From: Rothia dentocariosa ATCC 17931
GTDB taxonomy: Bacteria > Actinomycetota > Actinomycetes > Actinomycetales > Micrococcaceae
Assembly (NCBI RefSeq): GCF_000164695.2
Contig: NC_014643.1
Coordinates: forward strand, 2,294,001-2,358,000
Direction of reading: 5' to 3'
DNA length: 64,000 nt
Shown here: piece after piece, positions 1 through 64,000 of the stretch
How positions within the stretch are numbered: the stretch's first letter is position 1
How the letters are laid out: every line of letters starts with the position of its first letter
Notes under the pieces: generated by a model
Seen by the model: the letters and a program-made list of their open reading frames with translations, nothing else
Told to the model about the DNA's origin: nothing
The model's database searches: none
Program-made: the position numbers and the translations under genes

Positions 1-1105
1 CAACGTCGGCAGGGTTCTCTTCAAGCATGCCTTCAGGCAGCGGCTTGCCCGGCACGATCTTGTACAACCCCGAGTGCGACTTGAGAGAACGTACGGTGAC
101 AACCAGCACAGCAGCATCAGGCTTCAGCCCTGAGATGCGGCATTTGACGTTGAAGAAACGCTCAGCACCCATATCTGCCCCGAAGCCTGCCTCAGTAATC
201 ACGTAGTCGGAGTATTCCAAGCCAACGTAGTCAGCGACAACTGAGGAGTTACCGGTAGCGATGTTTCCGAAGGGGCCCGCGTGAATAAGTGCCGGGGTGT
301 GTTCGAGAGTCTGAAGCAGGTTGGGGTTAATGGCATCCGCCAGAATAACAGCCATTGCGCCGTCAGCCTTCAAATCGGCGGCGGTGACTGCCTCACCATC
401 GTAGTTCAGACCGATAACAATCTTTGCCAAACGTTTGCGCAGGTCCTCAAAGGAGGTTGCCAGCGAAAGAATCACCATGATTTCAGAGGCACTGGTAATA
501 TCAAACCCGGTCTGTCGGGGCACGCCATCAATACGCTCACCCAGACCGACTACGATGTTGCGCAGGGAGCGGTCGTTCATGTCGATAACGCGGCGCCACT
601 CGATGGCACGGGGGTCGAGGCGCAGGTCATTACCCTGGTGCAGGTGGTTATCGATCATGGCGGCCAGTAGGTTGTGGGCTGCGGTAACGGCGTGGAAATC
701 ACCGGTCAGATGCAGATTTAGCTTCTCCATGGGAACGATCTGCGAGTAACCGCCGCCAGCGGCACCGCCCTTAATACCGAAGGTTGGTCCCATGGCAGGC
801 TGGCGAAGCGCCAGCGCAGCTTTACGGCCGGTCTGGGCGAATCCCTGTGCTAGCGAGACAGAGGTTGCGGTCTTACCTTCGCCGAGCGGTGTGGGAGTTA
901 CAGCGGTAACGACAATGTACTTGGAACCGCGCTTTTGGGCGGTTTCTGCGTTGGTGCTTTCGTCGAGCAGGACCTTGGCAACATATTTACCGTAGGGCTC
1001 CAAACGATCTTCGCTGATGCCGTTCTCGGCGGCTATTTCGGTGATGGGCTTAAGCTCAGCAGCGAGAGCAATTTCGAGGTCGGAAGGGAAAGGCTTGTTC
1101 GTCAT
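1..1105 (-). CDS. fhs: Formate--tetrahydrofolate ligase, C-terminus cut by window edge
   Basis: ATP-dependent ligation of formate to tetrahydrofolate, giving 10-formyl-THF for one-carbon metabolism in the cytosol. My translation of the minus strand begins [13 protein letters not shown] and runs open through position 1. It contains the nucleotide-binding motif TPLGEGKT about 70 residues in and the conserved stretch [19 protein letters not shown] shortly after, both typical of this family. About 368 residues are visible against the usual 550-560, so roughly the last third lies outside the window. Two ATG codons are adjacent (1108 and 1105). The AAGGA ribosome site lies only 2 nt before the first, so the second is chosen. 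It is a single gene here, divided from the next minus-strand gene by about 220 bp. Confidence 0.95.
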
Positions 1106-1332
1106 CATTGTCCTTAACAAGTAGAAACCAACAGTTCCATATCCCATTCTATGCTCTAGCTCACGGATTGTCGCCTAAATTTATATGTGAGATATACGGC
1201 GAGGAAAATATGCCATCTTGCGGAAGGTCTCTTGACACAATGTTCCCAGGTCAAAGACGAAGCAACTCCCACGCTCATGATTCAGTAGTTCATGCTCGCA
1301 GGAGTTTCTTCGCTCTAAAGTAAATATAGTTA

Positions 1333-2373
1333 CTACATAGTCAGCAGCACCTTGGTCGCGGTACGCTGATCCATTACCTCATAGCCCTTGGGAGCTTCGT
1401 CGATGGGCAATACTAGGTCGAAGACCTTACCGGGTTCAATCTCACCCTTGTAAATCAGGTCAATCAGGGTCGGCAGGTATTTACGGACCGGCGCGGGGCC
1501 TCCTTCAAGATGAACTTGCTTGCCGAAGAGCACATCGGTACCGATCGAGCTGTCGTGGGGCACGCCTACGAAACCGATGTAGCCGCCGTGGCGTACGCAT
1601 CCGAGGGCTTGGTCAAAGGCCTGCTGAGTACCCACAGCCTCCACAACACCGTGCGCTCCCACCCCGTCAGTAAGCTCTAGAACCTTGGCGATGCCTTCTT
1701 CACCGCGTTCTTCCACTACATGGGTTGCTCCGAACTGCTTAGCTAACGCCTGACGCTCGGGGTTGCGAGACATTATGATGATCTTTTCAGCACCCAGCTG
1801 CTTAGCCCCAATAACTGCGCCCAGACCAACAGCGCCATCGCCTACCACAGCAATGGTCTTACCTGGGCCAGCCTTGGCGGCGTCGGCTGCATACCAGCCA
1901 GTACCCAGCACATCGGATGCCGCCATCAGATGCGGAATCTGCTCTGCGGTAGGGTATGCGGGAGTCTTAACCAAAGTGCCGTCTGCGAAAGGAATACGGG
2001 CGTATTCCGCCTGGGTACCGTTCGAGCGCATACCAATGAAACCATCGCCCGCAGCAATGGCATTAAGGCACCGTGACGGGTAACCATCCTGGCAGGTTGC
2101 GCACTCACCGCATGAGATGCAGAAAGAACCAACGACAAAGTCACCAGGCTTGACGGTCTTAACATCGTCGCCAACTTCGATAACCTCACCGATATATTCA
2201 TGACCCATCTGCTGATGGTCTACAGGCTGCGCGCCACGGTAGGGCCACAGATCAGAACCGCAGATGCAGGATGCGGCAAGTTTAATAACGGCATCCGTGG
2301 GTTCCAGGAGGGTGGGCATGGGGCGGTCTTCTACGACGACCTTACCGGGTTCTTCCATAATGACTGAACGCAT
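1333..2373 (-). CDS. Zinc-dependent alcohol dehydrogenase (MDR family)
   Basis: 346-residue medium-chain dehydrogenase/reductase, probably oxidising or reducing an alcohol/aldehyde with NAD(P). Catalytic-zinc residues are visible in CICGSD near residue 37 and GHE near residue 58. A structural-zinc cysteine cluster follows (C-I-S-C-G-E-C-A-T-C with one more Cys downstream, residues 85-105). The Rossmann fold GDGAVGLGAV lies near residue 178. Length is normal for the family and the start ATG at 2373 is unambiguous. The gene is divergent from a MerR-family regulator, and its promoter region holds an inverted repeat placed as a MerR operator should be (see 2427-2457). That suggests induction by an aldehyde or electrophile (inference). 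Exact substrate is unknown. Confidence 0.9.
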   Translation of the reverse strand: MRSVIMEEPGKVVVEDRPMPTLLEPTDAVIKLAASCICGSDLWPYRGAQPVDHQQMGHEYIGEVIEVGDDVKTVKPGDFVVGSFCISCGECATCQDGYPSRCLNAIAAGDGFIGMRSNGTQAEYARIPFADGTLVKTPAYPTAEQIPHLMAASDVLGTGWYAADAAKAGPGKTIAVVGDGAVGLGAVIGAKQLGAEKIIIMSRNPERQALAKQFGATHVVEERGEEGIAKVLELTDGVGAHGVVEAVGTQQAFDQALGCVRHGGYIGFVGVPHDSSIGTDVLFGKQVHLEGGPAPVRKYLPTLIDLIYKGEIEPGKVFDLVLPIDEAPKGYEVMDQRTATKVLLTM

Positions 2374-2426
2374 TAGCTGTACTCACTTTCATGTAGATGC
2401 TTTAAGTTTTAACCAGTCGTTGTATT

Positions 2427-2457
2427 AGAGTACGCCCTTCGAGTTACTCGAAAGCAA
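2427..2457 (-). promoter_or_regulatory. MerR-type promoter with 19-bp spacer and palindromic operator
   Basis: On the minus strand a -35-like TTGCTT (2457-2452) and a -10-like TACTCT (2432-2427) are separated by exactly 19 bp, the stretched spacer typical of MerR-activated promoters. A perfect inverted repeat TTCGAGT-T-ACTCGAA (2438-2452) fills the upstream part of this spacer. It reads toward the alcohol dehydrogenase, with the MerR gene divergent on the other side. Form and place fit; regulator binding is inferred. Confidence 0.65.
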
Positions 2458-2553
2458 GCGCTATGGAAGATAAAAGGTATGTTATTCCACGTGTATTTTT
2501 GAGAATAAAACTTAGTATCTTATACCTTTGGAGTGCCGTGAGATACTGGAATT

Positions 2554-2934
2554 ATGAGTTACAGCGTCAAAGAAATCTCAGAAAAGCTTGACATAAGCCC
2601 GCATACGGTACGGTATTACAGCGACAAAGGCCTTATTCCCACTGTGCAACGAGATGAACATGGACGGCGTGTTTTCACCGAAGAATGCGTGGGGTGGTTT
2701 GAAACGATTCACTGCTTACGTGCATGCGGTATGAGCATTAACGATGTCAAAGCCTATGTAGACCTCTGCCGTCGTGGCGTGTCTACAGCATCGGAGCGTT
2801 TACACATTATCGAACATTACGCACACGTTGCCCGTCAGCAGCTACTTGATGCCCAGCGAAGGATTGATTTTGTGGACCGAAAAATTGCGTACTACCAAGA
2901 TTTAATGGCGCAAGAGAATAAGAAGCATGCATAA
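2554..2934 (+). CDS. MerR-family transcriptional regulator
   Basis: 126 residues. The N-terminal winged helix-turn-helix YSVKEISEKLDISPHTVRYY (residues 3-22) with GLIP following is the classic MerR DNA-binding domain. The C-terminal half is a predicted dimerising helix rich in charged residues. Cysteines sit at residues 45, 54, 58 and 72. C54, in the context IHCLRACGM, is at about the place where AdhR/NmlR-type aldehyde-responsive MerR proteins keep a sensory Cys (family knowledge; alignment not run). Divergent from the zinc alcohol dehydrogenase and probably its regulator. An 8-bp inverted repeat AAAGGTAT/ATACCTTT in the intergenic region could serve autoregulation, but this is weak. Confidence 0.88.
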   Translation: MSYSVKEISEKLDISPHTVRYYSDKGLIPTVQRDEHGRRVFTEECVGWFETIHCLRACGMSINDVKAYVDLCRRGVSTASERLHIIEHYAHVARQQLLDAQRRIDFVDRKIAYYQDLMAQENKKHA

Positions 2935-2970
2935 CCTAGCGCTCAATTTATTAGTGAATATCGAATATAA

Positions 2971-3009
2971 ATCGGGGTACCCCACACCATATAGGTGAGG
3001 TACCCCGAT
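2971..3009. terminator. Hairpin between merR gene and secreted-protein gene
   Basis: Arms ATCGGGGTACC and GGTACCCCGAT (extended by CACC/GGTG inside) enclose a short loop. It lies between two convergent genes and likely ends the MerR transcript; the T-tract is weak on both strands. Confidence 0.6.
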
Positions 3010-3115
3010 CATTATCCCTCTCAGAGAGTATGTGTGAAAGACCCGTCTACCCAAGCTATCTTTTGATACTCTCTAGCATTGGATCTCGCCACCTTACACA
3101 GGCTGGATCTTCTTC

Positions 3116-3604
3116 TTATTCATGAAGGGTTACCTGCGATGCAGGAAGCTGCTGCACCTTCAAGGACGATGCAGGAGCATTGGTGTAAACCCTTACCTTA
3201 ACGGTGCGCCCTTCCATGGTGCACTTATCGGGCGCTCCAAGCACGGAGCCCTCAACAGTGGCCACGTGGAGAGTACCGTTACTTTCAGCAGCTTCGGCAC
3301 GTACATCAAAACAAGTTGCGGTACCGGTCGGTACGCTAAAGGTAATCTCGTGATCACCCGTCACCTCATAATCCGACCAGTTAACAACATGTTCATGTTC
3401 CAAGGGGACGGAGTTCGAATCATGTACTGCCGGAGCTGAGATACCTGCATCCGAGCTAGTTGCCGGAGGAATGACCGGAACGAACGCCTGCACATATGCA
3501 GAAGCTGCGGGGGCGGACAGCATCGAAGCGCCCAACGCGAGAGAGACGGCGCCGACCCCGACCAGGGTGGCACGCCGAACGGCTGACAGCGTAGTCTTAA
3601 ACAT
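3116..3604 (-). CDS. Small secreted protein, function unknown
   Basis: 162 residues from the chosen start MFKTTLSAVRRATL. A Sec-type signal peptide is clear: basic n-region, hydrophobic core LVGVGAVSLALGASML and an A-x-A site (AASA) near residue 36. The mature part has two Cys (in TATCFDV and DKCTM) that could form a disulfide, and a beta-rich look. Start choice: AAGGAG lies 8 nt before ATG 3604 but only 2 nt before an in-frame ATG at 3610; a longer start at 3628 has no such site. Not recognised as a named family. Unlinked to neighbours, with an AT-rich upstream region. Confidence 0.75.
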   Translation of the reverse strand: MFKTTLSAVRRATLVGVGAVSLALGASMLSAPAASAYVQAFVPVIPPATSSDAGISAPAVHDSNSVPLEHEHVVNWSDYEVTGDHEITFSVPTGTATCFDVRAEAAESNGTLHVATVEGSVLGAPDKCTMEGRTVKVRVYTNAPASSLKVQQLPASQVTLHE

Positions 3605-3748
3605 GAGCATCGCTCCTTTGCTCGACAATTGCTTGCACCTCCACCCTATAAGTTTTTAAATCTCAAGTGAAGAGTTACATAAAGATGACACACCCAAGAT
3701 TTAAAAAATTTTTACGAGTCTCCTAGACTCCCCTGAATTTGACGCACA

Positions 3749-3791
3749 AAACCCGTATATTCCCTACGTTTTCAAGGAAATATACGGGTTT
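3749..3791 (-). terminator. Terminator after nrdF
   Basis: 13-bp stem AAACCCGTATATT / AATATACGGGTTT with a 17-nt loop, followed on the minus strand by a short T run. It begins about 40 bp beyond the nrdF stop and closes the nrd gene set. Confidence 0.75.
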
Positions 3792-3833
3792 CTTAAAGTT
3801 ATATCTTCCTGATCTCAGAATCAGTTTTTGAGA

Positions 3834-4832
<999 letters not shown>

Positions 4833-4880
4833 TCACGCCCACACAGGCATGTAATGTTTTCTAAGTTACTAATCGAGTCT

Positions 4881-4918
4881 GTTTCGGGGTGCAAGAAGAA
4901 CCTCTTGCACCCCGAAAC
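4881..4918. terminator. 16-bp perfect hairpin between nrdE and nrdF
   Basis: GTTTCGGGGTGCAAGA and its exact complement TCTTGCACCCCGAAAC flank a 6-nt loop. No T-tract follows on the minus strand, so it may be a partial terminator, an RNA-processing or mRNA-stability element that sets the NrdE:NrdF ratio, or a rho-independent end with nrdF having its own promoter. Confidence 0.55.
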
Positions 4919-4937
4919 CCGTAAGATGCTGATTCAT

Positions 4938-7118
4938 TTACAGCATGCAGGATACGCAGCCCTCAACTTCGGTGCCTTCAAGAGCCATCTGACGCAGACG
5001 AATGTAGTAAATAGTCTTGATACCCTTACGCCATGCGTAAATCTGGGCACGGTTAATATCGCGAGTGGTCGCAGTATCCCGGAAGAAGAGAGTCAAAGAC
5101 AGACCTTGATCCACGTGCTGAGTTGCCACGGCATAGGTATCTATGATTTTCTCGTACCCAATTTCGTAGGAGTCTTGGAAGTATTCCAGGTTATCGTTCG
5201 TCATGAACGGTGCCGGGTAGTAGACTCGCCCCAGCTTGCCTTCCTTACGAATCTCAATCTTAGAAGCAATCGGGTGGATCGAAGAAGTCGAACCGTTGAT
5301 GTACGAGATAGATCCGGTGGGCGGAACGGCCTGCAAGTTCTGGTTGTACATGCCGTATTGGGCTACATCGGCGGCAAGCTGAATCCAGTCTTCGCGGGTC
5401 GGAATATGATGCTTAGCAAACAGCTCACGTACCCGTTCGGTCTGCGGTTCCCATTCCTTCTCAATGTACTTGGCGAAGAACTCACCGTTAGCGTACTTTG
5501 AACTCTCAAACCCTTCAAAGGTCACGCCGCGCTCCTTGGCGATCTCCATGGAAGCGCGAATAGCATGGTACGTCACCGTGTAGAAGTAAATATTGGTGAA
5601 GTCCAGACCTTCTTCGGAACCGTAGTAAACGTGCTCACGCGCCAGGTACCCGTGCAGGTTCATCTGCCCCAGACCGACCGCGTGGCTCATATCGTTACCG
5701 CGTTCGATAGACGGCACGGAACGAATATCGGATTGGTCGGAAACTGCGGTAAGCGAACGAATAGCGGTTTCAACGGTTTTCCCTAGGTCGTCACCGTCCA
5801 TGGTCATTGCGATGTTGAGAGACCCAAGGTTGCACGAAATATCTTTCCCAATTTCGGCGTAGCTCAAATCGTCGTGGTAAATCGACGGCTTTGAAACCTG
5901 CAGAATCTCCGAGCAAAGGTTAGACATGATGATCTTGCCTTCAATCGGGTTAGACCGGTTAACCGTATCCTCAAACATCACGTAGGGATACCCGGACTCG
6001 AACTGCACCTCAGCAATGGTCTGGAAGAACTCGCGCGCGTTGATCTTGGTCTTGCGAATCCGCGAGTCATCCACCATTTCGTAGTACTTCTCAGAAACGT
6101 TGATATCTGAGAAAGCTACTCCGTAGATACGTTCTACATCGTAGGGCGAGAACAGATACATATCTTCGTTACGCTTTGCCAGCTCGAAGGTAATATCAGG
6201 AATCACAACGCCCAAAGACAGGGTCTTAATGCGCACCTTCTCGTCTGCGTTTTCACGCTTAGTATCTAAGAAAGCATAAATATCGGGGTGATGCGCGTGC
6301 AGGTAAACCGCGCCTGCACCCTGACGAGCCCCCAACTGATTTGCATATGAGAATGCATCCTCAAGGAGCTTCATCACAGGGATAACACCGGATGATTGGT
6401 TCTCAATCTTCTTGATGGGAGCCCCAGACTCACGTAGGTTCGTGAGGGCGAACGCGACACCGCCTCCACGTTTTGAAAGCTGCAGGGCAGAGTTGATGGA
6501 ACGGCCAATCGACTCCATATTGTCCTCAATACGCAGCAGGAAGCAGGAAACGAGCTCACCGCGCTGCCTCTTACCAGCGTTCAGGAAGGTCGGGGTTGCG
6601 GGCTGAAAACGACCGGAAATGATCTCATCTACGATCTCTTCTGCAAGTTTTCCATTGCCTTCAGCAAGAAGCAGAGCCACCATGCATACACGATCCTCGA
6701 AACGCTCCAGGTAACGCTGACCGTCGAAGGTCTTGAGCGCGTAGGAAGTGTAGAACTTGAAGGCGCCTAGGAAGGTGGGAAAACGGAACTTGGCCGCATA
6801 GGCACGTTTGAAAAGAGACTTCACAAAGTCAAAACTGTACCGGTCGAAGAGTTCCGGCTCGTAGTACTGATTCTCAATCAGGTACTCGATTTTTTCTTCG
6901 AGATCGTGGAAGAAAACCGTGTTGTTATTAACATGCTGAAGAAAATACTGACGTGCGGCTTGACGGTCGGCGTCAAATTGGATCATGCCGTTTTCATCGT
7001 AGAGATTCAGCAAAGCGTTCAGCTCGTGGTAACTCATACCTTTGAATTTGTCAGGTACCGCTTTGGAGCTGTGTCCGGCACCGAGAGTCTCTAGCGCTGA
7101 AGGCAGTTTTGCGTCCAA
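4938..7118 (-). CDS. nrdE: Class Ib ribonucleotide reductase, alpha (catalytic) subunit
   Basis: Reduces ribonucleoside diphosphates to deoxy forms. Family marks: [15 protein letters not shown] at the N-terminus, the catalytic NLCSEILQ and CNLGSLN motifs, and the C-terminal redox tail ending EGCVSCML, reduced by NrdH. Start is uncertain. Reading is open to 7202, but that would overlap nrdI by over 100 bp. TTG 7118 has GGAAG 4 nt upstream, overlaps nrdI by 28 bp and gives 726 residues, near the usual 700-720. ATG 7037 gives 699 residues but its AAAGG is only 1 nt away. I prefer TTG with translational coupling; ATG 7037 is a real alternative. Confidence 0.95.
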
Positions 7119-7621
7119 AATTCTTCCAATCCTTTGTTTACTTTTTCGACATCTGAGGGGGTTCCCATAAGCTCGAACTTGAAGAGCAAGGGAACATCGC
7201 ATTTCTTCGCCACAATATCTGCTGCGATTCCGAAGAGAGATCCGAAGTTTGTATTTCCCGATCCGATAACACCGCGAAGCTGGCGACGGTTCTCTTCGTC
7301 ATTCAGGAATTTGACGACCTGCGGGGGAACATTGCCTGCCCCTTCTGGTTTCCCGTATGTGGGTACGCACAGCACATAGGGTTCGTGCATAACGGGAGTC
7401 TCATCCTTAGTTCGCAGAGGAAGGCGCACGTTTCGTGCCTGTAGTTTCTCAACGAACTTGTGTGTGTTGCCTGAAATTGAGGAGAAGTAGACAACGAGCG
7501 GCAAATCCTTACCCAACGAGCTTTGAGTCGCTCGGCCCTCAGCAGCATCACGTGCCTGAAGAATAATCTTCTGAATCTCAGCGTTCTCATGCGTAGGATT
7601 TTGTGCGAGGGGGGTGCTCAT
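7091..7621 (-). CDS. nrdI: NrdI flavodoxin-like protein for class Ib RNR
   Basis: 176 residues. Flavodoxin-like FMN protein that supplies oxidant for assembly of the NrdF manganese cofactor. The phosphate-binding loop [12 protein letters not shown] (about residues 45-56) and the [12 protein letters not shown] stretch (about residues 121-132) are hallmark NrdI motifs. An N-terminal extension of about 40 residues precedes the fold, longer than most NrdI proteins. The start is firm: AAGGAG sits 5 nt before ATG 7621. The 3' end overlaps the proposed nrdE start, and nrdH lies about 70 bp upstream. Confidence 0.95.
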
Positions 7622-7690
7622 ATTTCTCCTTACTCCACGATCAAATACCCACGGAAATTCTGTGGGTTGAGTCGTGCTTGACGCTGCCGC

Positions 7691-7918
7691 CTATGCTAAT
7701 GCAAGCGCGTTAATCTTGTCAGGCTGGAATCCTGACCAATGCTCTTCACCGGCGATGACGACCGGTGCCTGCATGTATCCGAGGGACTTAACCATCTCTA
7801 GCGCCCGGGAATCTTCCGTAATGTCTACTTTGTCGTAGTTGATGCCCTTGGCGTCTAGCGCCCGGTAGGTCATGTTGCACTGAACGCACTGCGGTTTGGT
7901 GTACACGGTCACTACCAT
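7691..7918 (-). CDS. nrdH: NrdH glutaredoxin-like electron donor
   Basis: 75 residues. Thioredoxin-fold redoxin that re-reduces NrdE, itself reduced by thioredoxin reductase. The active site is CVQC within VYTKPQCVQCNMTYRAL, and the C-terminal WSGFQPDKI stretch is characteristic of NrdH. The start is ATG 7918 with AAGGAG 7 nt upstream; the longer frame from 7942 adds MGLTRRKP and would place the ribosome site inside the coding region. First gene of the nrdHIE(F) set. Confidence 0.95.
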   Translation of the reverse strand: MVVTVYTKPQCVQCNMTYRALDAKGINYDKVDITEDSRALEMVKSLGYMQAPVVIAGEEHWSGFQPDKINALALA

Positions 7919-8072
7919 CGGTTTTCTCCTTGTCAGCCCCAAGGCGGAGCGTAATTGCGTGAATACTTTGTGTGCAAGGCAGAGGATTCTTGTGCTTGAT
8001 GAGACTTCCTTTAGCTCTAGAAGACTGGAAGCATTTCGTCATCGACCGCGCAAAGAATCGAGCCGGGTATTA

Positions 8073-8119
8073 ATACTACATGTTGTGTCTGAAAATTTCT
8101 CTGGCACAAGATGCTGTGG
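8073..8119 (-). promoter_or_regulatory. Probable NrdR box pair upstream of nrdHIEF
   Basis: Minus-strand 16-mer ACACAACATGTAGTAT (8088-8073) matches the known NrdR consensus ACACwATATwTwGTGT at 13 of 16 places. A weaker one, CCACAGCATCTTGTGC (8119-8104), matches at about 11. They lie exactly 31 bp apart, three helical turns, the spacing known for paired NrdR boxes. A -10-like TATTAAT overlaps the proximal box, so binding would block transcription. The pair is about 155 bp before nrdH. Confidence 0.6.
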
Positions 8120-8174
8120 TGAAGTGTGGATGTTTTGTTCGAGAAACCCACACGCGAGCACAAGGACATTCAGT

Positions 8175-8593
8175 TTATCCACACCTCAGGAGAGTGTAAT
8201 TCCGCTAATTATTGCGGACAATACAGAGTTATCCACATATCGGCTCTGTGAGCGGAACGCGCATCGCTCTTTTAAACTGAAAATCTGTTCTGTTTTTTCA
8301 GGGCGAACAGGTCTTTATGTGAGATTTCTGGCATTGTTTCCCTCTTGATTTTTAAGCTTTTATACCCATTCCTTGATTCTCTGCGGAACGAGACTGAAAA
8401 ACTCGACTGGATTCCACCTACATGCGTCGTGTTGGAAGGTTTTTATGGCTTTTGAGAGTATGGCAAAGATGTGATTAAGAAATTTTTGAAACATTCAGAT
8501 GATCGGCGTGTTGTTGGGTTTTTGTGAGAGAAATCGTCAAACCCATTAAAACCCACATCTCGTATGAGGTCGGTACAGTTCGCCTGTGGATAA
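8175..8593. promoter_or_regulatory. Three consensus DnaA boxes in the nrd control region
   Basis: TTATCCACA occurs exactly at 8175-8183 and 8229-8237, and its complement TGTGGATAA at 8585-8593. The whole stretch 7919-8717 (about 800 bp) has no credible gene. The perfect boxes, the NrdR pair nearby and AT-rich sequence between them suggest DnaA-linked control of dNTP synthesis, as known for E. coli nrdAB. dnaA and dnaN are absent, so an origin is not supported. Confidence 0.65.
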
Positions 8594-8717
8594 GCGTAAT
8601 GATCTACTGTCTCAATAGTTGATCTTCCCCTGCCAGCCCTCAAGATGAGGTCATCTCTTCCCCACACCACAGAGAACAGCCATACAGATGTACAACCTAA
8701 TACGTGCTAATACGTGT

Positions 8718-9821
8718 TTAGAGAAGTCCTCGCTCACGAAGCAGTCGGCTCAACGTATGCCCATCATTCGCCTCCATCCACAATGGAGAATTTGTCATTT
8801 TTTGCGCTCTCTGATCGCTCCAGACCCGCCCAGAGGCGAGAACGCTCTCCCCCACCGTGAGGTTACGAATCATAATAGCGGCGACGTTCTGCGGGTAGCG
8901 CACCGCAAATCCGTTGTATATATCCGGGTCACGCTGTCCGTCGTCGCCGATAAGAATCCACTGCATCTGGGGAAATTCTTGGGCAAGTCGTTTTAGAGAG
9001 TTCACTTTGTGTTGGGACCCCGACCTAAACCAGCGGTCAGGAGTTGGCCCCCAGTCTGTTAATAGGAAGGTTCCACGCGGGTAGCCATTGCGGGTCAGAA
9101 AGCGACGCAGTGTCGGTGTGATATTCCAAGCGCCAGTGGAAAGATACATAAAAGGTGCCTGAGGATGTGCTCGATGAATGCGGTCCATGAGCACCGCCAT
9201 GCCCGGGGTCGGAATGCGCGCGTGCTCATCCAGTACAAAGGAGTTCCACGCAGCGACAAGAGGACGCGGCAACATAGTCACCATAACGGTATCATCGACG
9301 TCTACGATAACCCCGATTTTCTGGGATTCCGGGACGATATAAACATTAGTTTCAACGGCGCGGGAACCCGGTACATACATGATGACCTTATGCATTCCGG
9401 CCGGTAAGTCTAGGTCAAGGCGCACATCCAGCACTCCACCACGGTCGGTTTGTACCTCAAACGTATGGCCCGCAATAAGAATAGTCACGTACACATCCGA
9501 CATGGCAACGGTGGTAAAAGCCCGCCACCCGCGCGTCGGGTTATCGGTATCTTCGGTGCCTTCCACCACGTGTAGGAGTTTTTCAAAGGCAGCCGTTTTA
9601 TAGAGGGCACGCCCAAGAATACGCACCCACCCGGATTCAGTATCTGTGGCTACCCGTCCATATCCTTCAGATGGCACCACAATAGGCTCACGCCCGTGAG
9701 CCACAGCTCGCTGTTCACGCCAACGATGCACGGCATCGCCCATACGATACCCTAGGTTAACGGCTTCACCGGCAACTTCGGTGACCACGCTGCGCAATTC
9801 TTGTGGGCCTAGATTCTCCAT
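8718..9821 (-). CDS. App1-type phosphatase family protein (DUF2183)
   Basis: 367 residues from ATG 9821. The C-terminal half is HAD-like: GVIVDVDDTV carries the nucleophile motif DxDxT, then YLSTG, and GDDGQRDPDIY completes the acidic active site, matching the App1/DUF2183 phosphatidate-phosphatase-like family. The N-terminal half (about 1-150) is a beta-rich domain seen in actinobacterial members. Cytosolic; no signal peptide. Start is uncertain: an upstream TTG at 9866 has GAGG about 7 nt before it and would add MKIGCFIARYGKLES, which looks unlike a conserved region, while ATG 9821 has only a poorly placed purine run. Substrate in bacteria is unknown. Confidence 0.82.
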   Translation of the reverse strand: MENLGPQELRSVVTEVAGEAVNLGYRMGDAVHRWREQRAVAHGREPIVVPSEGYGRVATDTESGWVRILGRALYKTAAFEKLLHVVEGTEDTDNPTRGWRAFTTVAMSDVYVTILIAGHTFEVQTDRGGVLDVRLDLDLPAGMHKVIMYVPGSRAVETNVYIVPESQKIGVIVDVDDTVMVTMLPRPLVAAWNSFVLDEHARIPTPGMAVLMDRIHRAHPQAPFMYLSTGAWNITPTLRRFLTRNGYPRGTFLLTDWGPTPDRWFRSGSQHKVNSLKRLAQEFPQMQWILIGDDGQRDPDIYNGFAVRYPQNVAAIMIRNLTVGESVLASGRVWSDQRAQKMTNSPLWMEANDGHTLSRLLRERGLL

Positions 9822-9946
9822 GCTTTCTAGTTTTCCATATCTTGCAATAAAACACCCTATTTTCAAGTTCGACCTCTAAAGCGTCCTCATCAATTAGTTT
9901 CTTAGCCGCTTAATCTTCTTCTCAGGGGGGGTATTCAAACGGGTTT

Positions 9947-10000
9947 AAAGAGAAAAGGATCTCGGTTCCCCTCTACTGTGGAGACCGAGTCCTTCTCTTT
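9947..10000 (-). terminator. Hairpin after lipoprotein gene
   Basis: Imperfect stem AAAGAG..AAGGA.CTCGGT with ACCGAG.TCCTT..CTCTTT, about 17 pairs with small bulges, lying about 95 bp beyond the lipoprotein stop at 10094. A short T run follows on the minus strand. Confidence 0.55.
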
Positions 10001-10093
10001 CGTCGTTAGGGCTGCTACGGATTTAGTGTGTGCGATAGATCAGATACTCTCAGCCGATGAAGGAACAAGTATCAGTTCAGTGCTCACCACTTT

Positions 10094-10585
10094 CTAGTGA
10101 TGCTCAGACTGCCCGGATTCTTCAGTATGCAGCTGGAATGGGCCTGAGCTGAGTTTTACCTGGCAGTACGCCGCGCCTTTACCTTCTGCCTGTTCTACGT
10201 GGTGCACAGGCTCTTCTTCGCCGGTAACTTTGATACCGCATTTCACTACGTCATTAGGGTTATCCGCATAAACAGCCACCTGAATAACCTTGCCAGCCAA
10301 CTCATGGTTATCAGCCGAAGTCAGCCGATAGTAGTTAGTTTTCGCTTCTAGACTCTGCTCGGCAGAATTGATTTCTTGACCGTCTTGAAAGATCCGAAGC
10401 TTTCCAGTTTGAGCCTTATAACCATTATGTTCACTGCCGTTTAGGACCTCGGCGGAGACGGTAATATCGCCGCGATTTCCATAGTCTGGAGCGGAATTCA
10501 GAGACAAACCGGGCACAACTTCTGCGGAGCACCCGGTGAGTAACGCAACCGAAGCGGCCGCAACGAGAGTAATTTTCTTGACCAT
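10094..10585 (-). CDS. Lipoprotein, function unknown
   Basis: 163 residues from MVKKITLVAAASVALLTGCS. It has a basic n-region, a short hydrophobic core and the lipobox LTGC, so it is exported and lipid-anchored on the outer face of the membrane. The mature part is beta-rich with two Cys (VKCGI, AYCQV) about 40 residues apart and a His/Glu-rich end. An upstream in-frame start at 10633 would put 16 residues before the signal peptide and is less likely. The size and Cys arrangement resemble the secreted protein at 3116-3604, but I cannot show homology by eye. Confidence 0.75.
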   Translation of the reverse strand: MVKKITLVAAASVALLTGCSAEVVPGLSLNSAPDYGNRGDITVSAEVLNGSEHNGYKAQTGKLRIFQDGQEINSAEQSLEAKTNYYRLTSADNHELAGKVIQVAVYADNPNDVVKCGIKVTGEEEPVHHVEQAEGKGAAYCQVKLSSGPFQLHTEESGQSEHH

Positions 10586-10729
10586 ATGTCCATGGTAACA
10601 GTAGGCTACAGGCGAAAACGCTAGATGATGCAAGGTTTCAGCGTTGTACCCGTACTAGTTAAAATCTGACACTTTCGCAAAAGCGTCGATTGTCATCTCT
10701 TGAGCTAACCGCACGTTATCCTTAAGAGT

Positions 10730-11686
10730 ATGCCGCACTCTCCTTCACGCCGTCTGCTTCTCGCTGGTTCTCTCGGTGCATTAGCACCGATTATTTTTGC
10801 CTCCACGCCCAAGACTATTAATGCGACTACTAGCGATTTTTCCTCTACCGCTCATGAAACACAGGATAATGTTCCTGAGTCGCTCACGTTCTCTCCCGCA
10901 GCGCCGCCAAAGCCGAATGCAGGTTTCAACGTAGCAACTATTGCGAAACAGCCATGGTCTGCCCCTATGACCCGCCTGCCGGGTGAAGGACGTTATATCG
11001 CGTGGACCGTTGACGATGGAGTCAGCCCAGAAACAATTCGAGCCTACGCAGAATTTGCTGCGCGTACCGGTGTGCGCCTAACCTTCTTTGTCAATATGAC
11101 CTATGTGGGGTTCACTCAAAATGTTGATGTGCTTAAGCCGCTAGTGCAAACCGGACAGCTTCAAATTGCAAACCACACCTTTAGTCACCCCGATTTAAAA
11201 ACTCTCAAAGATGATCAGATTAAGCACGAACTAGAGAAGAACGAGGCTGAGATTCAAAGAGTTTTTGGGGTCTCGGCAAAGCCCTATTTTCGTCCCCCCT
11301 ACGGCAGCTATGATGCGCGAGTGCTCAAAGTAGCCGCTAGCGTAGGATACACGCGCCCGGTGCTGTGGGAAGGAACTCTCGGAGATGAGGCCAAAACCTC
11401 AGCGCGTGTTATCTATATGCGATCGCTCAAATACGTTCTGCCGCAACGAATCCTGTTAGGGCATCTGAATTTCACGACCATTATTCCGCTTCTTGATCGT
11501 CTTGCTGGGCTAGTCGCCGAGCGTAAGCTCATCACGGTCACACTCAACGACTATTTTGAGGGGCTAACCGAGGAAGAACGTAAGGCCTCCGAACCAAAAC
11601 CCGAAGATAAGAAGGACGAAAAGAAAGAAGAACCAGCTTCCCCAGCTCCGGCCGCGGGATCTGGTCTTGGCACCACCGGAAATTAG
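10730..11686 (+). CDS. Exported polysaccharide deacetylase (NodB domain), paralogue 1
   Basis: 318 residues. Removes acetyl groups from a cell-surface glycan or peptidoglycan (substrate not shown). N-terminal SRRLLLAGSLGALAP looks like a twin-arginine or Sec signal. NodB motifs in order: TVDDG (93-97, usually TFDDG), NHTFSH with metal ligands H149 and H153, RPPYG (188-192) and LGH (243-245). With D96 these give the metal triad. The last 40 residues form a Lys/Glu then Pro/Ala/Gly-rich tail absent from the second copy at 12609-13514, which has otherwise very similar core sequence. Single-gene transcript by position. Confidence 0.88.
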   Translation: MPHSPSRRLLLAGSLGALAPIIFASTPKTINATTSDFSSTAHETQDNVPESLTFSPAAPPKPNAGFNVATIAKQPWSAPMTRLPGEGRYIAWTVDDGVSPETIRAYAEFAARTGVRLTFFVNMTYVGFTQNVDVLKPLVQTGQLQIANHTFSHPDLKTLKDDQIKHELEKNEAEIQRVFGVSAKPYFRPPYGSYDARVLKVAASVGYTRPVLWEGTLGDEAKTSARVIYMRSLKYVLPQRILLGHLNFTTIIPLLDRLAGLVAERKLITVTLNDYFEGLTEEERKASEPKPEDKKDEKKEEPASPAPAAGSGLGTTGN

Positions 11687-11897
11687 AAACATACAGGATT
11701 TTAAGAAATATGTGCATCTTTGACCGTAGGTACAGCAAACAGTTAAAGAGGCACATGTTTTGATCTAGCATCATTTGCTTTGGTTGCCATAGGAACAGCC
11801 ATGCCCACCGAATCCGCAGGTTGTTCCTTCCGCTCTCCCCTTGGAGGCATTAGAGCTTTGAAGCCGTGTTCGGTCTTACAGGGCTCATAATTTAGGG

Positions 11898-12539
11898 CTA
11901 GTGAGTTTCAGTCCAAACCCGGTTGAGCCCTTCCAAAATTGCCGCGGACGGTTGAGCTCCGTTAATAACCCACTGCGCTTCAATCAAAAAGAAAGGAACG
12001 CTCGTGATGCCCAATTCCTGTGCCACGCGTTCGTCAGCGCGCACATCCTCAGCATAGTGGTCGCCAGCGAGTATTTCATCAACCTGACGTGAATCGAGAC
12101 CGATTTCAGCGGCAATCTTCCGAATGGACTCGTGTTTTTCAATGGAGCGTCCCTGCGTAAAATATGCTTTTTTGAAAGCCTCTTGAGCCTCTGCTGCTTT
12201 CCCCTGTGCAGTTGCGTGATGAATAATACGGTGAGCATCAAAACTATTGCCGTACTTTGCGATGCGCCAGTTAAAATCCAAGCCCACTTCTTGGGCACGT
12301 TCTGCTATTCCTTCTTGGGTAGCAATAGATTCCTCTAGGTTGAGAGAATATTTCGCGGCAATACGTTCAGCAAGCGGCAAAGCATTATCTTCCCGGGCAT
12401 TTTGGTCGAGCTCAAAGCTATGCCAACGAACCTCTACCTCATCACGGTGCTCAAATTGGGCGAGAGCTATTTCAAAATTCCTCTTACCTAAATAGCAGAA
12501 AGGGCAAACAATATCTGACCAAATATCTACGCGCATCAT
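11898..12539 (-). CDS. DsbA-family oxidoreductase (FrnE-like)
   Basis: 213 residues, the typical length for FrnE-like DsbA-family proteins. Thioredoxin fold with an active site CPFC in IWSDIVCPFCYLGKR (residues 6-20), a helical insertion, and the cis-Pro loop ITSVPFF near residue 180. There is no signal peptide, so it works in the cytosol as a thiol-disulfide oxidoreductase or isomerase-like protein. Start is one of two adjacent ATGs (12539 or 12536). It lies between the two deacetylase paralogues; I see no clear functional tie. Confidence 0.88.
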   Translation of the reverse strand: MMRVDIWSDIVCPFCYLGKRNFEIALAQFEHRDEVEVRWHSFELDQNAREDNALPLAERIAAKYSLNLEESIATQEGIAERAQEVGLDFNWRIAKYGNSFDAHRIIHHATAQGKAAEAQEAFKKAYFTQGRSIEKHESIRKIAAEIGLDSRQVDEILAGDHYAEDVRADERVAQELGITSVPFFLIEAQWVINGAQPSAAILEGLNRVWTETH

Positions 12540-12608
12540 GTACCTTTCAAGAGACTAACGATTACGCCGGTAAAACTCGCACAGCACTAATTTATTCCAG
12601 CGTACGTT

Positions 12609-13514
12609 CTACCCGTAATAGTCACGCAAGGTTACGGGGGTAAGATTCCGTTCGTCCAAAAGCATTTTGATCTTATCGAGCACTTCAATAACTCCGGGGT
12701 AGTTCAAATGGCCAATGAGAATAGTCTGCGAGTTCGCATATTTTTTGGAATATGCGTATATTTCTTCGGCAGGTATGGGTGAAGAATCAGCTAAAGACCC
12801 GTACCAGAGAACCGCCCTGTCGAATCCTGCACCTGCTGCAGCCTCAAGCACACGAGAATCATAGTATCCGTATGGTGGGCGGTAATATGGTTTAGAAGAC
12901 ACGCCGAAAAGTCGCTGTATCTCTTCGTCATTTTTCGTTAATTCTTCGGCAATTCCTGCATCATCTAGCGTAGTCAGCGCCGCATGCGACCACGTATGAT
13001 TGCCGATTTGAATCTGCCCTGATTCTACCAACGGTTTAAGAACGTCTAGGTTCGGTTCAAAAGCGTTATATGACCCGTTGATAAAGAAGGTAAGCCGGGT
13101 TCCCGTTCGGGCGGCAAAATCTGCGTAGGCGCGCACAACATCAGGGCTTTTCCCGTCATCAACGGTCCAAGCAATATAGTTCCCTGTACCTTCCAAAGCG
13201 GTTTGCGGTTCATCCCACGGGTGCGCCACCTCTATGGGATTTATCGACTCCGGCAAGGCCACTTTCTGCTGGTCATCCTCTTCTGAGGAATCTAACGCTG
13301 GCGCCGAAGATGCAGAGGACGAATCTACCCATGATGCTGATTCCTCAATGCCCGCGACCTTTTCATCTCGTGTTACGGCGTAAGGCACGCCTGCACCCAA
13401 AAGCGGGGTGAGCATACCTAAAACAGCCGCTCGGCGTGGTATACGGGTGAAACGATCCGCCGATTTACGATGTGGGGTTTCGTTGCTTGGACTCTGGTGT
13501 TTATATGGGTACAT
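12609..13514 (-). CDS. Exported polysaccharide deacetylase (NodB domain), paralogue 2
   Basis: 301 residues. Long basic N-terminus ending RIPRRAAVLGMLTPLLGAG, a Tat/Sec-like signal or anchor, then a Ser/Asp/Glu-rich linker (about residues 56-100). The NodB core has TVDDG (117-121), GNHTWSH (H173, H177), RPPYGYYD and IGHLN. The core is closely similar to the protein at 10730-11686 (shared YIAWTVDDG, YADFAARTG-like and LDVLKPLV stretches), so the two arose by duplication, with the C-terminal charged tail in only one. Likely modifies envelope glycan; regulation not visible. Confidence 0.88.
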   Translation of the reverse strand: MYPYKHQSPSNETPHRKSADRFTRIPRRAAVLGMLTPLLGAGVPYAVTRDEKVAGIEESASWVDSSSASSAPALDSSEEDDQQKVALPESINPIEVAHPWDEPQTALEGTGNYIAWTVDDGKSPDVVRAYADFAARTGTRLTFFINGSYNAFEPNLDVLKPLVESGQIQIGNHTWSHAALTTLDDAGIAEELTKNDEEIQRLFGVSSKPYYRPPYGYYDSRVLEAAAGAGFDRAVLWYGSLADSSPIPAEEIYAYSKKYANSQTILIGHLNYPGVIEVLDKIKMLLDERNLTPVTLRDYYG

Positions 13515-13567
13515 ATACTTCTACCCTATCGTGCTCTCGTGTAGAGGCATAGTGCTTTTACATAACT

Positions 13568-13605
13568 TATAAAGTTGGGCGGGAACGTTCCCACCCAACT
13601 TTATA
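13568..13605 (-). terminator. Terminator after Excalibur lipoprotein
   Basis: A 38-bp near-perfect palindrome: arms TATAAAGTTGGG and CCCAACTTTATA flank GGGAAC/GTTCCC, with one mismatch (C/A). It lies 19 bp beyond the lipoprotein stop. Confidence 0.75.
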
Positions 13606-13623
13606 TAACGTAACTATTAGGAT

Positions 13624-14208
13624 TTATTTCTTTTTAGGTTCGCAAGCGATACCATCACCATCTGAATCAAGATGAGTTCCATACCCCGGCTGTCCGCGGT
13701 ATAAAGGCGCAGCCCCTGCCGCCCGTGCAGCAGCACAATTTTTGTAATAGACACCACCACCGTTATTTACAGGCGCAGGCTGTTCTGGAACCGGGGCAAT
13801 ATGCCGCTGCTGCGCCGAAGTCTGCGCAGGCACGGGTGCAACAGGTTGCTGCTGCACGGGATCCTGTTGCTGTTGAACCGGAGAAGGTTGTTGAGCTGCC
13901 TCGGGCTGAGGGGCAGAAGTAGAGGCGTCATCAAGAGGTACCTCGACAACATCCTCATGCTGTTCAGCGTCAGCAGTGGCAGCTGGTTCTGGCGTTACTT
14001 CAGAAATAGTGGGAGAGGTAGTTGGAGTAGGGGTTGGTGACGGAGTTATGGAAGCCGTAGGGCTTGCAAAGGTGCTCGTAGAGGCCGTCGCAGAGATTGA
14101 TGGGGATGAAGAAGGGGTTTGTTCTTTGCGGGCATTATTGCCGGAGCATCCGGTAAACAACACAGCACCAATAAGCGCCACCGCGACAATGTGGTTTCTC
14201 ATATACAA
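13624..14208 (-). CDS. Lipoprotein with C-terminal Excalibur domain
   Basis: 194 residues. The signal peptide ends in the lipobox FTGC (near residue 21). A long Ser/Thr/Pro then Gln/Pro-rich linker (about 25-150) follows, typical of wall-spanning spacers. The last 40 residues are an Excalibur domain: YYKNCAAARAAG, YGTHLDSDGDGIACE, with the DxDxDGxxCE calcium-loop-like motif. Function is unknown; the family is extracellular and often near DNA-uptake or nuclease proteins. AGGA lies 8 nt before ATG 14208. A perfect 19-bp inverted repeat is just upstream (14246-14264). Confidence 0.88.
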   Translation of the reverse strand: MYMRNHIVAVALIGAVLFTGCSGNNARKEQTPSSSPSISATASTSTFASPTASITPSPTPTPTTSPTISEVTPEPAATADAEQHEDVVEVPLDDASTSAPQPEAAQQPSPVQQQQDPVQQQPVAPVPAQTSAQQRHIAPVPEQPAPVNNGGGVYYKNCAAARAAGAAPLYRGQPGYGTHLDSDGDGIACEPKKK

Positions 14209-14245
14209 TTATTCCTCATGAATGAGTGGTGAATAAATCCTCATG

Positions 14246-14264
14246 GAGAGCTACCGTAGCTCTC
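14246..14264. promoter_or_regulatory. Perfect inverted repeat upstream of Excalibur lipoprotein
   Basis: GAGAGCTAC-C-GTAGCTCTC, 9-bp arms with a one-base centre, 38 bp before the lipoprotein start. It could be an operator for a dimeric regulator or a hairpin in the 5' leader. No family consensus recognised. Confidence 0.4.
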
Positions 14265-14471
14265 TGTACTAGTTTAGCCTAAACTTATGGTCTCTAATAC
14301 TCCGTGTTTTTATATTTGAGAAATTCCCAATGGAGTCGTATCTTGACATATGTTTCTTAGAACAGGTTCATCATTATGAAGTTTTTATCTCTGATGTTAT
14401 AACGAATGTCTTCTCCAGAAGATCATCAGATTTTCCCTAGAAGCCTCACAAAATTCAGCATAATATTCTTG

Positions 14472-14939
14472 CTATCGAAGGTTTTCGAGAAAATTATCGA
14501 GCTCGGCAGGAGCACAGAACCGGTATATATGTGCTTGTACTTCTGGATGCGCGCATGCCGCCATAATACGCGGCAAGCTGTCGCGCCTATAGCGCAGAAT
14601 CCATTTCCAAAATTCTAGGTTCTCCGGGGAGCGCCGTAACGCACGCATACCGCATACGCGAGCGCTAAAGTCTAAGAGAATAACCGTATCTGCCGCCTTG
14701 AGCCGTTCTAGTAGTTTGGTATCATATACGCCTAAATCACCGTCTATAATCCATTCAGGCTCAGAGATGATCTGCTGATGAATAACATTCCACTGATCTA
14801 CTGGAGTAGGTGTAAGGTCTTCATCCCAGAAATACTGGTCTAGCTCGAAAATAGGTAGTTTATAGCGGGTAGCAAGATAGGAAGCCAGGGTACTTTTACC
14901 GGCACCGCCGCGGCCTAAAATAGCAATACGTTTCATCAT
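14472..14939 (-). CDS. P-loop kinase-like protein (adenylate kinase/FlaR-like)
   Basis: 155 residues. Walker A GRGGAGKST (residues 9-17), a short core and DTVILLDF as Walker B. The sequence ELDQYFWDEDLTPTP and the WIIDGDLG stretch resemble the small topology-modulation/adenylate-kinase-like NTPases. An Arg-rich helix RALRRSPENLEFWKWILRYRRD forms a lid region. Cytosolic. AAGG is 4 nt before the first ATG of a pair. Substrate unknown. It is followed upstream, in the same direction, by glutaminase with a 23-bp gap, so the two may be co-transcribed. Confidence 0.8.
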   Translation of the reverse strand: MMKRIAILGRGGAGKSTLASYLATRYKLPIFELDQYFWDEDLTPTPVDQWNVIHQQIISEPEWIIDGDLGVYDTKLLERLKAADTVILLDFSARVCGMRALRRSPENLEFWKWILRYRRDSLPRIMAACAHPEVQAHIYRFCAPAELDNFLENLR

Positions 14940-14962
14940 GACACCTTATAAATTCTCAAAGA

Positions 14963-16240
14963 CTAGTAGTATTCGAGTTCGTCAATGCTGCCCAATACGG
15001 CAACATCCATAGTTCTCAGGGCCTCAAGATTTGTAATAGTGTCATCTTGATCAATCAGATATACAGTGTATCCCTCGTGTCTCATTCTTCTCATAATTTC
15101 TAGAAGCATATGCTGGGCAACCTCGTCCACAGAATAAACTCGGGTAACATCGAGCGCTATTCGTGTTCCCATGTAGTGTGTATCAACAATTTCACGGATA
15201 ACTCGCTCTGCACCGGCAAATCTAATTCTGCCCTGCAGTTGAATTACCTGGGTTATTTTCTCACCGGAGCCTATTCGGTAGTTAGCTCGTATTGCGGACC
15301 GAGCAACAGTGGGTATGTTCATAACGTGCATGCCCATATCTGAGGAGAATCGTTCGAAGAGAGATACACCGCGCACGCTGTTGCCGTGTACATCTAGGCG
15401 TGGTGAAAATGTTGCTAGTCCCAGCTGGCCCGGTACGGCGCCAATAATTCCCCCGCCTACCCCACTTTTAGCGGGAATTCCGACCTGCGTTGCCCAGTCC
15501 CCTGCAGCGTTGTACATACCGCAGGTGAACATAACACTCAGTACCTGACGCACCACTGTCTTAGGTACTACCTGTTCCCCGGTAACGGGTTGAATTCCGT
15601 AGTTTGCCAGAGTTGCCGCCATCATCGCCAAATCCTGCACGGTTACCAGCAAAGAGCATTGACGGGTGTAGCCTTCGACCACGCCGGCGGGGTTCTCCGT
15701 GAGAATGTCGTGACTGCGAAGCATATGAGCGATCGCTAGATTACGATGCGCGTGCTCGATTTCAGATGAGTACACCGCTTCATCAACGTCAAGGGAACGA
15801 CCAGCGAAGGCAGAGAGCCCAGAAATCACACGTTCCATACGCTCTGCCGGATTCATTGTTTCTGTACCGACTAAAGAATGCGTGGTAATTGCGCCAGCGT
15901 TAATCATGGGGTTTAGCGGACGACCAGAGCTGTCTTCAAGGGAGATCTCGTTGAAGGGTTCCCCGGACGGTTCAACTCCCACTTTGTCTAAGACTTTCTC
16001 AAACCCGCGATCAGCAAGGGCTAAAGCATACACGAAAGGCTTTGAGATGGATTGAATGGTAAATAGCGAATCAGTATCGCCGGAAGCATAGAGTTCCCCA
16101 TCGACCATAGCTATAGAGGCGCCAAGACGTTCAGGATCAACCTCGGCAAGTTCAGGAATATAATTCGCAAGTACACCCGTTCTATCGGCCGCAACGCTTT
16201 GGAGGACTTCGTCAAGGTAGCTCGGTATCGGTGAATGCAT
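14963..16240 (-). CDS. glsA: Glutaminase with C-terminal STAS domain
   Basis: 425 residues. Hydrolyses glutamine to glutamate and ammonia. The first 310 residues are a class A serine-type glutaminase: TIQSISKPF carries the S-x-x-K catalytic pair; NPMINAGAI, and KSGVGGGIIGAVPG close the active site. The remaining 110 are a STAS-like domain (IRFAGAERVIREI, then ALDVTRVYSVDEVAQ), a known fusion in actinobacteria that may respond to a nucleotide or partner. Cytosolic. The downstream kinase-like gene is 23 bp away. Confidence 0.93.
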   Translation of the reverse strand: MHSPIPSYLDEVLQSVAADRTGVLANYIPELAEVDPERLGASIAMVDGELYASGDTDSLFTIQSISKPFVYALALADRGFEKVLDKVGVEPSGEPFNEISLEDSSGRPLNPMINAGAITTHSLVGTETMNPAERMERVISGLSAFAGRSLDVDEAVYSSEIEHAHRNLAIAHMLRSHDILTENPAGVVEGYTRQCSLLVTVQDLAMMAATLANYGIQPVTGEQVVPKTVVRQVLSVMFTCGMYNAAGDWATQVGIPAKSGVGGGIIGAVPGQLGLATFSPRLDVHGNSVRGVSLFERFSSDMGMHVMNIPTVARSAIRANYRIGSGEKITQVIQLQGRIRFAGAERVIREIVDTHYMGTRIALDVTRVYSVDEVAQHMLLEIMRRMRHEGYTVYLIDQDDTITNLEALRTMDVAVLGSIDELEYY

Positions 16241-16546
16241 GAGTTCCCTCCTGACGGACGATATTTTCCTAGTACACGGCGTGAGGTTCTTGGGCGTAGA
16301 AACTTCATGCGTCTTCGCTGTGGCAAGATTCCGCCTATGTCCCAGCTTCTTGAAGTTTAGCTTTTAAGCCTTAAATACTCCAAATATGGCTTAACTATTC
16401 CATCTGTTCGTAGGTGTATTCCCCTTTCCTCTTCCCAGTGGCTAGGGCAAATTCTGCTTTCAGGTAGTTTTTCGTGTCCTGCAGGTCTTTAGCACGACCG
16501 TATATTGTAGCTTTGACATTGATACGAAAATTACGAAAGGAGAATC
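16241..16546. other. Divergent intergenic region glsA / SDR, no gene seen
   Basis: About 300 bp between two divergent genes. I see AT-rich sequence and a TTGACA-like hexamer near 16515, too close to the SDR start to be paired with a good -10. No ORF with a ribosome site and no strong hairpin. Confidence 0.5.
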
Positions 16547-17320
16547 ATGTCCACGTTAATTACTGGTGCGTCTTCGGGGATCGGCGAGGAGTTCGCACAC
16601 CGTTATGCCGCTCAGAAACACGACCTCGTCTTAGTAGCGCGAACCGAAAGTAAACTCCAGGATCTAGCCGAAAAGCTGCGCGCCGAGCACGGTATTACAG
16701 TAACGGTAATTCCTTGTGACCTATCCGAACCCGATGCGGCTGAGCGGCTCTGGGAAGAAACGAACCGTGCTGAGCTAGAGATTGATGTACTTGTCAATAA
16801 TGCAGGGTTTGGAACCTCCGGTGACGTCGCTGATGAGAGCCCTGAGCGTCTGGAACAAGAAGTACGCCTTAACTGCCTCACATTAACAGGTCTGACGGCT
16901 CGGTATCTGCCCGCCATGCGTGAACGCAAAAACGGAACCATCATCAACGTTGCTTCGACTGCTGCCTTTCAGCCACTGCCCCATATGGCGGTGTACGGCG
17001 CAACCAAAGCATTCGTACTTTCCTTTACTGAAGCGCTCTGGTCCGAAACCCGAAAAGACGGCATCCGCGTACTTGCGGTCTGTCCCGGCCCCACCGATAC
17101 CTCATTCTTTGAAATCGCCGGTGAATCTGCAACAGTCGGAAAAATGCGCTCTGTCCATCAGCTGCTAGACAACACGTTGCGTACTCTAAAAACCACGAAA
17201 CCCAGTTTTGTGGATGGAGTGGGGAACGCCATTGTGGCGCGATTTGTAACCCGTGTGGTGCCTAAGCGCTTCGTCATGACAATAGTCGATCGTGCGCTCC
17301 AACATAGGAGCTCTCAATAG
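16547..17320 (+). CDS. Short-chain dehydrogenase/reductase
   Basis: 257 residues, classical SDR. Cofactor motif TGASSGIGEE (residues 6-15), NNAGFGTSG (about 84-92), catalytic Ser in VASTAAF and YGATK with the catalytic Tyr and Lys, then CPGPTDT. Cytosolic; substrate unknown. The strong AAAGGAG site 5 nt before ATG fixes the start. It stands alone. Confidence 0.9.
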   Translation: MSTLITGASSGIGEEFAHRYAAQKHDLVLVARTESKLQDLAEKLRAEHGITVTVIPCDLSEPDAAERLWEETNRAELEIDVLVNNAGFGTSGDVADESPERLEQEVRLNCLTLTGLTARYLPAMRERKNGTIINVASTAAFQPLPHMAVYGATKAFVLSFTEALWSETRKDGIRVLAVCPGPTDTSFFEIAGESATVGKMRSVHQLLDNTLRTLKTTKPSFVDGVGNAIVARFVTRVVPKRFVMTIVDRALQHRSSQ

Positions 17321-17530
17321 GATGCATACCCTTCTCTTCCCTGGATGAAGGAGCATATTCTTTAAACTCTTTTTAGAATCTTAGCTAGGTTTTTAAATGT
17401 ATTGTTCGGGGTAATCGCCATACCCCTCTTATCTCTTCGCACTATTATTTCGTGTAAGGGACAAATACTATTACGCGCCAAAGGTACATTCATGTGAAAG
17501 CACCATGTACTGTTAGAAAAATAATAAAAT

Positions 17531-17558
17531 ACCGCCCAGTCCTTTCGGACCAGACGGT
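17531..17558 (-). terminator. Terminator after tRNA-Ala
   Basis: Stem ACCGTCTGGTCC / GGACTGGGCGGT closed by a GAAA tetraloop, then a run ATTTTATTATTTTT on the minus strand. Textbook intrinsic terminator for the tRNA gene. Confidence 0.9.
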
Positions 17559-17564
17559 AAATAG

Positions 17565-17637
17565 TGGAGATAAGGGGACTCGAACCCCTGACCCCCTGCA
17601 TGCCATGCAGGTGCGCTACCAGCTGCGCCATATCCCC
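17565..17637 (-). tRNA. tRNA-Ala (anticodon GGC)
   Basis: 73-nt cloverleaf on the minus strand. Acceptor GGGGATA/TATCTCC (one G-U), D-arm GCGC..GCGC, anticodon stem CCTGC/GCAGG with loop ATGGCAT (anticodon GGC), T-arm AGGGG..CCCCT with TTCGAGT loop. Discriminator A; CCA is not encoded. Its own terminator follows. Confidence 0.93.
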
Positions 17638-17731
17638 TCATATAGTTTTGCGTTGCCTTAGCAACAGAAAACATAATACACATCTTTCTGCCACGCATGC
17701 AAGTTCTCGCACTGGTACAGACATAAAATAC

Positions 17732-17779
17732 GGGGCACCGCCGAAGATACCAAATTCTGGTATGCCTCAGCGGTGCCCC
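17732..17779 (-). terminator. Terminator after rsfS
   Basis: Arms GGGGCACCGC and GCGGTGCCCC, with inner pairing GATACC/GGTAT, then GTATTTTATG on the minus strand. It lies just beyond the rsfS stop. Confidence 0.85.
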
Positions 17780-17798
17780 ACATGATGCAACAAAATTT

Positions 17799-18230
17799 TT
17801 ACTCGTCAGCAGGAACGGCCCGAGATGCTTCCTCTTCGCTTTCGCCTTCTAGATCAAACGGAACTTCATGGGTAACACCTAGTTCAATACGCGGAGCCTG
17901 CGCCCACAAACGATCCAGAGCATAGAACTCGCGATCTTCTTCATGCTGAACATGCACTACGATGTCCCCAAAATCTAGGAGAATCCAACGACCAGATGCA
18001 CGTCCTTCTCGGCGTACCGGCTTCAAATCAGCCTGTTCTCGAAGCGCATCCTCAATTTCATCAGCAACCGCATTGACGAGGCGCTCATTATGTGCCGAAA
18101 CTACCAAGAAACCGTCAATCAGCCCCATAGCGTCAGAAGCATCTACCGCAAACAGCTGGGTTCCTTGTTTTTCTTCCGCCGCTCGGGCGGCAATGCGCAG
18201 AGCCTCACAAGAGGACTGTGCAGCAGTCAT
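17799..18230 (-). CDS. rsfS: Ribosome silencing factor RsfS
   Basis: 143 residues. Binds ribosomal protein L14 and blocks subunit joining under nutrient limitation. Family pattern: DGFLVVSAHNERLVNAVADEI, RWILLDFGDIVVHV and FYALDRLW, with a short acidic tail. The start is ATG 18230 with AAGGA 5 nt upstream; a longer frame reaches into the preceding gene and is not needed. It ends the obg-nadD gene string and is followed by a strong terminator and tRNA-Ala. Confidence 0.93.
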   Translation of the reverse strand: MTAAQSSCEALRIAARAAEEKQGTQLFAVDASDAMGLIDGFLVVSAHNERLVNAVADEIEDALREQADLKPVRREGRASGRWILLDFGDIVVHVQHEEDREFYALDRLWAQAPRIELGVTHEVPFDLEGESEEEASRAVPADE

Positions 18231-18301
18231 TTTTTCCTTTCTTGCCGCCAGGTTTCTCTGACAGACAGGCGCCAAAGCAAGCAAACGTTTAATGCCAATC
18301 G

Positions 18302-20260
18302 TTACCTTTGATTGGAAATAAACATGTACACACCCAGAATAGCTAGGATAATGCACCCGATAATTACGATCCAGGACAGCAGGGACAAGGACTTATTTTC
18401 GCTTGTCTCAATGGATTCGTACTTTGACACTGTTTCATCCGTATTCGTTGCAGGAACCTGTTTCATACTTGCAGTATTTCCAAGCCTACGAGGAGACTTA
18501 GCAGCGTTAACCTTCGCAATTGAGGAGGTCATCGCCTTTTCTGTACGTGCAGACACACGCTGTGCGAGTTCAGTTGCTTGGTCTGACGTCAGGTTCTTGC
18601 CATCGTTTAGAGCTTTATCAAAGCCTGGCTTATTCTTCGAAGGTGCAACAGGCTTTGCATCCTTATTCTGAGGCGATGGCTTAACAGCAGAGGTAGAACC
18701 CGTTGCCGGAGATTTAGCGGGTGTAGAATCAGACTTCTTCACCTGCGAGAGCGAACCAGTACGCGCGTTTACCTTCGGGGTGGCGCCTGTACGCTCGGAA
18801 ACCTTCGGGGTCGAACCGGTACGATCCGAGACCTTCGACATCGAACCGGTGCGAGTAGGTACCTTAGGCACAGACCCAGTACGCGAAGAAGACACCTGCG
18901 AGACGGAACCTGTACGGGTGTTCACCTTCGGTGTGGCGCCTGTACGCTCGGAAACCTTCGGGGTCGAACCAGTACGATCCGAAACCTTCGACATCGAACC
19001 GGTACGAGTAGGTACCTTAGGCACAGACCCAGTACGCGAAGAAGACACCCGCGATACAGACCCGGTACGCGGTGAGACCTTGGGGGTTGATCCGGTACGA
19101 TCGGACGCCTGCGATGGTGAATCTGCGCCCATCGGATTCTGTAAACGGACAGTATTCCAGGGGTTTACAACCTTCGGAGCTGCGTCTTTCTGCTCAGAAA
19201 CCTTGGGGGTTGATCCGGTACGATCCGAGACCTTCGGCATAGATCCAGTACGGGCAGGAATCTTAGGAACGGTACCGGTTGCCGACGGTTTCCGTTTAGC
19301 AGAACCGTTCTTTGCCGCTTTCTGCGCAGGAAGAGCACCAGTCTGAGCACGCTGTACTGGGCTCTTTACAGGGGCATCGCTTTGCGCCTTAGATGCCGAA
19401 TCAGCTTGAGCAGATGCGCTATCTTGCTGAGATTTCTCGTCCAGAACCGACAGGTCAAGTCCCTGAGCATCCATCGCGCGGATGGGTGAAGGAAGATTCA
19501 ACGGCACAGGAGCAACATTAATGCGGTTCTCATCGGCTTCACTCTGCGCATCAGCTGTATGACGGCTTTGCTGAGCTTTAGAGTCACTGGGCTTTACTGT
19601 AGGCTGCGGTGCAGTTGCCGGGCGAGCCTGCGAGGAAACAGTTTGCTCCTCGGTCTCAACGATCTCAGTATCTTCACCCTCGACAACAGGCTCATCGCGC
19701 ACCATGTACTGGTGCATCTTCGGGGAATTATCAGGAGAAATAATCGGAATTGACGAGGTGAACGTCAAATCGTCTGCCTCCACATGGAGGGAATCCTGAA
19801 GCAGGGAATCTTCCGGCTGTGGCTGAGGAGCAGGCGCCGGAGGCGCGGCAGGTGCAGCAGCTGGCGCAGGCTTATTAGCTTTAACCTCTTCCGGGCGAAG
19901 AGCACGCATAGTGCTGGTTAGCGGCTCAGGTTCATGCAGTTTCTCTTCATCATTCGCATTCAGCTTAATAGACCCCTGAGTAGCGAGTGCAGCAAAACGA
20001 CGCTGTACTGCAAGAACGCGCGGATCTATATCGTGGGTATTTGCCAAAGACCCCATATTCTCAACAGGGTTAGGACGCTCGCCACGACCCATAGCGCGCA
20101 GATAGTTCGCCACGTCTTCGCGATAACGTGCTAGACGGCGCGGACCCATCACACGGGTGGGAGGCGGCACCTCAATGCCGTCCTCAGTCACGTATGTTTC
20201 GTAGAGGTACGCGTCTCCCTCGCTGTAGGGCTTCTCTTCTTTGCCCTTAGCTTCAGCCAT
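18302..20260 (-). CDS. Repeat-rich C-tail-anchored protein between nadD and rsfS
   Basis: 652 residues, function unknown. Residues 1-115 are a charged, possibly helical head ([32 protein letters not shown]). A Pro/Ala/Gln and acidic linker follows, then about residues 320-500 hold short repeats RTGSxPKVS, roughly every 10-11 residues. Within these, a 51-residue block is repeated nearly exactly (153 bp offset: 18777 versus 18930). The C-terminus has one membrane segment, [20 protein letters not shown], then ISNQR, so most of the chain should face the cytosol as a tail anchor. No N-terminal signal. The start overlaps the nadD end by 8 bp, indicating translational coupling. An Ala/Pro-rich membrane protein at this place is common in relatives, but the repeats look strain-variable. 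Confidence 0.85.
18767..19090. repeat. Tandem repeats, 153-bp super-unit of RTGS motifs
   Basis: Nested repeats inside the tail-anchored protein gene. A 153-bp block (51 codons) recurs at an exact 153-bp offset with few changes. Each is made of five 30-33-bp units encoding RTGS(V/M/T)(P/S)KV(S/P). Further degenerate units extend to about 19300. Such perfect internal repeats are prone to copy-number change. Confidence 0.85.
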
Positions 20261-21002
20261 GTAAAACCTCTTGTTCCATTACTTTGTCTTCACTAGTTGG
20301 TTGAATATCTGTTGAGTCTTTCTGGCGAGGCAGCCCGCCGCCGTAGTGCGTGGCAGCATCCTCAGGAGAATACAACCGATACTTATTGATGTACTGCACC
20401 ACGCCATCAGGAACCAAATACCAGATAGGGGCACCCTTAGAGGCGCGTTGGCGAATATCGGTTGACGATATTGCCATCGCGGGAATTTCAAGTGTGGTAA
20501 TCTGCCGTCCTTCGCCTAACGGAGGATCAAGCTCGTGTCCCGGACGGGTCACTCCCACAAAGTTAGCCAACTCCCACAGCTTATGAGCATTACGCCACGT
20601 CATGATCTGGCTAATCGCGTCTGCACCGGTGATGAAGAAAAGATCTGCATCGGGTCGCAGAGCACGTAGTTCATTAAGGGTATCAAAGGTATACGTTGCG
20701 CCGCCACGATCTATATCTATCCGGCTTACCGTAAATCGTGGATTAGATGCAGTCGCAATCACCGTCATAAGATAACGATGCTCAGGATCACTCACGTGCC
20801 TCTCCCCCGTCTTTTGCCACGGCTGACCAGTCGGTACGAATACTACTTCGTCAAGATCAAACACCGCCGCAACCTCGCTGGCGGCTACTAAATGCCCGTG
20901 GTGAATAGGGTCAAAGGTGCCGCCCATAACTCCTAGACGTACACGCCCAGGAGTTCGCGACGGAATCGACTCAAGGCTGAGCCGCAGAGCTTGAAAAGTC
21001 AC
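20253..21002 (-). CDS. nadD: Nicotinate-nucleotide adenylyltransferase
   Basis: 249 residues. Joins nicotinate mononucleotide to ATP for NAD synthesis. The nucleotidyltransferase motif [11 protein letters not shown] is at residues 27-37, [10 protein letters not shown] follows, and SSTDIR near residue 197 is the second signature. About 40 C-terminal residues are extra and variable. The start is a GTG at 21002 with GGAAAG upstream. The 3' end overlaps the next gene by 8 bp. Confidence 0.95.
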
Positions 21003-21019
21003 GATACTTTCCTTAGCGA

Positions 21020-21250
21020 CTAGCGGTTATGCTTCTCGCTATAGCTACGCAATGCCTGTGCTTCGTCACCCTCCATGAGCTCCGGTGTGTGATCGGGCCG
21101 TACAATACCGCGTCCGCTGTACGAGAGAGTAACAAGCAGCAGAACGGTAAATACGACGGCAGCAACGATGCCGTAAACATAGGTCGGGATGCCGTTAAGC
21201 ATTCCCGCAGTGTGCTCAGCACCGTGAGCTGCTAGGACAACCGAGTTCAT
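21020..21250 (-). CDS. Small single-pass membrane protein between obg and nadD
   Basis: 76 residues. One hydrophobic segment [20 protein letters not shown] (about 25-44), then a charged cytosolic tail ending [13 protein letters not shown]. Conserved hypothetical proteins of this size and form commonly sit just before nadD in actinobacteria. Function unknown. AAGGA lies 8-9 nt before ATG. Confidence 0.75.
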
Positions 21251-21392
21251 GTGTGTGCTTCCTTTCGATGGTTAAGCTACTCTCTATGCTACCGGTTAGG
21301 GGCGAAAATACGCGAAACGACGGGCCTATATATGCGTGATAGTTGAGACATCTTCCACGTCGTCAGGCTGCCTAATTCCCCGACTTACCGGG

Positions 21393-22991
21393 CTACTGCT
21401 TGGCCTCAGGCATATCAATACCTTCAGCTTTACCTTTTTCCTTGAGCTTACGGCGATATTCCACCGATTCAGTCCACACACCCGCAACGCGCTCTTGCTC
21501 AAGCTCAGCGCGAGCCTCTGCTTTTGCATCCATGCGTTCCTTATATTCCTCACGTTTTTGGGCTCGGGTGGGGCGAATAATCTCTTCGAGGCGAGAGTCA
21601 GTACCACGAGGGGAAGACAGAAGTTCAGCGCCGCCTACCATAGTGGGTTCCCAGTCAAAGACCACGGAGTTATCATTTTCACCGATAACCACGGCATCTC
21701 CGGCACGGGCACCGGATTTAAAGAGTTCGTCCTCAACCCCCAGTTTTGCCAGGCGATCCGCCAGGTAACCAACAGCTTCATCATTATTGAAATCGGTCTG
21801 CTGAATCCAACGCTCCGGTTTCTCCCCAATAACCCGAAAGAGCGGCTCCAAATTACGTTCTTCGCGGCGAATAATAAATTCTTGTTTTTTCTTGGAGCGG
21901 AAGCCCTGGGGGCGAATAACTGGGGCTTCAATCGTAGAATTATCTTCTTGAGTAACACGCTTCTGACGGTCTTCTTCCACAAGGTTTGCCATTGCAAAGA
22001 TGAGCGGTTTAAGCCCTTCATGGGACGCCGTCGAAATTTCAAAAACTTTGTACCCCATGTTCTCAAATTCAGGTCGCACGAAATCGGCAAGTTCACGCGC
22101 TTCAGGCACATCAATTTTATTGAGAACAATAATCTGGGGACGATCATTGAGCGGCACAGTTACCCCAGCAGTGGGGTCTACCGCATAGTTTTCAAGCTCA
22201 CCACGAATAACTTCAAAGTCGCTGATAGGGTCACGCCCGGGTTCTAAAGTGGCACAGTCAATCACATGCACTAGTGCGGAGGAACGTTCAACGTGACGTA
22301 AGAAGCGGTGGCCAAGCCCTTTACCCTCGGAAGCTCCCTCAATCAGACCGGGAACATCCGCAACAGTGTACCGAACATCACCTGCCTGCACAACACCCAA
22401 GTTTGGGATAAGAGTGGTAAAAGGATAGTCAGCGATTTTAGGCCGAGCCGCAGAGATAGCAGCAATCAGTGAAGATTTACCAGCTGATGGGTATCCAACA
22501 AGCGCAATATCGGCAATAGATTTGAGTTCTAGGACAATATCGGTTTCTTCCCCCGGAATACCGAGGAGTGCGAAGCCAGGTGCTTTACGTTTGGTGGATG
22601 CCAACGCAGCGTTTCCGAGACCGCCCTGGCCCCCTCGTGCAGCAGTATATTTGTCACCCACATGCAGCAGGTCAGCAAGCACGTTGCCGTCACGATCTTT
22701 GACGACGGTTCCCTGAGGTACGGTAAGCACTAGGTCTTCGCCGTTGTAGCCGTGGTGCATATCACCGCGGCCGATATCTCCATTGGGAGCGTGTTGGTGC
22801 GGGCTGTGATGATACTCCAATAGTGTGGTGGTTTGGTTATCAACACGCAAAATCACGTCCCCGCCGTTACCGCCGTTACCGCCATTGGGGCCGCCGAGAG
22901 GCTTGAATTTTTCTCGACGTACAGAGACACATCCGTTGCCTCCGTGACCACCGGATATATGCAGGACCACGCGGTCCACGAATTCTGCCAC
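21393..22991 (-). CDS. obg: Obg-family GTPase
   Basis: 532 residues. Essential GTPase in 50S ribosome maturation and stress signalling. The N-terminal glycine-rich Obg fold (residues 1-158: [20 protein letters not shown]) is followed by the G domain with P-loop GYPSAGKSS (about 165-173), DVPGLIEGA, and NKID. The C-terminal OCT domain and a basic tail end the chain; long C-termini are usual in actinobacteria. The start is GTG 22991 with AAGGAG 7 nt before. A terminator separates it from rpmA, so it likely has its own promoter. Confidence 0.97.
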
Positions 22992-23100
22992 GGGTGTTCT
23001 CCTTCTGGTAAATTCCTGGTTCGCACAAGCCTGAAATACACGAGGTTGCTTGAGCTTGGCGAGGGGCGCATCCTCAAGTAGATGCGGAAAATCTTATGGT

Positions 23101-23132
23101 AAGAGGGGGTAGACTTTCGCCTACCCCCTCTT
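23101..23132 (-). terminator. Terminator after rpmA
   Basis: 12-bp perfect stem AAGAGGGGGTAG / CTACCCCCTCTT with an 8-nt loop, 18 bp beyond the rpmA stop. It ends the rplU-rpmA operon. Confidence 0.8.
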
Positions 23133-23149
23133 CCTAGCGTGAGCGAGTT

Positions 23150-23407
23150 TTACTCAGCTGCTGCCAGGATGTTAACGACCTTGCGGCCCTTGCGGGTACC
23201 GAATTCGACGGTGCCTGCTGCCAAAGCAAACAGAGTATCGTCGCCACCGCGACCAACATTCAGGCCGGGGTGGAAATGGGTGCCGCGCTGACGAACAAGG
23301 ATCTCGCCTGCATTGACGGTCTGACCGCCGAAGCGCTTAACACCGAGGTACTGGGGGTTCGAGTCACGACCGTTGCGGGTGGAGCTTGCGCCCTTCTTAT
23401 GTGCCAT
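23150..23407 (-). CDS. rpmA: 50S ribosomal protein L27
   Basis: 85 residues, the usual length. Component of the large subunit near the peptidyl-transferase centre. [15 protein letters not shown] at the N-terminus and [15 protein letters not shown] are the family signatures. No N-terminal extension that would need cleavage. It follows rplU by about 40 bp in one operon. Confidence 0.98.
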
Positions 23408-23447
23408 TCTGTTTTCCTACCTTAAGGTTTGTATCCGGTGGTTAAGA

Positions 23448-23759
23448 TTACGCGTTGATTGCGGTGATCTTAACGGTGGTCAGCTCAGCGCGGAAGCCCT
23501 GACGCTTCTTGTAACCGGTCTTGTTCTTGTACTTCTGAATAACGATCTTCGGACCGCGCAGGTCTTCAATCTTTTCAGCAGTTACCTTGGCGGAAGCCAG
23601 GGACTTTGCGTCAGCGGTGATCTTGTCACCGTCAACGAGCAGCAGTACGGGCAGCTCGATGGTGCTACCGGGCTCACCTGCAACACGGTCAAGGGTAATT
23701 TTGTCTCCGACAGAGACTTTTTCCTGGCGGCCGCCAGCGCGTACAATCGCGTATGCCAC
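23448..23759 (-). CDS. rplU: 50S ribosomal protein L21
   Basis: 103 residues from GTG 23759, giving (M)[18 protein letters not shown], which matches the normal L21 N-terminus. [22 protein letters not shown] is the C-terminal signature. Alternative starts: ATG 23783 (MSRKVSPK...) adds 8 residues and has only a weak purine run; the open frame to 23843 is too long. Neither start has a strong ribosome site, so the choice rests on family length. Operon with rpmA. Confidence 0.93.
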
Positions 23760-24087
23760 TTTGGGACTCACTTTTCTCGACATCTTGCTTCTTCGTATCT
23801 CACACGTGCAGACAGCCTGCGCTTTCATTGCTGTGCGCTCCACGGGTATCTTATCTCTCTTGGTGAGTAATAAGGAGTGGATGCGACCCGCGCTCCTTGT
23901 GGGATTGCCCAGTTGGATGCGCGCTCGGTCTGCCGGTGGTGTCTTCCGGAAGTCCTCACTATGGGAAAAACCAGAAGCGGTATCTCCCGCTGACCCTGCG
24001 TCGATAGGGCTTCACTGAGATAAATACCAATCGTTAAGGATACTGTATGCGCGGGGTCATGCGCAATTGTATCCCTAAAACTATAAA

Positions 24088-24132
24088 ATAACGTTGGCAA
24101 TACAGCCTCTAGTCCTGCATTGCCAACGTTAT
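24088..24132 (-). terminator. Terminator after rne
   Basis: 14-bp perfect stem ATAACGTTGGCAAT / ATTGCCAACGTTAT with a 17-nt loop, beginning about 30 bp beyond the rne stop. A-rich on one flank, so a T run follows on the minus strand. Confidence 0.8.
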
Positions 24133-24164
24133 ATTCATCATCTGCGGCAAGGAATCATATGCGG

Positions 24165-27100
24165 TTAGTCTTCCTTACCAACCCGCTTAATATCTGCAGC
24201 AGAAACACCGATACCGAAAAGAGTCGGAGCCTCAGATTCGACGGGTGCTTTCGCATCTGCCACAGAAGCCGAAGCCACGACCGAACCGTGAGCCGACTCG
24301 GTGGCGTCCACTGTCACGACCTTCGACTGTACGCCCGCCGACGAAGCGGCTCGACGGGAGCGACGTTTACGCGGTGCAGATGAAGCAGCTGGCGCAGCTA
24401 TCTTCTGCTGAGAACCATCTTTATCATTCTGAGTATCAACCGAGTTAGAGGCAGACCCGCCGGGGGTAATCACACCGGACACACGCGGCGCACCGCCAAT
24501 AACACCGCTTACACGGGGGGTCGAAGCTGACTCTTCCGCACGTTGCTCCTGCCCTCGACCTGAACGCTCCTTCTCAGAGGAACGGCGCGAACGGCGGCGC
24601 TTACGTGGGCTCTCGTGCACATCTTCAACCTGCAGATTCTCACGCTCGGCGCGAGGCGACTTCTGCTCTGCTGAAGACTGGTCACCTTGATTTGACTTAA
24701 ATCCACCGCTCTCGCTGCGGGTAATGCGGCCAGCCTTCTGTGAGGCACGAGCCTTCGCCTCTCCAGCGCGGATAGCCTCCGAACGGGAAGACTCGCGGGT
24801 AAACCGAGCATCATGTTCTGGGTTCAAATCACGATCGAATGCCCCAGCAAGCTGTTCCAATGTGAAGTCACCCTGCTCACCAATCCAATCGGTCTCGGTT
24901 ACCTCAGCAACCTTGTCCTCACGGGATGAGACTTCGCGGTGTGCCTTCGCTCCCGCTTTGATGCCTTGAATCTCCTGCTCCAGCGAAAGCTCGGCAGTTT
25001 CGGTACGACGAGAGCGCTTACGACGTTTACGCTTCTTACGGTTTGCTTGGTCCTCAGCTTCAAGCTCGTCAGCCGAGTGCGAGGCTGCAGCAATAGAGGC
25101 CATAGCGTTGCGGCGCTCTGCCTTCTTCTCGTCCTTCTCTGAGTCCACGCCATCAGCGGCATCACGGGTATTATTGCGCGAAGCCGCTCGTGAACGCTTA
25201 CGTTCGGTGCGCTCTTGACGGTGAATGAAATCGGAGGCACCGCCGGAACGTCCGCTTAACGGCTGATCGTGCACCAGCAAACCGCGGCCACCGCATGAGT
25301 CACATTGCTCAGAGAAGACCTCAAGAAGACCTGTTCCCAAACGTTTACGGGTCATCTGCACAAGACCCAGCGAGGTTACTTCAGCAACCTGGTGCTTAGT
25401 GCGGTCACGCCCCAGGCACTCGATCAGACGACGCAGCACAAGATCACGGTTTGATTCAAGCACCATATCAATAAAGTCGATAACAATAATGCCGCCAATA
25501 TCACGCAGACGCAGCTGACGCACGATCTCCTCTGCCGCCTCCAAGTTATTCTTGGTGACGGTCTCTTCAAGGTTACCGCCGCTACCGGTAAATTTACCGG
25601 TGTTAACATCTACCACGGTCATAGCTTCGGTACGGTCGATTACCAGGGAACCCCCCGAAGGAAGATATACCTTGCGGTCTAGTGCTTTCGCCAGCTGCTC
25701 ATTAATGCGGTAATGGTCGAAAAGATCATCTTCGTCTTCCCACTTCTGCAGGCGTGAGAGCAGATCAGGGGCAACATAGGTCACGTAGGCCTCAATAGAG
25801 TCCCATGCGCTCTGGCCTTGCACGATCATAGAGGTGAAATCCTCGTTGAAGACATCGCGCACGGTCTTAATCATCAGGTCGGGTTCCTGATAAAGCATTT
25901 CAGGGGCAAGCACCTTGCGGGAATTCGCTTTTTCCTGAATCTCTTCCCACTGCGCGCGCAAGCGATTAATATCGTGGGTCAGCTCTTCTTCGGATGCGCC
26001 TTCCGCTGCAGTACGCACAATCACGCCTGCGCCATCGGGCAGCTTATCCTTCAAAATCTTTTTGAGACGTGCACGCTCAGTATCGGGGAGCTTACGTGAA
26101 ATACCGGTCATTGAGCCACCGGGCACATACACCAAGAAGCGACCGGGAAGCGAAACCTGACTCGTCAAACGCGCGCCCTTATGACCGATTGGGTCTTTGG
26201 TCACCTGCACCAGCACGGAATCGCCCGGTTTAAGTGCATTCTCGATCTTGCGGGGTGCACCGTCAAGACCGGTAACATCCCAGTTCACTTCACCCGCATA
26301 GAGAACAGCGTTACGACCACGCCCAATATCGACGAATGCTGCCTCCATGGACGGAAGAACATTCTGCACTTTGCCAAGGTAAACGTTCCCAATCAAGGAA
26401 TCCTGCTGGGTTTTAGAGACAAAGTGCTCTGCCAGCACGCCGTCTTCGAGAACTCCAATCTGAATGCGCCCCTCTTTTTGGCGCACAAGCATCTGACGAT
26501 CTACTGACTCGCGACGCGCCAAAAACTCTGCCTCGGTCACGATGTGACGACGGCGACCCAGCGACCGGGACTCGCGGCGGCGCGCACGTTTAGCTTCAAG
26601 ACGGGTAGAACCACGCACGCCAGTCACGGTGTCAGAAGCATGAGAATCTGCAAGGCGAGGAGTGCGGACCTTGGTAACGGTCTCAACCTCATCGTCGGCG
26701 TTACCTTCAATTTCTATATCTTCGGTTCCACGACGGCGACGGCGACGGCGGTGACTCGTCACCTCAGCTTCAGCTGCTGCCTCTTCACGACGGCGCTCCA
26801 TACGGTCGCGGCGCTCTTGTTCCAAACGCTCGGCACGCAAACGCTCACGCTCCACAGCAACCGCAGAAGCAAGCTCAGAAAGCTCAGTAGGTTCGGGCGA
26901 ATAGAATAGAGGCATAGCGCCCGGGCGCACCGATTCGCGCAACTGCGCAATCTTCTCATTCTGTACGTCACGCAAAGTTTTTGCTGGCTCCGCCGTTTCC
27001 TCTTCGTCTGACTCTTCATCTTCGAATGTGCTGGCAGCGCTCTCTTCGTCTGTCGGCTCAGAAGTCTCAGCTTCATCCTCTTCAACGTCGTAGGTCGCTT

Positions 27101-27779
27101 GAGGCTCAGAGTCTTCATCGTTCTCTGCCACTAATTCCTCTGACTGGATGGTATGAGGTTCGTCAGCATCTTCGGTGTTTTCTTCCGAAGATATCATGGC
27201 TGTCTTATCTTCTTGAGCAGCTTCTTCAGTCTGGGCTTCTTCACGGTTATCAGAGACAGGCTCTGCTACCTCAGCCTGTTCGGCAAGTTCGGACACCTCA
27301 GTGTCCACCTCGGGAGAAGCAAGGTTTTCGGCAGAAGAATCGCGGATTTCAGTTTTCTGAGATTCGGGTTGGGGCATAGTTTCATCAGCTGATGCTGCAG
27401 GCTCGGCGGCTTGGGTAAAAAGAGTATCAAGAGTGTTCGCTACTTCTTCGGCAGAGGCCGCAGCCACAGTCTTCCTTGGTGCAGGGGCATGCTTAGCCTT
27501 CTGATTGCGTAAATCCGTTAATCCAGCCGCAACAGCGTCTTCGGGCGTGGGTTCAGCAACTTTCTTAGCGCGCGATGAGTTTTTACGACGCGGTGCTGCT
27601 AATACTGCAGATTCACTATCCTTCAGGGAATCTGTCTGCTTTTCAACCCGGGTATTATTTTTTTCCTGATGAGTTCTCATCGTCTCGCCGGAGACATCCT
27701 GTTTATCAGCGAGAGAGATCATGTCAGCAAGAACATCCATATTCATGCTAGATTGATGGGCGTTCTTTTCGTCAGCCAT
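24165..27779 (-). CDS. rne: Ribonuclease E/G family endoribonuclease
   Basis: 1204 residues. Main mRNA-decay and rRNA-processing endonuclease. Layout: acidic, disordered N-terminus (about 1-400) with Arg-rich RRRRRRGTED; S1 RNA-binding domain (about 435-525); DNase I-like catalytic core with the metal-binding VVDVNTGKFTG near residue 723 and DFIDM after it; zinc-link CDSCGGRG near 826; long Arg/Glu-rich, disordered C-terminus (about 850-1204) carrying a small repeat (PRVSGVI twice). The catalytic core sits in the middle, the actinobacterial arrangement. Start ATG 27779 has AAGGAAG upstream; an extra 13 residues from 27818 are less likely. A perfect -10 lies about 380 nt upstream. Confidence 0.95.
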   Translation of the reverse strand: MADEKNAHQSSMNMDVLADMISLADKQDVSGETMRTHQEKNNTRVEKQTDSLKDSESAVLAAPRRKNSSRAKKVAEPTPEDAVAAGLTDLRNQKAKHAPAPRKTVAAASAEEVANTLDTLFTQAAEPAASADETMPQPESQKTEIRDSSAENLASPEVDTEVSELAEQAEVAEPVSDNREEAQTEEAAQEDKTAMISSEENTEDADEPHTIQSEELVAENDEDSEPQATYDVEEDEAETSEPTDEESAASTFEDEESDEEETAEPAKTLRDVQNEKIAQLRESVRPGAMPLFYSPEPTELSELASAVAVERERLRAERLEQERRDRMERRREEAAAEAEVTSHRRRRRRRGTEDIEIEGNADDEVETVTKVRTPRLADSHASDTVTGVRGSTRLEAKRARRRESRSLGRRRHIVTEAEFLARRESVDRQMLVRQKEGRIQIGVLEDGVLAEHFVSKTQQDSLIGNVYLGKVQNVLPSMEAAFVDIGRGRNAVLYAGEVNWDVTGLDGAPRKIENALKPGDSVLVQVTKDPIGHKGARLTSQVSLPGRFLVYVPGGSMTGISRKLPDTERARLKKILKDKLPDGAGVIVRTAAEGASEEELTHDINRLRAQWEEIQEKANSRKVLAPEMLYQEPDLMIKTVRDVFNEDFTSMIVQGQSAWDSIEAYVTYVAPDLLSRLQKWEDEDDLFDHYRINEQLAKALDRKVYLPSGGSLVIDRTEAMTVVDVNTGKFTGSGGNLEETVTKNNLEAAEEIVRQLRLRDIGGIIVIDFIDMVLESNRDLVLRRLIECLGRDRTKHQVAEVTSLGLVQMTRKRLGTGLLEVFSEQCDSCGGRGLLVHDQPLSGRSGGASDFIHRQERTERKRSRAASRNNTRDAADGVDSEKDEKKAERRNAMASIAAASHSADELEAEDQANRKKRKRRKRSRRTETAELSLEQEIQGIKAGAKAHREVSSREDKVAEVTETDWIGEQGDFTLEQLAGAFDRDLNPEHDARFTRESSRSEAIRAGEAKARASQKAGRITRSESGGFKSNQGDQSSAEQKSPRAERENLQVEDVHESPRKRRRSRRSSEKERSGRGQEQRAEESASTPRVSGVIGGAPRVSGVITPGGSASNSVDTQNDKDGSQQKIAAPAASSAPRKRRSRRAASSAGVQSKVVTVDATESAHGSVVASASVADAKAPVESEAPTLFGIGVSAADIKRVGKED

Positions 27780-28163
27780 TCTTTTCTTTCTTCTTCCTTC
27801 AAGAATTTTACGCCGCATCGTAAAACTCTCTGCATCAACGCGTTAGCGTGTCATAAGCCTAATTACCAAGAAATACGTGGCTCAAGCCTGCTCTTTGTGT
27901 CTGCCTTCGTTTGCTTCCGGGCGTACAAGACGGCGAGCACGAAGTCGGCTTACTCCGCAAATACGGCGGATGCGTTTCTTCATGATGTTCTCGGCCAGTA
28001 TGTTTAACCGAGATGTCACTAAGATGCCAATGCCTGGGGTCATCATCCGATAACGTCTTATCTGAACTTTTGCTATGACGGATGCGCGTGCACGTTCTCT
28101 CGGCCAATATACTGGGTATCTTTTATGCGTGCGGGGCATAAAAACGTACCGCTCATCATTATA
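27780..28163 (-). promoter_or_regulatory. Probable long 5' leader and promoter of rne
   Basis: No credible gene in 27780-28199. On the minus strand a perfect TATAAT (28163-28158) is the only good -10 before rne; its -35 is poor. Transcription from here would give a leader of about 370 nt. A hairpin TTTTATGC/GCATAAAA lies at the start of that leader (about 28124-28145). A long, structured leader is how E. coli rne is autoregulated; whether this applies here is inference. Confidence 0.4.
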
Positions 28164-28199
28164 CCGTGTGCAATCCAGAACACCCTATACATGCATAAA

Positions 28200-28232
28200 A
28201 AGCGCAACGTTGGTGTGACCAACATTGCGCTT
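28200..28232 (-). terminator. Terminator after small membrane protein gene
   Basis: Stem AAGCGCAA.GTTGGT / ACCAAC.TTGCGCTT with a 3-nt loop, 17 bp beyond the stop at 28250, followed by a T run (TTTTATGC) on the minus strand. Confidence 0.85.
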
Positions 28233-28249
28233 ATCACGAGAGTAAAAAC

Positions 28250-28489
28250 CTAGCCGAGACCTAGTTCAGCATCACGTTTTTCGCGTGCTTTCTGCGCCAG
28301 TTTTGGGTTACTAGGCAGATACTCTGGCCCGGAACCTGTGGCAAAGGGAATACCAAGGATGAAAGCGAAAGGAGCTGCGATCAGTAAAATAACCCACACC
28401 ATCGAGAACTTTCCTGCGGTCAGAAAGAGTAGCGCCGCCAAAAAAATTACTGCTGACGCCAGCATCAATGTTGTGCCAAAGCCTTTCAC
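28250..28489 (-). CDS. Small two-pass membrane protein, function unknown
   Basis: 79 residues from GTG 28489, chosen because AGGAG lies 6-7 nt upstream; the longer frame to 28573 runs through this site. Two hydrophobic helices (LMLASAVIFLAALLFL and VWVILLIAAPFAFILGI) with a short loop, then a charged cytosolic tail ending KAREKRDAELGLG. Convergent with nothing and divergent from ndk. Confidence 0.65.
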   Translation of the reverse strand: MKGFGTTLMLASAVIFLAALLFLTAGKFSMVWVILLIAAPFAFILGIPFATGSGPEYLPSNPKLAQKAREKRDAELGLG

Positions 28490-28648
28490 GGATTCTCCTC
28501 GGTGATTGAACAATAACGCTACGATTATACGCCTCTTCTTAAAAATTTCGATGGCGTAGCTTGACAGAAGCACACATGTCGGCGCCTCTTTCCCCTATGA
28601 TATTGAACAACCGCCACAGAATGAACGCAAACAAGATAGAGGAAAATT

Positions 28649-29062
28649 ATGACCGAAAAGACCCTAATTCTGGTAAAGCCTGACGGTGTTGAACGCGGGC
28701 TTATTGGCGAGATTTTGAGCCGCTTTGAGACTAAGGGTTACGTGATTGAAGGACTGAAAATGCTTCAGCCCACCGAAGAACTTCTCGCCCAGCACTATGC
28801 TGAGCACGCAGGCAAGCCTTTCTATCGTTCCCTCGTGGATTTCATGGTTTCTGGTCCCGTAGTCGCCGCTGTTCTCAGCGGAGATCGTGTAATCGAGGGT
28901 GTACGTACAATGCTGGGAACCTCAGACCCGACAAAGGCAGCACCGGGAACAATTCGTGGAGATTACGGACGTGATTGGGGCGAAGGTGTGCAAAAGAACC
29001 TGGTGCATGCCTCAGACTCCCCCGAATCTGCAGCCCGTGAGATTGCTCTTTGGATGTCTTAG
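28649..29062 (+). CDS. ndk: Nucleoside diphosphate kinase
   Basis: 137 residues. Transfers phosphate from ATP to NDPs. [14 protein letters not shown] near the N-terminus, and [12 protein letters not shown] contains the phosphohistidine His. Normal length. AGAGGAAA is 6 nt before ATG. Stands near folC and DUF4233, an arrangement common in actinobacteria, though here VKOR is inserted on the other strand. Confidence 0.97.
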
Positions 29063-29077
29063 AGTTGAAACCATATA

Positions 29078-29129
29078 ACAGTGAGGGTGGGTCTTCCCTA
29101 ATCTTCTGGAAAACCCACCCTCACTGTGT
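29078..29129. terminator. Bidirectional terminator between ndk and VKOR
   Basis: 15-bp arms ACAGTGAGGGTGGGT / ACCCACCCTCACTGT with a 20-nt loop, between convergent genes. Confidence 0.85.
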
Positions 29130-29149
29130 TTACATAGTTTACATAAAAA

Positions 29150-29824
29150 TTAGCGCATCATATTCATGATTACGTCGAAGAAGCGGATCACAATAATCCC
29201 AAAGATGAGAATGAGCACCAAGGTGATAGTAAACCAGCTCCACGTACCGATACTCTCACGAATATTTTCAGGGGCAGGAATAACGCTATGAGAAATATTG
29301 CGTACCGTCACCTTTACAAACATAGTAATCGTCATAACCCACACAATCATGCAGAAAAGACATAGTGCGTTAATGTGGAAGGTAGTCTCAAACCAGAGCC
29401 AGAAGACAAACGCTGTCGCGAGCGCTAAGCCGATGTTGGTGGCTACCCAGAACCAATTTTTGAAGGTAGCTCCTGCAAGCATGGCGGCGGCTATCGTCAT
29501 AACGATGGAGAACCCTATGAGTCCGATGAAGGGGTTGGGGAATCCAAAGGCTTCAGCTTGCGGGGTACGCATCACGGTGCCGCAGTTAAGAAGGGCGTTG
29601 ATGTCGCAGACTGAGGTATGCCCCGCATCCACGAAAATCTGAAGACGCTCAAAAACAAGGGTTGCCGATGAAGCTAGGGCTATAGCTCCCGTCATAAAGA
29701 GCCAGATCGCTAAGGAACGCTCCGATCCTTCTGCCGTATCTCGCTCACGAGAGGAAACCTGGGAGTCTATAACATCTTCAGATAGTAGATCGTCGGTTTC
29801 CGATGTTTGCTCAACGGCACCCAT
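29150..29824 (-). CDS. Vitamin K epoxide reductase family protein
   Basis: 224 residues. Membrane quinone-linked enzyme that re-oxidises a DsbA partner to form disulfides in exported proteins. After a 40-residue acidic cytosolic start come four or five membrane helices. The redox cysteines are visible: CDINALLNC in the first loop and CLFC in a later helix. AAGGAG is 7 nt before ATG 29824. Its DsbA partner is probably elsewhere; the two DsbA-family proteins in this window lack signal peptides. Confidence 0.9.
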   Translation of the reverse strand: MGAVEQTSETDDLLSEDVIDSQVSSRERDTAEGSERSLAIWLFMTGAIALASSATLVFERLQIFVDAGHTSVCDINALLNCGTVMRTPQAEAFGFPNPFIGLIGFSIVMTIAAAMLAGATFKNWFWVATNIGLALATAFVFWLWFETTFHINALCLFCMIVWVMTITMFVKVTVRNISHSVIPAPENIRESIGTWSWFTITLVLILIFGIIVIRFFDVIMNMMR

Positions 29825-29865
29825 GTGCTGCTCCTTTACATATACCTGTTTATCGGTGATAAGTG

Positions 29866-29897
29866 ACGCATCATACCGCAGCCGCAGTATGATGCGT
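29866..29897 (-). terminator. Terminator after folC-DUF4233
   Basis: 11-bp stem ACGCATCATAC / GTATGATGCGT with a 10-nt loop, between the VKOR start and the DUF4233 stop. It ends the folC transcript. Confidence 0.65.
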
Positions 29898-30024
29898 TAA
29901 ACCCTTTGTAGCTATCCTAACGTGTTCGGCGCCTAGGGTTAAGTTTCTCGTCATAAAGACAGGGATTTTTATACCTATATCTTGGTGTTGCCAGCGATCA
30001 TGGCATAATCGCCTGTATCGTTGC

Positions 30025-30483
30025 TTACTCACTCTCATGTAAGTTTTTACGCTCCCATTCTTCTTGTTCGGCGGCGCGTATTTCGTTTTCGGCATCGATG
30101 CGGGTACCGGCGTGTAGCGCATACCACCAGCAGGCAACAAACGGGATTGTTACCACGAGCGAGAAGGGTAACGCAATGACTGAGGCAAGAAGCATGGTGC
30201 CTTGAAGCACCCAACCAGCCGAGTATCCCCACGGTTTCATCAGCTTAGCGGGTAGGAATATACACGCACCGGCAAGAACCAAACCTGCAACCCAGATTAT
30301 GATTTTTACAGTGCTCGGATCGTTGAAATGTAGTCCGAAAACGGCTAGTGTGCCGAAGAAAATCGTGAATGCTTCGAGTACCAAAATGGTGGAAGCAAAC
30401 ATGACTTTCGTAGAACGTGGTTTCTTAACCGTCCCGGGCTTCCATTCCCGTTGAGCACGTGTCATAAACTGCTTTTTTGCCAT
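30025..30483 (-). CDS. DUF4233 family membrane protein
   Basis: 152 residues with four hydrophobic helices (for example VMFASTILVLEAFTIFFGTLAVF and VVTIPFVACWWYALHAG) and a charged tail. Found next to folC in many actinobacteria, as here: 6 bp separate it from the folC stop, so they are surely co-transcribed. Function unknown; the link with folate is only positional. Confidence 0.85.
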   Translation of the reverse strand: MAKKQFMTRAQREWKPGTVKKPRSTKVMFASTILVLEAFTIFFGTLAVFGLHFNDPSTVKIIIWVAGLVLAGACIFLPAKLMKPWGYSAGWVLQGTMLLASVIALPFSLVVTIPFVACWWYALHAGTRIDAENEIRAAEQEEWERKNLHESE

Positions 30484-30489
30484 ATGGTC

Positions 30490-32058
30490 TTAGCTTTCCT
30501 CAGAATTATCGGTGCCGTCTGCCAGAGGCAGTCCCAATGAATCTTCTAACGGGATTTCACGAGGCTCCTCCCCCGCCACTTCAGCCATAATCTCGTCAAA
30601 TAGTTCATCGGAATCGGTCTCTGCGGCCTCAGCGAGTTCTTCGGGCTCGGCGCCGTGCTGCACAGTGGATTCTTGGGCGGGTTGGGCCAGCAGGGTACGC
30701 GCCTCCCCAATGACCGTGACCGATCCTGTGACCAACACACCAGCAGACTCCTGCTCAAAGAGGGCGTTCTCCATGGCGGTGGCAAGCGCCTCATCCAAGT
30801 GGTCACATACCGTAATAATGTTTTCATCGAACCCGGCGTCGAGGGCAATCTCTTGAAGTTCTTCCGGGGCAATGGCTCGGGAAGAATCTGAGGCAGAAAG
30901 ATACAACCGGAATGTGGCATCGGTTGAGTCTACGTATTCTTTACGAAGCACTTCAAAAATACCGAGAGCGTCTTTTTCGCCTAGAATACCGACGACTGCA
31001 TGCACATGGGACAGTTCAAATGCCTCTTTAAAAGCCGTAGATGCGGCGCGCACCCCATGCGGGTTATGAGCGGCATCAAGCACCACCAAAGGCTCGCTAC
31101 GAATCATCTCAAGTCGCCCTGGCGAACGTACCTGAGCAAATCCGGCGAGTACTACATCTCGCGCAAGGGCACGATCCCCACCGAAAAATACCTCGACTGC
31201 GGCAAGAGCTAATGATGCGTTCTGCCCCTGGTGCTCACCGTGTAGGGGGAGCTCAATATCAGGGTATTCTCCTGCTAAACCTCGGAGAGTCAAAAGCTGC
31301 CCGCCGACCGCGCGGTCACGCTCAACCACACCAAATTCAACACCTTCGAAGGCGTACTTGGCGTTTTGCTTACGAGCAGTATCAAGAAGTATGGTCGCTA
31401 CTTCAGGGTCTTGCGCCGCAGAAATAAGGTATCCGTCGGGTTTAATAATCCCGGCTTTTTCCGTTGCAATCTCAGCCAGGGTATCCCCCAGCATATCGGT
31501 ATGATCAAGGCCAACGGGTGCCACGACAGAGACAATACCGTCGGCTACATTCGTAGAATCCCATGAACCGCCGATCCCGACTTCTAGAATCACCACGTCC
31601 ACGGGCTCATCGGCAAAAATAGCGAAAGCAAGCACAGTGATGGACTCAAAGAACGTAAGTTTTGGTTCTCCGCGTGCAGCAAATTCTTCGTCCACAAGAG
31701 TGAGGTATGGCAAAATTTCATCCCAAACGCGCACGAACGTGGCATCAGGCACCGGTTCACCGTTAATGCTGATGCGCTCGGTAACGCTTTCGAGATGCGG
31801 GCTCGTAAAACGCCCGGTGCGCAGATCATGAGCCAACAAAAGCGATTCAATCATGCGGGCGGTACTGGTTTTACCGTTAGTTCCGGTGATGTGGATGACC
31901 GGGGCGGCGCGGTGCACATCCCCGAGGATTTCAACGGCTCGGCGAACCGCATCCAGCCGGGGAGCCATCTTATTTTCGGGGGCGCGTGCCAGCAATTCAC
32001 CGTAGACGCGTTCAACCCCTTCGGGGTCTGGGATTGCCGGGTAGCTCATCTCGCTCAT
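30490..32058 (-). CDS. folC: Folylpolyglutamate / dihydrofolate synthase
   Basis: 522 residues. Mur-ligase family: adds glutamate to folates, and usually also makes dihydrofolate from dihydropteroate. P-loop GTNGKTSTARM (about 61-71), FTSPHLESVTERI, EVGIGGSWDSTN and LDAAHNPHG are all present. The last 75 or so residues form an acidic tail (EELAEAAETDSDELFDEI) beyond the usual end near 430-450. ATG 32058 has AAGAA upstream. First gene of the folC-DUF4233 pair. Confidence 0.95.
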   Translation of the reverse strand: MSEMSYPAIPDPEGVERVYGELLARAPENKMAPRLDAVRRAVEILGDVHRAAPVIHITGTNGKTSTARMIESLLLAHDLRTGRFTSPHLESVTERISINGEPVPDATFVRVWDEILPYLTLVDEEFAARGEPKLTFFESITVLAFAIFADEPVDVVILEVGIGGSWDSTNVADGIVSVVAPVGLDHTDMLGDTLAEIATEKAGIIKPDGYLISAAQDPEVATILLDTARKQNAKYAFEGVEFGVVERDRAVGGQLLTLRGLAGEYPDIELPLHGEHQGQNASLALAAVEVFFGGDRALARDVVLAGFAQVRSPGRLEMIRSEPLVVLDAAHNPHGVRAASTAFKEAFELSHVHAVVGILGEKDALGIFEVLRKEYVDSTDATFRLYLSASDSSRAIAPEELQEIALDAGFDENIITVCDHLDEALATAMENALFEQESAGVLVTGSVTVIGEARTLLAQPAQESTVQHGAEPEELAEAAETDSDELFDEIMAEVAGEEPREIPLEDSLGLPLADGTDNSEES

Positions 32059-32147
32059 AGTGTTCTTTCTTTGGATGGTATCAAGCTGTGCGGCACAGCG
32101 TCTTTACCAGGATTCTGCCTTATGTACAGATATATGTTTGGGTGTAT

Positions 32148-32199
32148 AGCCGCCCCAGCATGGTACATACCGCGGTGTGTTATATGTGCTGGGGCGGCT
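32148..32199 (-). terminator. Terminator after ileS
   Basis: 13-bp stem AGCCGCCCCAGCA / TGCTGGGGCGGCT with a 26-nt loop, 50 bp beyond the ileS stop. Confidence 0.75.
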
Positions 32200-32249
32200 T
32201 AGCGGCTATATTGTCCCTACTCTATGCTGTCGTCACAGGAGAACAGGTA

Positions 32250-35200
32250 TTATGCCGCCTTCGCGACCGTAATGTTCAGGCTCTCGCCCTCCGTGAGGTC
32301 CAGGGAAACCGCCAGGGTCTCGCCAGTGACCAGTTCCTCGTGGGTGCGCAGAGCCTCCAGGGTGTCCTGCGGGGCACTCACCGTTAGGTCAATGCGGTCA
32401 GAGACATTCAGCCCGGCATCCTTACGGGCTTGCTGAATAGCGCGAATAGTATCGCGGGCAATACCTTCCGCCACAAGTTCATCGGTTAATTCGATGTTCA
32501 GCACTAGGAAACCGCCGGGCAGCACAGCTGCCGCTTCACGCTCGGTACCGTCATCCGAAGAAGCTACCACGGTTACCAGCTCATATTCGCCGTCAACTAG
32601 TGCAAGTCCGCCGTCGATGGTGTTGAAAGCAACGGTCACGGTACCGTCTTCGGCGATTGTCCAATCGCCAGATTTCGATGCCTTAATGGCTGTCTGAACC
32701 TGTTTACCAAGGCGAGGACCTGCAGCACGGGCATTCACCTTCAGCTGTTGCGAGATACCGTAGTCGGCAGGGTTAGCGTCTTGTGCATTCACGAGGATAA
32801 CCTCACGCAGGTTCAGCTCGTCCTTCACAATCTTGGCGAAGTAATCGGCACCCTTAGCACCGAATGCGGTTTCCAGCTGTGCGAACTGCTCGTTGGCAAT
32901 GGCCGCCGTGAGCGATTGCAGAGGCTGACGCACACGGATCTTCTTCTCTTTACGCAGAGAAGACCCTACAGAGCATACCGCCCGCACGGTTTCCATGAGC
33001 AAGAGCAGCTCAGATTCATCAGCAAAGTCTTCAGCGGCAGGCCAGTCGGCAAGATGTACCGAACGCTCGCCGGTCAGACCACGGTAGATTTCTTCGGTCG
33101 TGAGCGGCAGAAGTGACGCCGCTACCTTTGATACCGTCACCAAAGCGGTGTACAGGGTATCGAAGGCATCGGGGTCTTCGTCAAAGAAACGTTCACGTGA
33201 GCGGCGCACATACCAGTTGGTAAGAGCATCAGCGTAAAGACGCAGATGCTCGCAGGCGCTCCAGATATCGTAAGAGTCCATGTCCGCGGTAACCTGCTGT
33301 ATCAGCTCCCGGGTTTTACCCAAAATAAAGCGATCCATCACATGCTGCGAATCGTACTTCACCTGTGCCGTATATCCCGCGCCTTTGTTGGCGGCATTCG
33401 CATAGAGAGCGAAGAAGTGATAGACGTTCCACAGCGGAAGCATCACCTGTCGTACCCCTTCACGAATCCCCTGCTCGGTCACAATCAGGTTGCCACCGCG
33501 CAGAATCGGAGATGACATGAGGAACCAGCGCATAGCGTCCGAGCCGTCGCGGTCAAGAACTTCAGAGACATCCGGGTAGTTGCGCAACGACTTTGACATT
33601 TTCTGCCCGTCAGAACCAAGCACGATGCCGTGGCTGACAACATTCTTGAAGGCAGGGCGGTCAAATAATGCGGTCGCCAAAATATGCAAAGTGTAGAACC
33701 AGCCGCGGGTCTGACCAATATACTCAACGATGAAGTCCGCCGGATAGTGGTTCTCGAACCAGTCCTTATTCTCGAAGGGATAGTGAACCTGCGCATAGGG
33801 CATCGACCCGGAGTCAAACCATACGTCCAGCACGTCTTCGACGCGGCGCATCGTAGACTTACCCGTTGGATCATCAGGGTTTGGACGCGTCAGCTCATCA
33901 ATATAGGGACGGTGCAGATCTGGCTTCCCCTCCTTGTTCAGCGGCAGACGACCGAAGTCAGCTTTGAGTTCTTCGAGCGATCCGTAAACATCAACACGAG
34001 GATAATTTGGATCGTCCGAAACCCAAACGGGAATAGGAGAACCCCAGAAACGGTTGCGCGAAATCGACCAGTCGCGAGCGTTCTCAACCCACTTACCAAA
34101 CTGCCCGTACTTGACATTTTCGGGAATCCAGTTGATCTGCTCGTTCAGCTCAGACATGCGGTCTTTGAACTCGGTCACCTTCACATACCAAGAGGTAATG
34201 GCGCGGTAGATAAGAGGATTACGGCAGCGCCAGCAGTGTGGGTAGGAGTGCACATAGGATTTCTCCACGATGAGCGCACCATCTGCCTTGAGAGCATTAA
34301 TAATGGTGCGGTTTGCCTCGAAAACCTGAACTCCGGCGATACCCGCAAGCGCGGTAGACCCCGAAGGGCTAGGCTGTCCGAATAGGGGAAGGAACTTGGC
34401 GCCTTCATCTACCGAAAGCACCACGGGAATATCGTAGGATTCACAAACTTTCTGGTCGTCTTCACCATAGGCGGGTGCCTGATGAACGATACCGGTACCA
34501 TCGGTGGTACTTACGTAATCGGCAACGAGAATCTGCCATGAGGTTCCTGTGCCCCATTTCTCGGCATCGGCAAAGTAATCCCATAGTGGAGTGTAACGCA
34601 CACCTTCGAGCTGGGAGCCGGTGTAGCGCGCTGTGATGGCGGCTGCCGCATCCTCGGCAGAGTTCTCCCCTGCATACCCAAGATCTTTTGCGTAGGCTCC
34701 CAGCAGATCAGCAGCGATCAGGAAGCGTCGTCCATTGAAATCCCCGGCACCGGGAACTACGACGTATTCAATGTCGGGTCCGACGGCGAGCGCCTGGTTG
34801 GTGGGTAAGGTCCAGGGGGTGGTGGTCCAGGCAAGCGCCTCAACGCCTGCCAGTTCAGCGACAACGTTTTTATTGGCAGCGAGCGAGTCGTCCGCGGTGA
34901 GAGCGAAAGCTACCGTGACGGTCTGATCTTGACGATCCTGATAGACGTCGTCATCCATGCGCAGCTCGTGGTTCGATAACGGGGTTTCGTCTTTCCAGCA
35001 GTACGGCAGAACACGGAACCCTTGGTACGTGAGTCCTTTATCGTAGAGACGCTTGAACGCCCAGATCACAGATTCCATGTACTCAACGTTGAGGGTCTTA
35101 TAGTCGTTCTCGAAGTCCACCCAACGCGCCTGCCTGGTAACGTATTGTTCCCATTCGTTGGTGTATTTGAGCACGGAGGCGCGTGCGGCATCGTTGAAAT

Positions 35201-35597
35201 TATCGATGCCCATCTCTAGGATTTCTTGTTTATCGGTCATGCCGAGCTGTTTCATAGCTTCAAGCTCGGCAGGCAGACCATGAGTATCCCAGCCGAAGCG
35301 GCGTTCTACTTTATGCCCGCGCTGAGTTTGGTAACGTGCTACAAGGTCTTTCGCGTAACCTGTGAGCAGGTGCCCGTAGTGCGGCAGACCATTTGCAAAT
35401 GGAGGGCCATCGTAGAAGACGAATTCGTTATCGCCGTGGGGCCCGGCTTCGCGGTTATCGATAGATGCTTGGAAGGTTCCGTCTTTCTTCCAATAGTCGA
35501 GTACAGCTTCTTCGAGCTTAGGGAATTTAGGTGATGCGCTTACACCGTAGCCTGAGGCTTCAAACGCGCTCACCTTGGGGTAGATATTTTCTGACAT
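32250..35597 (-). CDS. ileS: Isoleucyl-tRNA synthetase
   Basis: 1115 residues. Charges tRNA-Ile. The class I signature appears as PHYGH (near residue 70) in [12 protein letters not shown], and KMSKS near 666. The HYGH form and length match the type 2 (eukaryote-like) IleS, a group often less sensitive to mupirocin (family knowledge, not tested). The editing domain lies between, and an anticodon-binding region plus a long C-terminal domain follow. The start ATG 35597 is preceded by AGGG about 9 nt away. A T-box leader precedes the gene. Confidence 0.97.
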
Positions 35598-35609
35598 GCA
35601 GTGCGCCCT

Positions 35610-35900
35610 ATTTCTGTTCAGATTCCCGCCATTGGGTACGTGAACCGCACCCTTTGCCGAGGATGGACAAACGGGTGCAAGGACGCCTTCATCGTGCGCC
35701 CCTCATGGAGCGTATATGCTGGCGCGGTACCACCTTGCTTACTGATACAGACAAACGCACCGACCTCCCCCGGGGCTATGAACTGTTCATCAGGAACGTT
35801 CTTATGCCCCCGGAGAGCGGCGCGTTGAGCGAGTATCAGTCGCTTATTAACAGCTGTATCGGGCTTAACCGTCCGGGTCTACTAAGACTGCATCTGTTCC
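35610..35900 (-). promoter_or_regulatory. T-box leader of ileS
   Basis: The minus strand upstream of ileS holds AAGGTGGTACCGCG (35736-35723), matching the conserved T-box sequence that pairs with the tRNA acceptor end. Upstream is a short hairpin AGCGA-CTGATAC-TCGCT (about 35842-35826), fitting the ultrashort Stem I of actinobacterial ileS leaders, and a 12-bp CTCTCCGGGGGC stem (near 35771-35822). The Stem I loop offers ATA as an Ile codon, not ATC. Downstream, a GCACCC/GGGTGC stem exists without a T-tract, so control is likely at translation start (inference). Confidence 0.85.
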
Positions 35901-36651
35901 GCTAAGGCGCCCCTCGCCGCAGCGAAAAGGTGGGGTCCCGCAGGTGCGGTCTGTTCTTCCGAATTGCTCGCCGGTGATCGCCGGGTCTTTGCAAACATCT
36001 ACATTCTATGGGGTTTGCAGCTACGGGTGCAAGCTACAAAAAACCCAATTTTTACCCGCCTTCAGAACCTCTGTGACGCATCTCGGGCGTGTCGTAAATG
36101 CATGTTTTTACAGATATACTCAATGTTTTCATGCACTTTCAATTGAATATTAACCCTCGACACTAGATATTGGGGTCATTCTTGCCAGCATCCACTAAAT
36201 ATGCATTTTTACGTGCTCTGTCAACGAAAAAATTTTCGTTTATCTAGCGTTTATACAGCACATGGGACGTCCTGTTTCTCTGAAGAACACGCCCAGAATG
36301 CTGTGGGAAAGTTCACGGGTCTCCCCACATCGACTTCCTTCCTCAATGATGCACTTCTGACCTTCCGCACCAGTTCGGCGCCCCCTCTGAAATAAGGGGT
36401 TATTGAGTCTGAATAACATAATTTTTTTAACAGAAGTCCCTAGCCCCTGAATGCTCTGCTCGGGTAAGTGTAGCTCGCGTTCTTCATGTGCACGGCAAGC
36501 AGAATCGTCTCGGTTGCTAATTCGGGAAGCCCCAGAATCTCGGAATTCTCCATAGAAAGCAATCCGTTATGTTCTATTAGTAATACTTTTGGGGCTATAG
36601 AACAAAAATCATTTTTGTGACAATATTTACGCTTCCTGCTAGCAGGAACAA
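35901..36651. other. 750-bp intergenic region without a clear gene
   Basis: Between the T-box and the DUF3995-like gene. I see no reading frame with a good ribosome site and gene-like codon use. It holds an 8-bp inverted repeat AACGAAAA-AA-TTTTCGTT (36223-36240), a CCCCT/AGGGG hairpin near 36383-36400 and AT-rich stretches. The ileS promoter probably lies in its first part. Confidence 0.5.
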
Positions 36652-37164
36652 GTGACGACTTCTAAACTGGAGGGCATGAAGAAAACCCGCACGCAACCTC
36701 CCGGCACACCACTATTTATTGGAGCCGCCATCGCAGGTTTATTGCACGCCGCTCCCAGCTTTTACTGGATGTGCGGCGGGATGTGGCTGTTAGATACCGT
36801 GGGGCCGATGGCTGTCGAACTACAGCAAGAGGGTAACGTTCCGGTGCGGTTTTTACTGGCTGCCGTGTTTATCGCCAAAGTTACGGGCGCACTTGTGCCG
36901 CTTATAGACCATCTACGACCACCTGCGCACGCATGGGTTCGCATTATTTCTTGGGTTGGCGTTTTAGTGCTTATAGGCTGGGGCGGCCGTGGGACTTTTG
37001 CGGGGTGGCAGCGTGTAGTAACTGGTCAAGCTTCCCTAAGCAACCCGCTCATAGCCGGGCATACCTACCTATGGAGTCCCCTTTTCCTCATTTGGGGACT
37101 GCTGCTGTGTGGGGCGTTATTCGTCTCGCGCGCTCGCCGCCAGAAAGTGCCGTCAACAGGCTAA
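36652..37164 (+). CDS. DUF3995-like membrane protein
   Basis: 170 residues, four hydrophobic helices. The opening IAGLLHAAPSFYWMCGGMWLLDTVG is the typical first helix of DUF3995 proteins (Trp-rich, LDTVG). Function unknown. Two starts compete: GTG 36652 with AGGA 5 nt before, and ATG 36676 with GGAGG only 2 nt before. I use the first for spacing. A strong bidirectional hairpin follows at 37334-37369. Confidence 0.75.
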   Translation: MTTSKLEGMKKTRTQPPGTPLFIGAAIAGLLHAAPSFYWMCGGMWLLDTVGPMAVELQQEGNVPVRFLLAAVFIAKVTGALVPLIDHLRPPAHAWVRIISWVGVLVLIGWGGRGTFAGWQRVVTGQASLSNPLIAGHTYLWSPLFLIWGLLLCGALFVSRARRQKVPSTG

Positions 37165-37333
37165 AGACCACTCGGCATATGACGTTAAGAGATGTTGAAG
37201 GCATCTGCCACATCGCTACTACATATAACGTTTTGGGTAGAAATGGAGGATTAAATTCCCTCGGCAGAAAGCTTCTTAATGTATCCGGTTAGTTCAAGGA
37301 ATGTACAGTCGAGGATTTTTACATAATTATTAT

Positions 37334-37369
37334 CTTCTGGCTCCCCGAAAGTATTCGGGGAGCCAGAAG
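37334..37369. terminator. Bidirectional terminator
   Basis: 16-bp perfect stem CTTCTGGCTCCCCGAA / TTCGGGGAGCCAGAAG with a 4-nt loop, then ATTTTTG on the plus strand. Between convergent genes. Confidence 0.9.
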
Positions 37370-37425
37370 AATTTTTGAAAATTACTTTAGAGAGTTCTGC
37401 GGCTAAAACCGTAAGAGTAATGTAG

Positions 37426-38229
37426 CTAGGTAGCGGAGGAAGAACTGTTGCCACTTTCAACAAGCTGAGGATATTTTTGCTTCAGATAGGTATTGGTGAC
37501 GTACTTCCAGGACCCACCATCGTAGATGGTCACCATGTAGATGTTATCCGCTGTATCTGCTGGCTGGTCTGCCACTTCTTCCTTACTAAGGTGTGCTTTA
37601 TAGGCTTCAAATTTTTCACCATAATTCCAAGCAACAGCCACGATATCGGATTCGAACACTACCGTAGGCCTTTTATCAAGAATCCAACACTTGAGGTCGT
37701 ACCCTTCCATCCAGCCACCACCGTTATAAATGTCGCGATACAAGTCAAATTGTGGTCGAAGATTCGGATCATCTTCATGGCTAAGTTTCTTCGCATATTC
37801 AGAATTTCCGGTAAGAACCGCGTACAGGAATGATGCCTCATAGGCGGCAAGAGCCTTATATGAGCCTTCCAGGGTCTTCTGGCGTATGGCATTCTCGTCA
37901 ATATCAGGTTCGGGAACGTTCTTTGCAGGCTCGGTGTTGGTTGCGGGAGTATAACCGCCTTTATCTTTAGTCGGAAGTTTTATGTCTCCCACATATTTAT
38001 TCCAGTCAGCAACGAACTTTGCGTACTCTTCCGGTGAGGTCGAGTCGCTGGGTGAACTTGTTGACGAAGCGCTAGAGCTTGAAGAGGATGAGCTGTTGCT
38101 CGGCGAGTTTTGAACACTCTTGACGGAGGGAGCGCATCCGGCGAGGGTTGCAATCCCAAAAGCCCCAAAACCAATAAGAGTAGCGCGACGTGAAGGAGTA
38201 GAGGTGAAAGTGGTGTATGGCGAATTCAT
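37426..38229 (-). CDS. Lipoprotein resembling DUF6318 family
   Basis: 267 residues from MNSPYTTFTSTPSRRATL. Signal with twin Arg and lipobox LAGC near residue 32, so it is exported and lipidated, possibly by Tat. A Ser-rich linker (about residues 45-65) follows. The rest, with NVPEPDIDENAIRQKTLEG and LYAVLTGN, looks like the actinobacterial DUF6318 lipoprotein domain; I am moderately sure. Two Trp-rich stretches (GGGWMEGYDLKCWIL, GGSWKYV) suggest a ligand pocket. An upstream in-frame start at 38286 is less likely because it precedes the signal by 19 residues. Confidence 0.75.
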   Translation of the reverse strand: MNSPYTTFTSTPSRRATLIGFGAFGIATLAGCAPSVKSVQNSPSNSSSSSSSSASSTSSPSDSTSPEEYAKFVADWNKYVGDIKLPTKDKGGYTPATNTEPAKNVPEPDIDENAIRQKTLEGSYKALAAYEASFLYAVLTGNSEYAKKLSHEDDPNLRPQFDLYRDIYNGGGWMEGYDLKCWILDKRPTVVFESDIVAVAWNYGEKFEAYKAHLSKEEVADQPADTADNIYMVTIYDGGSWKYVTNTYLKQKYPQLVESGNSSSSAT

Positions 38230-38364
38230 TGGTTTTCTCTTTTCAGTATGCGTATGTTTTTGAGTGATTACTCTGCACCGTAACAACCGCGTCTGAAAAG
38301 ACCCTGAACTTTCGTACCCACAACCTGAGAGTAGCCTAAAAGTTACAGAACAAAACTCTAAGAA

Positions 38365-38706
38365 TTAGACCTGTAGGTAAATATCGCCGTCTCGCACTTC
38401 TAGAGGGTACACACCAATCGTATAGTCAGCCCCTGAGACACACTCACCCGTAGTGAGATCGTATACCTCTTTATAAAGAGGCGAGGCGATAGTTGAGTGC
38501 CCGTCTTTCTCTCCAACAATGCCGCGAGCAATCACAAGAGACTGACTATTAGGGTCACGATGATCGCATGCATAGTACCCATGCTTAGTTTTAAAGATTG
38601 CATACTGCTGACCTTTGACGAGGGCAACCTCGCCCCAATTTTCTTCGAGTTCACTTTCGGGACAGATGCGAACCCAGGAAGATGCTACGGCGGCATTTTC
38701 AGTCAT
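38365..38706 (-). CDS. nirD: Nitrite reductase (NADH) small subunit
   Basis: 113 residues, the normal size. Rieske-like beta fold partner of NirB for NADH-driven reduction of nitrite to ammonium. Motifs: WVRICPESELEENWGEVALV, YYACDHRDP, ASPLYKEVYDLTTGECV. The cluster ligands of true Rieske proteins are absent, as expected in NirD. It is divergent from nirB, 515 bp away, whereas nirD usually follows nirB. AGGT/AGAG lies upstream of ATG 38706. Confidence 0.93.
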   Translation of the reverse strand: MTENAAVASSWVRICPESELEENWGEVALVKGQQYAIFKTKHGYYACDHRDPNSQSLVIARGIVGEKDGHSTIASPLYKEVYDLTTGECVSGADYTIGVYPLEVRDGDIYLQV

Positions 38707-39221
38707 ACGGCTCTACCTTTCGACAGGTGCTATCTATGCAACCGGTCACAGTCAAGAGCTACATATCAAATCAGCATAGACAGAAGGCGGCATACGAGAG
38801 CACAAGTATTTCTTGTGTGTTCTATTTGGAGTCTACCCTATAAAAACCACAGATAAAAATATGACATACCTAAGCTACTAAAGGTCTGAAAAACCCTTAA
38901 AAACACAGCACTTTAGGGAGTTTAGGCTTACCTAAAACAACAATCCTTAGGGTCAAAAACACCCATTAATCCCTAGATATTTCAAGGAATTTCCTTAAAA
39001 TTTTTCTCAAAAATACCGATTTTGGCACTTTCGTCGTATAGCCTCTGTGTAAGATAAAAACAGCGACTTTTTACAAGCAAGAATCTGCGTATAAAACAAC
39101 ATAATCCCACACTCTTGTTGTTCTGGCTCAAGGTTTGTTCCCGGTTTTCCTGCATTGCCGGTTCCTAGAGACAGGTCATTCTTTGCTGAAGTCGGTATAC
39201 ACATAACTAGGAAGGACAAAT
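38707..39221. other. Divergent nirD/nirB control region
   Basis: 515 bp, AT-rich, without a gene. It holds an iron-box-like 19-mer (38917-38935) and a palindrome AAGGAA-T-TTCCTT (38984-38996). Both transcripts probably start here. Confidence 0.6.
38917..38935. promoter_or_regulatory. DtxR/IdeR-like iron box
   Basis: GGAGTTTAGGCTTACCTAA matches the known DtxR consensus TTAGGTTAGGCTAACCTAA at 15 of 19 places; a symmetrical core TTTAGG-CTTA-CCTAAA is visible. Nitrite reductase needs siroheme and Fe-S clusters, so iron control is plausible, but regulator binding is inferred. Confidence 0.45.
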
Positions 39222-41909
39222 ATGTCTCAGAACGGCCCTGGGAACACCGCCCGTAATATTCTGGTCGTCGGTGCAGGACCCGCAGCATGGCGTTTTGTAC
39301 GCGCTTATCATGAAGGTGCCCAAGACGCTGGACGCGCCTCTGACACCATTACCGTTCTCAATGATGAACCGTATATTCCGTACGACCGCGTTGCTATCGA
39401 ACAGCTTTTCAAAGATACCGACAAAGACCTTACCCTTGGCGACCCAGCGCTCTGGGACGAGTCCACGATCAACCTGGTTAACAATACCCGTGGCGAATCA
39501 CTCAACCGTGACTCGCGCGTTGTTAAAGGTTCAGACGGCGTAGATTACCCCTACGATGTGCTTGTATTCGCTACCGGTTCAAGTGCGGTGCGCATTCCGA
39601 TTCCTAACGCAGATTGCGCCCATGTATTCCGCACCGCAGATGATGTTAAAAACATGGTCTCCGAAGTTGAACGGTTGCAGACTAAACTTGGGCGCGCACC
39701 GCGCGGTATTGTTGTCGGCGGAGGCCTTCTCGGGCTGGAAGCCGCAGAAGGTCTCAAAGACCTTGGTGCCGAACCCACCATCCTTGATGTTGCCCCGTGG
39801 CTTCTCTCCGTGGAGGTCGATCAGGGTGGCGGTTATGCGGTCAACGCCCAGATCAAAGCAACCGGGATCGACATCGAAACCGGTGCGTTCATATCCGCTA
39901 TCAACAAAGATGCCTCAGGCGAGGTTATTTCGGTCTCCGTAGCAGATTCCACCTCGGACGAAGCCGTTATTCACCAGATTGATGCAGACCTCGTGGTCTT
40001 CGCTGCAGGTATTCGCCCCAACGATGAGCTGGCACGCGCCGCTGGACTAGAGACTGGCGAACGCGGTGGTATTCTCGTCAATAATGCATGCCACACAAGC
40101 GACGAGTATATCTGGGCTATCGGCGAAGTAGCCTGCGTACTTGGACGAACCTGGGGTCTGGTTGCCCCCGCCAACGCAATGGCGGATGCGGTCGCCAAGA
40201 ATCTGCTCAACGGCAACGAAGATGCTCAGGTCGAAGAATTCGATATCGCCACGAAACTCAAATTCTCAGGCGTACAGGTTGCAGGCTTCGGTGACCGCCG
40301 CGGCACCACGGAAGGCTGCCTCGAAATTCTCTTCGCAGACCCCGCGCGCGGCATGTACCAGAAGATCGTGACTAGCGGCGACGCCAAGACTCTCCTCGGC
40401 GGCGTTTTCGTGGGAGACACCGCTCCTTTCGATTCCCTCAAGCCGCTGCTGGGACGAGAACTCCCGGCAGAGCCCAATGTGTATCTCACGGCGGCAGGTG
40501 GCGGCGACGGTATTCCCGATACAGAGCTGCCCGACGATGCCATTCTCTGCTCGTGCAACAACATTAGCTTCGGCGAAGTCCGTCAGGCAGTGGTTGACGG
40601 CAACCACGACGTACCCGCCCTAAAGGCATGTACCACGGCTGGCACCCAGTGCGGCTCCTGTGTGCCCATGCTACAGAAAACCCTCGAACAGCAGATGAAA
40701 AAGATGGGTATGACCGTCTCTAAGGCGCTGTGCGAACACTTCGATTTCTCCCGCGCAGAGCTTGCAGAAGCGGTACGCCTTACTAACCTCGACGACTTCG
40801 ATTCGGTCATTGCACGCTTTGGGCACGGCGACGACGGCTGTGCCATCTGCAAACCAACGGTCGCATCCATTCTTTCATCTTTCCGCAACTCCTACGTGCT
40901 CGATGCCGGTCGCGGCGGCCTACAGGAAACCAACGATCGTGCTCTGGCAAACATGCAGAAGAATGGCACCTATTCGGTTGTGCCGCGCATCCCTGCAGGC
41001 GAAATTCCCGCTAAGAAACTGGCCGTCATTGCTGCCGTTGCGGATGAGTTCAACCTCTACGTCAAGATCACCGGTGCGCAACGTATCGGTATGTTTGGCG
41101 CCCGACTGGAGCAGCTGCCCTACATTTGGGAGCGGCTGGTTGATGCTGGATTCGAATCCGGTCAGGCATACGGCAAGTCACTGCGTAACGTTAAATCCTG
41201 CCTTGGCTCAACCTGGTGCCGCTACGGTGTTCAAGACTCGGTGGGTATGGCCGTCGAGTTGGAGAATCGCTACCGCGGTCTGCGTTCACCCCACAAGTTC
41301 AAGTTTGGTGTCTCCGGCTGTAACCGTGAATGTGCTGAAGCACAGGGCAAAGACGTGGGCCTGATCGCCACCACCAACGGCTGGAACCTATACCTTGGTG
41401 GTAACGGCGGCGCGAACCCGGCGCATGGGCGCTTGTTCGTCAAGGATGCCTCCAGTGAAGAAGTTGTTCGTTACATCGACCGCTACCTCATGTACTACAT
41501 CCGCACAGCGGATAAGCTACAACGCACTGCCCGATGGCTTGAAGACCTTGACGAAGAGCACGGTGATGGTTTGGCCCATCTGCAATCCGTACTCATCGAA
41601 GATTCTTTGGGAGTCTGCGAGGATCTGGAACAAGATATGCAGCGTCACGTGGATTCTTACCAGGACGAATGGGCTGCCACCCTCAAAGACGAACGCCGTC
41701 TGCGCCGCTTCCGCGCCTTCATCAACGAGTCCGATGGCAGCGATGAAGCAGCGCATCTGTTTGTTCTTGAACGTGAGCAGATTCGCCCAGCAACGCCCGA
41801 GGAAATTGCTGCCGCAGAGAAGGGTGAAGGCAATACCGTGCTGGTGACGGGAGCGAAAATCCCAGTCGGCCCACCCAGCGCGCATAATCCTGTTCCAGCG
41901 AACGCATAA
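39222..41909 (+). CDS. nirB: Nitrite reductase (NADH) large subunit
   Basis: 895 residues, slightly longer than the usual 830-850. Reduces nitrite to ammonium in the cytosol with FAD, Fe-S and siroheme. Order: FAD/NAD module (VVGAGPAAWRFVRAYH near the N-terminus, GIVVGGGLLGLEAAEGL near 165), BFD-type [2Fe-2S] region (CSCNNISFGEVRQAV and CGSC, about 445-485) with a second Cys group CAICKP, then the sulfite-reductase-like half with siroheme/4Fe-4S ligands CLGSTWCRYG and CNREC (about 665-705). GGAAGGA precedes ATG at 6 nt. SUMT follows 10 bp after. Confidence 0.97.
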   Translation: MSQNGPGNTARNILVVGAGPAAWRFVRAYHEGAQDAGRASDTITVLNDEPYIPYDRVAIEQLFKDTDKDLTLGDPALWDESTINLVNNTRGESLNRDSRVVKGSDGVDYPYDVLVFATGSSAVRIPIPNADCAHVFRTADDVKNMVSEVERLQTKLGRAPRGIVVGGGLLGLEAAEGLKDLGAEPTILDVAPWLLSVEVDQGGGYAVNAQIKATGIDIETGAFISAINKDASGEVISVSVADSTSDEAVIHQIDADLVVFAAGIRPNDELARAAGLETGERGGILVNNACHTSDEYIWAIGEVACVLGRTWGLVAPANAMADAVAKNLLNGNEDAQVEEFDIATKLKFSGVQVAGFGDRRGTTEGCLEILFADPARGMYQKIVTSGDAKTLLGGVFVGDTAPFDSLKPLLGRELPAEPNVYLTAAGGGDGIPDTELPDDAILCSCNNISFGEVRQAVVDGNHDVPALKACTTAGTQCGSCVPMLQKTLEQQMKKMGMTVSKALCEHFDFSRAELAEAVRLTNLDDFDSVIARFGHGDDGCAICKPTVASILSSFRNSYVLDAGRGGLQETNDRALANMQKNGTYSVVPRIPAGEIPAKKLAVIAAVADEFNLYVKITGAQRIGMFGARLEQLPYIWERLVDAGFESGQAYGKSLRNVKSCLGSTWCRYGVQDSVGMAVELENRYRGLRSPHKFKFGVSGCNRECAEAQGKDVGLIATTNGWNLYLGGNGGANPAHGRLFVKDASSEEVVRYIDRYLMYYIRTADKLQRTARWLEDLDEEHGDGLAHLQSVLIEDSLGVCEDLEQDMQRHVDSYQDEWAATLKDERRLRRFRAFINESDGSDEAAHLFVLEREQIRPATPEEIAAAEKGEGNTVLVTGAKIPVGPPSAHNPVPANA

Positions 41910-41919
41910 GGACCCGCCC

Positions 41920-42813
41920 ATGTCACCTAAAATTCCGCCGTTTCCACCGCGCGAATTTGCGACGATAGATGAGGTTCTAGCCAATATTCCGGCGGGTGTT
42001 GCTCAAGACGCGCCTTTAGTTCCAAGCTCCCGGGCAGATGTACCCGGTAAGGTGTACATCGCCGGGGGCGGTCCCGGTGCTCTCGATTTGCTGACTCTAC
42101 GTGCTGTTCGAGCGCTCGGTGAAGCCGATGTCGTGCTGCTAGATCATTTAGCTCCACAAGAGCTTGCCGAATACGCTCCAAACGCCCTGATCATTGACGT
42201 AGGCAAAGTACCCGGTAAGCATGCGGTGCCGCAGTCACGCATCCAGCAACTCATGATTGACTATGCACTCGCAGGCAAAACCGTGGTGCGGCTCAAAGGC
42301 GGCGATCCATATGTATACGGTCGCGGTGCTGAGGAGCTAGATGCTTGTTTTGCAGCCGGACTGGATGCTGAGGTTATTCCGGGCATTACTAGCGCTATTG
42401 CGGTGCCCGCCCAAGCTTCTATCCCCGTGACTCTGCGTAAAGTATCGTCGATCTTTACTGTCGTTTCGGGCCATTCTGGGCTTGATGAAACCGATATACA
42501 AGCTGTTGTTTCAACGTTGCGCGCTCATGGTACCGTGGTGCTTCTGATGGGCGTGCGTACTCTGCCGGATACTATCGAGCAGATAATGTTGCGCGGTGTT
42601 GAAAGCGATATGCCGTTGGCCACTATTGAGAGGGGGTTCACGGACCAAGAGCGCGTTATCGTCACGACCTTGCAGCAAGCTCTTCAGGACTGCCGAGACG
42701 TTAAATCACCTGCTATTACAGTCATTGGTGAGGTCGTCTATTATGCACGCGACGATCGGCATCAGTTCATCAGTCATGTACATGAACGGCTGCGTGAGCA
42801 ATCCACGTCTTGA
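41920..42813 (+). CDS. cobA: Uroporphyrinogen-III C-methyltransferase
   Basis: 297 residues. Adds two methyl groups to uroporphyrinogen III, making precorrin-2 for siroheme. The SAM-binding GGGPGALDLLTLRA near residue 50, DHLAP, VGKVPGKHAVPQ, VRLKGGDPYVYGRG and EVIPGITSA are classic. About 45 residues precede the fold. Immediately after nirB, co-transcribed, so it supplies siroheme for nitrite reductase. The name sirA/sumT may also be used. No dehydrogenase domain is fused. Confidence 0.95.
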   Translation: MSPKIPPFPPREFATIDEVLANIPAGVAQDAPLVPSSRADVPGKVYIAGGGPGALDLLTLRAVRALGEADVVLLDHLAPQELAEYAPNALIIDVGKVPGKHAVPQSRIQQLMIDYALAGKTVVRLKGGDPYVYGRGAEELDACFAAGLDAEVIPGITSAIAVPAQASIPVTLRKVSSIFTVVSGHSGLDETDIQAVVSTLRAHGTVVLLMGVRTLPDTIEQIMLRGVESDMPLATIERGFTDQERVIVTTLQQALQDCRDVKSPAITVIGEVVYYARDDRHQFISHVHERLREQSTS

Positions 42814-42880
42814 GTTCTCTGCCGCTCAGAAACTTGCTCCATAGCGGATTGATTATCCGCTAATTCTGGCGCATACAACG

Positions 42881-42923
42881 TGGCTTCCGTCTTCGTTTTC
42901 CTAGTTGTCGAAGGCGGAAGCCA
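42881..42923 (+). terminator. Terminator after nirB-SUMT
   Basis: 15-bp stem TGGCTTCCGTCTTCG / CGAAGGCGGAAGCCA (one G-T), 13-nt loop, then TTTTAT on the plus strand. Probably works for the convergent chelatase gene too. Confidence 0.85.
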
Positions 42924-42950
42924 TTTTATATGCTTTACCGTATTTGAGTA

Positions 42951-43712
42951 TTACTCGGTAGCGGCGACCAACGCCTCGTCAAGACGAGATAGAGCGCACT
43001 GAGCAATAATGCGTGCGGAGGCAATATCGTGAGAGGATACCAACGGTGCAGCCACTATAGTTGAAGCGCTAACCGCCTCGATATCACGTCTCATCTTTTT
43101 GGCAAAAAATCCATCTGCAAGCAGGTACGGGGACGCGAACCTTGGTTGCTCTTGACGAGCTATATCAATTATTGTCGGCTCAATTGCTGCGATAAAAGCA
43201 TTTCTGGTAGGTGTGTGAAGAACTTCTGCGAGCAAATCGGCGGCGCGCTGCATATCTGCTCGCCCATCTTGGCGGGATGAGCCCGCAGCCCCTTGAACAA
43301 TCGGTGGTGCGGCAGAACCGGCAGCTATTTTTTCATGCCATCCAACTTCCTCAAGCCGAGTTCGCTGAAGATGGGCAAGTCGCGCATCCGGCCCCAGAGA
43401 GGCAGCAATATGAATATCTTTAACTCCGCTGGTACGGGCAGCGCGCCTTAGATCAACCTGGGTGTGAAATCCTGTGGACAGTAGAACCGGCACAATAACA
43501 CAAGGCTCGCCATCTGGTAAGGCTTGAGCGGCTTCATCTACACTCGGTGTCTGCACGTCTACATAAGCTTCGTGAACTTTATATTCTCGCCCATCAGACG
43601 TGCTTCGTTCATGAAGTAGCTTTTGAAGCTCGGCGCGCACGAGGGCAATCGCTTGGTGCCCTTCTGAAGAGTCAGTACCGTGAGAGGTCGCAAGAATATT
43701 GAGAACAGACAT
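42951..43712 (-). CDS. Sirohydrochlorin chelatase (CbiX family)
   Basis: 253 residues with two CbiX-type halves. The N-terminal part has LATSHGTDSSEGHQAI with a catalytic-type His, VPVLLSTGFHTQVDL with a second His; the second half (from about 165) has SPYLLADGFFAKKM. Likely inserts ferrous iron into sirohydrochlorin, the last step of siroheme synthesis. It lies convergent to the SUMT gene. No precorrin-2 dehydrogenase is visible in the window. Cobalt as an alternative metal is not excluded. Confidence 0.82.
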   Translation of the reverse strand: MSVLNILATSHGTDSSEGHQAIALVRAELQKLLHERSTSDGREYKVHEAYVDVQTPSVDEAAQALPDGEPCVIVPVLLSTGFHTQVDLRRAARTSGVKDIHIAASLGPDARLAHLQRTRLEEVGWHEKIAAGSAAPPIVQGAAGSSRQDGRADMQRAADLLAEVLHTPTRNAFIAAIEPTIIDIARQEQPRFASPYLLADGFFAKKMRRDIEAVSASTIVAAPLVSSHDIASARIIAQCALSRLDEALVAATE

Positions 43713-43784
43713 AGCTCAAGTGTACGCGTCTGAAGAACCCGACTCACCTATAAAGGTAATTACCACCTTATAGAAGGGCATAAA

Positions 43785-43817
43785 GGATGGGTACCCGTAC
43801 GATGCGGGTACCCATCC
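43785..43817 (-). terminator. Terminator after LARTG protein gene
   Basis: 13-bp perfect stem GGATGGGTACCCG / CGGGTACCCATCC, 7-nt loop, then TTTAT on the minus strand; about 70 bp beyond the stop. Confidence 0.8.
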
Positions 43818-43889
43818 TTGTACCTATTCACAACACACGGAATTCGTGTGCTTCCCTATGTGATAACCTGCGGACTACCGCAGAGGTTC

Positions 43890-45671
43890 TTATGCGTTGT
43901 CTTTCTTACGACGACGAGCCGCAACGAGAGCGGTACCTGCCACCAGCGTTGAGCCGCCAAGCGTCGTGAAGAGTACAACGCCGTCAGCACCGGTACGAGC
44001 CAGGTTACGCTTATTAGCTGAGGTCGTAGCTGCAGAGCTCAAGTTACTGTGCGCATTACCAGTATTGGCGTCCGGTTCAGCTTGTACTGCATCGCCTTCT
44101 GCGGATCCGTTCAGAGCAGCTGCACCGCCTTGTCCGCCGTTGTTGTGTCCAGCCTTCTTAGCGCCGGGGCGGGTTGCGGCGACGTTGGCATTGTTATCCT
44201 CACCACCGGGTGCCGGGTGCGAGTCATCAGAAACCATCGCTACTGTGTATGCCTGTACATGTTCTTCACCCTTGGGATTGCTAATCGCAACGATACCGTA
44301 TGAGTACCCTGGACGCAGCTTTGCAGCTTCGACTTCCAGCTGTGCAGTGAACGAACCATCAACAATTTCTGAGGGTTTCACAAAGACGCTCTTGATGGCT
44401 TCGCCTTGTGCTTTACCTTCGCTGTCCAATTCGAAGATAGTAACTTCAACGCCTTCTGAGACGTGTTCGCCGGTAAAACCAGTACCCCGGACTACAACGA
44501 CGTTAGTTGCTGCATCTCCAGAGAAGTGTGCGCTATCGACACGCAGCGAAGCCTTATTCGCTACATCCATTGTGGTGTCTTCTGCAGGCGATGCAGGGGC
44601 AGGAGCTGAAGGAGTTGCGGAGGGGTTAGCAGATGCGGTCTCTGAAGCTTCAGCAGATGCACTGGAGGGGGCTGCACTAGCTGATTCAGAGGCGCTGGGA
44701 GCCTCGCTCTTCGCTGTATCAGTGGATGCGCTCGGTGTGGGAGCCGCGGACTCTTGGGGTTTGGGAGTTACTGTCTCTGTAGGCTTAGGCGCCTGGGTAT
44801 TCTCGGTTTGCGCCGGTGCGGCAGTCGAGGCGTCCTTCTTACTAGATTCCTGAGGAGCCGGGGCCTCACTCGTTACAGTATGAGCAACGCGGCGCTGCTT
44901 GAGCTCAACGATGGTACCTGCTACAAGGTGATCTTTACCGCCGGGGTTACTGACAGCAACAATTGCATAGCTCTTATTGCCTTTCAGTCTGCTTGAGCTG
45001 ACGTTCACAGTGGCGGTAGCAGTACCATCAATGAGTTCTTGGGCAGAGACACGACCGGTTGCAAGAGGGGCGCCTACAGGGCGGCCTTGGGCATTTACTT
45101 CCTGAATGCGAACCTCTATAGAGCTACCAACGCGCGGACCGTAGAAACCACTGACACGCACGGTGAAAGGGCTAAATTCGTTATCGGTGTAGATAGTGGC
45201 GGAATCAACAGAAACCTTAGGAGCGTTCTGGCGCCCCTCTGAGGTTTCATCACCCTCATTCTCAACCCCGATCACCTTTGCGCCGGGAGTAGCCTTTGAG
45301 GTTTTCTCGGTCTGTTCTGGGACGGCAGGGGTTTCAGACGGCTTAGCTTCAGGGGTTGAGGCTGAAGCAGTCTCAGAGGCGTTCGGAGATTCGGATTTTA
45401 CCGGTTTTTCCTGTTCAGGCACCTGTGTAGAGGCCGCAGAAGCGGTTTCCTGAGTACCTGCCGGTTGAGCAGATGCGTTGGATTTTGCCCAAGGGATAGT
45501 CTGAAGCGGCAATGAGGAATTCTCATGTGTTGATTCAGTAGCGGAGGTATCTGAACCGGTCGAGTTGCCTGCTTCAGATGCAAAAGTAGCAGGAACATAG
45601 CTTAACGTTCCTGCTGTAATAACGGTCGCGGCGGCGAGTGCGTAGACACGGGTTGACTTCTTTGGAGCCAT
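43890..45671 (-). CDS. Sortase-anchored surface protein with LARTG motif
   Basis: 593 residues. N-terminal signal peptide (KKSTRVYALAAATVITAGTL, cleavage after ATFA). Two beta-rich domains (about 150-265 and 375-475) resemble each other: each has VxVSG/VVVRGTGF, SSIEVRIQE or EGVEVTIFE, and YAIVAVSNPGG / YGIVAISNPKG. They are joined by Pro/Ser/Ala/Thr-rich linkers. The C-terminus has NLARTGADG, then a hydrophobic helix and RRRKKDNA, a complete sorting signal of the LAXTG type known for sortase E of actinobacteria. It is thus covalently wall-bound. Possible role in adhesion, not shown. Confidence 0.85.
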   Translation of the reverse strand: MAPKKSTRVYALAAATVITAGTLSYVPATFASEAGNSTGSDTSATESTHENSSLPLQTIPWAKSNASAQPAGTQETASAASTQVPEQEKPVKSESPNASETASASTPEAKPSETPAVPEQTEKTSKATPGAKVIGVENEGDETSEGRQNAPKVSVDSATIYTDNEFSPFTVRVSGFYGPRVGSSIEVRIQEVNAQGRPVGAPLATGRVSAQELIDGTATATVNVSSSRLKGNKSYAIVAVSNPGGKDHLVAGTIVELKQRRVAHTVTSEAPAPQESSKKDASTAAPAQTENTQAPKPTETVTPKPQESAAPTPSASTDTAKSEAPSASESASAAPSSASAEASETASANPSATPSAPAPASPAEDTTMDVANKASLRVDSAHFSGDAATNVVVVRGTGFTGEHVSEGVEVTIFELDSEGKAQGEAIKSVFVKPSEIVDGSFTAQLEVEAAKLRPGYSYGIVAISNPKGEEHVQAYTVAMVSDDSHPAPGGEDNNANVAATRPGAKKAGHNNGGQGGAAALNGSAEGDAVQAEPDANTGNAHSNLSSAATTSANKRNLARTGADGVVLFTTLGGSTLVAGTALVAARRRKKDNA

Positions 45672-46010
45672 GTTTCCCTCTTTGAAGTTATGTGAGTTGA
45701 GCTACTGCATATTTCTGTGATGTGAGTGCCAGATTCAGTTACTCATTGACCCATCTCAATTTATCGGTGACGCCCTAACACTAGCATTCGTGAGGGGCTT
45801 GCAATGAGAAACTGTACCACCACCCCAAAAGTGTTACCAAATATTTATTTTTACCATTACTTAATCCACGTTAAAATCAGACCAATAGCGCATATATTAC
45901 GAATATTGGGAGTAAACCTCAGGTTTCTCTTGAAGGAGTAATAAGAACGCCAGATACCGCGTGCGAAACCTTAGTTTTGCACGCGGTATCTGTAATACCT
46001 CTTTAAATAT
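45672..46010. other. Intergenic region with terminator
   Basis: AT-rich promoter region of the LARTG gene (about 45700-45930) and a terminator hairpin at 45951-45992. No gene seen. Confidence 0.5.
45951..45992 (-). terminator. Terminator after SDR gene
   Basis: 14-bp stem CAGATACCGCGTGC / GCACGCGGTATCTG with a 14-nt loop, 18 bp beyond the SDR stop at 46011. Confidence 0.8.
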
Positions 46011-46811
46011 CTACGAAGACCGGATGACCTTGAACTGGCTTGCCTGAGCAAGCGGGCGCAAAGTCACATGATCAAGATTGATATGGTGAGGGATATTCAA
46101 TGCGAAAACTACTGTCTGAGCAACGTCCTCTGCCACCAGAGGGTTCCGTACCCCGGCATATACCTTTTCGGCAGCTTCCACAGACCCCAAGCGGTTCAAT
46201 GAAAATTCTTCTGTATGCACCATACCCGGGCGAATCTCAATGACGCGCACATTGTGATCAGCTTCCTCAAGGCGCAGAGCCTCGGTAAGTCCCCGAGCAC
46301 CGAATTTCGCGGCGTTATACCCTGCACCTCCTTCATAACCGCCTTCGGCTGCTGTGGAGGTCAGGTTCAGAATGCTCCCCTGACCGTGAGCCCTCAGTGC
46401 GGGAGCAAAGGCACGCACCGTATGTAGAATTCCGAGCACATTCAGGCGGTACATCGCAAGGTAGTCTTCCGGATCTCCATCAGCAACACGATCAAGACCA
46501 ATCGCTCCCCCAGCGATATTAACCAGCGCCTCAAGCTGTGAGTGCTCCGTCATGATCTGCTTTGCAGCTGCGTTTACTGCCGATTCATCAGTAACGTCAC
46601 AGGTTATAGGATGCGCTCCGGTCTCTGCTTCAAGTGTGCGAAGACGTTCGGTACGGCGAGCAAGCGCATAAACCGTCCATCCGGTAGCCGTTAGCTGTTC
46701 AACTGTTGCACGACCGATGCCGCTGGAGGCACCTGTTACAACGGCAACTTTGCCTTCACAAGCGTTGGGGGCAAACGGGTTGGCAGGAATACGAGTATTG
46801 TTTAGCATCAT
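46011..46811 (-). CDS. Short-chain dehydrogenase/reductase
   Basis: 266 residues. TGASSGIGRATVEQL (cofactor, about 30-44), VNIAGGAIGLDRV, LNLTSTAAEGGYEGGAGYNAAKF with catalytic Ser-Tyr-Lys, and RPGMVHTEE. Resembles YdfG/serine-dehydrogenase-like SDRs by the IRPGMVHTEEF region; substrate not assigned. Start is one of two adjacent ATGs, with AAAGG upstream. Stands alone. Confidence 0.88.
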   Translation of the reverse strand: MMLNNTRIPANPFAPNACEGKVAVVTGASSGIGRATVEQLTATGWTVYALARRTERLRTLEAETGAHPITCDVTDESAVNAAAKQIMTEHSQLEALVNIAGGAIGLDRVADGDPEDYLAMYRLNVLGILHTVRAFAPALRAHGQGSILNLTSTAAEGGYEGGAGYNAAKFGARGLTEALRLEEADHNVRVIEIRPGMVHTEEFSLNRLGSVEAAEKVYAGVRNPLVAEDVAQTVVFALNIPHHINLDHVTLRPLAQASQFKVIRSS

Positions 46812-47007
46812 GAACTTACCTTTCCGCGTCGGTGGTGAAAGTCTTGTTCATCTATGATGCCATACACAAAATTATCGTATAGGAAGATAGGCAATACGCG
46901 CTGACAGAGTCACACGCGCATCGCACATCTGCGGGATAGTAGATAGCATTATCGATTCTTCCCGCTCTCATGAACCCTTGCCTTTAAAGGTGCACAACGC
47001 AGTATTT

Positions 47008-47304
47008 TTAGCGTTTCCGCTGGGGAAACCCCCATTTAGAACGTTTACCGTCGCGAAAACCCAGACGATGCTCAAAATGGCGAGAGCTGCTGCCCGTCTT
47101 CGTAGTATCGGGAGGAACGGTTCCTGCTTTTGCTGACATGAGGTATAAAATCCCCGCTCCCGGCAAGAAAAGCACAAGCGGAAGTATCATATGCAGACGC
47201 TCTTCGTTGTATCCGGTTCGCGTTGTTAAATGCCAAACGCAAACCGCAACGATCGCGAGATGAAGAGCAAGTACCGTCATAACAGGAGCTGATATCTCAA
47301 ACAT
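47008..47304 (-). CDS. Small membrane protein, function unknown
   Basis: 98 residues with two hydrophobic helices (APVMTVLALHLAIVAVCVWHL and LHMILPLVLFLPGAGILYLM) and a basic C-terminal tail rich in Arg/Lys. AAGGGA lies 5-6 nt before ATG, supporting a real gene. I recognise no family. It overlaps other open frames, so the C-terminal end should be treated with care. Confidence 0.6.
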   Translation of the reverse strand: MFEISAPVMTVLALHLAIVAVCVWHLTTRTGYNEERLHMILPLVLFLPGAGILYLMSAKAGTVPPDTTKTGSSSRHFEHRLGFRDGKRSKWGFPQRKR

Positions 47305-47442
47305 GGAAGTCCCTTAAAAAGTTTTCCTGTGTGATATTCACCAGTCTACTCTTATGCGGTATCTTGTGATAGGGAATCGAGAGGTAACACACGATGAATA
47401 GATAAATACCTCACATAAGGCACGAAAACTACAGATATACCT

Positions 47443-47729
47443 ATGGATTTTTTAGCATTTCGCTCTCGCAGCGCACAATGCGATGCTCTCTATACCCGCC
47501 GCGAGCAGCTTCGTGCTCGGGCCGAGCAAATCCGTGCAAGAACGCATCGCCCTTGGAGCTCCGACCTACATTTCTCTTCGGGCAAACCTACCGGGACCCA
47601 AAGTTCTATCATCATTTTTCGCATCTTCCACGCCGGGAACAGCGCCGTTTTCTCTCCTCGCAACGCGAGCTTATTGCACGAGTTGAGCGTGCATTAGCAG
47701 AATACGAAACACAGGCATATGGTGCGTGA
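47443..47729 (+). pseudogene. Probable frameshifted small basic gene upstream of valS
   Basis: Two overlapping frames look like halves of one gene. The frame from ATG 47443 starts MDFLAFRSRSAQCDALYTRREQLRARAEQI, gene-like with a basic helix, but loses that look after about 47550. The frame ending at TGA 47729 gives ELRPTFLFGQTYRDPKFYHH and REQRRFLSSQRELIARVERAL with good codon use. A -1 (or +2) shift near 47540-47560 would join them into about 95 residues. No slippery heptamer is seen, so a mutation or a sequence error is more likely than programmed shifting. Family not recognised. Confidence 0.45.
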
Positions 47730-47842
47730 TAACCGATATTTCTGCGCTACACAGGAATCTATACACTTACTCAACGTAAAGGCGCCAACCTACGCTATGC
47801 GATACACCGCCACAGCCCATAAAGTATGAGAAAATAGCCCCT

Positions 47843-50575
47843 ATGGCTGAAAATACTCAGGGCTCAGACTCGCCCGCACAGATTAACGTTCCTGATCGTC
47901 CCGCGCTCGAAGGCCTCGAAGACAAACTCTCCGAGCGCTGGGCACAGCAGAAAACCTACGCCTTCGACGAGAACACGACGCGCGAACATGTCTATTCGAT
48001 TGATACCCCACCGCCGACCGCATCCGGCTCGCTCCATGTGGGGCACATGTTCTCCTACACTCAAACCGACGTCATCGCCCGCTACCAGCGTATGAGCGGC
48101 AAGAACGTCTTCTATCCTTTGGGCTGGGATGATAACGGTCTGCCCACCGAACGTCGCGTACAAAACTACTACGGTGTACTGTGCGACCCTTCCGTTCCCG
48201 ATAACCCAGATTTTCGCCAGCTGATTCCGCTCAAGGCCGATGGCTCACCCAAACCCGACCGCAGCCAAGCAAAGTGGCCACGTATTTCACGCAATAACTT
48301 CATTGAGCTATGTGAAGAACTCGCTGTTGAAGACGAGAAAGTTTTCGAGCATCTTTTCACAACCCTGGGGCTTTCCGTCGACTGGTCCCATACCTACCGC
48401 ACCATAGATGCGCATTCACGCAAAGTCTCACAGCTTGCATTCCTCAAAGACCTTGAGGCTGGTAATGCTTATATGGCGGAGGCACCGACCATGTGGGATG
48501 TTACCTTCCGAACTGCCGTAGCGCAGGCCGAGCTTGAAGATAAGGAACGCGACGGAGCCTACCACCGTATCAGCTTCCACCGCGAAAATGGCGAAAAAGT
48601 CTGGATTGAGACTACCCGCCCCGAGCTGTTGCCCTCCTGCGTGGCATTGGTGGCGCATCCCGATGATGAACGGTATCAGCCGCTCTTCGGAACGAAAGTG
48701 ACTTCTCCTCTATTCGGCGTTGAGGTCGAGGTGATGGCGCATCCGCTGGCTCAGCCTGATAAGGGAGCCGGCATCGCTATGATCTGTACCTTTGGTGATA
48801 CCACCGACGTTACCTGGTGGCGCGAATTGCAGCTTCCGACCCGAGCCCTCATCGGGCGTGACGGCCGTTTCTCCCGCGAGACTCCCGAATGGATTACCTC
48901 TGCCGAAGGCCGCGAACGCTACGAGCGCATGGCGGGCACCACCGTCTTTACCGGTCAGAAGACCGTAGTTGAAATGCTTGTTGAAACTGGCGAGATGGAG
49001 GGTGAGCCGAAAAAGATTAAACACCCCGTCAAGTTCTATGAGAAGGGCGATAAGCCTCTTGAGATCGTGGCTTCACGCCAGTGGTATATTCGCAACGGTG
49101 GTCGCGACGCCGAGCGCCGCGAAAAGCTTATTGAGCGCGGACGCGAAATCAACTGGGTTCCCTCCTTTATGCGCAGCCGCTACGAAAACTGGGTGGAAGG
49201 CCTTAACGGCGACTGGCTGATTTCCCGTCAGCGTTTCTTCGGCGTTCCGTTCCCGCTCTGGTACCCGCTTGATGCCGAGGGTGATCCGGATTATGAAAAC
49301 CCGATTCTGCCGGCTGAGGATATGCTTCCGGTGGATCCGGCCTCGCAGGCTGCCCCCGGATATTCGGAAGACCAGCGTGGTGTACCTGGCGGATTTATTG
49401 CCGATCCAGATGTTCTCGATACCTGGGCTACTTCTTCACTCACCCCGCAAATTGCAACCGGCTGGGCTACAGATCCTGAGCTGCATGCGAAGACCTTCCC
49501 GATGGATCTTCGCCCGCAGGGACACGATATTATTCGTACCTGGCTCTTCTCCACCGCTGTGCGCGCCGAGACCCTTGCGTCCTCTGTACCTTGGTATAAC
49601 ACTGCGCTGTCGGGATGGATTCTTGACCCCGACCGCAAGAAAATGTCGAAGTCTAAGGGCAATGTTGTTGTCCCGCACGATGTACTCGATAAATACGGTT
49701 CGGATGCGGTACGCTACTGGGCGGCCTCGGCCCGATTAGGTGCCGATACCGCCTATGACGAAGGTCAGATGAAGATCGGCCGCCGCCTGGCAATTAAACT
49801 TCTCAACGCCTCAAAGTTCGTGCTGAATTTGGGTGCTACCGAGAAATCGGTGATTACCTCGCAGTCTCAGGGGCAGGTGCTTACCAACGCGCTGGATCGC
49901 TCCTTGCTTGTGCGTTTGGCGTACCTCATTGAGGAAGCAACTGCAGCTTTCGAGAAATACGAATACGCTCGTGCCCTCCAGATTGCAGAGAGTTTCTTCT
50001 GGTCTTTCACTGACGATTTCGTGGAACTCATTAAAGACCGCGCCTACGGCGCTCGTGGCGAGACCGAGCAGGCTTCTGTGCTGGCGGCTCTCGCCACCAC
50101 TCTGGATGCGCTTCTGCGGCTCTTCGCGCCTTTCCTGCCGTTTGTGACCGAAGAGATTTGGTCGTGGTGGCGTGAGGGCAGCGTGCACCGCGCATCCTGG
50201 CCACAGGCTCTGCCGGTTCTTGAAGGTGCATTATTGGCGGAGTATGCAGCAAACAACCCAACTGCCGGTATTTCGGCACAGTGGGTACTTGCTGATGTGA
50301 ATCCCGCCCAGATTGAGAACCTCAAGCAGGTTCTTCCCGATGTCGCAGAAGCACTTGGCGGTCTGCGTAAGGCGAAGAGCGATGCAAAGGTTAAGCAGCG
50401 TACCGAGGTCGAGTCTGCTACGATTGCCGCCTCTCAGGAGCAGCTGGAGCGCATCCAGTCTGGTCTTGAGGATTTACGGGCGGCAGGCAACGCTCGCGAG
50501 GTTTCTCTGGTGCCTTCGGAAGGCGAACTTGAAGTTCGTGATGTAGTGCTTGTTGTAGAAGAAGCTACCGAGTAG
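47843..50575 (+). CDS. valS: Valyl-tRNA synthetase
   Basis: 910 residues. Charges tRNA-Val. Class I signature HVGH at residues 65-68 in PPPTASGSLHVGHMF and KMSKS near residue 600. The editing domain, anticodon-binding part and a C-terminal coiled stretch (about 840-910) are in order. The insertion RRVQNYYGVLCDPS marks the shorter-lineage ValS found in actinobacteria. No T-box is visible upstream. Strong terminator follows. Confidence 0.97.
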   Translation: MAENTQGSDSPAQINVPDRPALEGLEDKLSERWAQQKTYAFDENTTREHVYSIDTPPPTASGSLHVGHMFSYTQTDVIARYQRMSGKNVFYPLGWDDNGLPTERRVQNYYGVLCDPSVPDNPDFRQLIPLKADGSPKPDRSQAKWPRISRNNFIELCEELAVEDEKVFEHLFTTLGLSVDWSHTYRTIDAHSRKVSQLAFLKDLEAGNAYMAEAPTMWDVTFRTAVAQAELEDKERDGAYHRISFHRENGEKVWIETTRPELLPSCVALVAHPDDERYQPLFGTKVTSPLFGVEVEVMAHPLAQPDKGAGIAMICTFGDTTDVTWWRELQLPTRALIGRDGRFSRETPEWITSAEGRERYERMAGTTVFTGQKTVVEMLVETGEMEGEPKKIKHPVKFYEKGDKPLEIVASRQWYIRNGGRDAERREKLIERGREINWVPSFMRSRYENWVEGLNGDWLISRQRFFGVPFPLWYPLDAEGDPDYENPILPAEDMLPVDPASQAAPGYSEDQRGVPGGFIADPDVLDTWATSSLTPQIATGWATDPELHAKTFPMDLRPQGHDIIRTWLFSTAVRAETLASSVPWYNTALSGWILDPDRKKMSKSKGNVVVPHDVLDKYGSDAVRYWAASARLGADTAYDEGQMKIGRRLAIKLLNASKFVLNLGATEKSVITSQSQGQVLTNALDRSLLVRLAYLIEEATAAFEKYEYARALQIAESFFWSFTDDFVELIKDRAYGARGETEQASVLAALATTLDALLRLFAPFLPFVTEEIWSWWREGSVHRASWPQALPVLEGALLAEYAANNPTAGISAQWVLADVNPAQIENLKQVLPDVAEALGGLRKAKSDAKVKQRTEVESATIAASQEQLERIQSGLEDLRAAGNAREVSLVPSEGELEVRDVVLVVEEATE

Positions 50576-50637
50576 TCTCTCTAGAACAGCCACGTTCTCA
50601 CGTTGTTTCTGGATATGCCGCATGGCATAGACTCCGT

Positions 50638-50670
50638 GCTGGAGCGAAGAATTAGGTTCTTCGCTCCAGC
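50638..50670 (+). terminator. Terminator after valS
   Basis: 14-bp perfect stem GCTGGAGCGAAGAA / TTCTTCGCTCCAGC with a 5-nt loop, then ATTTTTTAT. Strong intrinsic terminator on the plus strand. Confidence 0.95.
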
Positions 50671-50799
50671 ATTTTTTATATGGTGGGGAACGGTTCAGCG
50701 AAACGACGCCCTATTGCGCACCGCCCTATGGTAGCCTGTAGAATTCACATAAGCGCCGAACGCGCAAACGCACAGATTATGCAGGCAGAAGGAATCCCC

Positions 50800-52311
50800 A
50801 TGTCACATAAACCTTCTGACATTATTGATGAGGGTGTAGCAGAAGAACATGTTATGGCGAGCAAACCTGTGACGGTCGCGCCTCCAACATCTCCTCCAGT
50901 GTATCGGGGCGACTTTGAGTCGCGCGGCGAGCATAAGGATATTATTCCGAGGACCTTCTGGGTTGGTATTTGGGATACGGCTTTTTTCACGCTAGCAGGT
51001 ATAGCCTCTGTGGTGCTTACCGTTCTGATCCTGCTTAATACCGTGGGACATTCTTGGTGGGGCATTCCGATTGCACTTTCGTTCTGGGCAGTCACCGCTT
51101 ATTTGACGCTCCCCCGATTTCACGCGATCATGACGCGCATCTATGTTCCCGACTATTTTATTGGGCGCACCCGCACCCCGGATGGATTATTAGGCGACCC
51201 CGTCAATATCGGTATTATCGGCTCAGAAGAGCAAATTCACCAGGTGATGCAGGATGCTGGCTGGACTCGCGCGGATGAAGTCACTTTGGGTTCCAGCTGG
51301 AAGATTATTGTTTCGACAATTACCCGAAAATCCTATAGTGAAGCACCGGTATCTCCTCTCAAGATTTTTGGGCGAGTACAGTCTTTTGCGTATCAGCAGG
51401 AGGTTGACGGGAACCCGGAGAAACGCCATCATGTGCGGTTTTGGCGAACTCCGGATGGCTGGCTGCTTCCCGGTGGCCATCGTGTCGATTGGCTGGCGGC
51501 AGGAACCTATGATTCAGGGGTCGGCTTTAGCTTTTTCACCCTGCAGGTGACGCATCGGATCGATGCCGATACGGATTTTGAGCGTGATTATATTGTCGAG
51601 TCTATTCAGTATGCGCATCCGAGCACACGGGTAGATATTATCGAAGATTTTTCGACCGGTTACCACTCTCGAAACGGTGGTGGAGATACAATTCGTACGG
51701 ACGGCGCGCTGCCTATTATCACGCTGAGCAATGAGGGCGTTAAAGACCCGCGCCAGGTTAAAGACCTAAACTTGGCGAGCGCTCATGACCTAGCTTATGA
51801 GATGCCTGCGGGTCTGCTGATAGCCTCTGTGATGATGATTATTTCAACTCTCTTAGAGCTTGCTAACGCGGTTCTGACTGTAATTAATCATCAGGAATTA
51901 CGCAGCACGGTACTCAGAAGCGATGCGAGTGAAGAAGTTACGGCCTTGCTTGCCGGGGAGCAGGGGCAAACATTTTTGACGGTGCTGAGCGGTGTGCTTC
52001 TTGCGGTAACTCTTGTCTTCTCTCTCGTACACCTATTTCTGCTCTGGAGTACGCTCCGGGGCTCGTCGAAGGCTCGTCGTCTGGTTCTCTTGCTCCTTGC
52101 GGTGAGTTTTACAGTAACCGCTGGCGGTGTTATCTGGGGGCACCAGCATATGCCATTGAGCGCGCTTTTCTTCCAGCTTGGAGTCAGTGTTTTTGCCATG
52201 CTGGGTTTCACCTCGGATGCGGCGGTCAGCTATACGGCTGCACGCACATTCCATATGCGCGATATTCGTTTGCGGCATCGGGGTTCTCGGCGAAAGCAAA
52301 CGAGTAGCTAA
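50800..52311 (+). CDS. Membrane protein with LssY C-terminal-like domain
   Basis: 503 residues from ATG 50800, chosen because AAGGA lies 6 nt upstream. The first 50 residues are charged and cytosolic. Two membrane helices follow (TAFFTLAGIASVVLTVLILL and WWGIPIALSFWAVTAYLTL). The next 220 form a soluble domain like the C-terminus of LssY: GDPVNIGIIGSEEQIHQVM, WKIIVSTI, HHVRFWRTPDGWLLPGGHRVDW, YDSGVGFS. Four more helices end the chain. Function unknown; LssY_C proteins are often near lipid or glycan enzymes (family knowledge). Single gene. Confidence 0.8.
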   Translation: MSHKPSDIIDEGVAEEHVMASKPVTVAPPTSPPVYRGDFESRGEHKDIIPRTFWVGIWDTAFFTLAGIASVVLTVLILLNTVGHSWWGIPIALSFWAVTAYLTLPRFHAIMTRIYVPDYFIGRTRTPDGLLGDPVNIGIIGSEEQIHQVMQDAGWTRADEVTLGSSWKIIVSTITRKSYSEAPVSPLKIFGRVQSFAYQQEVDGNPEKRHHVRFWRTPDGWLLPGGHRVDWLAAGTYDSGVGFSFFTLQVTHRIDADTDFERDYIVESIQYAHPSTRVDIIEDFSTGYHSRNGGGDTIRTDGALPIITLSNEGVKDPRQVKDLNLASAHDLAYEMPAGLLIASVMMIISTLLELANAVLTVINHQELRSTVLRSDASEEVTALLAGEQGQTFLTVLSGVLLAVTLVFSLVHLFLLWSTLRGSSKARRLVLLLLAVSFTVTAGGVIWGHQHMPLSALFFQLGVSVFAMLGFTSDAAVSYTAARTFHMRDIRLRHRGSRRKQTSS

Positions 52312-52322
52312 TTCAAATACGC

Positions 52323-52371
52323 ATAGCTGAGCCGTTACGCCCCTCCAGAGAAAGCGTAACGGCTCAGCTAT
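52323..52371. terminator. Bidirectional terminator, 18-bp stem
   Basis: Perfect arms ATAGCTGAGCCGTTACGC / GCGTAACGGCTCAGCTAT with a 13-nt loop, between convergent genes. Confidence 0.9.
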
Positions 52372-52388
52372 AGTACATAGTAAATCTA

Positions 52389-53015
52389 CTACCCGTCTTC
52401 GCCGTGGAAGATAGGTCCCACGGTACGACTGCGCTTGAGCTCAAAGAACCCGGGATACGATGCCATTGCTACGGCACCGTCAAAGACCTTACCGGCTTCT
52501 TCACCATGCGGTGCGGGCGAGAGCACGGGACCGAAGAAAGCTACATCGTTAATCGCAAGAAGCGGCACGCCAACATCATCGCCGACCTTATCAAGCGCAT
52601 CTGCTGTCGAGGCGCGTAACTGCGTATCGTATTCGTCGGTGGTAGCGTACTGAATCAGGTCCGCAGGCAAATTCGCTTCTTTGAGAGCTTCCTCAATAGC
52701 AGGCAAAAATTTGTCTCCTTCAGAGATGTTCTTCTGATGGTGGATCTGCTCGCCCAGAGCATCGTAGAGAGCCTTCAAAACGTCGTCACCGTGGAGTTCG
52801 CGGGCGGCAGCCACTACACGGGCGGGGCCCCAGGTGTTGTCGATCATAGCGCGGTATCCAGGATCAAGTTCGCGTCCTTCGTTCAGAACAGCGAGTGAGA
52901 ATGGGCGCCAATGCACCTGAATATCACGCACCTTCTGCACCTCGCCAATCCAGCGCGAGGTAATCCAACACCACGGGCAGGTAGGGTCGAACCAAAAATC
53001 AACGGTTGTTGTCAC
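52389..53015 (-). CDS. Mycothiol-dependent DsbA-family reductase (Rv2466c-like)
   Basis: 208 residues. Close in pattern to M. tuberculosis Rv2466c, a mycothiol-dependent reductase: VDFWFDPTCPWCWITSRWI, YDTQLRASTADALDKVGDDVG, VAFFGPVLSPAPHGEEAG, and ASYPGFFELKRSRT. The active site is CPWC near residue 13-16. Cytosolic redox enzyme; Rv2466c also activates nitro compounds. Start is GTG 53015 (AAAGGA 8 nt before), not ATG 53036, whose frame holds the ribosome site. Confidence 0.93.
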   Translation of the reverse strand: MTTTVDFWFDPTCPWCWITSRWIGEVQKVRDIQVHWRPFSLAVLNEGRELDPGYRAMIDNTWGPARVVAAARELHGDDVLKALYDALGEQIHHQKNISEGDKFLPAIEEALKEANLPADLIQYATTDEYDTQLRASTADALDKVGDDVGVPLLAINDVAFFGPVLSPAPHGEEAGKVFDGAVAMASYPGFFELKRSRTVGPIFHGEDG

Positions 53016-53108
53016 GAGGGTATTTCCTTTCATCATTGTATAAGCTCAAACCTCATCGAGACCTCCAATATTCCGCCAGGTTCTCACCTTTCACCTTGCA
53101 CGAATAAC

Positions 53109-54464
53109 CTACGCGGCCTTCTTCTTGGCGCGAGTACGAGCACTCTTAGAGGACTTTTCATCAGCCTCAAGAACGTATACGGGTTCAGCACCAGTGCGCA
53201 CGGTATCTTCTGTGATTACCACGGAGGTAACGTCCTGACGGTCAGGAACCTCAAACATAATCGGTTGCAGAATACCCTCCATCATGGAGCGCAGCCCGCG
53301 TGCCCCGGTCTTACGGGTTTCTGCAAGCTCGGCGACCGCGTGCAAAGCATCATCTTCAAAGATAAGCTCAACGCCATCAAGCGCAAAGAGATGCTTATAC
53401 TGCTTCAGCAAAGCATTTTTAGGCTTCGTAAGAATCTGTTCAAGCTCTTCGGTGGTGAGTTCTTTCAACGTAGAGATCACAGGCAAACGACCGATTAGCT
53501 CAGGGATGATACCGTAGTGGGTCAGATCTTCGGGCATGATCTGCGAAAGCGTCTGATCAGTATCCGGTGCGGCGGTCAGCTCGGCCCCAAAGCCTATACT
53601 GGTTCGATCGGTGCGGGCTAGGATCCTGTCTTCCAGCCCATCGAAAGCACCAGCGACAATAAAGAGAATATTTGAGGTTTCAATCTCAAGATTGGTATGT
53701 GCCGGATGTTTACGTCCGCCCTCTGGAGGAACCGTTGCCAGAGTACCTTCAATAATCTTCAAAAGCGCCTGCTGCACGCCTTCCCCCGAGACATCGCGGG
53801 TAATAGATAGGTTTTCTCCGCCTTTGCGGGCAATCTTATCGATTTCGTCAATATAGATAATGCCGTGCTGCGCCTTCTCGACATCACCGTCGGCGGCATT
53901 AATGAGTCGAAGCAGAATATTCTCGACATCGTCGCCAACGTACCCAGCTTCGGTGAGCGTAGTAGCGTCGACAATGGCGAAAGGAACATCAAGCTTCTTT
54001 GCAAGAGACTGCGCAAGATAAGTTTTTCCGCTGCCGGTGGGACCAATCATCAGAATATTAGATTTTCCCAGGTCTACGGATTCACCCGCAGTTGCCGAAA
54101 GGGTTCGGGAGTGAAGTACCGGATTGTTTAAGTCATGGATGCGCTTGTAGTGGTTATAGACCGCCACCGCCAAGGTGCGTTTTGCAGAATCTTGACCGAT
54201 CACATAATCATGCAGATAGCTGTAAATCTCGCGAGGAGTGGAGAGTTTCTTGATCTTTTTGGTCTGCGGCTTCTTTGTTTTTTGCCGTTCCTCATGCAAA
54301 ATCTCGTTGCATAGTGCAATACATTCATCGCAAATGGAGACATGCGGACCGATCACAATCTTGAAAACCTGGGTACGCGTCTTAGAACAGAATGAGCAAC
54401 GCATACCCGGAGCAACAGTCTTCTTGTTTTCTTCCGTACCACCGGTGTTGTCGGTGTTAGCCAC
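53109..54464 (-). CDS. clpX: ClpX ATPase subunit of ClpXP protease
   Basis: 451 residues. AAA+ unfoldase that feeds proteins to ClpP. The N-terminal zinc domain has CSFC and CDEC (about 22-52). [12 protein letters not shown] (Walker A), [12 protein letters not shown] (Walker B), and the sensor/arginine regions follow; [13 protein letters not shown] ends the AAA part. Lys/Arg-rich tail. Start is GTG 54464 with AAGGAG 6 nt upstream. clpP2 is 274 bp upstream with a hairpin in the gap, so clpX may have its own promoter. Confidence 0.97.
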
Positions 54465-54650
54465 GCGCCCTCTCCTTTCTACGAGTGTTTGCAAGCTATC
54501 ACAAGGTGCTTGTTACCAGGCTACCCTAGTTTTTCGCTGAGGTGTGAAGACAGGCTGTCACTGTGATGCGGCGTGTCGTATTCTATGTAATTTGACAATT
54601 ATGACGCTGTGTAACTTGAGGTTTTATGTACTTTTTGGGGTATAACGTAT

Positions 54651-54686
54651 AGGTGCCGCATCCTCAATTTTGAGGATGCGGCACCT
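54651..54686 (-). terminator. Terminator after clpP1P2
   Basis: 17-bp perfect stem AGGTGCCGCATCCTCAA / TTGAGGATGCGGCACCT with a 2-base loop, beyond the clpP2 stop. Confidence 0.85.
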
Positions 54687-54737
54687 AATAGTAATCGTAT
54701 ATACGTTTAGACAACAGAAAGGACTACACTCATATTT

Positions 54738-55412
54738 CTAATCGTGCGACGTAGCAGTATTGGTAGCAGGCTTGTTAAGTTTACGCGAATCCAGTACCTT
54801 ATCCACTAAACCGTATTCTTGAGCGGCAGCAGCAGTTAGAATATTATCGCGCTCGATCGAACGGTCAACTTCCTCATAGGTCTTGCCGGAGTGCAGAGCC
54901 AGGGTTTGTGCAGTCCACTCACGCATACGCATAACTTCGTTCGCGTGAATCTCAAGGTCAGATGCCTGTCCGCCTTGCTGTCCGCTTAGGGCGGGCTGGT
55001 GAATAAGCACGCGAGCATTCGGAAGAGCCAAACGCTTACCCGGGGTTCCAGCAGCCAAAAGCACTGCCGCAGCCGATGCAGCCTGACCCAAGCATACGGT
55101 CTGAATCTCGGGGCGAATAAACTGCATGGTGTCATAGATGGCGGTCATTGCCGTAAAAGAACCACCGGGAGAGTTGATGTACAGGGTAATATCGCGGTCG
55201 GGGTCTTGGGCCTCAAGCACGAGAAGCTGAGCCATAATATCATCTGCCGAAGCGTCATCAACCTGGGTACCCAAGAAAATAATGCGATCCTCAAATAGCT
55301 TGGCGTACGGATCTTGACGCTTATAACCGTAGGGGGTACGTTCCTCAAAGCTGGGGAGCACGTAACGGTTCGAGGGCATCTGCGGTGCAGAATCTTGAGG
55401 TAGGTAGTTCAT
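54738..55412 (-). CDS. clpP2: ATP-dependent Clp protease proteolytic subunit, second copy
   Basis: 224 residues. Serine protease subunit. Catalytic Ser in [11 protein letters not shown], His in VLIHQP, and Asp further on in [18 protein letters not shown]. The N-terminal 20 residues (from [10 protein letters not shown]) may be processed. It pairs with the product of 55430-56068 to form a mixed tetradecamer, as known in mycobacteria. Spaced 17 bp after clpP1, one operon. Confidence 0.96.
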
Positions 55413-55429
55413 ATGTGTATTTCCCCTCT

Positions 55430-56068
55430 TTACTTACCCTCGGCGGTCAGATTACCGCCAGTGGATAGTGCGATGTGATCGAAGAAGCCGTATTCCAAGC
55501 CCTCTTCAGCGGTAAACCAGTTATCACGGTCATTGTCTTTCAGAATGGTCTCAAGGCTTTTACCGGTACGTTCAGCCGTGATCTCTGCCAGACGTTTTTT
55601 CATATCTAAGATGAGTTCTGCTTGAGTACGGATGTCAGATGCGGTACCACCAATACCACCAAGCGGCTGGTGCATCAGGATTCGGGCATTGGGGGTCGCA
55701 TAACGTTTGCCCATGGCACCTGCTGTCAGAAGGAACTGTCCCATAGATGCAGCCATACCGGTTACTACGGTCACCACGTCATTCGGAATGAGCTGCATTG
55801 TGTCGTAAATAGCCATGCCAGCGGTCACCGAGCCACCGGGAGAGTTAATGTACAGGTAAATATCTGCCTCGGGATCTTCAGCCGATAGCAACAACATCTG
55901 TGAACAAATTAAGTTTGCGTTTGAGTCCCTTACTTCAGACCCCAGCCAAATAATACGTTCCTTAAGCAGGCGATTATAGACGTAATCTTCCTGCCCTGTG
56001 ACGGGGTTAGCAGCCATAGTCGGGGTGTTATTCCCAGATCCAACAGGCAGAGGCATGTAGCTAGACAT
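55430..56068 (-). CDS. clpP1: ATP-dependent Clp protease proteolytic subunit, first copy
   Basis: 212 residues. Catalytic Ser in [11 protein letters not shown], His in ILMHQPLGG, Asp in [20 protein letters not shown]. An N-terminal stretch (about 1-20) precedes the family core and may be cleaved. First gene of clpP1-clpP2. A ClgR-like palindrome is 115-132 bp upstream of the start. Confidence 0.96.
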
Positions 56069-56182
56069 CTTCCCTCTTCTTCTCGATGGGTTTCACGCGC
56101 TCCCTACCATACGGGCCCGTGAAAATATTCATTGCTACTACAATACCGGGTCATGGCTGTATTCGGGCGGAGTTTCGCCGTA

Positions 56183-56200
56183 GTTCGCCAAAGGGCGAAC
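56183..56200. promoter_or_regulatory. ClgR-like operator upstream of clpP1P2
   Basis: Perfect inverted repeat GTTCGCC-AAAG-GGCGAAC. The half-site GTTCGC and its place match operators of ClgR, the regulator known to activate clpP1P2 in actinobacteria. Published ClgR boxes as I recall them have a slightly different spacer, so identity is tentative. Confidence 0.55.
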
Positions 56201-56268
56201 GTCACTCAGCCCTCAGCACATCATATCCATTTCCGCTGTTGGAGCGTGTGCCAAAACTTAACACAACA

Positions 56269-56316
56269 ATGCGGGCGTGCACCGCAGGATTCTTTCCTGC
56301 GCATGCACGCCCGCAT
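56269..56316 (-). terminator. Terminator after tig
   Basis: 13-bp outer stem ATGCGGGCGTGCA / TGCACGCCCGCAT with an inner GCAGGA/TCCTGC helix, 29 bp beyond the trigger-factor stop. Confidence 0.9.
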
Positions 56317-56344
56317 CCGTTATAGGTATCTGCGGAGAGAAGGA

Positions 56345-57646
56345 CTACTTCTCGTCTTCTTCACCTTCAGAGAGGAACTTGGAAAGGTCTACAGCCTTAC
56401 CCTTAGTGTCTTTGACGACAGCCTTCTTAAGAACTTCGCCTAGAGCCTTGGAGCGGCGTACCTCGCCCACAAGCATTCCGGCCTGGCCGGAACCGTCAAG
56501 CATCTGTGCGAACTGGTTCGGATCCATGCCGTACTGCGAGCTCATGGTGATGATGTAGTTGATCATCTCATTCTGGTTTACTTCAACTTCTTCAGCATCA
56601 GCAATAGCATCAAGCACCATCTCATTCTTAAAGGCGGTCTCGGTGTTCTCACGAACTTCCTGACGGTGCTCTTCGGTATCGTGGTCTTCACCGGCTTCGG
56701 GGTTGTTGAAGTGCTGCTCCAGCTGTTCTTCAATAACCTTTTCAGGTACGGGAACCTCAATCATCTCAATGAGCTTAGCCAGCACCTTATCGCGTGCCTG
56801 TGCGCCCTGCTCGGAGACCTTGGCCTCGGCAACCTGGTTCTTCATGTCTGCTTTAAGCTCATCAACAGTATCGAACTCAGAAGCAAGCTGCGCGAACTCA
56901 TCGTCAACCTCAGGAAGCTCACGCTCCTTAACGGCGGAGAGTTTCACCTTAATGGTTGCGTCCTCCCCCGCGTGATCGCCGCCGGAAAGCGTGGTCTCGA
57001 AAGTTGCATCTTCGCCTGCAGACAGACCGATCAGGGCCTCATCAATACCGTCCACCATGGTGCCGGAACCGATCTGGTAAGACAGGTCGTTTGCTGCGTC
57101 AATTTCCTGACCATCGATTTCAGCGGTGATGTCAATGGTGACAAAATCATTCTTGGCTGCGGGACGCTCAACGTTCTTCAAGGTACCAAAACGCTCACGC
57201 AGAGCTTCGAGAGCCTGCTCTTCGTCTTCTGCAGTAACCTTGATTTCGTCAACCTCAACCTCGATACCCTCATAGTTGGGAAGCTCGATTTCAGGACGAA
57301 CAGTCACGGTGATGTTCAGCTTCACGTCTGCTTCACGGTCGTTCACCGTGGGCTGGCTCTGCACATCAAGTTCGGGCTGCGCCAGCGGGGAGAGCTCATT
57401 CTCACCCAATGCCTGTGAGTAGAAGTCGTTCAAGGCGTCGTTCAGAGATGCTTCGACAATGTAGTCGTAACCTGTGCGCTGCTCAATGAGCTGCTTAGGC
57501 AGCTTGCCCTTACGGAACCCAGGAACGTTAATCTGCTGAGCCAGGTTCTTGTAGGTGCGGTCCAGGTAGGACTTGAACTCTGCGAAGGGAACCTCGACCT
57601 CGATCTTCGCGAGGGTCGGGTTGAGCTTCTCGACGGCGGTCTTCAC
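56345..57646 (-). CDS. tig: Trigger factor
   Basis: 433 residues. Ribosome-bound chaperone with peptidyl-prolyl isomerase activity. Ribosome-binding signature [13 protein letters not shown] near residue 45; FKBP-type middle (about 150-245); helical C-terminal substrate-binding part with acidic tail. Start is GTG 57646 with GAGGAG about 9 nt upstream; a longer frame from 57682 is not needed. The tRNA-Pro gene lies upstream, and clpP1 follows. Confidence 0.96.
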
Positions 57647-57742
57647 GTCCGTGTTCTCCTCATATAGTCGAATGCGGCACAAGCCTGTGAACCGCAGTTG
57701 GTTACTGGAAAAGGGCGCCGCATATGCGACGCCCGCTTCACG

Positions 57743-57817
57743 TCGGGGCGACAGGATTCGAACCTGCGATCTCCTGCTCCCAAAGCAGGCGCGTTAGCCA
57801 AGCTACGCCACGCCCCG
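57743..57817 (-). tRNA. tRNA-Pro (anticodon TGG)
   Basis: 75-nt cloverleaf on the minus strand: acceptor CGGGGCG/CGCCCCG, D-loop with GGCTAAC, anticodon stem CCTGC/GCAGG, loop TTTGGGA (anticodon TGG), T-arm with GTTCGAATC. Discriminator A; CCA not encoded. Confidence 0.94.
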
Positions 57818-58124
57818 TGAAACGCGAATGCTTTTAGGCATTCGGTTTTTAAGTTTACCGTGTACAAGGATAAATGCCTAACATTCGAATGTCTAATTTA
57901 GAACACGAAAACCTTAAGTCTTTCTGAGGAATGATCTGAGTACGCCCATCTATCATGCATGCTGGCTTATTCAGATGCTTCTGCACGTCCCAGTCTCATC
58001 GGATTGCCGCGTTAAATAGGCTCCTTGTATTCAGGAATTTTTCTAATTCAATACCAGGATGGATACAATCGGCTCTTTGGTGAGAGATTAAAAACCTGTA
58101 AGAGATCCCCGTTTTGGCCTCTCA
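57818..58124. other. Gene-free stretch between tRNA-Pro and decayed tRNA-Gly region
   Basis: AT-rich, with no reading frame of note. The tRNA-Pro promoter should lie near 57820-57870. Confidence 0.5.
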
Positions 58125-58181
58125 GGAAAAACACCCCAGCGCGAAAACACTAAGAGTTTTTATTCCCGAGAGGGGATGACG
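58125..58181 (-). repeat. Decayed copy of tRNA-Gly 3' end plus terminator
   Basis: 58125-58181 resembles 58263-58318 at an offset of 137-138 bp. Shared blocks include GGAAAA..CCCCAG.GCGAA and GAGGGGATGACG (58170-58181 versus 58307-58318, 12 bp identical). The second is the real terminator and 3' end of tRNA-Gly; the first has lost the rest of the tRNA. It may be a relic of duplication or of an integrated element. Confidence 0.6.
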
Positions 58182-58262
58182 AGCTGAAGGGTACAAATTC
58201 CGAGCAAACGAGGCACCAAATCCGTGCCCGTCAGCGATTCCCGTCTCAGATCCTCGGAATAA

Positions 58263-58299
58263 GGAAAACGCCCCAGTGCGAAGCACCAAGGCGTTTTAT
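58263..58299 (-). terminator. Terminator after tRNA-Gly
   Basis: Stem AAAACGCC / GGGCGTTTT around a GTGC-TTC-GCAC tip, followed by T's on the minus strand; directly beyond the tRNA 3' end. Confidence 0.8.
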
Positions 58300-58307
58300 A
58301 TATACCG

Positions 58308-58378
58308 AGGGGATGACGGGAATCGAACCCGCGTCATCAGTTTGGAAGACTGAGGCTTTACCATTAAGCTACATCCCC
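58308..58378 (-). tRNA. tRNA-Gly (anticodon TCC)
   Basis: 71-nt cloverleaf on the minus strand: acceptor GGGGATG/CATCCCC, D-arm GCTT..AAGC, anticodon stem TCAGT/ACTGA with loop CTTCCAA (anticodon TCC), T-arm GCGGG..CCCGT with TTCGATT. Discriminator T, as common in tRNA-Gly; CCA not encoded. Confidence 0.93.
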
Positions 58379-58459
58379 GCAAGAACTAGATAAGATTACC
58401 TGCCTGTGCTGGAGACTGTCAAGTTCGGCGCGCATCGTTTGCGGGGATAGCAGCTAACG

Positions 58460-59344
58460 CTATTTCTGGCATCCAGGGCACCAATAGAGTTTACGGCCCG
58501 CTATTTCCTCCATACGAATGGTGGTGCCGCATCGGGGGCAGGGTTCTCCGTGGTGCTGATAAACGTAGTTAGCATGCTCAGGCCAAGCTTCGGTTTCATG
58601 GATTCCCGGGCGGTCTTTCTGCTCGGTGGTAATGATGCGACCGACGCGCACACCGATGGTGAGCAGATGTCTGTTATCTTCCCAGAGTCTACTCAGCTCA
58701 TCATCGGTGAGAGTTTTACCGGGGCGAAGAGGATCTATTTCTTGGCGGTAAAGCGATTCAGCGCGAAAAATATTGCCAACGCCTGAGATAGCGGCCTGAT
58801 CCATGAGGATCACACCGATAGGCCTTGAGCTTTTGCGGGCTGCGGCATAAAAACGTTCGGGATTTGCATCGGTGTTGAGCGGATCCGGTCCAAGTTTGGC
58901 GCGTACTTGGGCAACTTCGTCTGGGTTTAAGGTTCGGCAGATAGTGGGACCAACGAGGTCAGCCCAACCGTGTTCTGAAACGATGCGGCACCGGGTAGTG
59001 CCTTTCGGCGCGGGCGGTCCGGTATATCCTTCGGCTTCCCCCGCCGTATATTCTTTTTCGCCGATCTTCCGGGGTGCGCCTATGCTGGATGCACCCGTAA
59101 AGGTTTCGTCCCCTCCAAAGCTCCAGTTTCCATAAATGCCAAGGTGCACGTTGAGGGTCAGCTCATTGTTGAAAGGCACGAAGAGGTGCTTACCGTGCGC
59201 ATATGCGTTGAGAATGCTGGCTCCGTCAAGAAGGGCTGCACCATCCGTATAACGCCCCTGTGGACTTGAGACTCGCACGCTCTCCCCCGTGAAAACATCG
59301 TTGAGTTGACGGGCGATACGATGTATTGAGTGTCCTTCGGGCAT
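58460..59344 (-). CDS. nei: Fpg/Nei-family DNA glycosylase (endonuclease VIII-like)
   Basis: 294 residues. Base-excision repair of oxidised bases. MPEGHSIHR gives the catalytic Pro2-Glu3. The helix-two-turn-helix contains LMDQAAISGVGNIFRAESLYR, and the C-terminal zinc finger is CPRCG...CPGC (about 268-293). Fits the Nei2-like group of actinobacteria. AGGAG lies 7 nt before ATG 59344. Single gene; its substrate range (Nei versus Fpg) is not fixed by sequence alone. Confidence 0.9.
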   Translation of the reverse strand: MPEGHSIHRIARQLNDVFTGESVRVSSPQGRYTDGAALLDGASILNAYAHGKHLFVPFNNELTLNVHLGIYGNWSFGGDETFTGASSIGAPRKIGEKEYTAGEAEGYTGPPAPKGTTRCRIVSEHGWADLVGPTICRTLNPDEVAQVRAKLGPDPLNTDANPERFYAAARKSSRPIGVILMDQAAISGVGNIFRAESLYRQEIDPLRPGKTLTDDELSRLWEDNRHLLTIGVRVGRIITTEQKDRPGIHETEAWPEHANYVYQHHGEPCPRCGTTIRMEEIAGRKLYWCPGCQK

Positions 59345-59500
59345 GGGGATTCTCCTGCGAGTGCGTTTCTGTGGTTGTATTTTGGTGCATGCGTCTGGAG
59401 CCTAAACTTTAGAAGCCGCACCTTTAATACGGTACACCGCATATCATTCGGATGGCGCGTTGGGGTGTTTCATATACCTATAAACTAAACGGCGAATGCA

Positions 59501-59545
59501 GCGGCATTTATTATTCCCCGATGTTTCGGGGTACGCTGCTGCCGC
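59501..59545 (-). terminator. Hairpin after rpiB
   Basis: Inner stem CCCCGA/TCGGGG with a 4-nt loop inside an outer GCGGCA/TGCCGC pair, within 30 bp beyond the rpiB stop. Confidence 0.6.
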
Positions 59546-59571
59546 AAATTGTGGTTTACTAACCTACGCTG

Positions 59572-60060
59572 CTATACGTCGATATGCTTGCCTTCAATCC
59601 GACCGGTTCGCTCGTATTCGGCAACCTGACCGATGCGGCGGGCGTGACGTTCTTCGTTCGTCCACGGGGTAGAGAGGAAAACCTTGATAATCTCTAGCGC
59701 CTCTTCGTTGCTGTGCTGACGACCACCGACCGCAATGACCTGGGCATTATTGTGTTGGCGGGCAAGGGCGGCGGTATCGTGATTCCAGGCAAGGGCGGCG
59801 CGAATTCCTTCTACTTTATTAGCGGCAATCTGCTCACCATTGCCAGAACCGCCTAGGACGATGCCCAGCGAGTCAAACCCCTGCTCACGGTCTCGTTTAA
59901 CGGCAAGAGCAGCGTTAACGCAGAAACTTGGGTAGTCGTCCAGCGGGTCGTACTCTTGGGGCCCGTGATCAATCATGTCGTATCCTGCGGCGGTGAGCTG
60001 TTCGATCAGGTATTGACTCGTCTCAAGACCTGCATGGTCGGTGGCGATATGTACGCGCAA
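59572..60060 (-). CDS. rpiB: Ribose-5-phosphate isomerase B
   Basis: 162 residues. Interconverts ribose 5-phosphate and ribulose 5-phosphate. The N-terminus (M)RVHIATDHAGLETS and SLGIVLGGSGNGEQIAANKVEGIRAAL are family marks. The start is TTG 60060 with AGGAG 6 nt upstream; this gives the normal N-terminus directly. A GTG at 60093 gives 173 residues but has no good site and adds residues not in the family. Confidence 0.95.
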   Translation of the reverse strand: MRVHIATDHAGLETSQYLIEQLTAAGYDMIDHGPQEYDPLDDYPSFCVNAALAVKRDREQGFDSLGIVLGGSGNGEQIAANKVEGIRAALAWNHDTAALARQHNNAQVIAVGGRQHSNEEALEIIKVFLSTPWTNEERHARRIGQVAEYERTGRIEGKHIDV

Positions 60061-60506
60061 GGGGTTCTCCTGGTGATATTCCGTGGCGCTCACAGCATGG
60101 ATATTTACCTGTGCAGTGAGTGGTGGACTGGCTTCCCGAAATGTGCACGGCGATAGTCGTCTCTATTCTGGGTGCCCTCAGCTGTTGTGTCTCTATAACT
60201 GTAGCGAATTTAAACTTATTCCTGTAACCGGTATCGGGGCAATGGCAGGTACTATTTCGGCACATATTTTCTGCCCACACCTACCCTTACCATCGGCACG
60301 TATTTTGCGCATGTGATGAGTAATAATGTGCTCTCAGACGGGATGCGTTAGACTGTGGTACTAGGCACTTTTTGTCGGGGCACATACACATATCTGAGTT
60401 TGTTTGATGCCCATATTCTTGAACTTAGTTTTGCGCTGTTTCTCCTGGTAGGTCCGCTGCAAAACACTACAGGAAGATTTATAAACACATATCGAGAAAG
60501 GGAATC
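60061..60506. other. Divergent rpiB/pepN region without a gene
   Basis: About 445 bp. I see no gene and no strong hairpin; both promoters should lie here. A short -10-like TATAAA is present near 60479-60484, close to pepN. Confidence 0.45.
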
Positions 60507-63056
60507 ATGCCCGGTCTAAATTTAACCCGCGATGAGGCGATTGAGCGTGCGGGAATTATTAAGCGGGTTCACACCTACCGTGTTGATCTCGACCTTCGCA
60601 CAGACAAAGATGTTTTCTCGTCGATTGTTGAGATTCGGTTCGATGCTGAGCCTGGCGCATCCACGTTTATTGACGCTATTACCTCTCAGGTAAATTCGAT
60701 TGAATTAAACGGCGAGCGGCTTGATCCTGCTCTTGCCGATGGGGAGCGCATTACTCTGCCGAATCTTGCAGCGCAGAATGTTCTGAAGATCGATGCAGAG
60801 ATGTTCTATACAAATACCGGTGAAGGTTTGCATCGTTTTGTGGACCCGGCAGACGGTGAAATTTATCTGTACTCACAGTTCGAGGTTCCGGATTCTCGCC
60901 GTGTTTTCCCTGTATTTGAGCAGCCAGATTTGAAGGCCGAGTTTGAGTTCAGCGTGCGTGTTCCTTCGCACTGGGTTGTGGTTTCTAACCAGCCCGAGGT
61001 GAAGATTGAGCCCAAGGACTGCGGCTGCGGTCGGGCACAAACGTGGTATTTCAAGCCTACCCCGCGTATGTCTTCGTACATTACAGCCATCGTGACGGGC
61101 CCATACGAGAAGGTTACGAGCGAACTGACGAATTCTGAGGGGCGTGTTATTCCGCTGGGTGTTTACGCGCGTAAATCGCTGATGCCTTATGTAGATGCGG
61201 ACGATATTTTTGAGCTGACTCGCCAGGGTTTCGAGTTTTATGAGGAGCAGTTCAAGACACCGTATCCTTTCGAGAAGTACGATCAGCTCTTTGTCCCCGA
61301 ATTCAATGCGGGTGCTATGGAAAACGCAGGGTGCGTAACCTATCTTGAAACCTATGTGTTCCGTTCCAAGGTTGCAGAGGCGCTGCGTGAGCGCCGCGCC
61401 ATTACGATACTTCACGAGCTTGCGCATATGTGGTTTGGTGATTTGGTCACCATGAAGTGGTGGAATGACCTGTGGCTGAATGAGTCATTTGCTGAGTTTA
61501 TGTCTACACTGGCTGCGGCTGAGAATACCCGCTACGCTCAAGAGGCTTGGGCTACGTTCTCTGCTTCGGAGAAGACCTGGGCGTATAGGCAGGATCAGCT
61601 CTCCTCAACCCATCCAATTGTGGCTGAGATTCGTGACCTTCATGATGTTCAGGTGAACTTTGACGGCATTACCTACGCGAAGGGCGCATCGGTGCTGCGG
61701 CAGATGGTGGCGTGGGTTGGCCAGGAAAACTTCATGGCGGCTTTGAAGAAGTATTTTGACAAGCACGCTTGGGGTAACACGGTTCTTGACGACCTGCTGG
61801 TCGAGCTGGAAGAGACTTCCGGCCGTGATGTACGCGCGTGGAGCGCCAAGTGGCTTGAAACCGCAGGGGTAAACACGCTTACGGTCGAGGTCGCCGATGA
61901 TGCCGAGGGCAATATTACTTCTCTGGGTATCCGCCAATCCTATGCTGCCGGTTATGAGACGCTGCGCCCGCATCGCGCAGTTATCGGTTTCTACGATCTG
62001 ACAGACGGAAAGCTGACTCGCACCGACCGCATTGAGCTGGATATTGACGGCGAACTGACCGAGATTGCCGAGGCTGTCGGCAAGAAACGCCCCGACCTGA
62101 TTCTGCTCAATGATGAAGATTTGGCGTTTGCCAAGGTTCGCCTGGATGAGCGTTCTATTGATACTGCGGTGAAGCATCTGGGCGACATCGACTCGTCGGT
62201 AGCTCGCGGCGTGGTCTGGGGTTCCCTCTGGGATACCGTGCGTGACGCCCAGATGCCCGCACGGCAGTATGTGGAATTTGTGCTCAATAACATCGGCAAA
62301 GAGACCAATTCAACTGCACTGCGAACCCAGCTGGGTAACCTCTCCATCGCTCTGCGTTCCTTTGTTAACCCTGAGTTTAGGGATGAAACTCGTGAACGCG
62401 CCGCCGATCGCCTGTGGTCGTTGGCTTGCGCCGCTCAGCCGGATTCAGACTCACAGCTGCAGCTGGTTCAGGCGTTTGTGAATCAGACCCGAACCGAGGC
62501 GCAGTATGAGAATGTGCAGAGGCTTTTTGAAGGCGATATTGTGCTGGACGGCTTGGAGATTGACACCGATTTGCGGTGGACCCTGATCTGCCGCCTGGCG
62601 ACGGGTGGTCGTGTGAGCGCCGCGCAGATCGATGCTGAGGCGGCGAACGATAACACGGCAACCGGTCAACAGTATGCGGCTCAGGCATATGCGTCTCAGC
62701 CGAGTGAACAGGTGAAAGCCGAGTACTGGAACAAGATTATGGTAACCGGCGAGCTGTCTAATATGATTCAGCGCTACGCCATTTTCGGTTTCAAATCGGG
62801 CGAGCCCGAGCTCATTGCGCCGTACATTGAACCGTATTTTGAGCTAATTGAGGGCATTTGGCGTTCGCGGTCACACGAGATTTCGATGCAGATTATTGGC
62901 GGCATGTACCCTTCGGAACCGACCGCCGAACTGTTGGAACGCACCGAAGCCTATTTAGCGTCTTTGCCTGAGGATGCGGCGGCGCTGCGACGGCAGATTG
63001 CGGAGGCGCGCGACGGCGTGGCTCGTGCCTTGAAGGTTCAGGCGGCTGATATTTAG
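60507..63056 (+). CDS. pepN: Aminopeptidase N (M1 family)
   Basis: 849 residues. Cytosolic zinc metallopeptidase that releases N-terminal residues from peptides. GAMEN motif at about 270-274 (substrate N-terminus recognition); HExxH at H303-E304-H307 and third zinc ligand E326 in LNESFAE. The C-terminal helical ERAP1-like half is complete. AAAGGGA lies about 5 nt before ATG. Stands alone, closed by a strong terminator. Confidence 0.97.
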   Translation: MPGLNLTRDEAIERAGIIKRVHTYRVDLDLRTDKDVFSSIVEIRFDAEPGASTFIDAITSQVNSIELNGERLDPALADGERITLPNLAAQNVLKIDAEMFYTNTGEGLHRFVDPADGEIYLYSQFEVPDSRRVFPVFEQPDLKAEFEFSVRVPSHWVVVSNQPEVKIEPKDCGCGRAQTWYFKPTPRMSSYITAIVTGPYEKVTSELTNSEGRVIPLGVYARKSLMPYVDADDIFELTRQGFEFYEEQFKTPYPFEKYDQLFVPEFNAGAMENAGCVTYLETYVFRSKVAEALRERRAITILHELAHMWFGDLVTMKWWNDLWLNESFAEFMSTLAAAENTRYAQEAWATFSASEKTWAYRQDQLSSTHPIVAEIRDLHDVQVNFDGITYAKGASVLRQMVAWVGQENFMAALKKYFDKHAWGNTVLDDLLVELEETSGRDVRAWSAKWLETAGVNTLTVEVADDAEGNITSLGIRQSYAAGYETLRPHRAVIGFYDLTDGKLTRTDRIELDIDGELTEIAEAVGKKRPDLILLNDEDLAFAKVRLDERSIDTAVKHLGDIDSSVARGVVWGSLWDTVRDAQMPARQYVEFVLNNIGKETNSTALRTQLGNLSIALRSFVNPEFRDETRERAADRLWSLACAAQPDSDSQLQLVQAFVNQTRTEAQYENVQRLFEGDIVLDGLEIDTDLRWTLICRLATGGRVSAAQIDAEAANDNTATGQQYAAQAYASQPSEQVKAEYWNKIMVTGELSNMIQRYAIFGFKSGEPELIAPYIEPYFELIEGIWRSRSHEISMQIIGGMYPSEPTAELLERTEAYLASLPEDAAALRRQIAEARDGVARALKVQAADI

Positions 63057-63090
63057 GGTAATAATCCCCTAGCCTGCCCCCAACCTATAT

Positions 63091-63154
63091 AAAAAGGTTC
63101 TTGATGTGAAACAAACCGCGAAAATTACGCTTATTTCACATCAAGAACCTTTTT
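63091..63154. terminator. Bidirectional terminator after pepN
   Basis: 21-bp stem AAAAAGGTTCTTGATGTGAA / TTCACATCAAGAACCTTTTT, 22-nt loop, T's on both sides; between convergent genes. Confidence 0.93.
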
Positions 63155-63217
63155 TAGCGCCCATGGGTTACATTGAGCCAGGTGGGTCTTGAGAATTATT
63201 GTTTTTGAGCAACAGTT

Positions 63218-63703
63218 CTATCCGCTAAGATCCTTGAAATACCGAGCAACGGGCCAGCGAACAAATCCTTCGGACTCATAGAGCGCTCGGGCCGGTGCGT
63301 GCCCCGAATCGCCGCCGGTTTCGACCATCACCATGCGCATCCCAGCGTCTTTAACCTGCGCAGAGGCATGATCCATAAGCCGCTGCCCCACGCCGCGCCG
63401 CTGGTACTCGGGATCGACAGCAATCACATAAATCTCACCCATCTGATCCTCAGGATGGATACGCGTGCAAACCCAAGCGACCGGGCACTCACCCTCAAGC
63501 GCAATAGACACATTCTGAGGCTCCTGATCGATCACTTCCTCTAAATCGCTGAGCTGCCGCTGCCGCCACCCTTGAGGGTAGAACGCATCATAAACGAACT
63601 CGGGGACGTCGTTGTGCATCCGCGGAAAAACAGGGCCCCAAGCGCGAAGTGAAATATCCAGAAGAGCTTCCCGATATATAGGGCTATAAGAAACAATACG
63701 CAT
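63218..63703 (-). CDS. GNAT-family acetyltransferase
   Basis: 161 residues. Acetyl-CoA-dependent N-acetyltransferase fold: IYVIAVDPEYQRRGVGQRLMDHA is the core coenzyme-A motif (about 90-112), with VETGGDSGHAPARALYESEGF as the next strand and helix. N-terminal SYSPIYREALLDISLRAWGPVF is typical of RimI-like members. Substrate unknown. No clear ribosome site at ATG 63703, so it may be leaderless. Next to a globin gene on the same strand. Confidence 0.88.
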   Translation of the reverse strand: MRIVSYSPIYREALLDISLRAWGPVFPRMHNDVPEFVYDAFYPQGWRQRQLSDLEEVIDQEPQNVSIALEGECPVAWVCTRIHPEDQMGEIYVIAVDPEYQRRGVGQRLMDHASAQVKDAGMRMVMVETGGDSGHAPARALYESEGFVRWPVARYFKDLSG

Positions 63704-63750
63704 TGTTACAACCTATAAAAGCAACGTCTGAAATGCAATGCTGTCTTGAA

Positions 63751-64000
63751 CTATGCCCGGTTCTGCATGGCGCGTGCGGCACGCTCGAAATAGTCCCACA
63801 TGGTCGCATCAATCATCATCGGAAGATCGAGGGTGTCCATCGCCTGCCGCATATACTTCAGCCAGGTATCGCGTTCCTTCGCACCGATCGGGTACGGGTT
63901 ATGCCGGATGCGCAAACGCGGGTGACCTCGCTGCTCCTGGTAGGTGCTAGGCCCACCAAAGTACTGAATCAGGAACATTTTCAGCCGCCGCGCCGATGCA
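63751..64000 (-). CDS. Truncated hemoglobin (group II, GlbO-like), N-terminus outside window
   Basis: Visible part is the C-terminal 82 residues or so: KMFLIQYFGGPSTYQEQRGHPRLRIRHNPYPIG, DTWLKYMRQAMD and MWDYFERAARAM, the known end of actinobacterial trHbO. The proximal heme His (in LRIRHNPY) and the distal-side Trp of the G helix (DTWLKYM) are in view. Oxygen or reactive nitrogen species handling is likely. The frame is open to position 64000, so the start lies beyond. Confidence 0.9.
   Translation of the reverse strand, partial: ASARRLKMFLIQYFGGPSTYQEQRGHPRLRIRHNPYPIGAKERDTWLKYMRQAMDTLDLPMMIDATMWDYFERAARAMQNRA

Follow-up and report, generated by a model that had tools for sequence, protein, structure and literature searches.

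Conserved DnaA-type boxes upstream of an NrdR box pair at the class Ib nrdHIEF operon of Rothia suggest a tie between nucleotide supply and replication initiation

Results

The nrdHIEF operon and its NrdR box pair

The window analysed here is a 64-kb stretch of Rothia dentocariosa ATCC 17931 DNA (positions 2294001-2358000 of the single contig of 2,506,025 bases), which carries a class Ib ribonucleotide reductase (RNR) operon on its minus strand. The first gene, nrdH (7691..7918), encodes a glutaredoxin-like product and was named from its sequence and position; its start at 7918 was picked for an AGGAGA directly upstream, the mechanical ORF start being 7942. It is followed by nrdI (7091..7621), an ORF named by its place in the nrdHIEF order and by its relatives, by nrdE, encoding the alpha subunit (4938..7202; TIGR04170, 1258.7 bits, cut-off 750), and by nrdF, encoding the beta subunit (3834..4811; TIGR04171, 485.9 bits, cut-off 355). 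The coordinates of nrdE are those of the mechanical ORF, in which the matched part begins at residue 58, and the true start probably lies further in. NrdE was the single match to PF02867 in the genome, corresponding to one reductase large subunit, and no class I/II RNR operon other than nrdHIEF was found. The dnaA gene is located at 956-958 kb, roughly 1.16 Mb from nrdHIEF if the contig is circular.

A gap of 799 bp separates the nrdH start (7918) from the end of the next ORF (8718). Within it, we confirmed two NrdR-like boxes on the minus strand, box 1 (CCACAGCATCTTGTGC, 8104..8119) and box 2 (ACACAACATGTAGTAT, 8073..8088), lying exactly 31 bp apart as the preliminary description had stated, i.e. 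with the spacing of about three helical turns typical of RNR promoters with two such boxes. The best-scoring pair at 30-33 bp was taken at each locus, and the spacing was 30-32 bp in all 33 Rothia loci and 32 bp in all 31 loci from other Micrococcaceae (see below). Box 2 ends in a -10-like TAGTAT (8073-8078), and the same is true in 64 of 64 loci. We infer that this hexamer is the -10 element of the core promoter, in which case NrdR would block the polymerase. NrdR boxes overlap the polymerase site in the species described in PMC12176259, and promoters of the NrdR regulon are described as having 15-16 bp between the two boxes and a known dependence on helical phase (PMC12051234). The nrdHIEF promoter resembles the NrdR regulon promoters of Streptomyces, E. 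coli and Listeria in having two NrdR boxes at similar spacing, but differs from them by additional conserved DnaA-type sites upstream.

The genome encodes a single ATP-cone protein, its one NrdR candidate. The beginning of its ORF is cysteine-rich and looks Zn-ribbon-like by eye, consistent with the Zn ribbon plus ATP-cone architecture of NrdR; TIGR00244 gave 78.4 bits on the ATP-cone fragment alone, which is below the cut-off of 124.65 set for the whole protein. A sigma-70 scan returned two promoter-like sites compared to 1.4 in shuffled sequences, neither of them at the NrdR boxes, and the terminator scan run alongside it found none. A riboswitch reading of 7600-8760 was dropped because an Rfam search of this interval gave zero matches up to E = 1.

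Exact DnaA boxes in the window and the genome

We confirmed that three exact copies of the DnaA box TTATCCACA lie in this one gene-free gap, two on the plus strand (8175..8183 and 8229..8237, at -64 and -118 from NrdR box 1) and one on the minus strand (8585..8593). They are the only exact copies in the 64-kb window, and none of 100 dinucleotide shuffles of the window contained at least three (mean 0.46). Both strands of the genome together hold 38 exact copies, compared to 7 copies of the reversed pattern. At the genome density, 0.012 copies are expected in 799 bp and the Poisson probability of at least three is 2.9e-7, a value for this single gap that is uncorrected for the number of gaps or for boxes being commoner between genes; the earlier claim that the 9-mer is rare by chance in so short a space was borne out. 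The 38 copies form 28 loci (the two sides of dnaA counted separately). A similar density was not found in many gaps: only the region upstream of sodA exceeds the nrd gap (4 exact boxes in 475 bp), and the remaining loci have 1 or 2 exact boxes each. For 15 of the 28 loci, nrd included, a match was found among 34 exact-box regions of R. aeria on the basis of neighbouring genes, not of box position within each region. Looser boxes (TTWTNCACA or one mismatch) were no more numerous in the window as a whole than by chance, so it is the exact 9-mer, with its clustering and conservation, that carries the signal.

An edge-to-edge distance of 45 bp separates the boxes at 8175 and 8229, and no word at 2-3 bp to either side of the three boxes matched better than 4/9. 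An E. coli-type double box with a 2-3 bp gap is thus absent from nrdHIEF, this rule being one from E. coli only. Closer to the NrdR pair, a degenerate proximal box (AAACCCACA, 8144..8152, plus strand) lies at -33 from NrdR box 1; the identical word is present in R. aeria, and many relatives carry CTATCCACA, TAATCCACA or TAGTCCACA at -34 to -40, near the same site. At 8136-8152, the minus strand reads TGTGGGTTT, one base, then TCGAACA, an arrangement kept in R. aeria. The TCGAAC part resembles half a LexA site; a second half was not seen beside the proximal box.

Conservation of the boxes within Rothia

Among 35 Rothia genomes, 33 have nrdI and 33 nrdH upstream regions were read; the two genomes with no NrdI match are 72% and 65% complete. 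A second nrdI-like gene was observed in 8 of the 35 genomes, and these second copies are excluded from the 33 loci. In the six of them that were read (L073-L078), about 1.9 kb of upstream DNA gave no match to nrdH, and the tested DnaA-like words were all absent within 600 bp.

Exact TTATCCACA was found in 23 of the 33 nrdH upstream regions and TTGTCCACA in 4 more (23 and 3, respectively, in a subset of 30 loci). The broader TTRTCCACA was present in 27 of 33 and absent in six (L042, L051, L053, L066, L071 and L072). In the 150 bp upstream of NrdR box 1, every one of the 33 loci had a TGTGGA core, compared to about 1.5 of 33 in shuffles, and 25 had at least two; the cores were on the same strand in 58 of 61 cases (58 to 3). 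Eight loci carried weaker sites (four with TTGTCCACA, four with the core only), and L042 and L071 were also without TTRTCCACA. The eight are mostly GC-richer, their upstream DNA having a GC content of 0.57-0.72 versus 0.48-0.61 in the other 25.

The window locus and its nearest loci share two exact boxes 54-55 bp apart. Relative to NrdR box 1, the pair is placed at -64/-118 in the window, at -72/-127 in R. aeria and at -74/-129 in R. mucilaginosa and three others. Compared to relatives with -74/-129 or -74/-119, the window (-64/-118) differs by about one helical turn. In the window genome and the nearest loci read by eye, the degenerate TGTGGGTTT lies at -33. A second arrangement, in 15 of the 33 loci, combines an exact box at -79 to -83 with CTATCCACA or TAATCCACA at -37 to -40. 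Overall, cores occurred at -64, -71 to -74, -79 to -84, -92, -96, -112 and -118 to -129, which indicates that the genus as a whole does not keep one shared register.

The expectation that the boxes at this RNR promoter would be retained in sister species held for two of the three: those at 8175 and 8229 are aligned with exact boxes in R. aeria and are likewise kept in R. mucilaginosa. It failed for the box at 8585: the 900 bp upstream in each of 29 other Rothia loci contained no exact equivalent, and this box is probably accessory or incidental.

Related sites and helical phase in other Micrococcaceae

Outside Rothia, 31 loci were hand-picked among the better matches listed; they cover 17 of the 31 other genera of the family. 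The 150 bp upstream of the NrdR pair contained a TGTGGA core in all 31 (2.2 loci in shuffles) and at least two in 30, with 95 cores in 31 x 155 bp compared to 13 in 34,248 bp of neighbouring DNA. The proximal core was found at -34 to -36 in 25 of the 31 loci and a distal core at -88 to -90 in 10 loci, at -100/-101 in 13 and at -110 in 1, the proximal and one distal position both being occupied in 24. Of 68 cores, counted over related loci whose state is mostly constant within genera, 49 fell on these peaks and none at -91 to -99; the other 19 lay elsewhere, so the phase is not uniform. Steps of this size, 10-11 bp, suggest that indels were tolerated mainly when they added or removed whole helical turns, which in turn points to a contact of the bound protein with the promoter complex.

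Same-strand TTRTCCACA was present in 8 of these 31 loci and exact TTATCCACA in 1. In other families of the order, TTRTCCACA within 500 bp was found in 5 of 19 loci at scattered positions (20 loci were taken, of which L176, having no nrdH or nrdI match, was dropped), and five Corynebacterium loci contained one lone core in total. The pattern therefore fades outside the family Micrococcaceae.

Identity of the bound protein

In Rothia, TTATCCACA is the commonest NNNTCCACA word beside dnaA (85 of 262 words, 30 loci), which marks it as the lineage's own DnaA box and places lineage-consensus DnaA boxes upstream of the RNR operon. It also leads the dnaA flanks of the other genera (50 of 244 NNNTCCACA words). 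The domain IV signature GGRDHTTV is intact in the DnaA of this genome, and the protein aligns with the solved B. subtilis chain 8btg.

One alternative is that the TGTGGA cores are bound by another regulator, probably a dimer, and that the Rothia sites only resemble DnaA boxes. An inverted pair, TCCACA-N2, 3 or 5-TGTGGA, would suit such a protein, and it was present in 22 of the 31 non-Rothia nrd regions and rare in dnaA flanks (7 pairs in 171 kb); it was absent from all 33 Rothia nrd regions. The proximal site in the other genera is also unlike dnaA-flank boxes at position 2, where A was found in 15 of 25 nrd sites versus 22 of 244 flank words. However, among the 26 Rothia cores at -64 to -96, all have T at position 1, 25 have T at position 2 and 23 are exactly TTATCCACA, the very word that dominates beside dnaA. 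Even in the other genera, positions 3 and 10 fit the dnaA-flank preference, with a purine at position 3 in 58 of 63 nrd cores, 182 of 244 flank words and 4 of 13 background words, and G at position 10 in 42 of 63, 162 of 244 and 4 of 13, the background comprising 13 words only. We consider a different regulator unlikely on this evidence. DnaA is likely the binder in Rothia, and we are less sure of it in the other genera, where the sites are degenerate, often palindromic and, from their sequence, could belong to another protein.

The boxes might instead merely titrate DnaA, as a datA-like locus or a simple sink, with no effect on nrdHIEF. Other exact-box clusters are indeed found upstream of sodA and at 939 kb, the latter between convergent ORF ends where a promoter is not expected. 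The nrd sites, however, have a distance and strand linked to the NrdR pair and are helically phased in most other genera examined, which speaks against a sink because a sink would not need such spacing, and we regard pure titration as improbable. The same promoter-tied spacing would argue against a datA/DARS-type locus, in which a cluster of boxes, accompanied by IHF or Fis sites, acts on DnaA instead of a promoter. That the boxes are functionless products of chance or mutational leftovers would agree with the isolated 8585 box and the chance-level loose boxes, but it is very hard to reconcile with cores in 64 of 64 loci versus 1.5 and 2.2 expected per group (related loci, not 64 independent cases) and is disfavoured for the boxes at 8175 and 8229, unlike that at 8585.

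Discussion

A model for dual control of nrdHIEF

Given the observed sites, their conservation and their spacing, we consider it fairly probable that nrdHIEF is driven by a class Ib RNR promoter under NrdR repression with an additional, phased DnaA input from upstream. The control region would extend over 8073-8237. NrdR, bound to its two boxes over the core promoter, would repress at high dATP, as expected from known NrdR action, and DnaA would bind upstream at the pair of exact boxes located some 110 and 165 bp ahead of the presumed transcription start, and probably more weakly at the degenerate proximal box beside the NrdR pair. Because helical phase is preserved in most of the other genera studied, a direct contact of the bound protein with the polymerase or NrdR is probable. 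Through its amount or nucleotide state, DnaA would then set how much reductase is made, in the manner of E. coli nrdAB; by analogy with that system, DnaA would usually occupy the exact boxes, whereas occupation of the weak proximal box would require high ATP-DnaA. We infer both the sign of this effect and any link to replication timing, and the layout suggests that the supply of DNA building blocks is tied to the start of DNA replication. The earlier proposal that dNTP supply is coupled to both NrdR and DnaA is in part supported by the conserved sites, less so beyond Rothia, where most sites, as judged from sequence, are not consensus DnaA boxes.

Comparison with known systems

DnaA control is established for E. 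coli nrdAB, which is activated by low DnaA-ATP or DnaA-ADP and repressed once DnaA-ATP is high (PMC8203912). DnaA and NrdR boxes lie upstream of this operon, and the effect depends on the level and nucleotide state of DnaA (PMC8203912; PMC12176259). Rothia nrdHIEF resembles this class Ia operon in being an RNR operon with upstream DnaA and NrdR boxes, but it is of class Ib, actinobacterial and the only class I/II RNR found in its genome. Its boxes are spaced by tens of bp versus 2-3 bp in nrdAB, the distance that E. coli DnaA is described as requiring (PMC11317965), and the spacing to the NrdR pair runs in helical-turn steps in most other genera examined, unlike in E. coli nrdAB.

The preliminary description regarded this link as known for nrdAB and was aware of none for a class Ib operon in this lineage. 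The first part stands, and there are precedents for RNR genes outside nrdAB. The RNR of B. subtilis is of class Ib. DnaA control has been proposed for the RNR genes of B. subtilis (Goranov 2005, as cited) and C. crescentus (PMC8203912), the former being, as here, Gram-positive proposed targets. In an E. coli DnaA ChIP-seq study, nrdA, nrdD and purH are among the 16 regions listed, whereas nrdHIEF is not (PMC11317965). The class III operon nrdDG is thus a DnaA-bound RNR operon other than nrdAB, differing from the present case by its anaerobic class and by two boxes 2 bp apart (PMC11317965). Among the open-licence papers listed, we saw none that describes DnaA sites at a class Ib operon of an actinobacterium. 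Since DnaA control of RNR genes is known for nrdAB and proposed elsewhere, we describe a new, conserved actinobacterial variant, while a DnaA link to RNR genes outside nrdAB is not wholly new.

If correct, the model of NrdR repression with DnaA input would add a second lineage, distant from E. coli, in which dNTP supply is matched to replication initiation, a connection detailed mainly for nrdAB. With DnaA-type and NrdR sites at constrained distances from each other on a class Ib operon, the conserved layout makes clear predictions for the removal of sites and for which insertions, of 5 bp versus 10 bp, would disrupt control or leave it intact. A wider set of DnaA targets in Actinobacteria is also suggested.

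WhiA-type repeats and further box loci

Upstream of the DnaA-like sites, 30 of the 31 non-Rothia loci (L079-L109) carry GACACGCC no further than 600 bp from nrdH, in most cases at 130-190 bp upstream of NrdR box 1. The repeats are oriented, with 39 on the nrd strand and 0 on the other, compared to 2 in 31 kb of neighbouring DNA. Within Rothia they were found in 10 of 33 loci, and in the upstream region of the window the only GACAC overlaps NrdR box 2. In Streptomyces venezuelae, GACAC is the motif of WhiA, a regulator that has been suggested to repress nrdR there (PMC3781837). The repeats are candidate WhiA sites by their sequence, a lead to follow. More tentatively, the Micrococcaceae nrdHIEF promoter could be a three-input integrator of WhiA-type GACAC repeats, phased DnaA sites and the NrdR pair, a possibility that we regard as less likely than not. 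The window species would then have retained the inputs from DnaA and NrdR, whereas its WhiA-type repeats would have disappeared. If this reading were true, division state, the replication initiator and the dNTP level would together set dNTP supply in bacteria whose class Ib enzyme may be their only aerobic reductase.

The sodA cluster (L020; contig 1017315-1017790, upstream of sodA at 1018025) contains four exact and several degenerate boxes in 475 bp and lies about 60 kb from dnaA; it is a candidate locus for DnaA titration or control. Among 30 Rothia sodA upstream regions of 1200 bp each (L237-L266), 17 had 4 to 6 exact boxes, 3 had 1-2 and 10 had none. Nine of the 35 Rothia genomes contain between 2 and 6 divergent pairs of the form TGTGGATAA-N25 to 29-TTATCCACA and the other 26 none; the opposite arrangement was observed once each in 3 of 35. 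The window genome has three divergent pairs, at 54833-54878, 611121-611164 and 683949-683993 (L004, L008 and L010), with glf and an FHA-like ORF (a weak match), a WXG100 gene and purB as neighbours. Those of relatives are L267-L284, and the six copies in one genome (G033) share an internal TTTGATAG. Finally, an origin-like cluster of exact and degenerate DnaA boxes (L015, 939279-939403) lies about 17 kb from dnaA between convergent ORF ends, one ORF being rhomboid-like (below the family cut-off), and its R. aeria counterpart (L120), about 16 kb from dnaA, also bears boxes.
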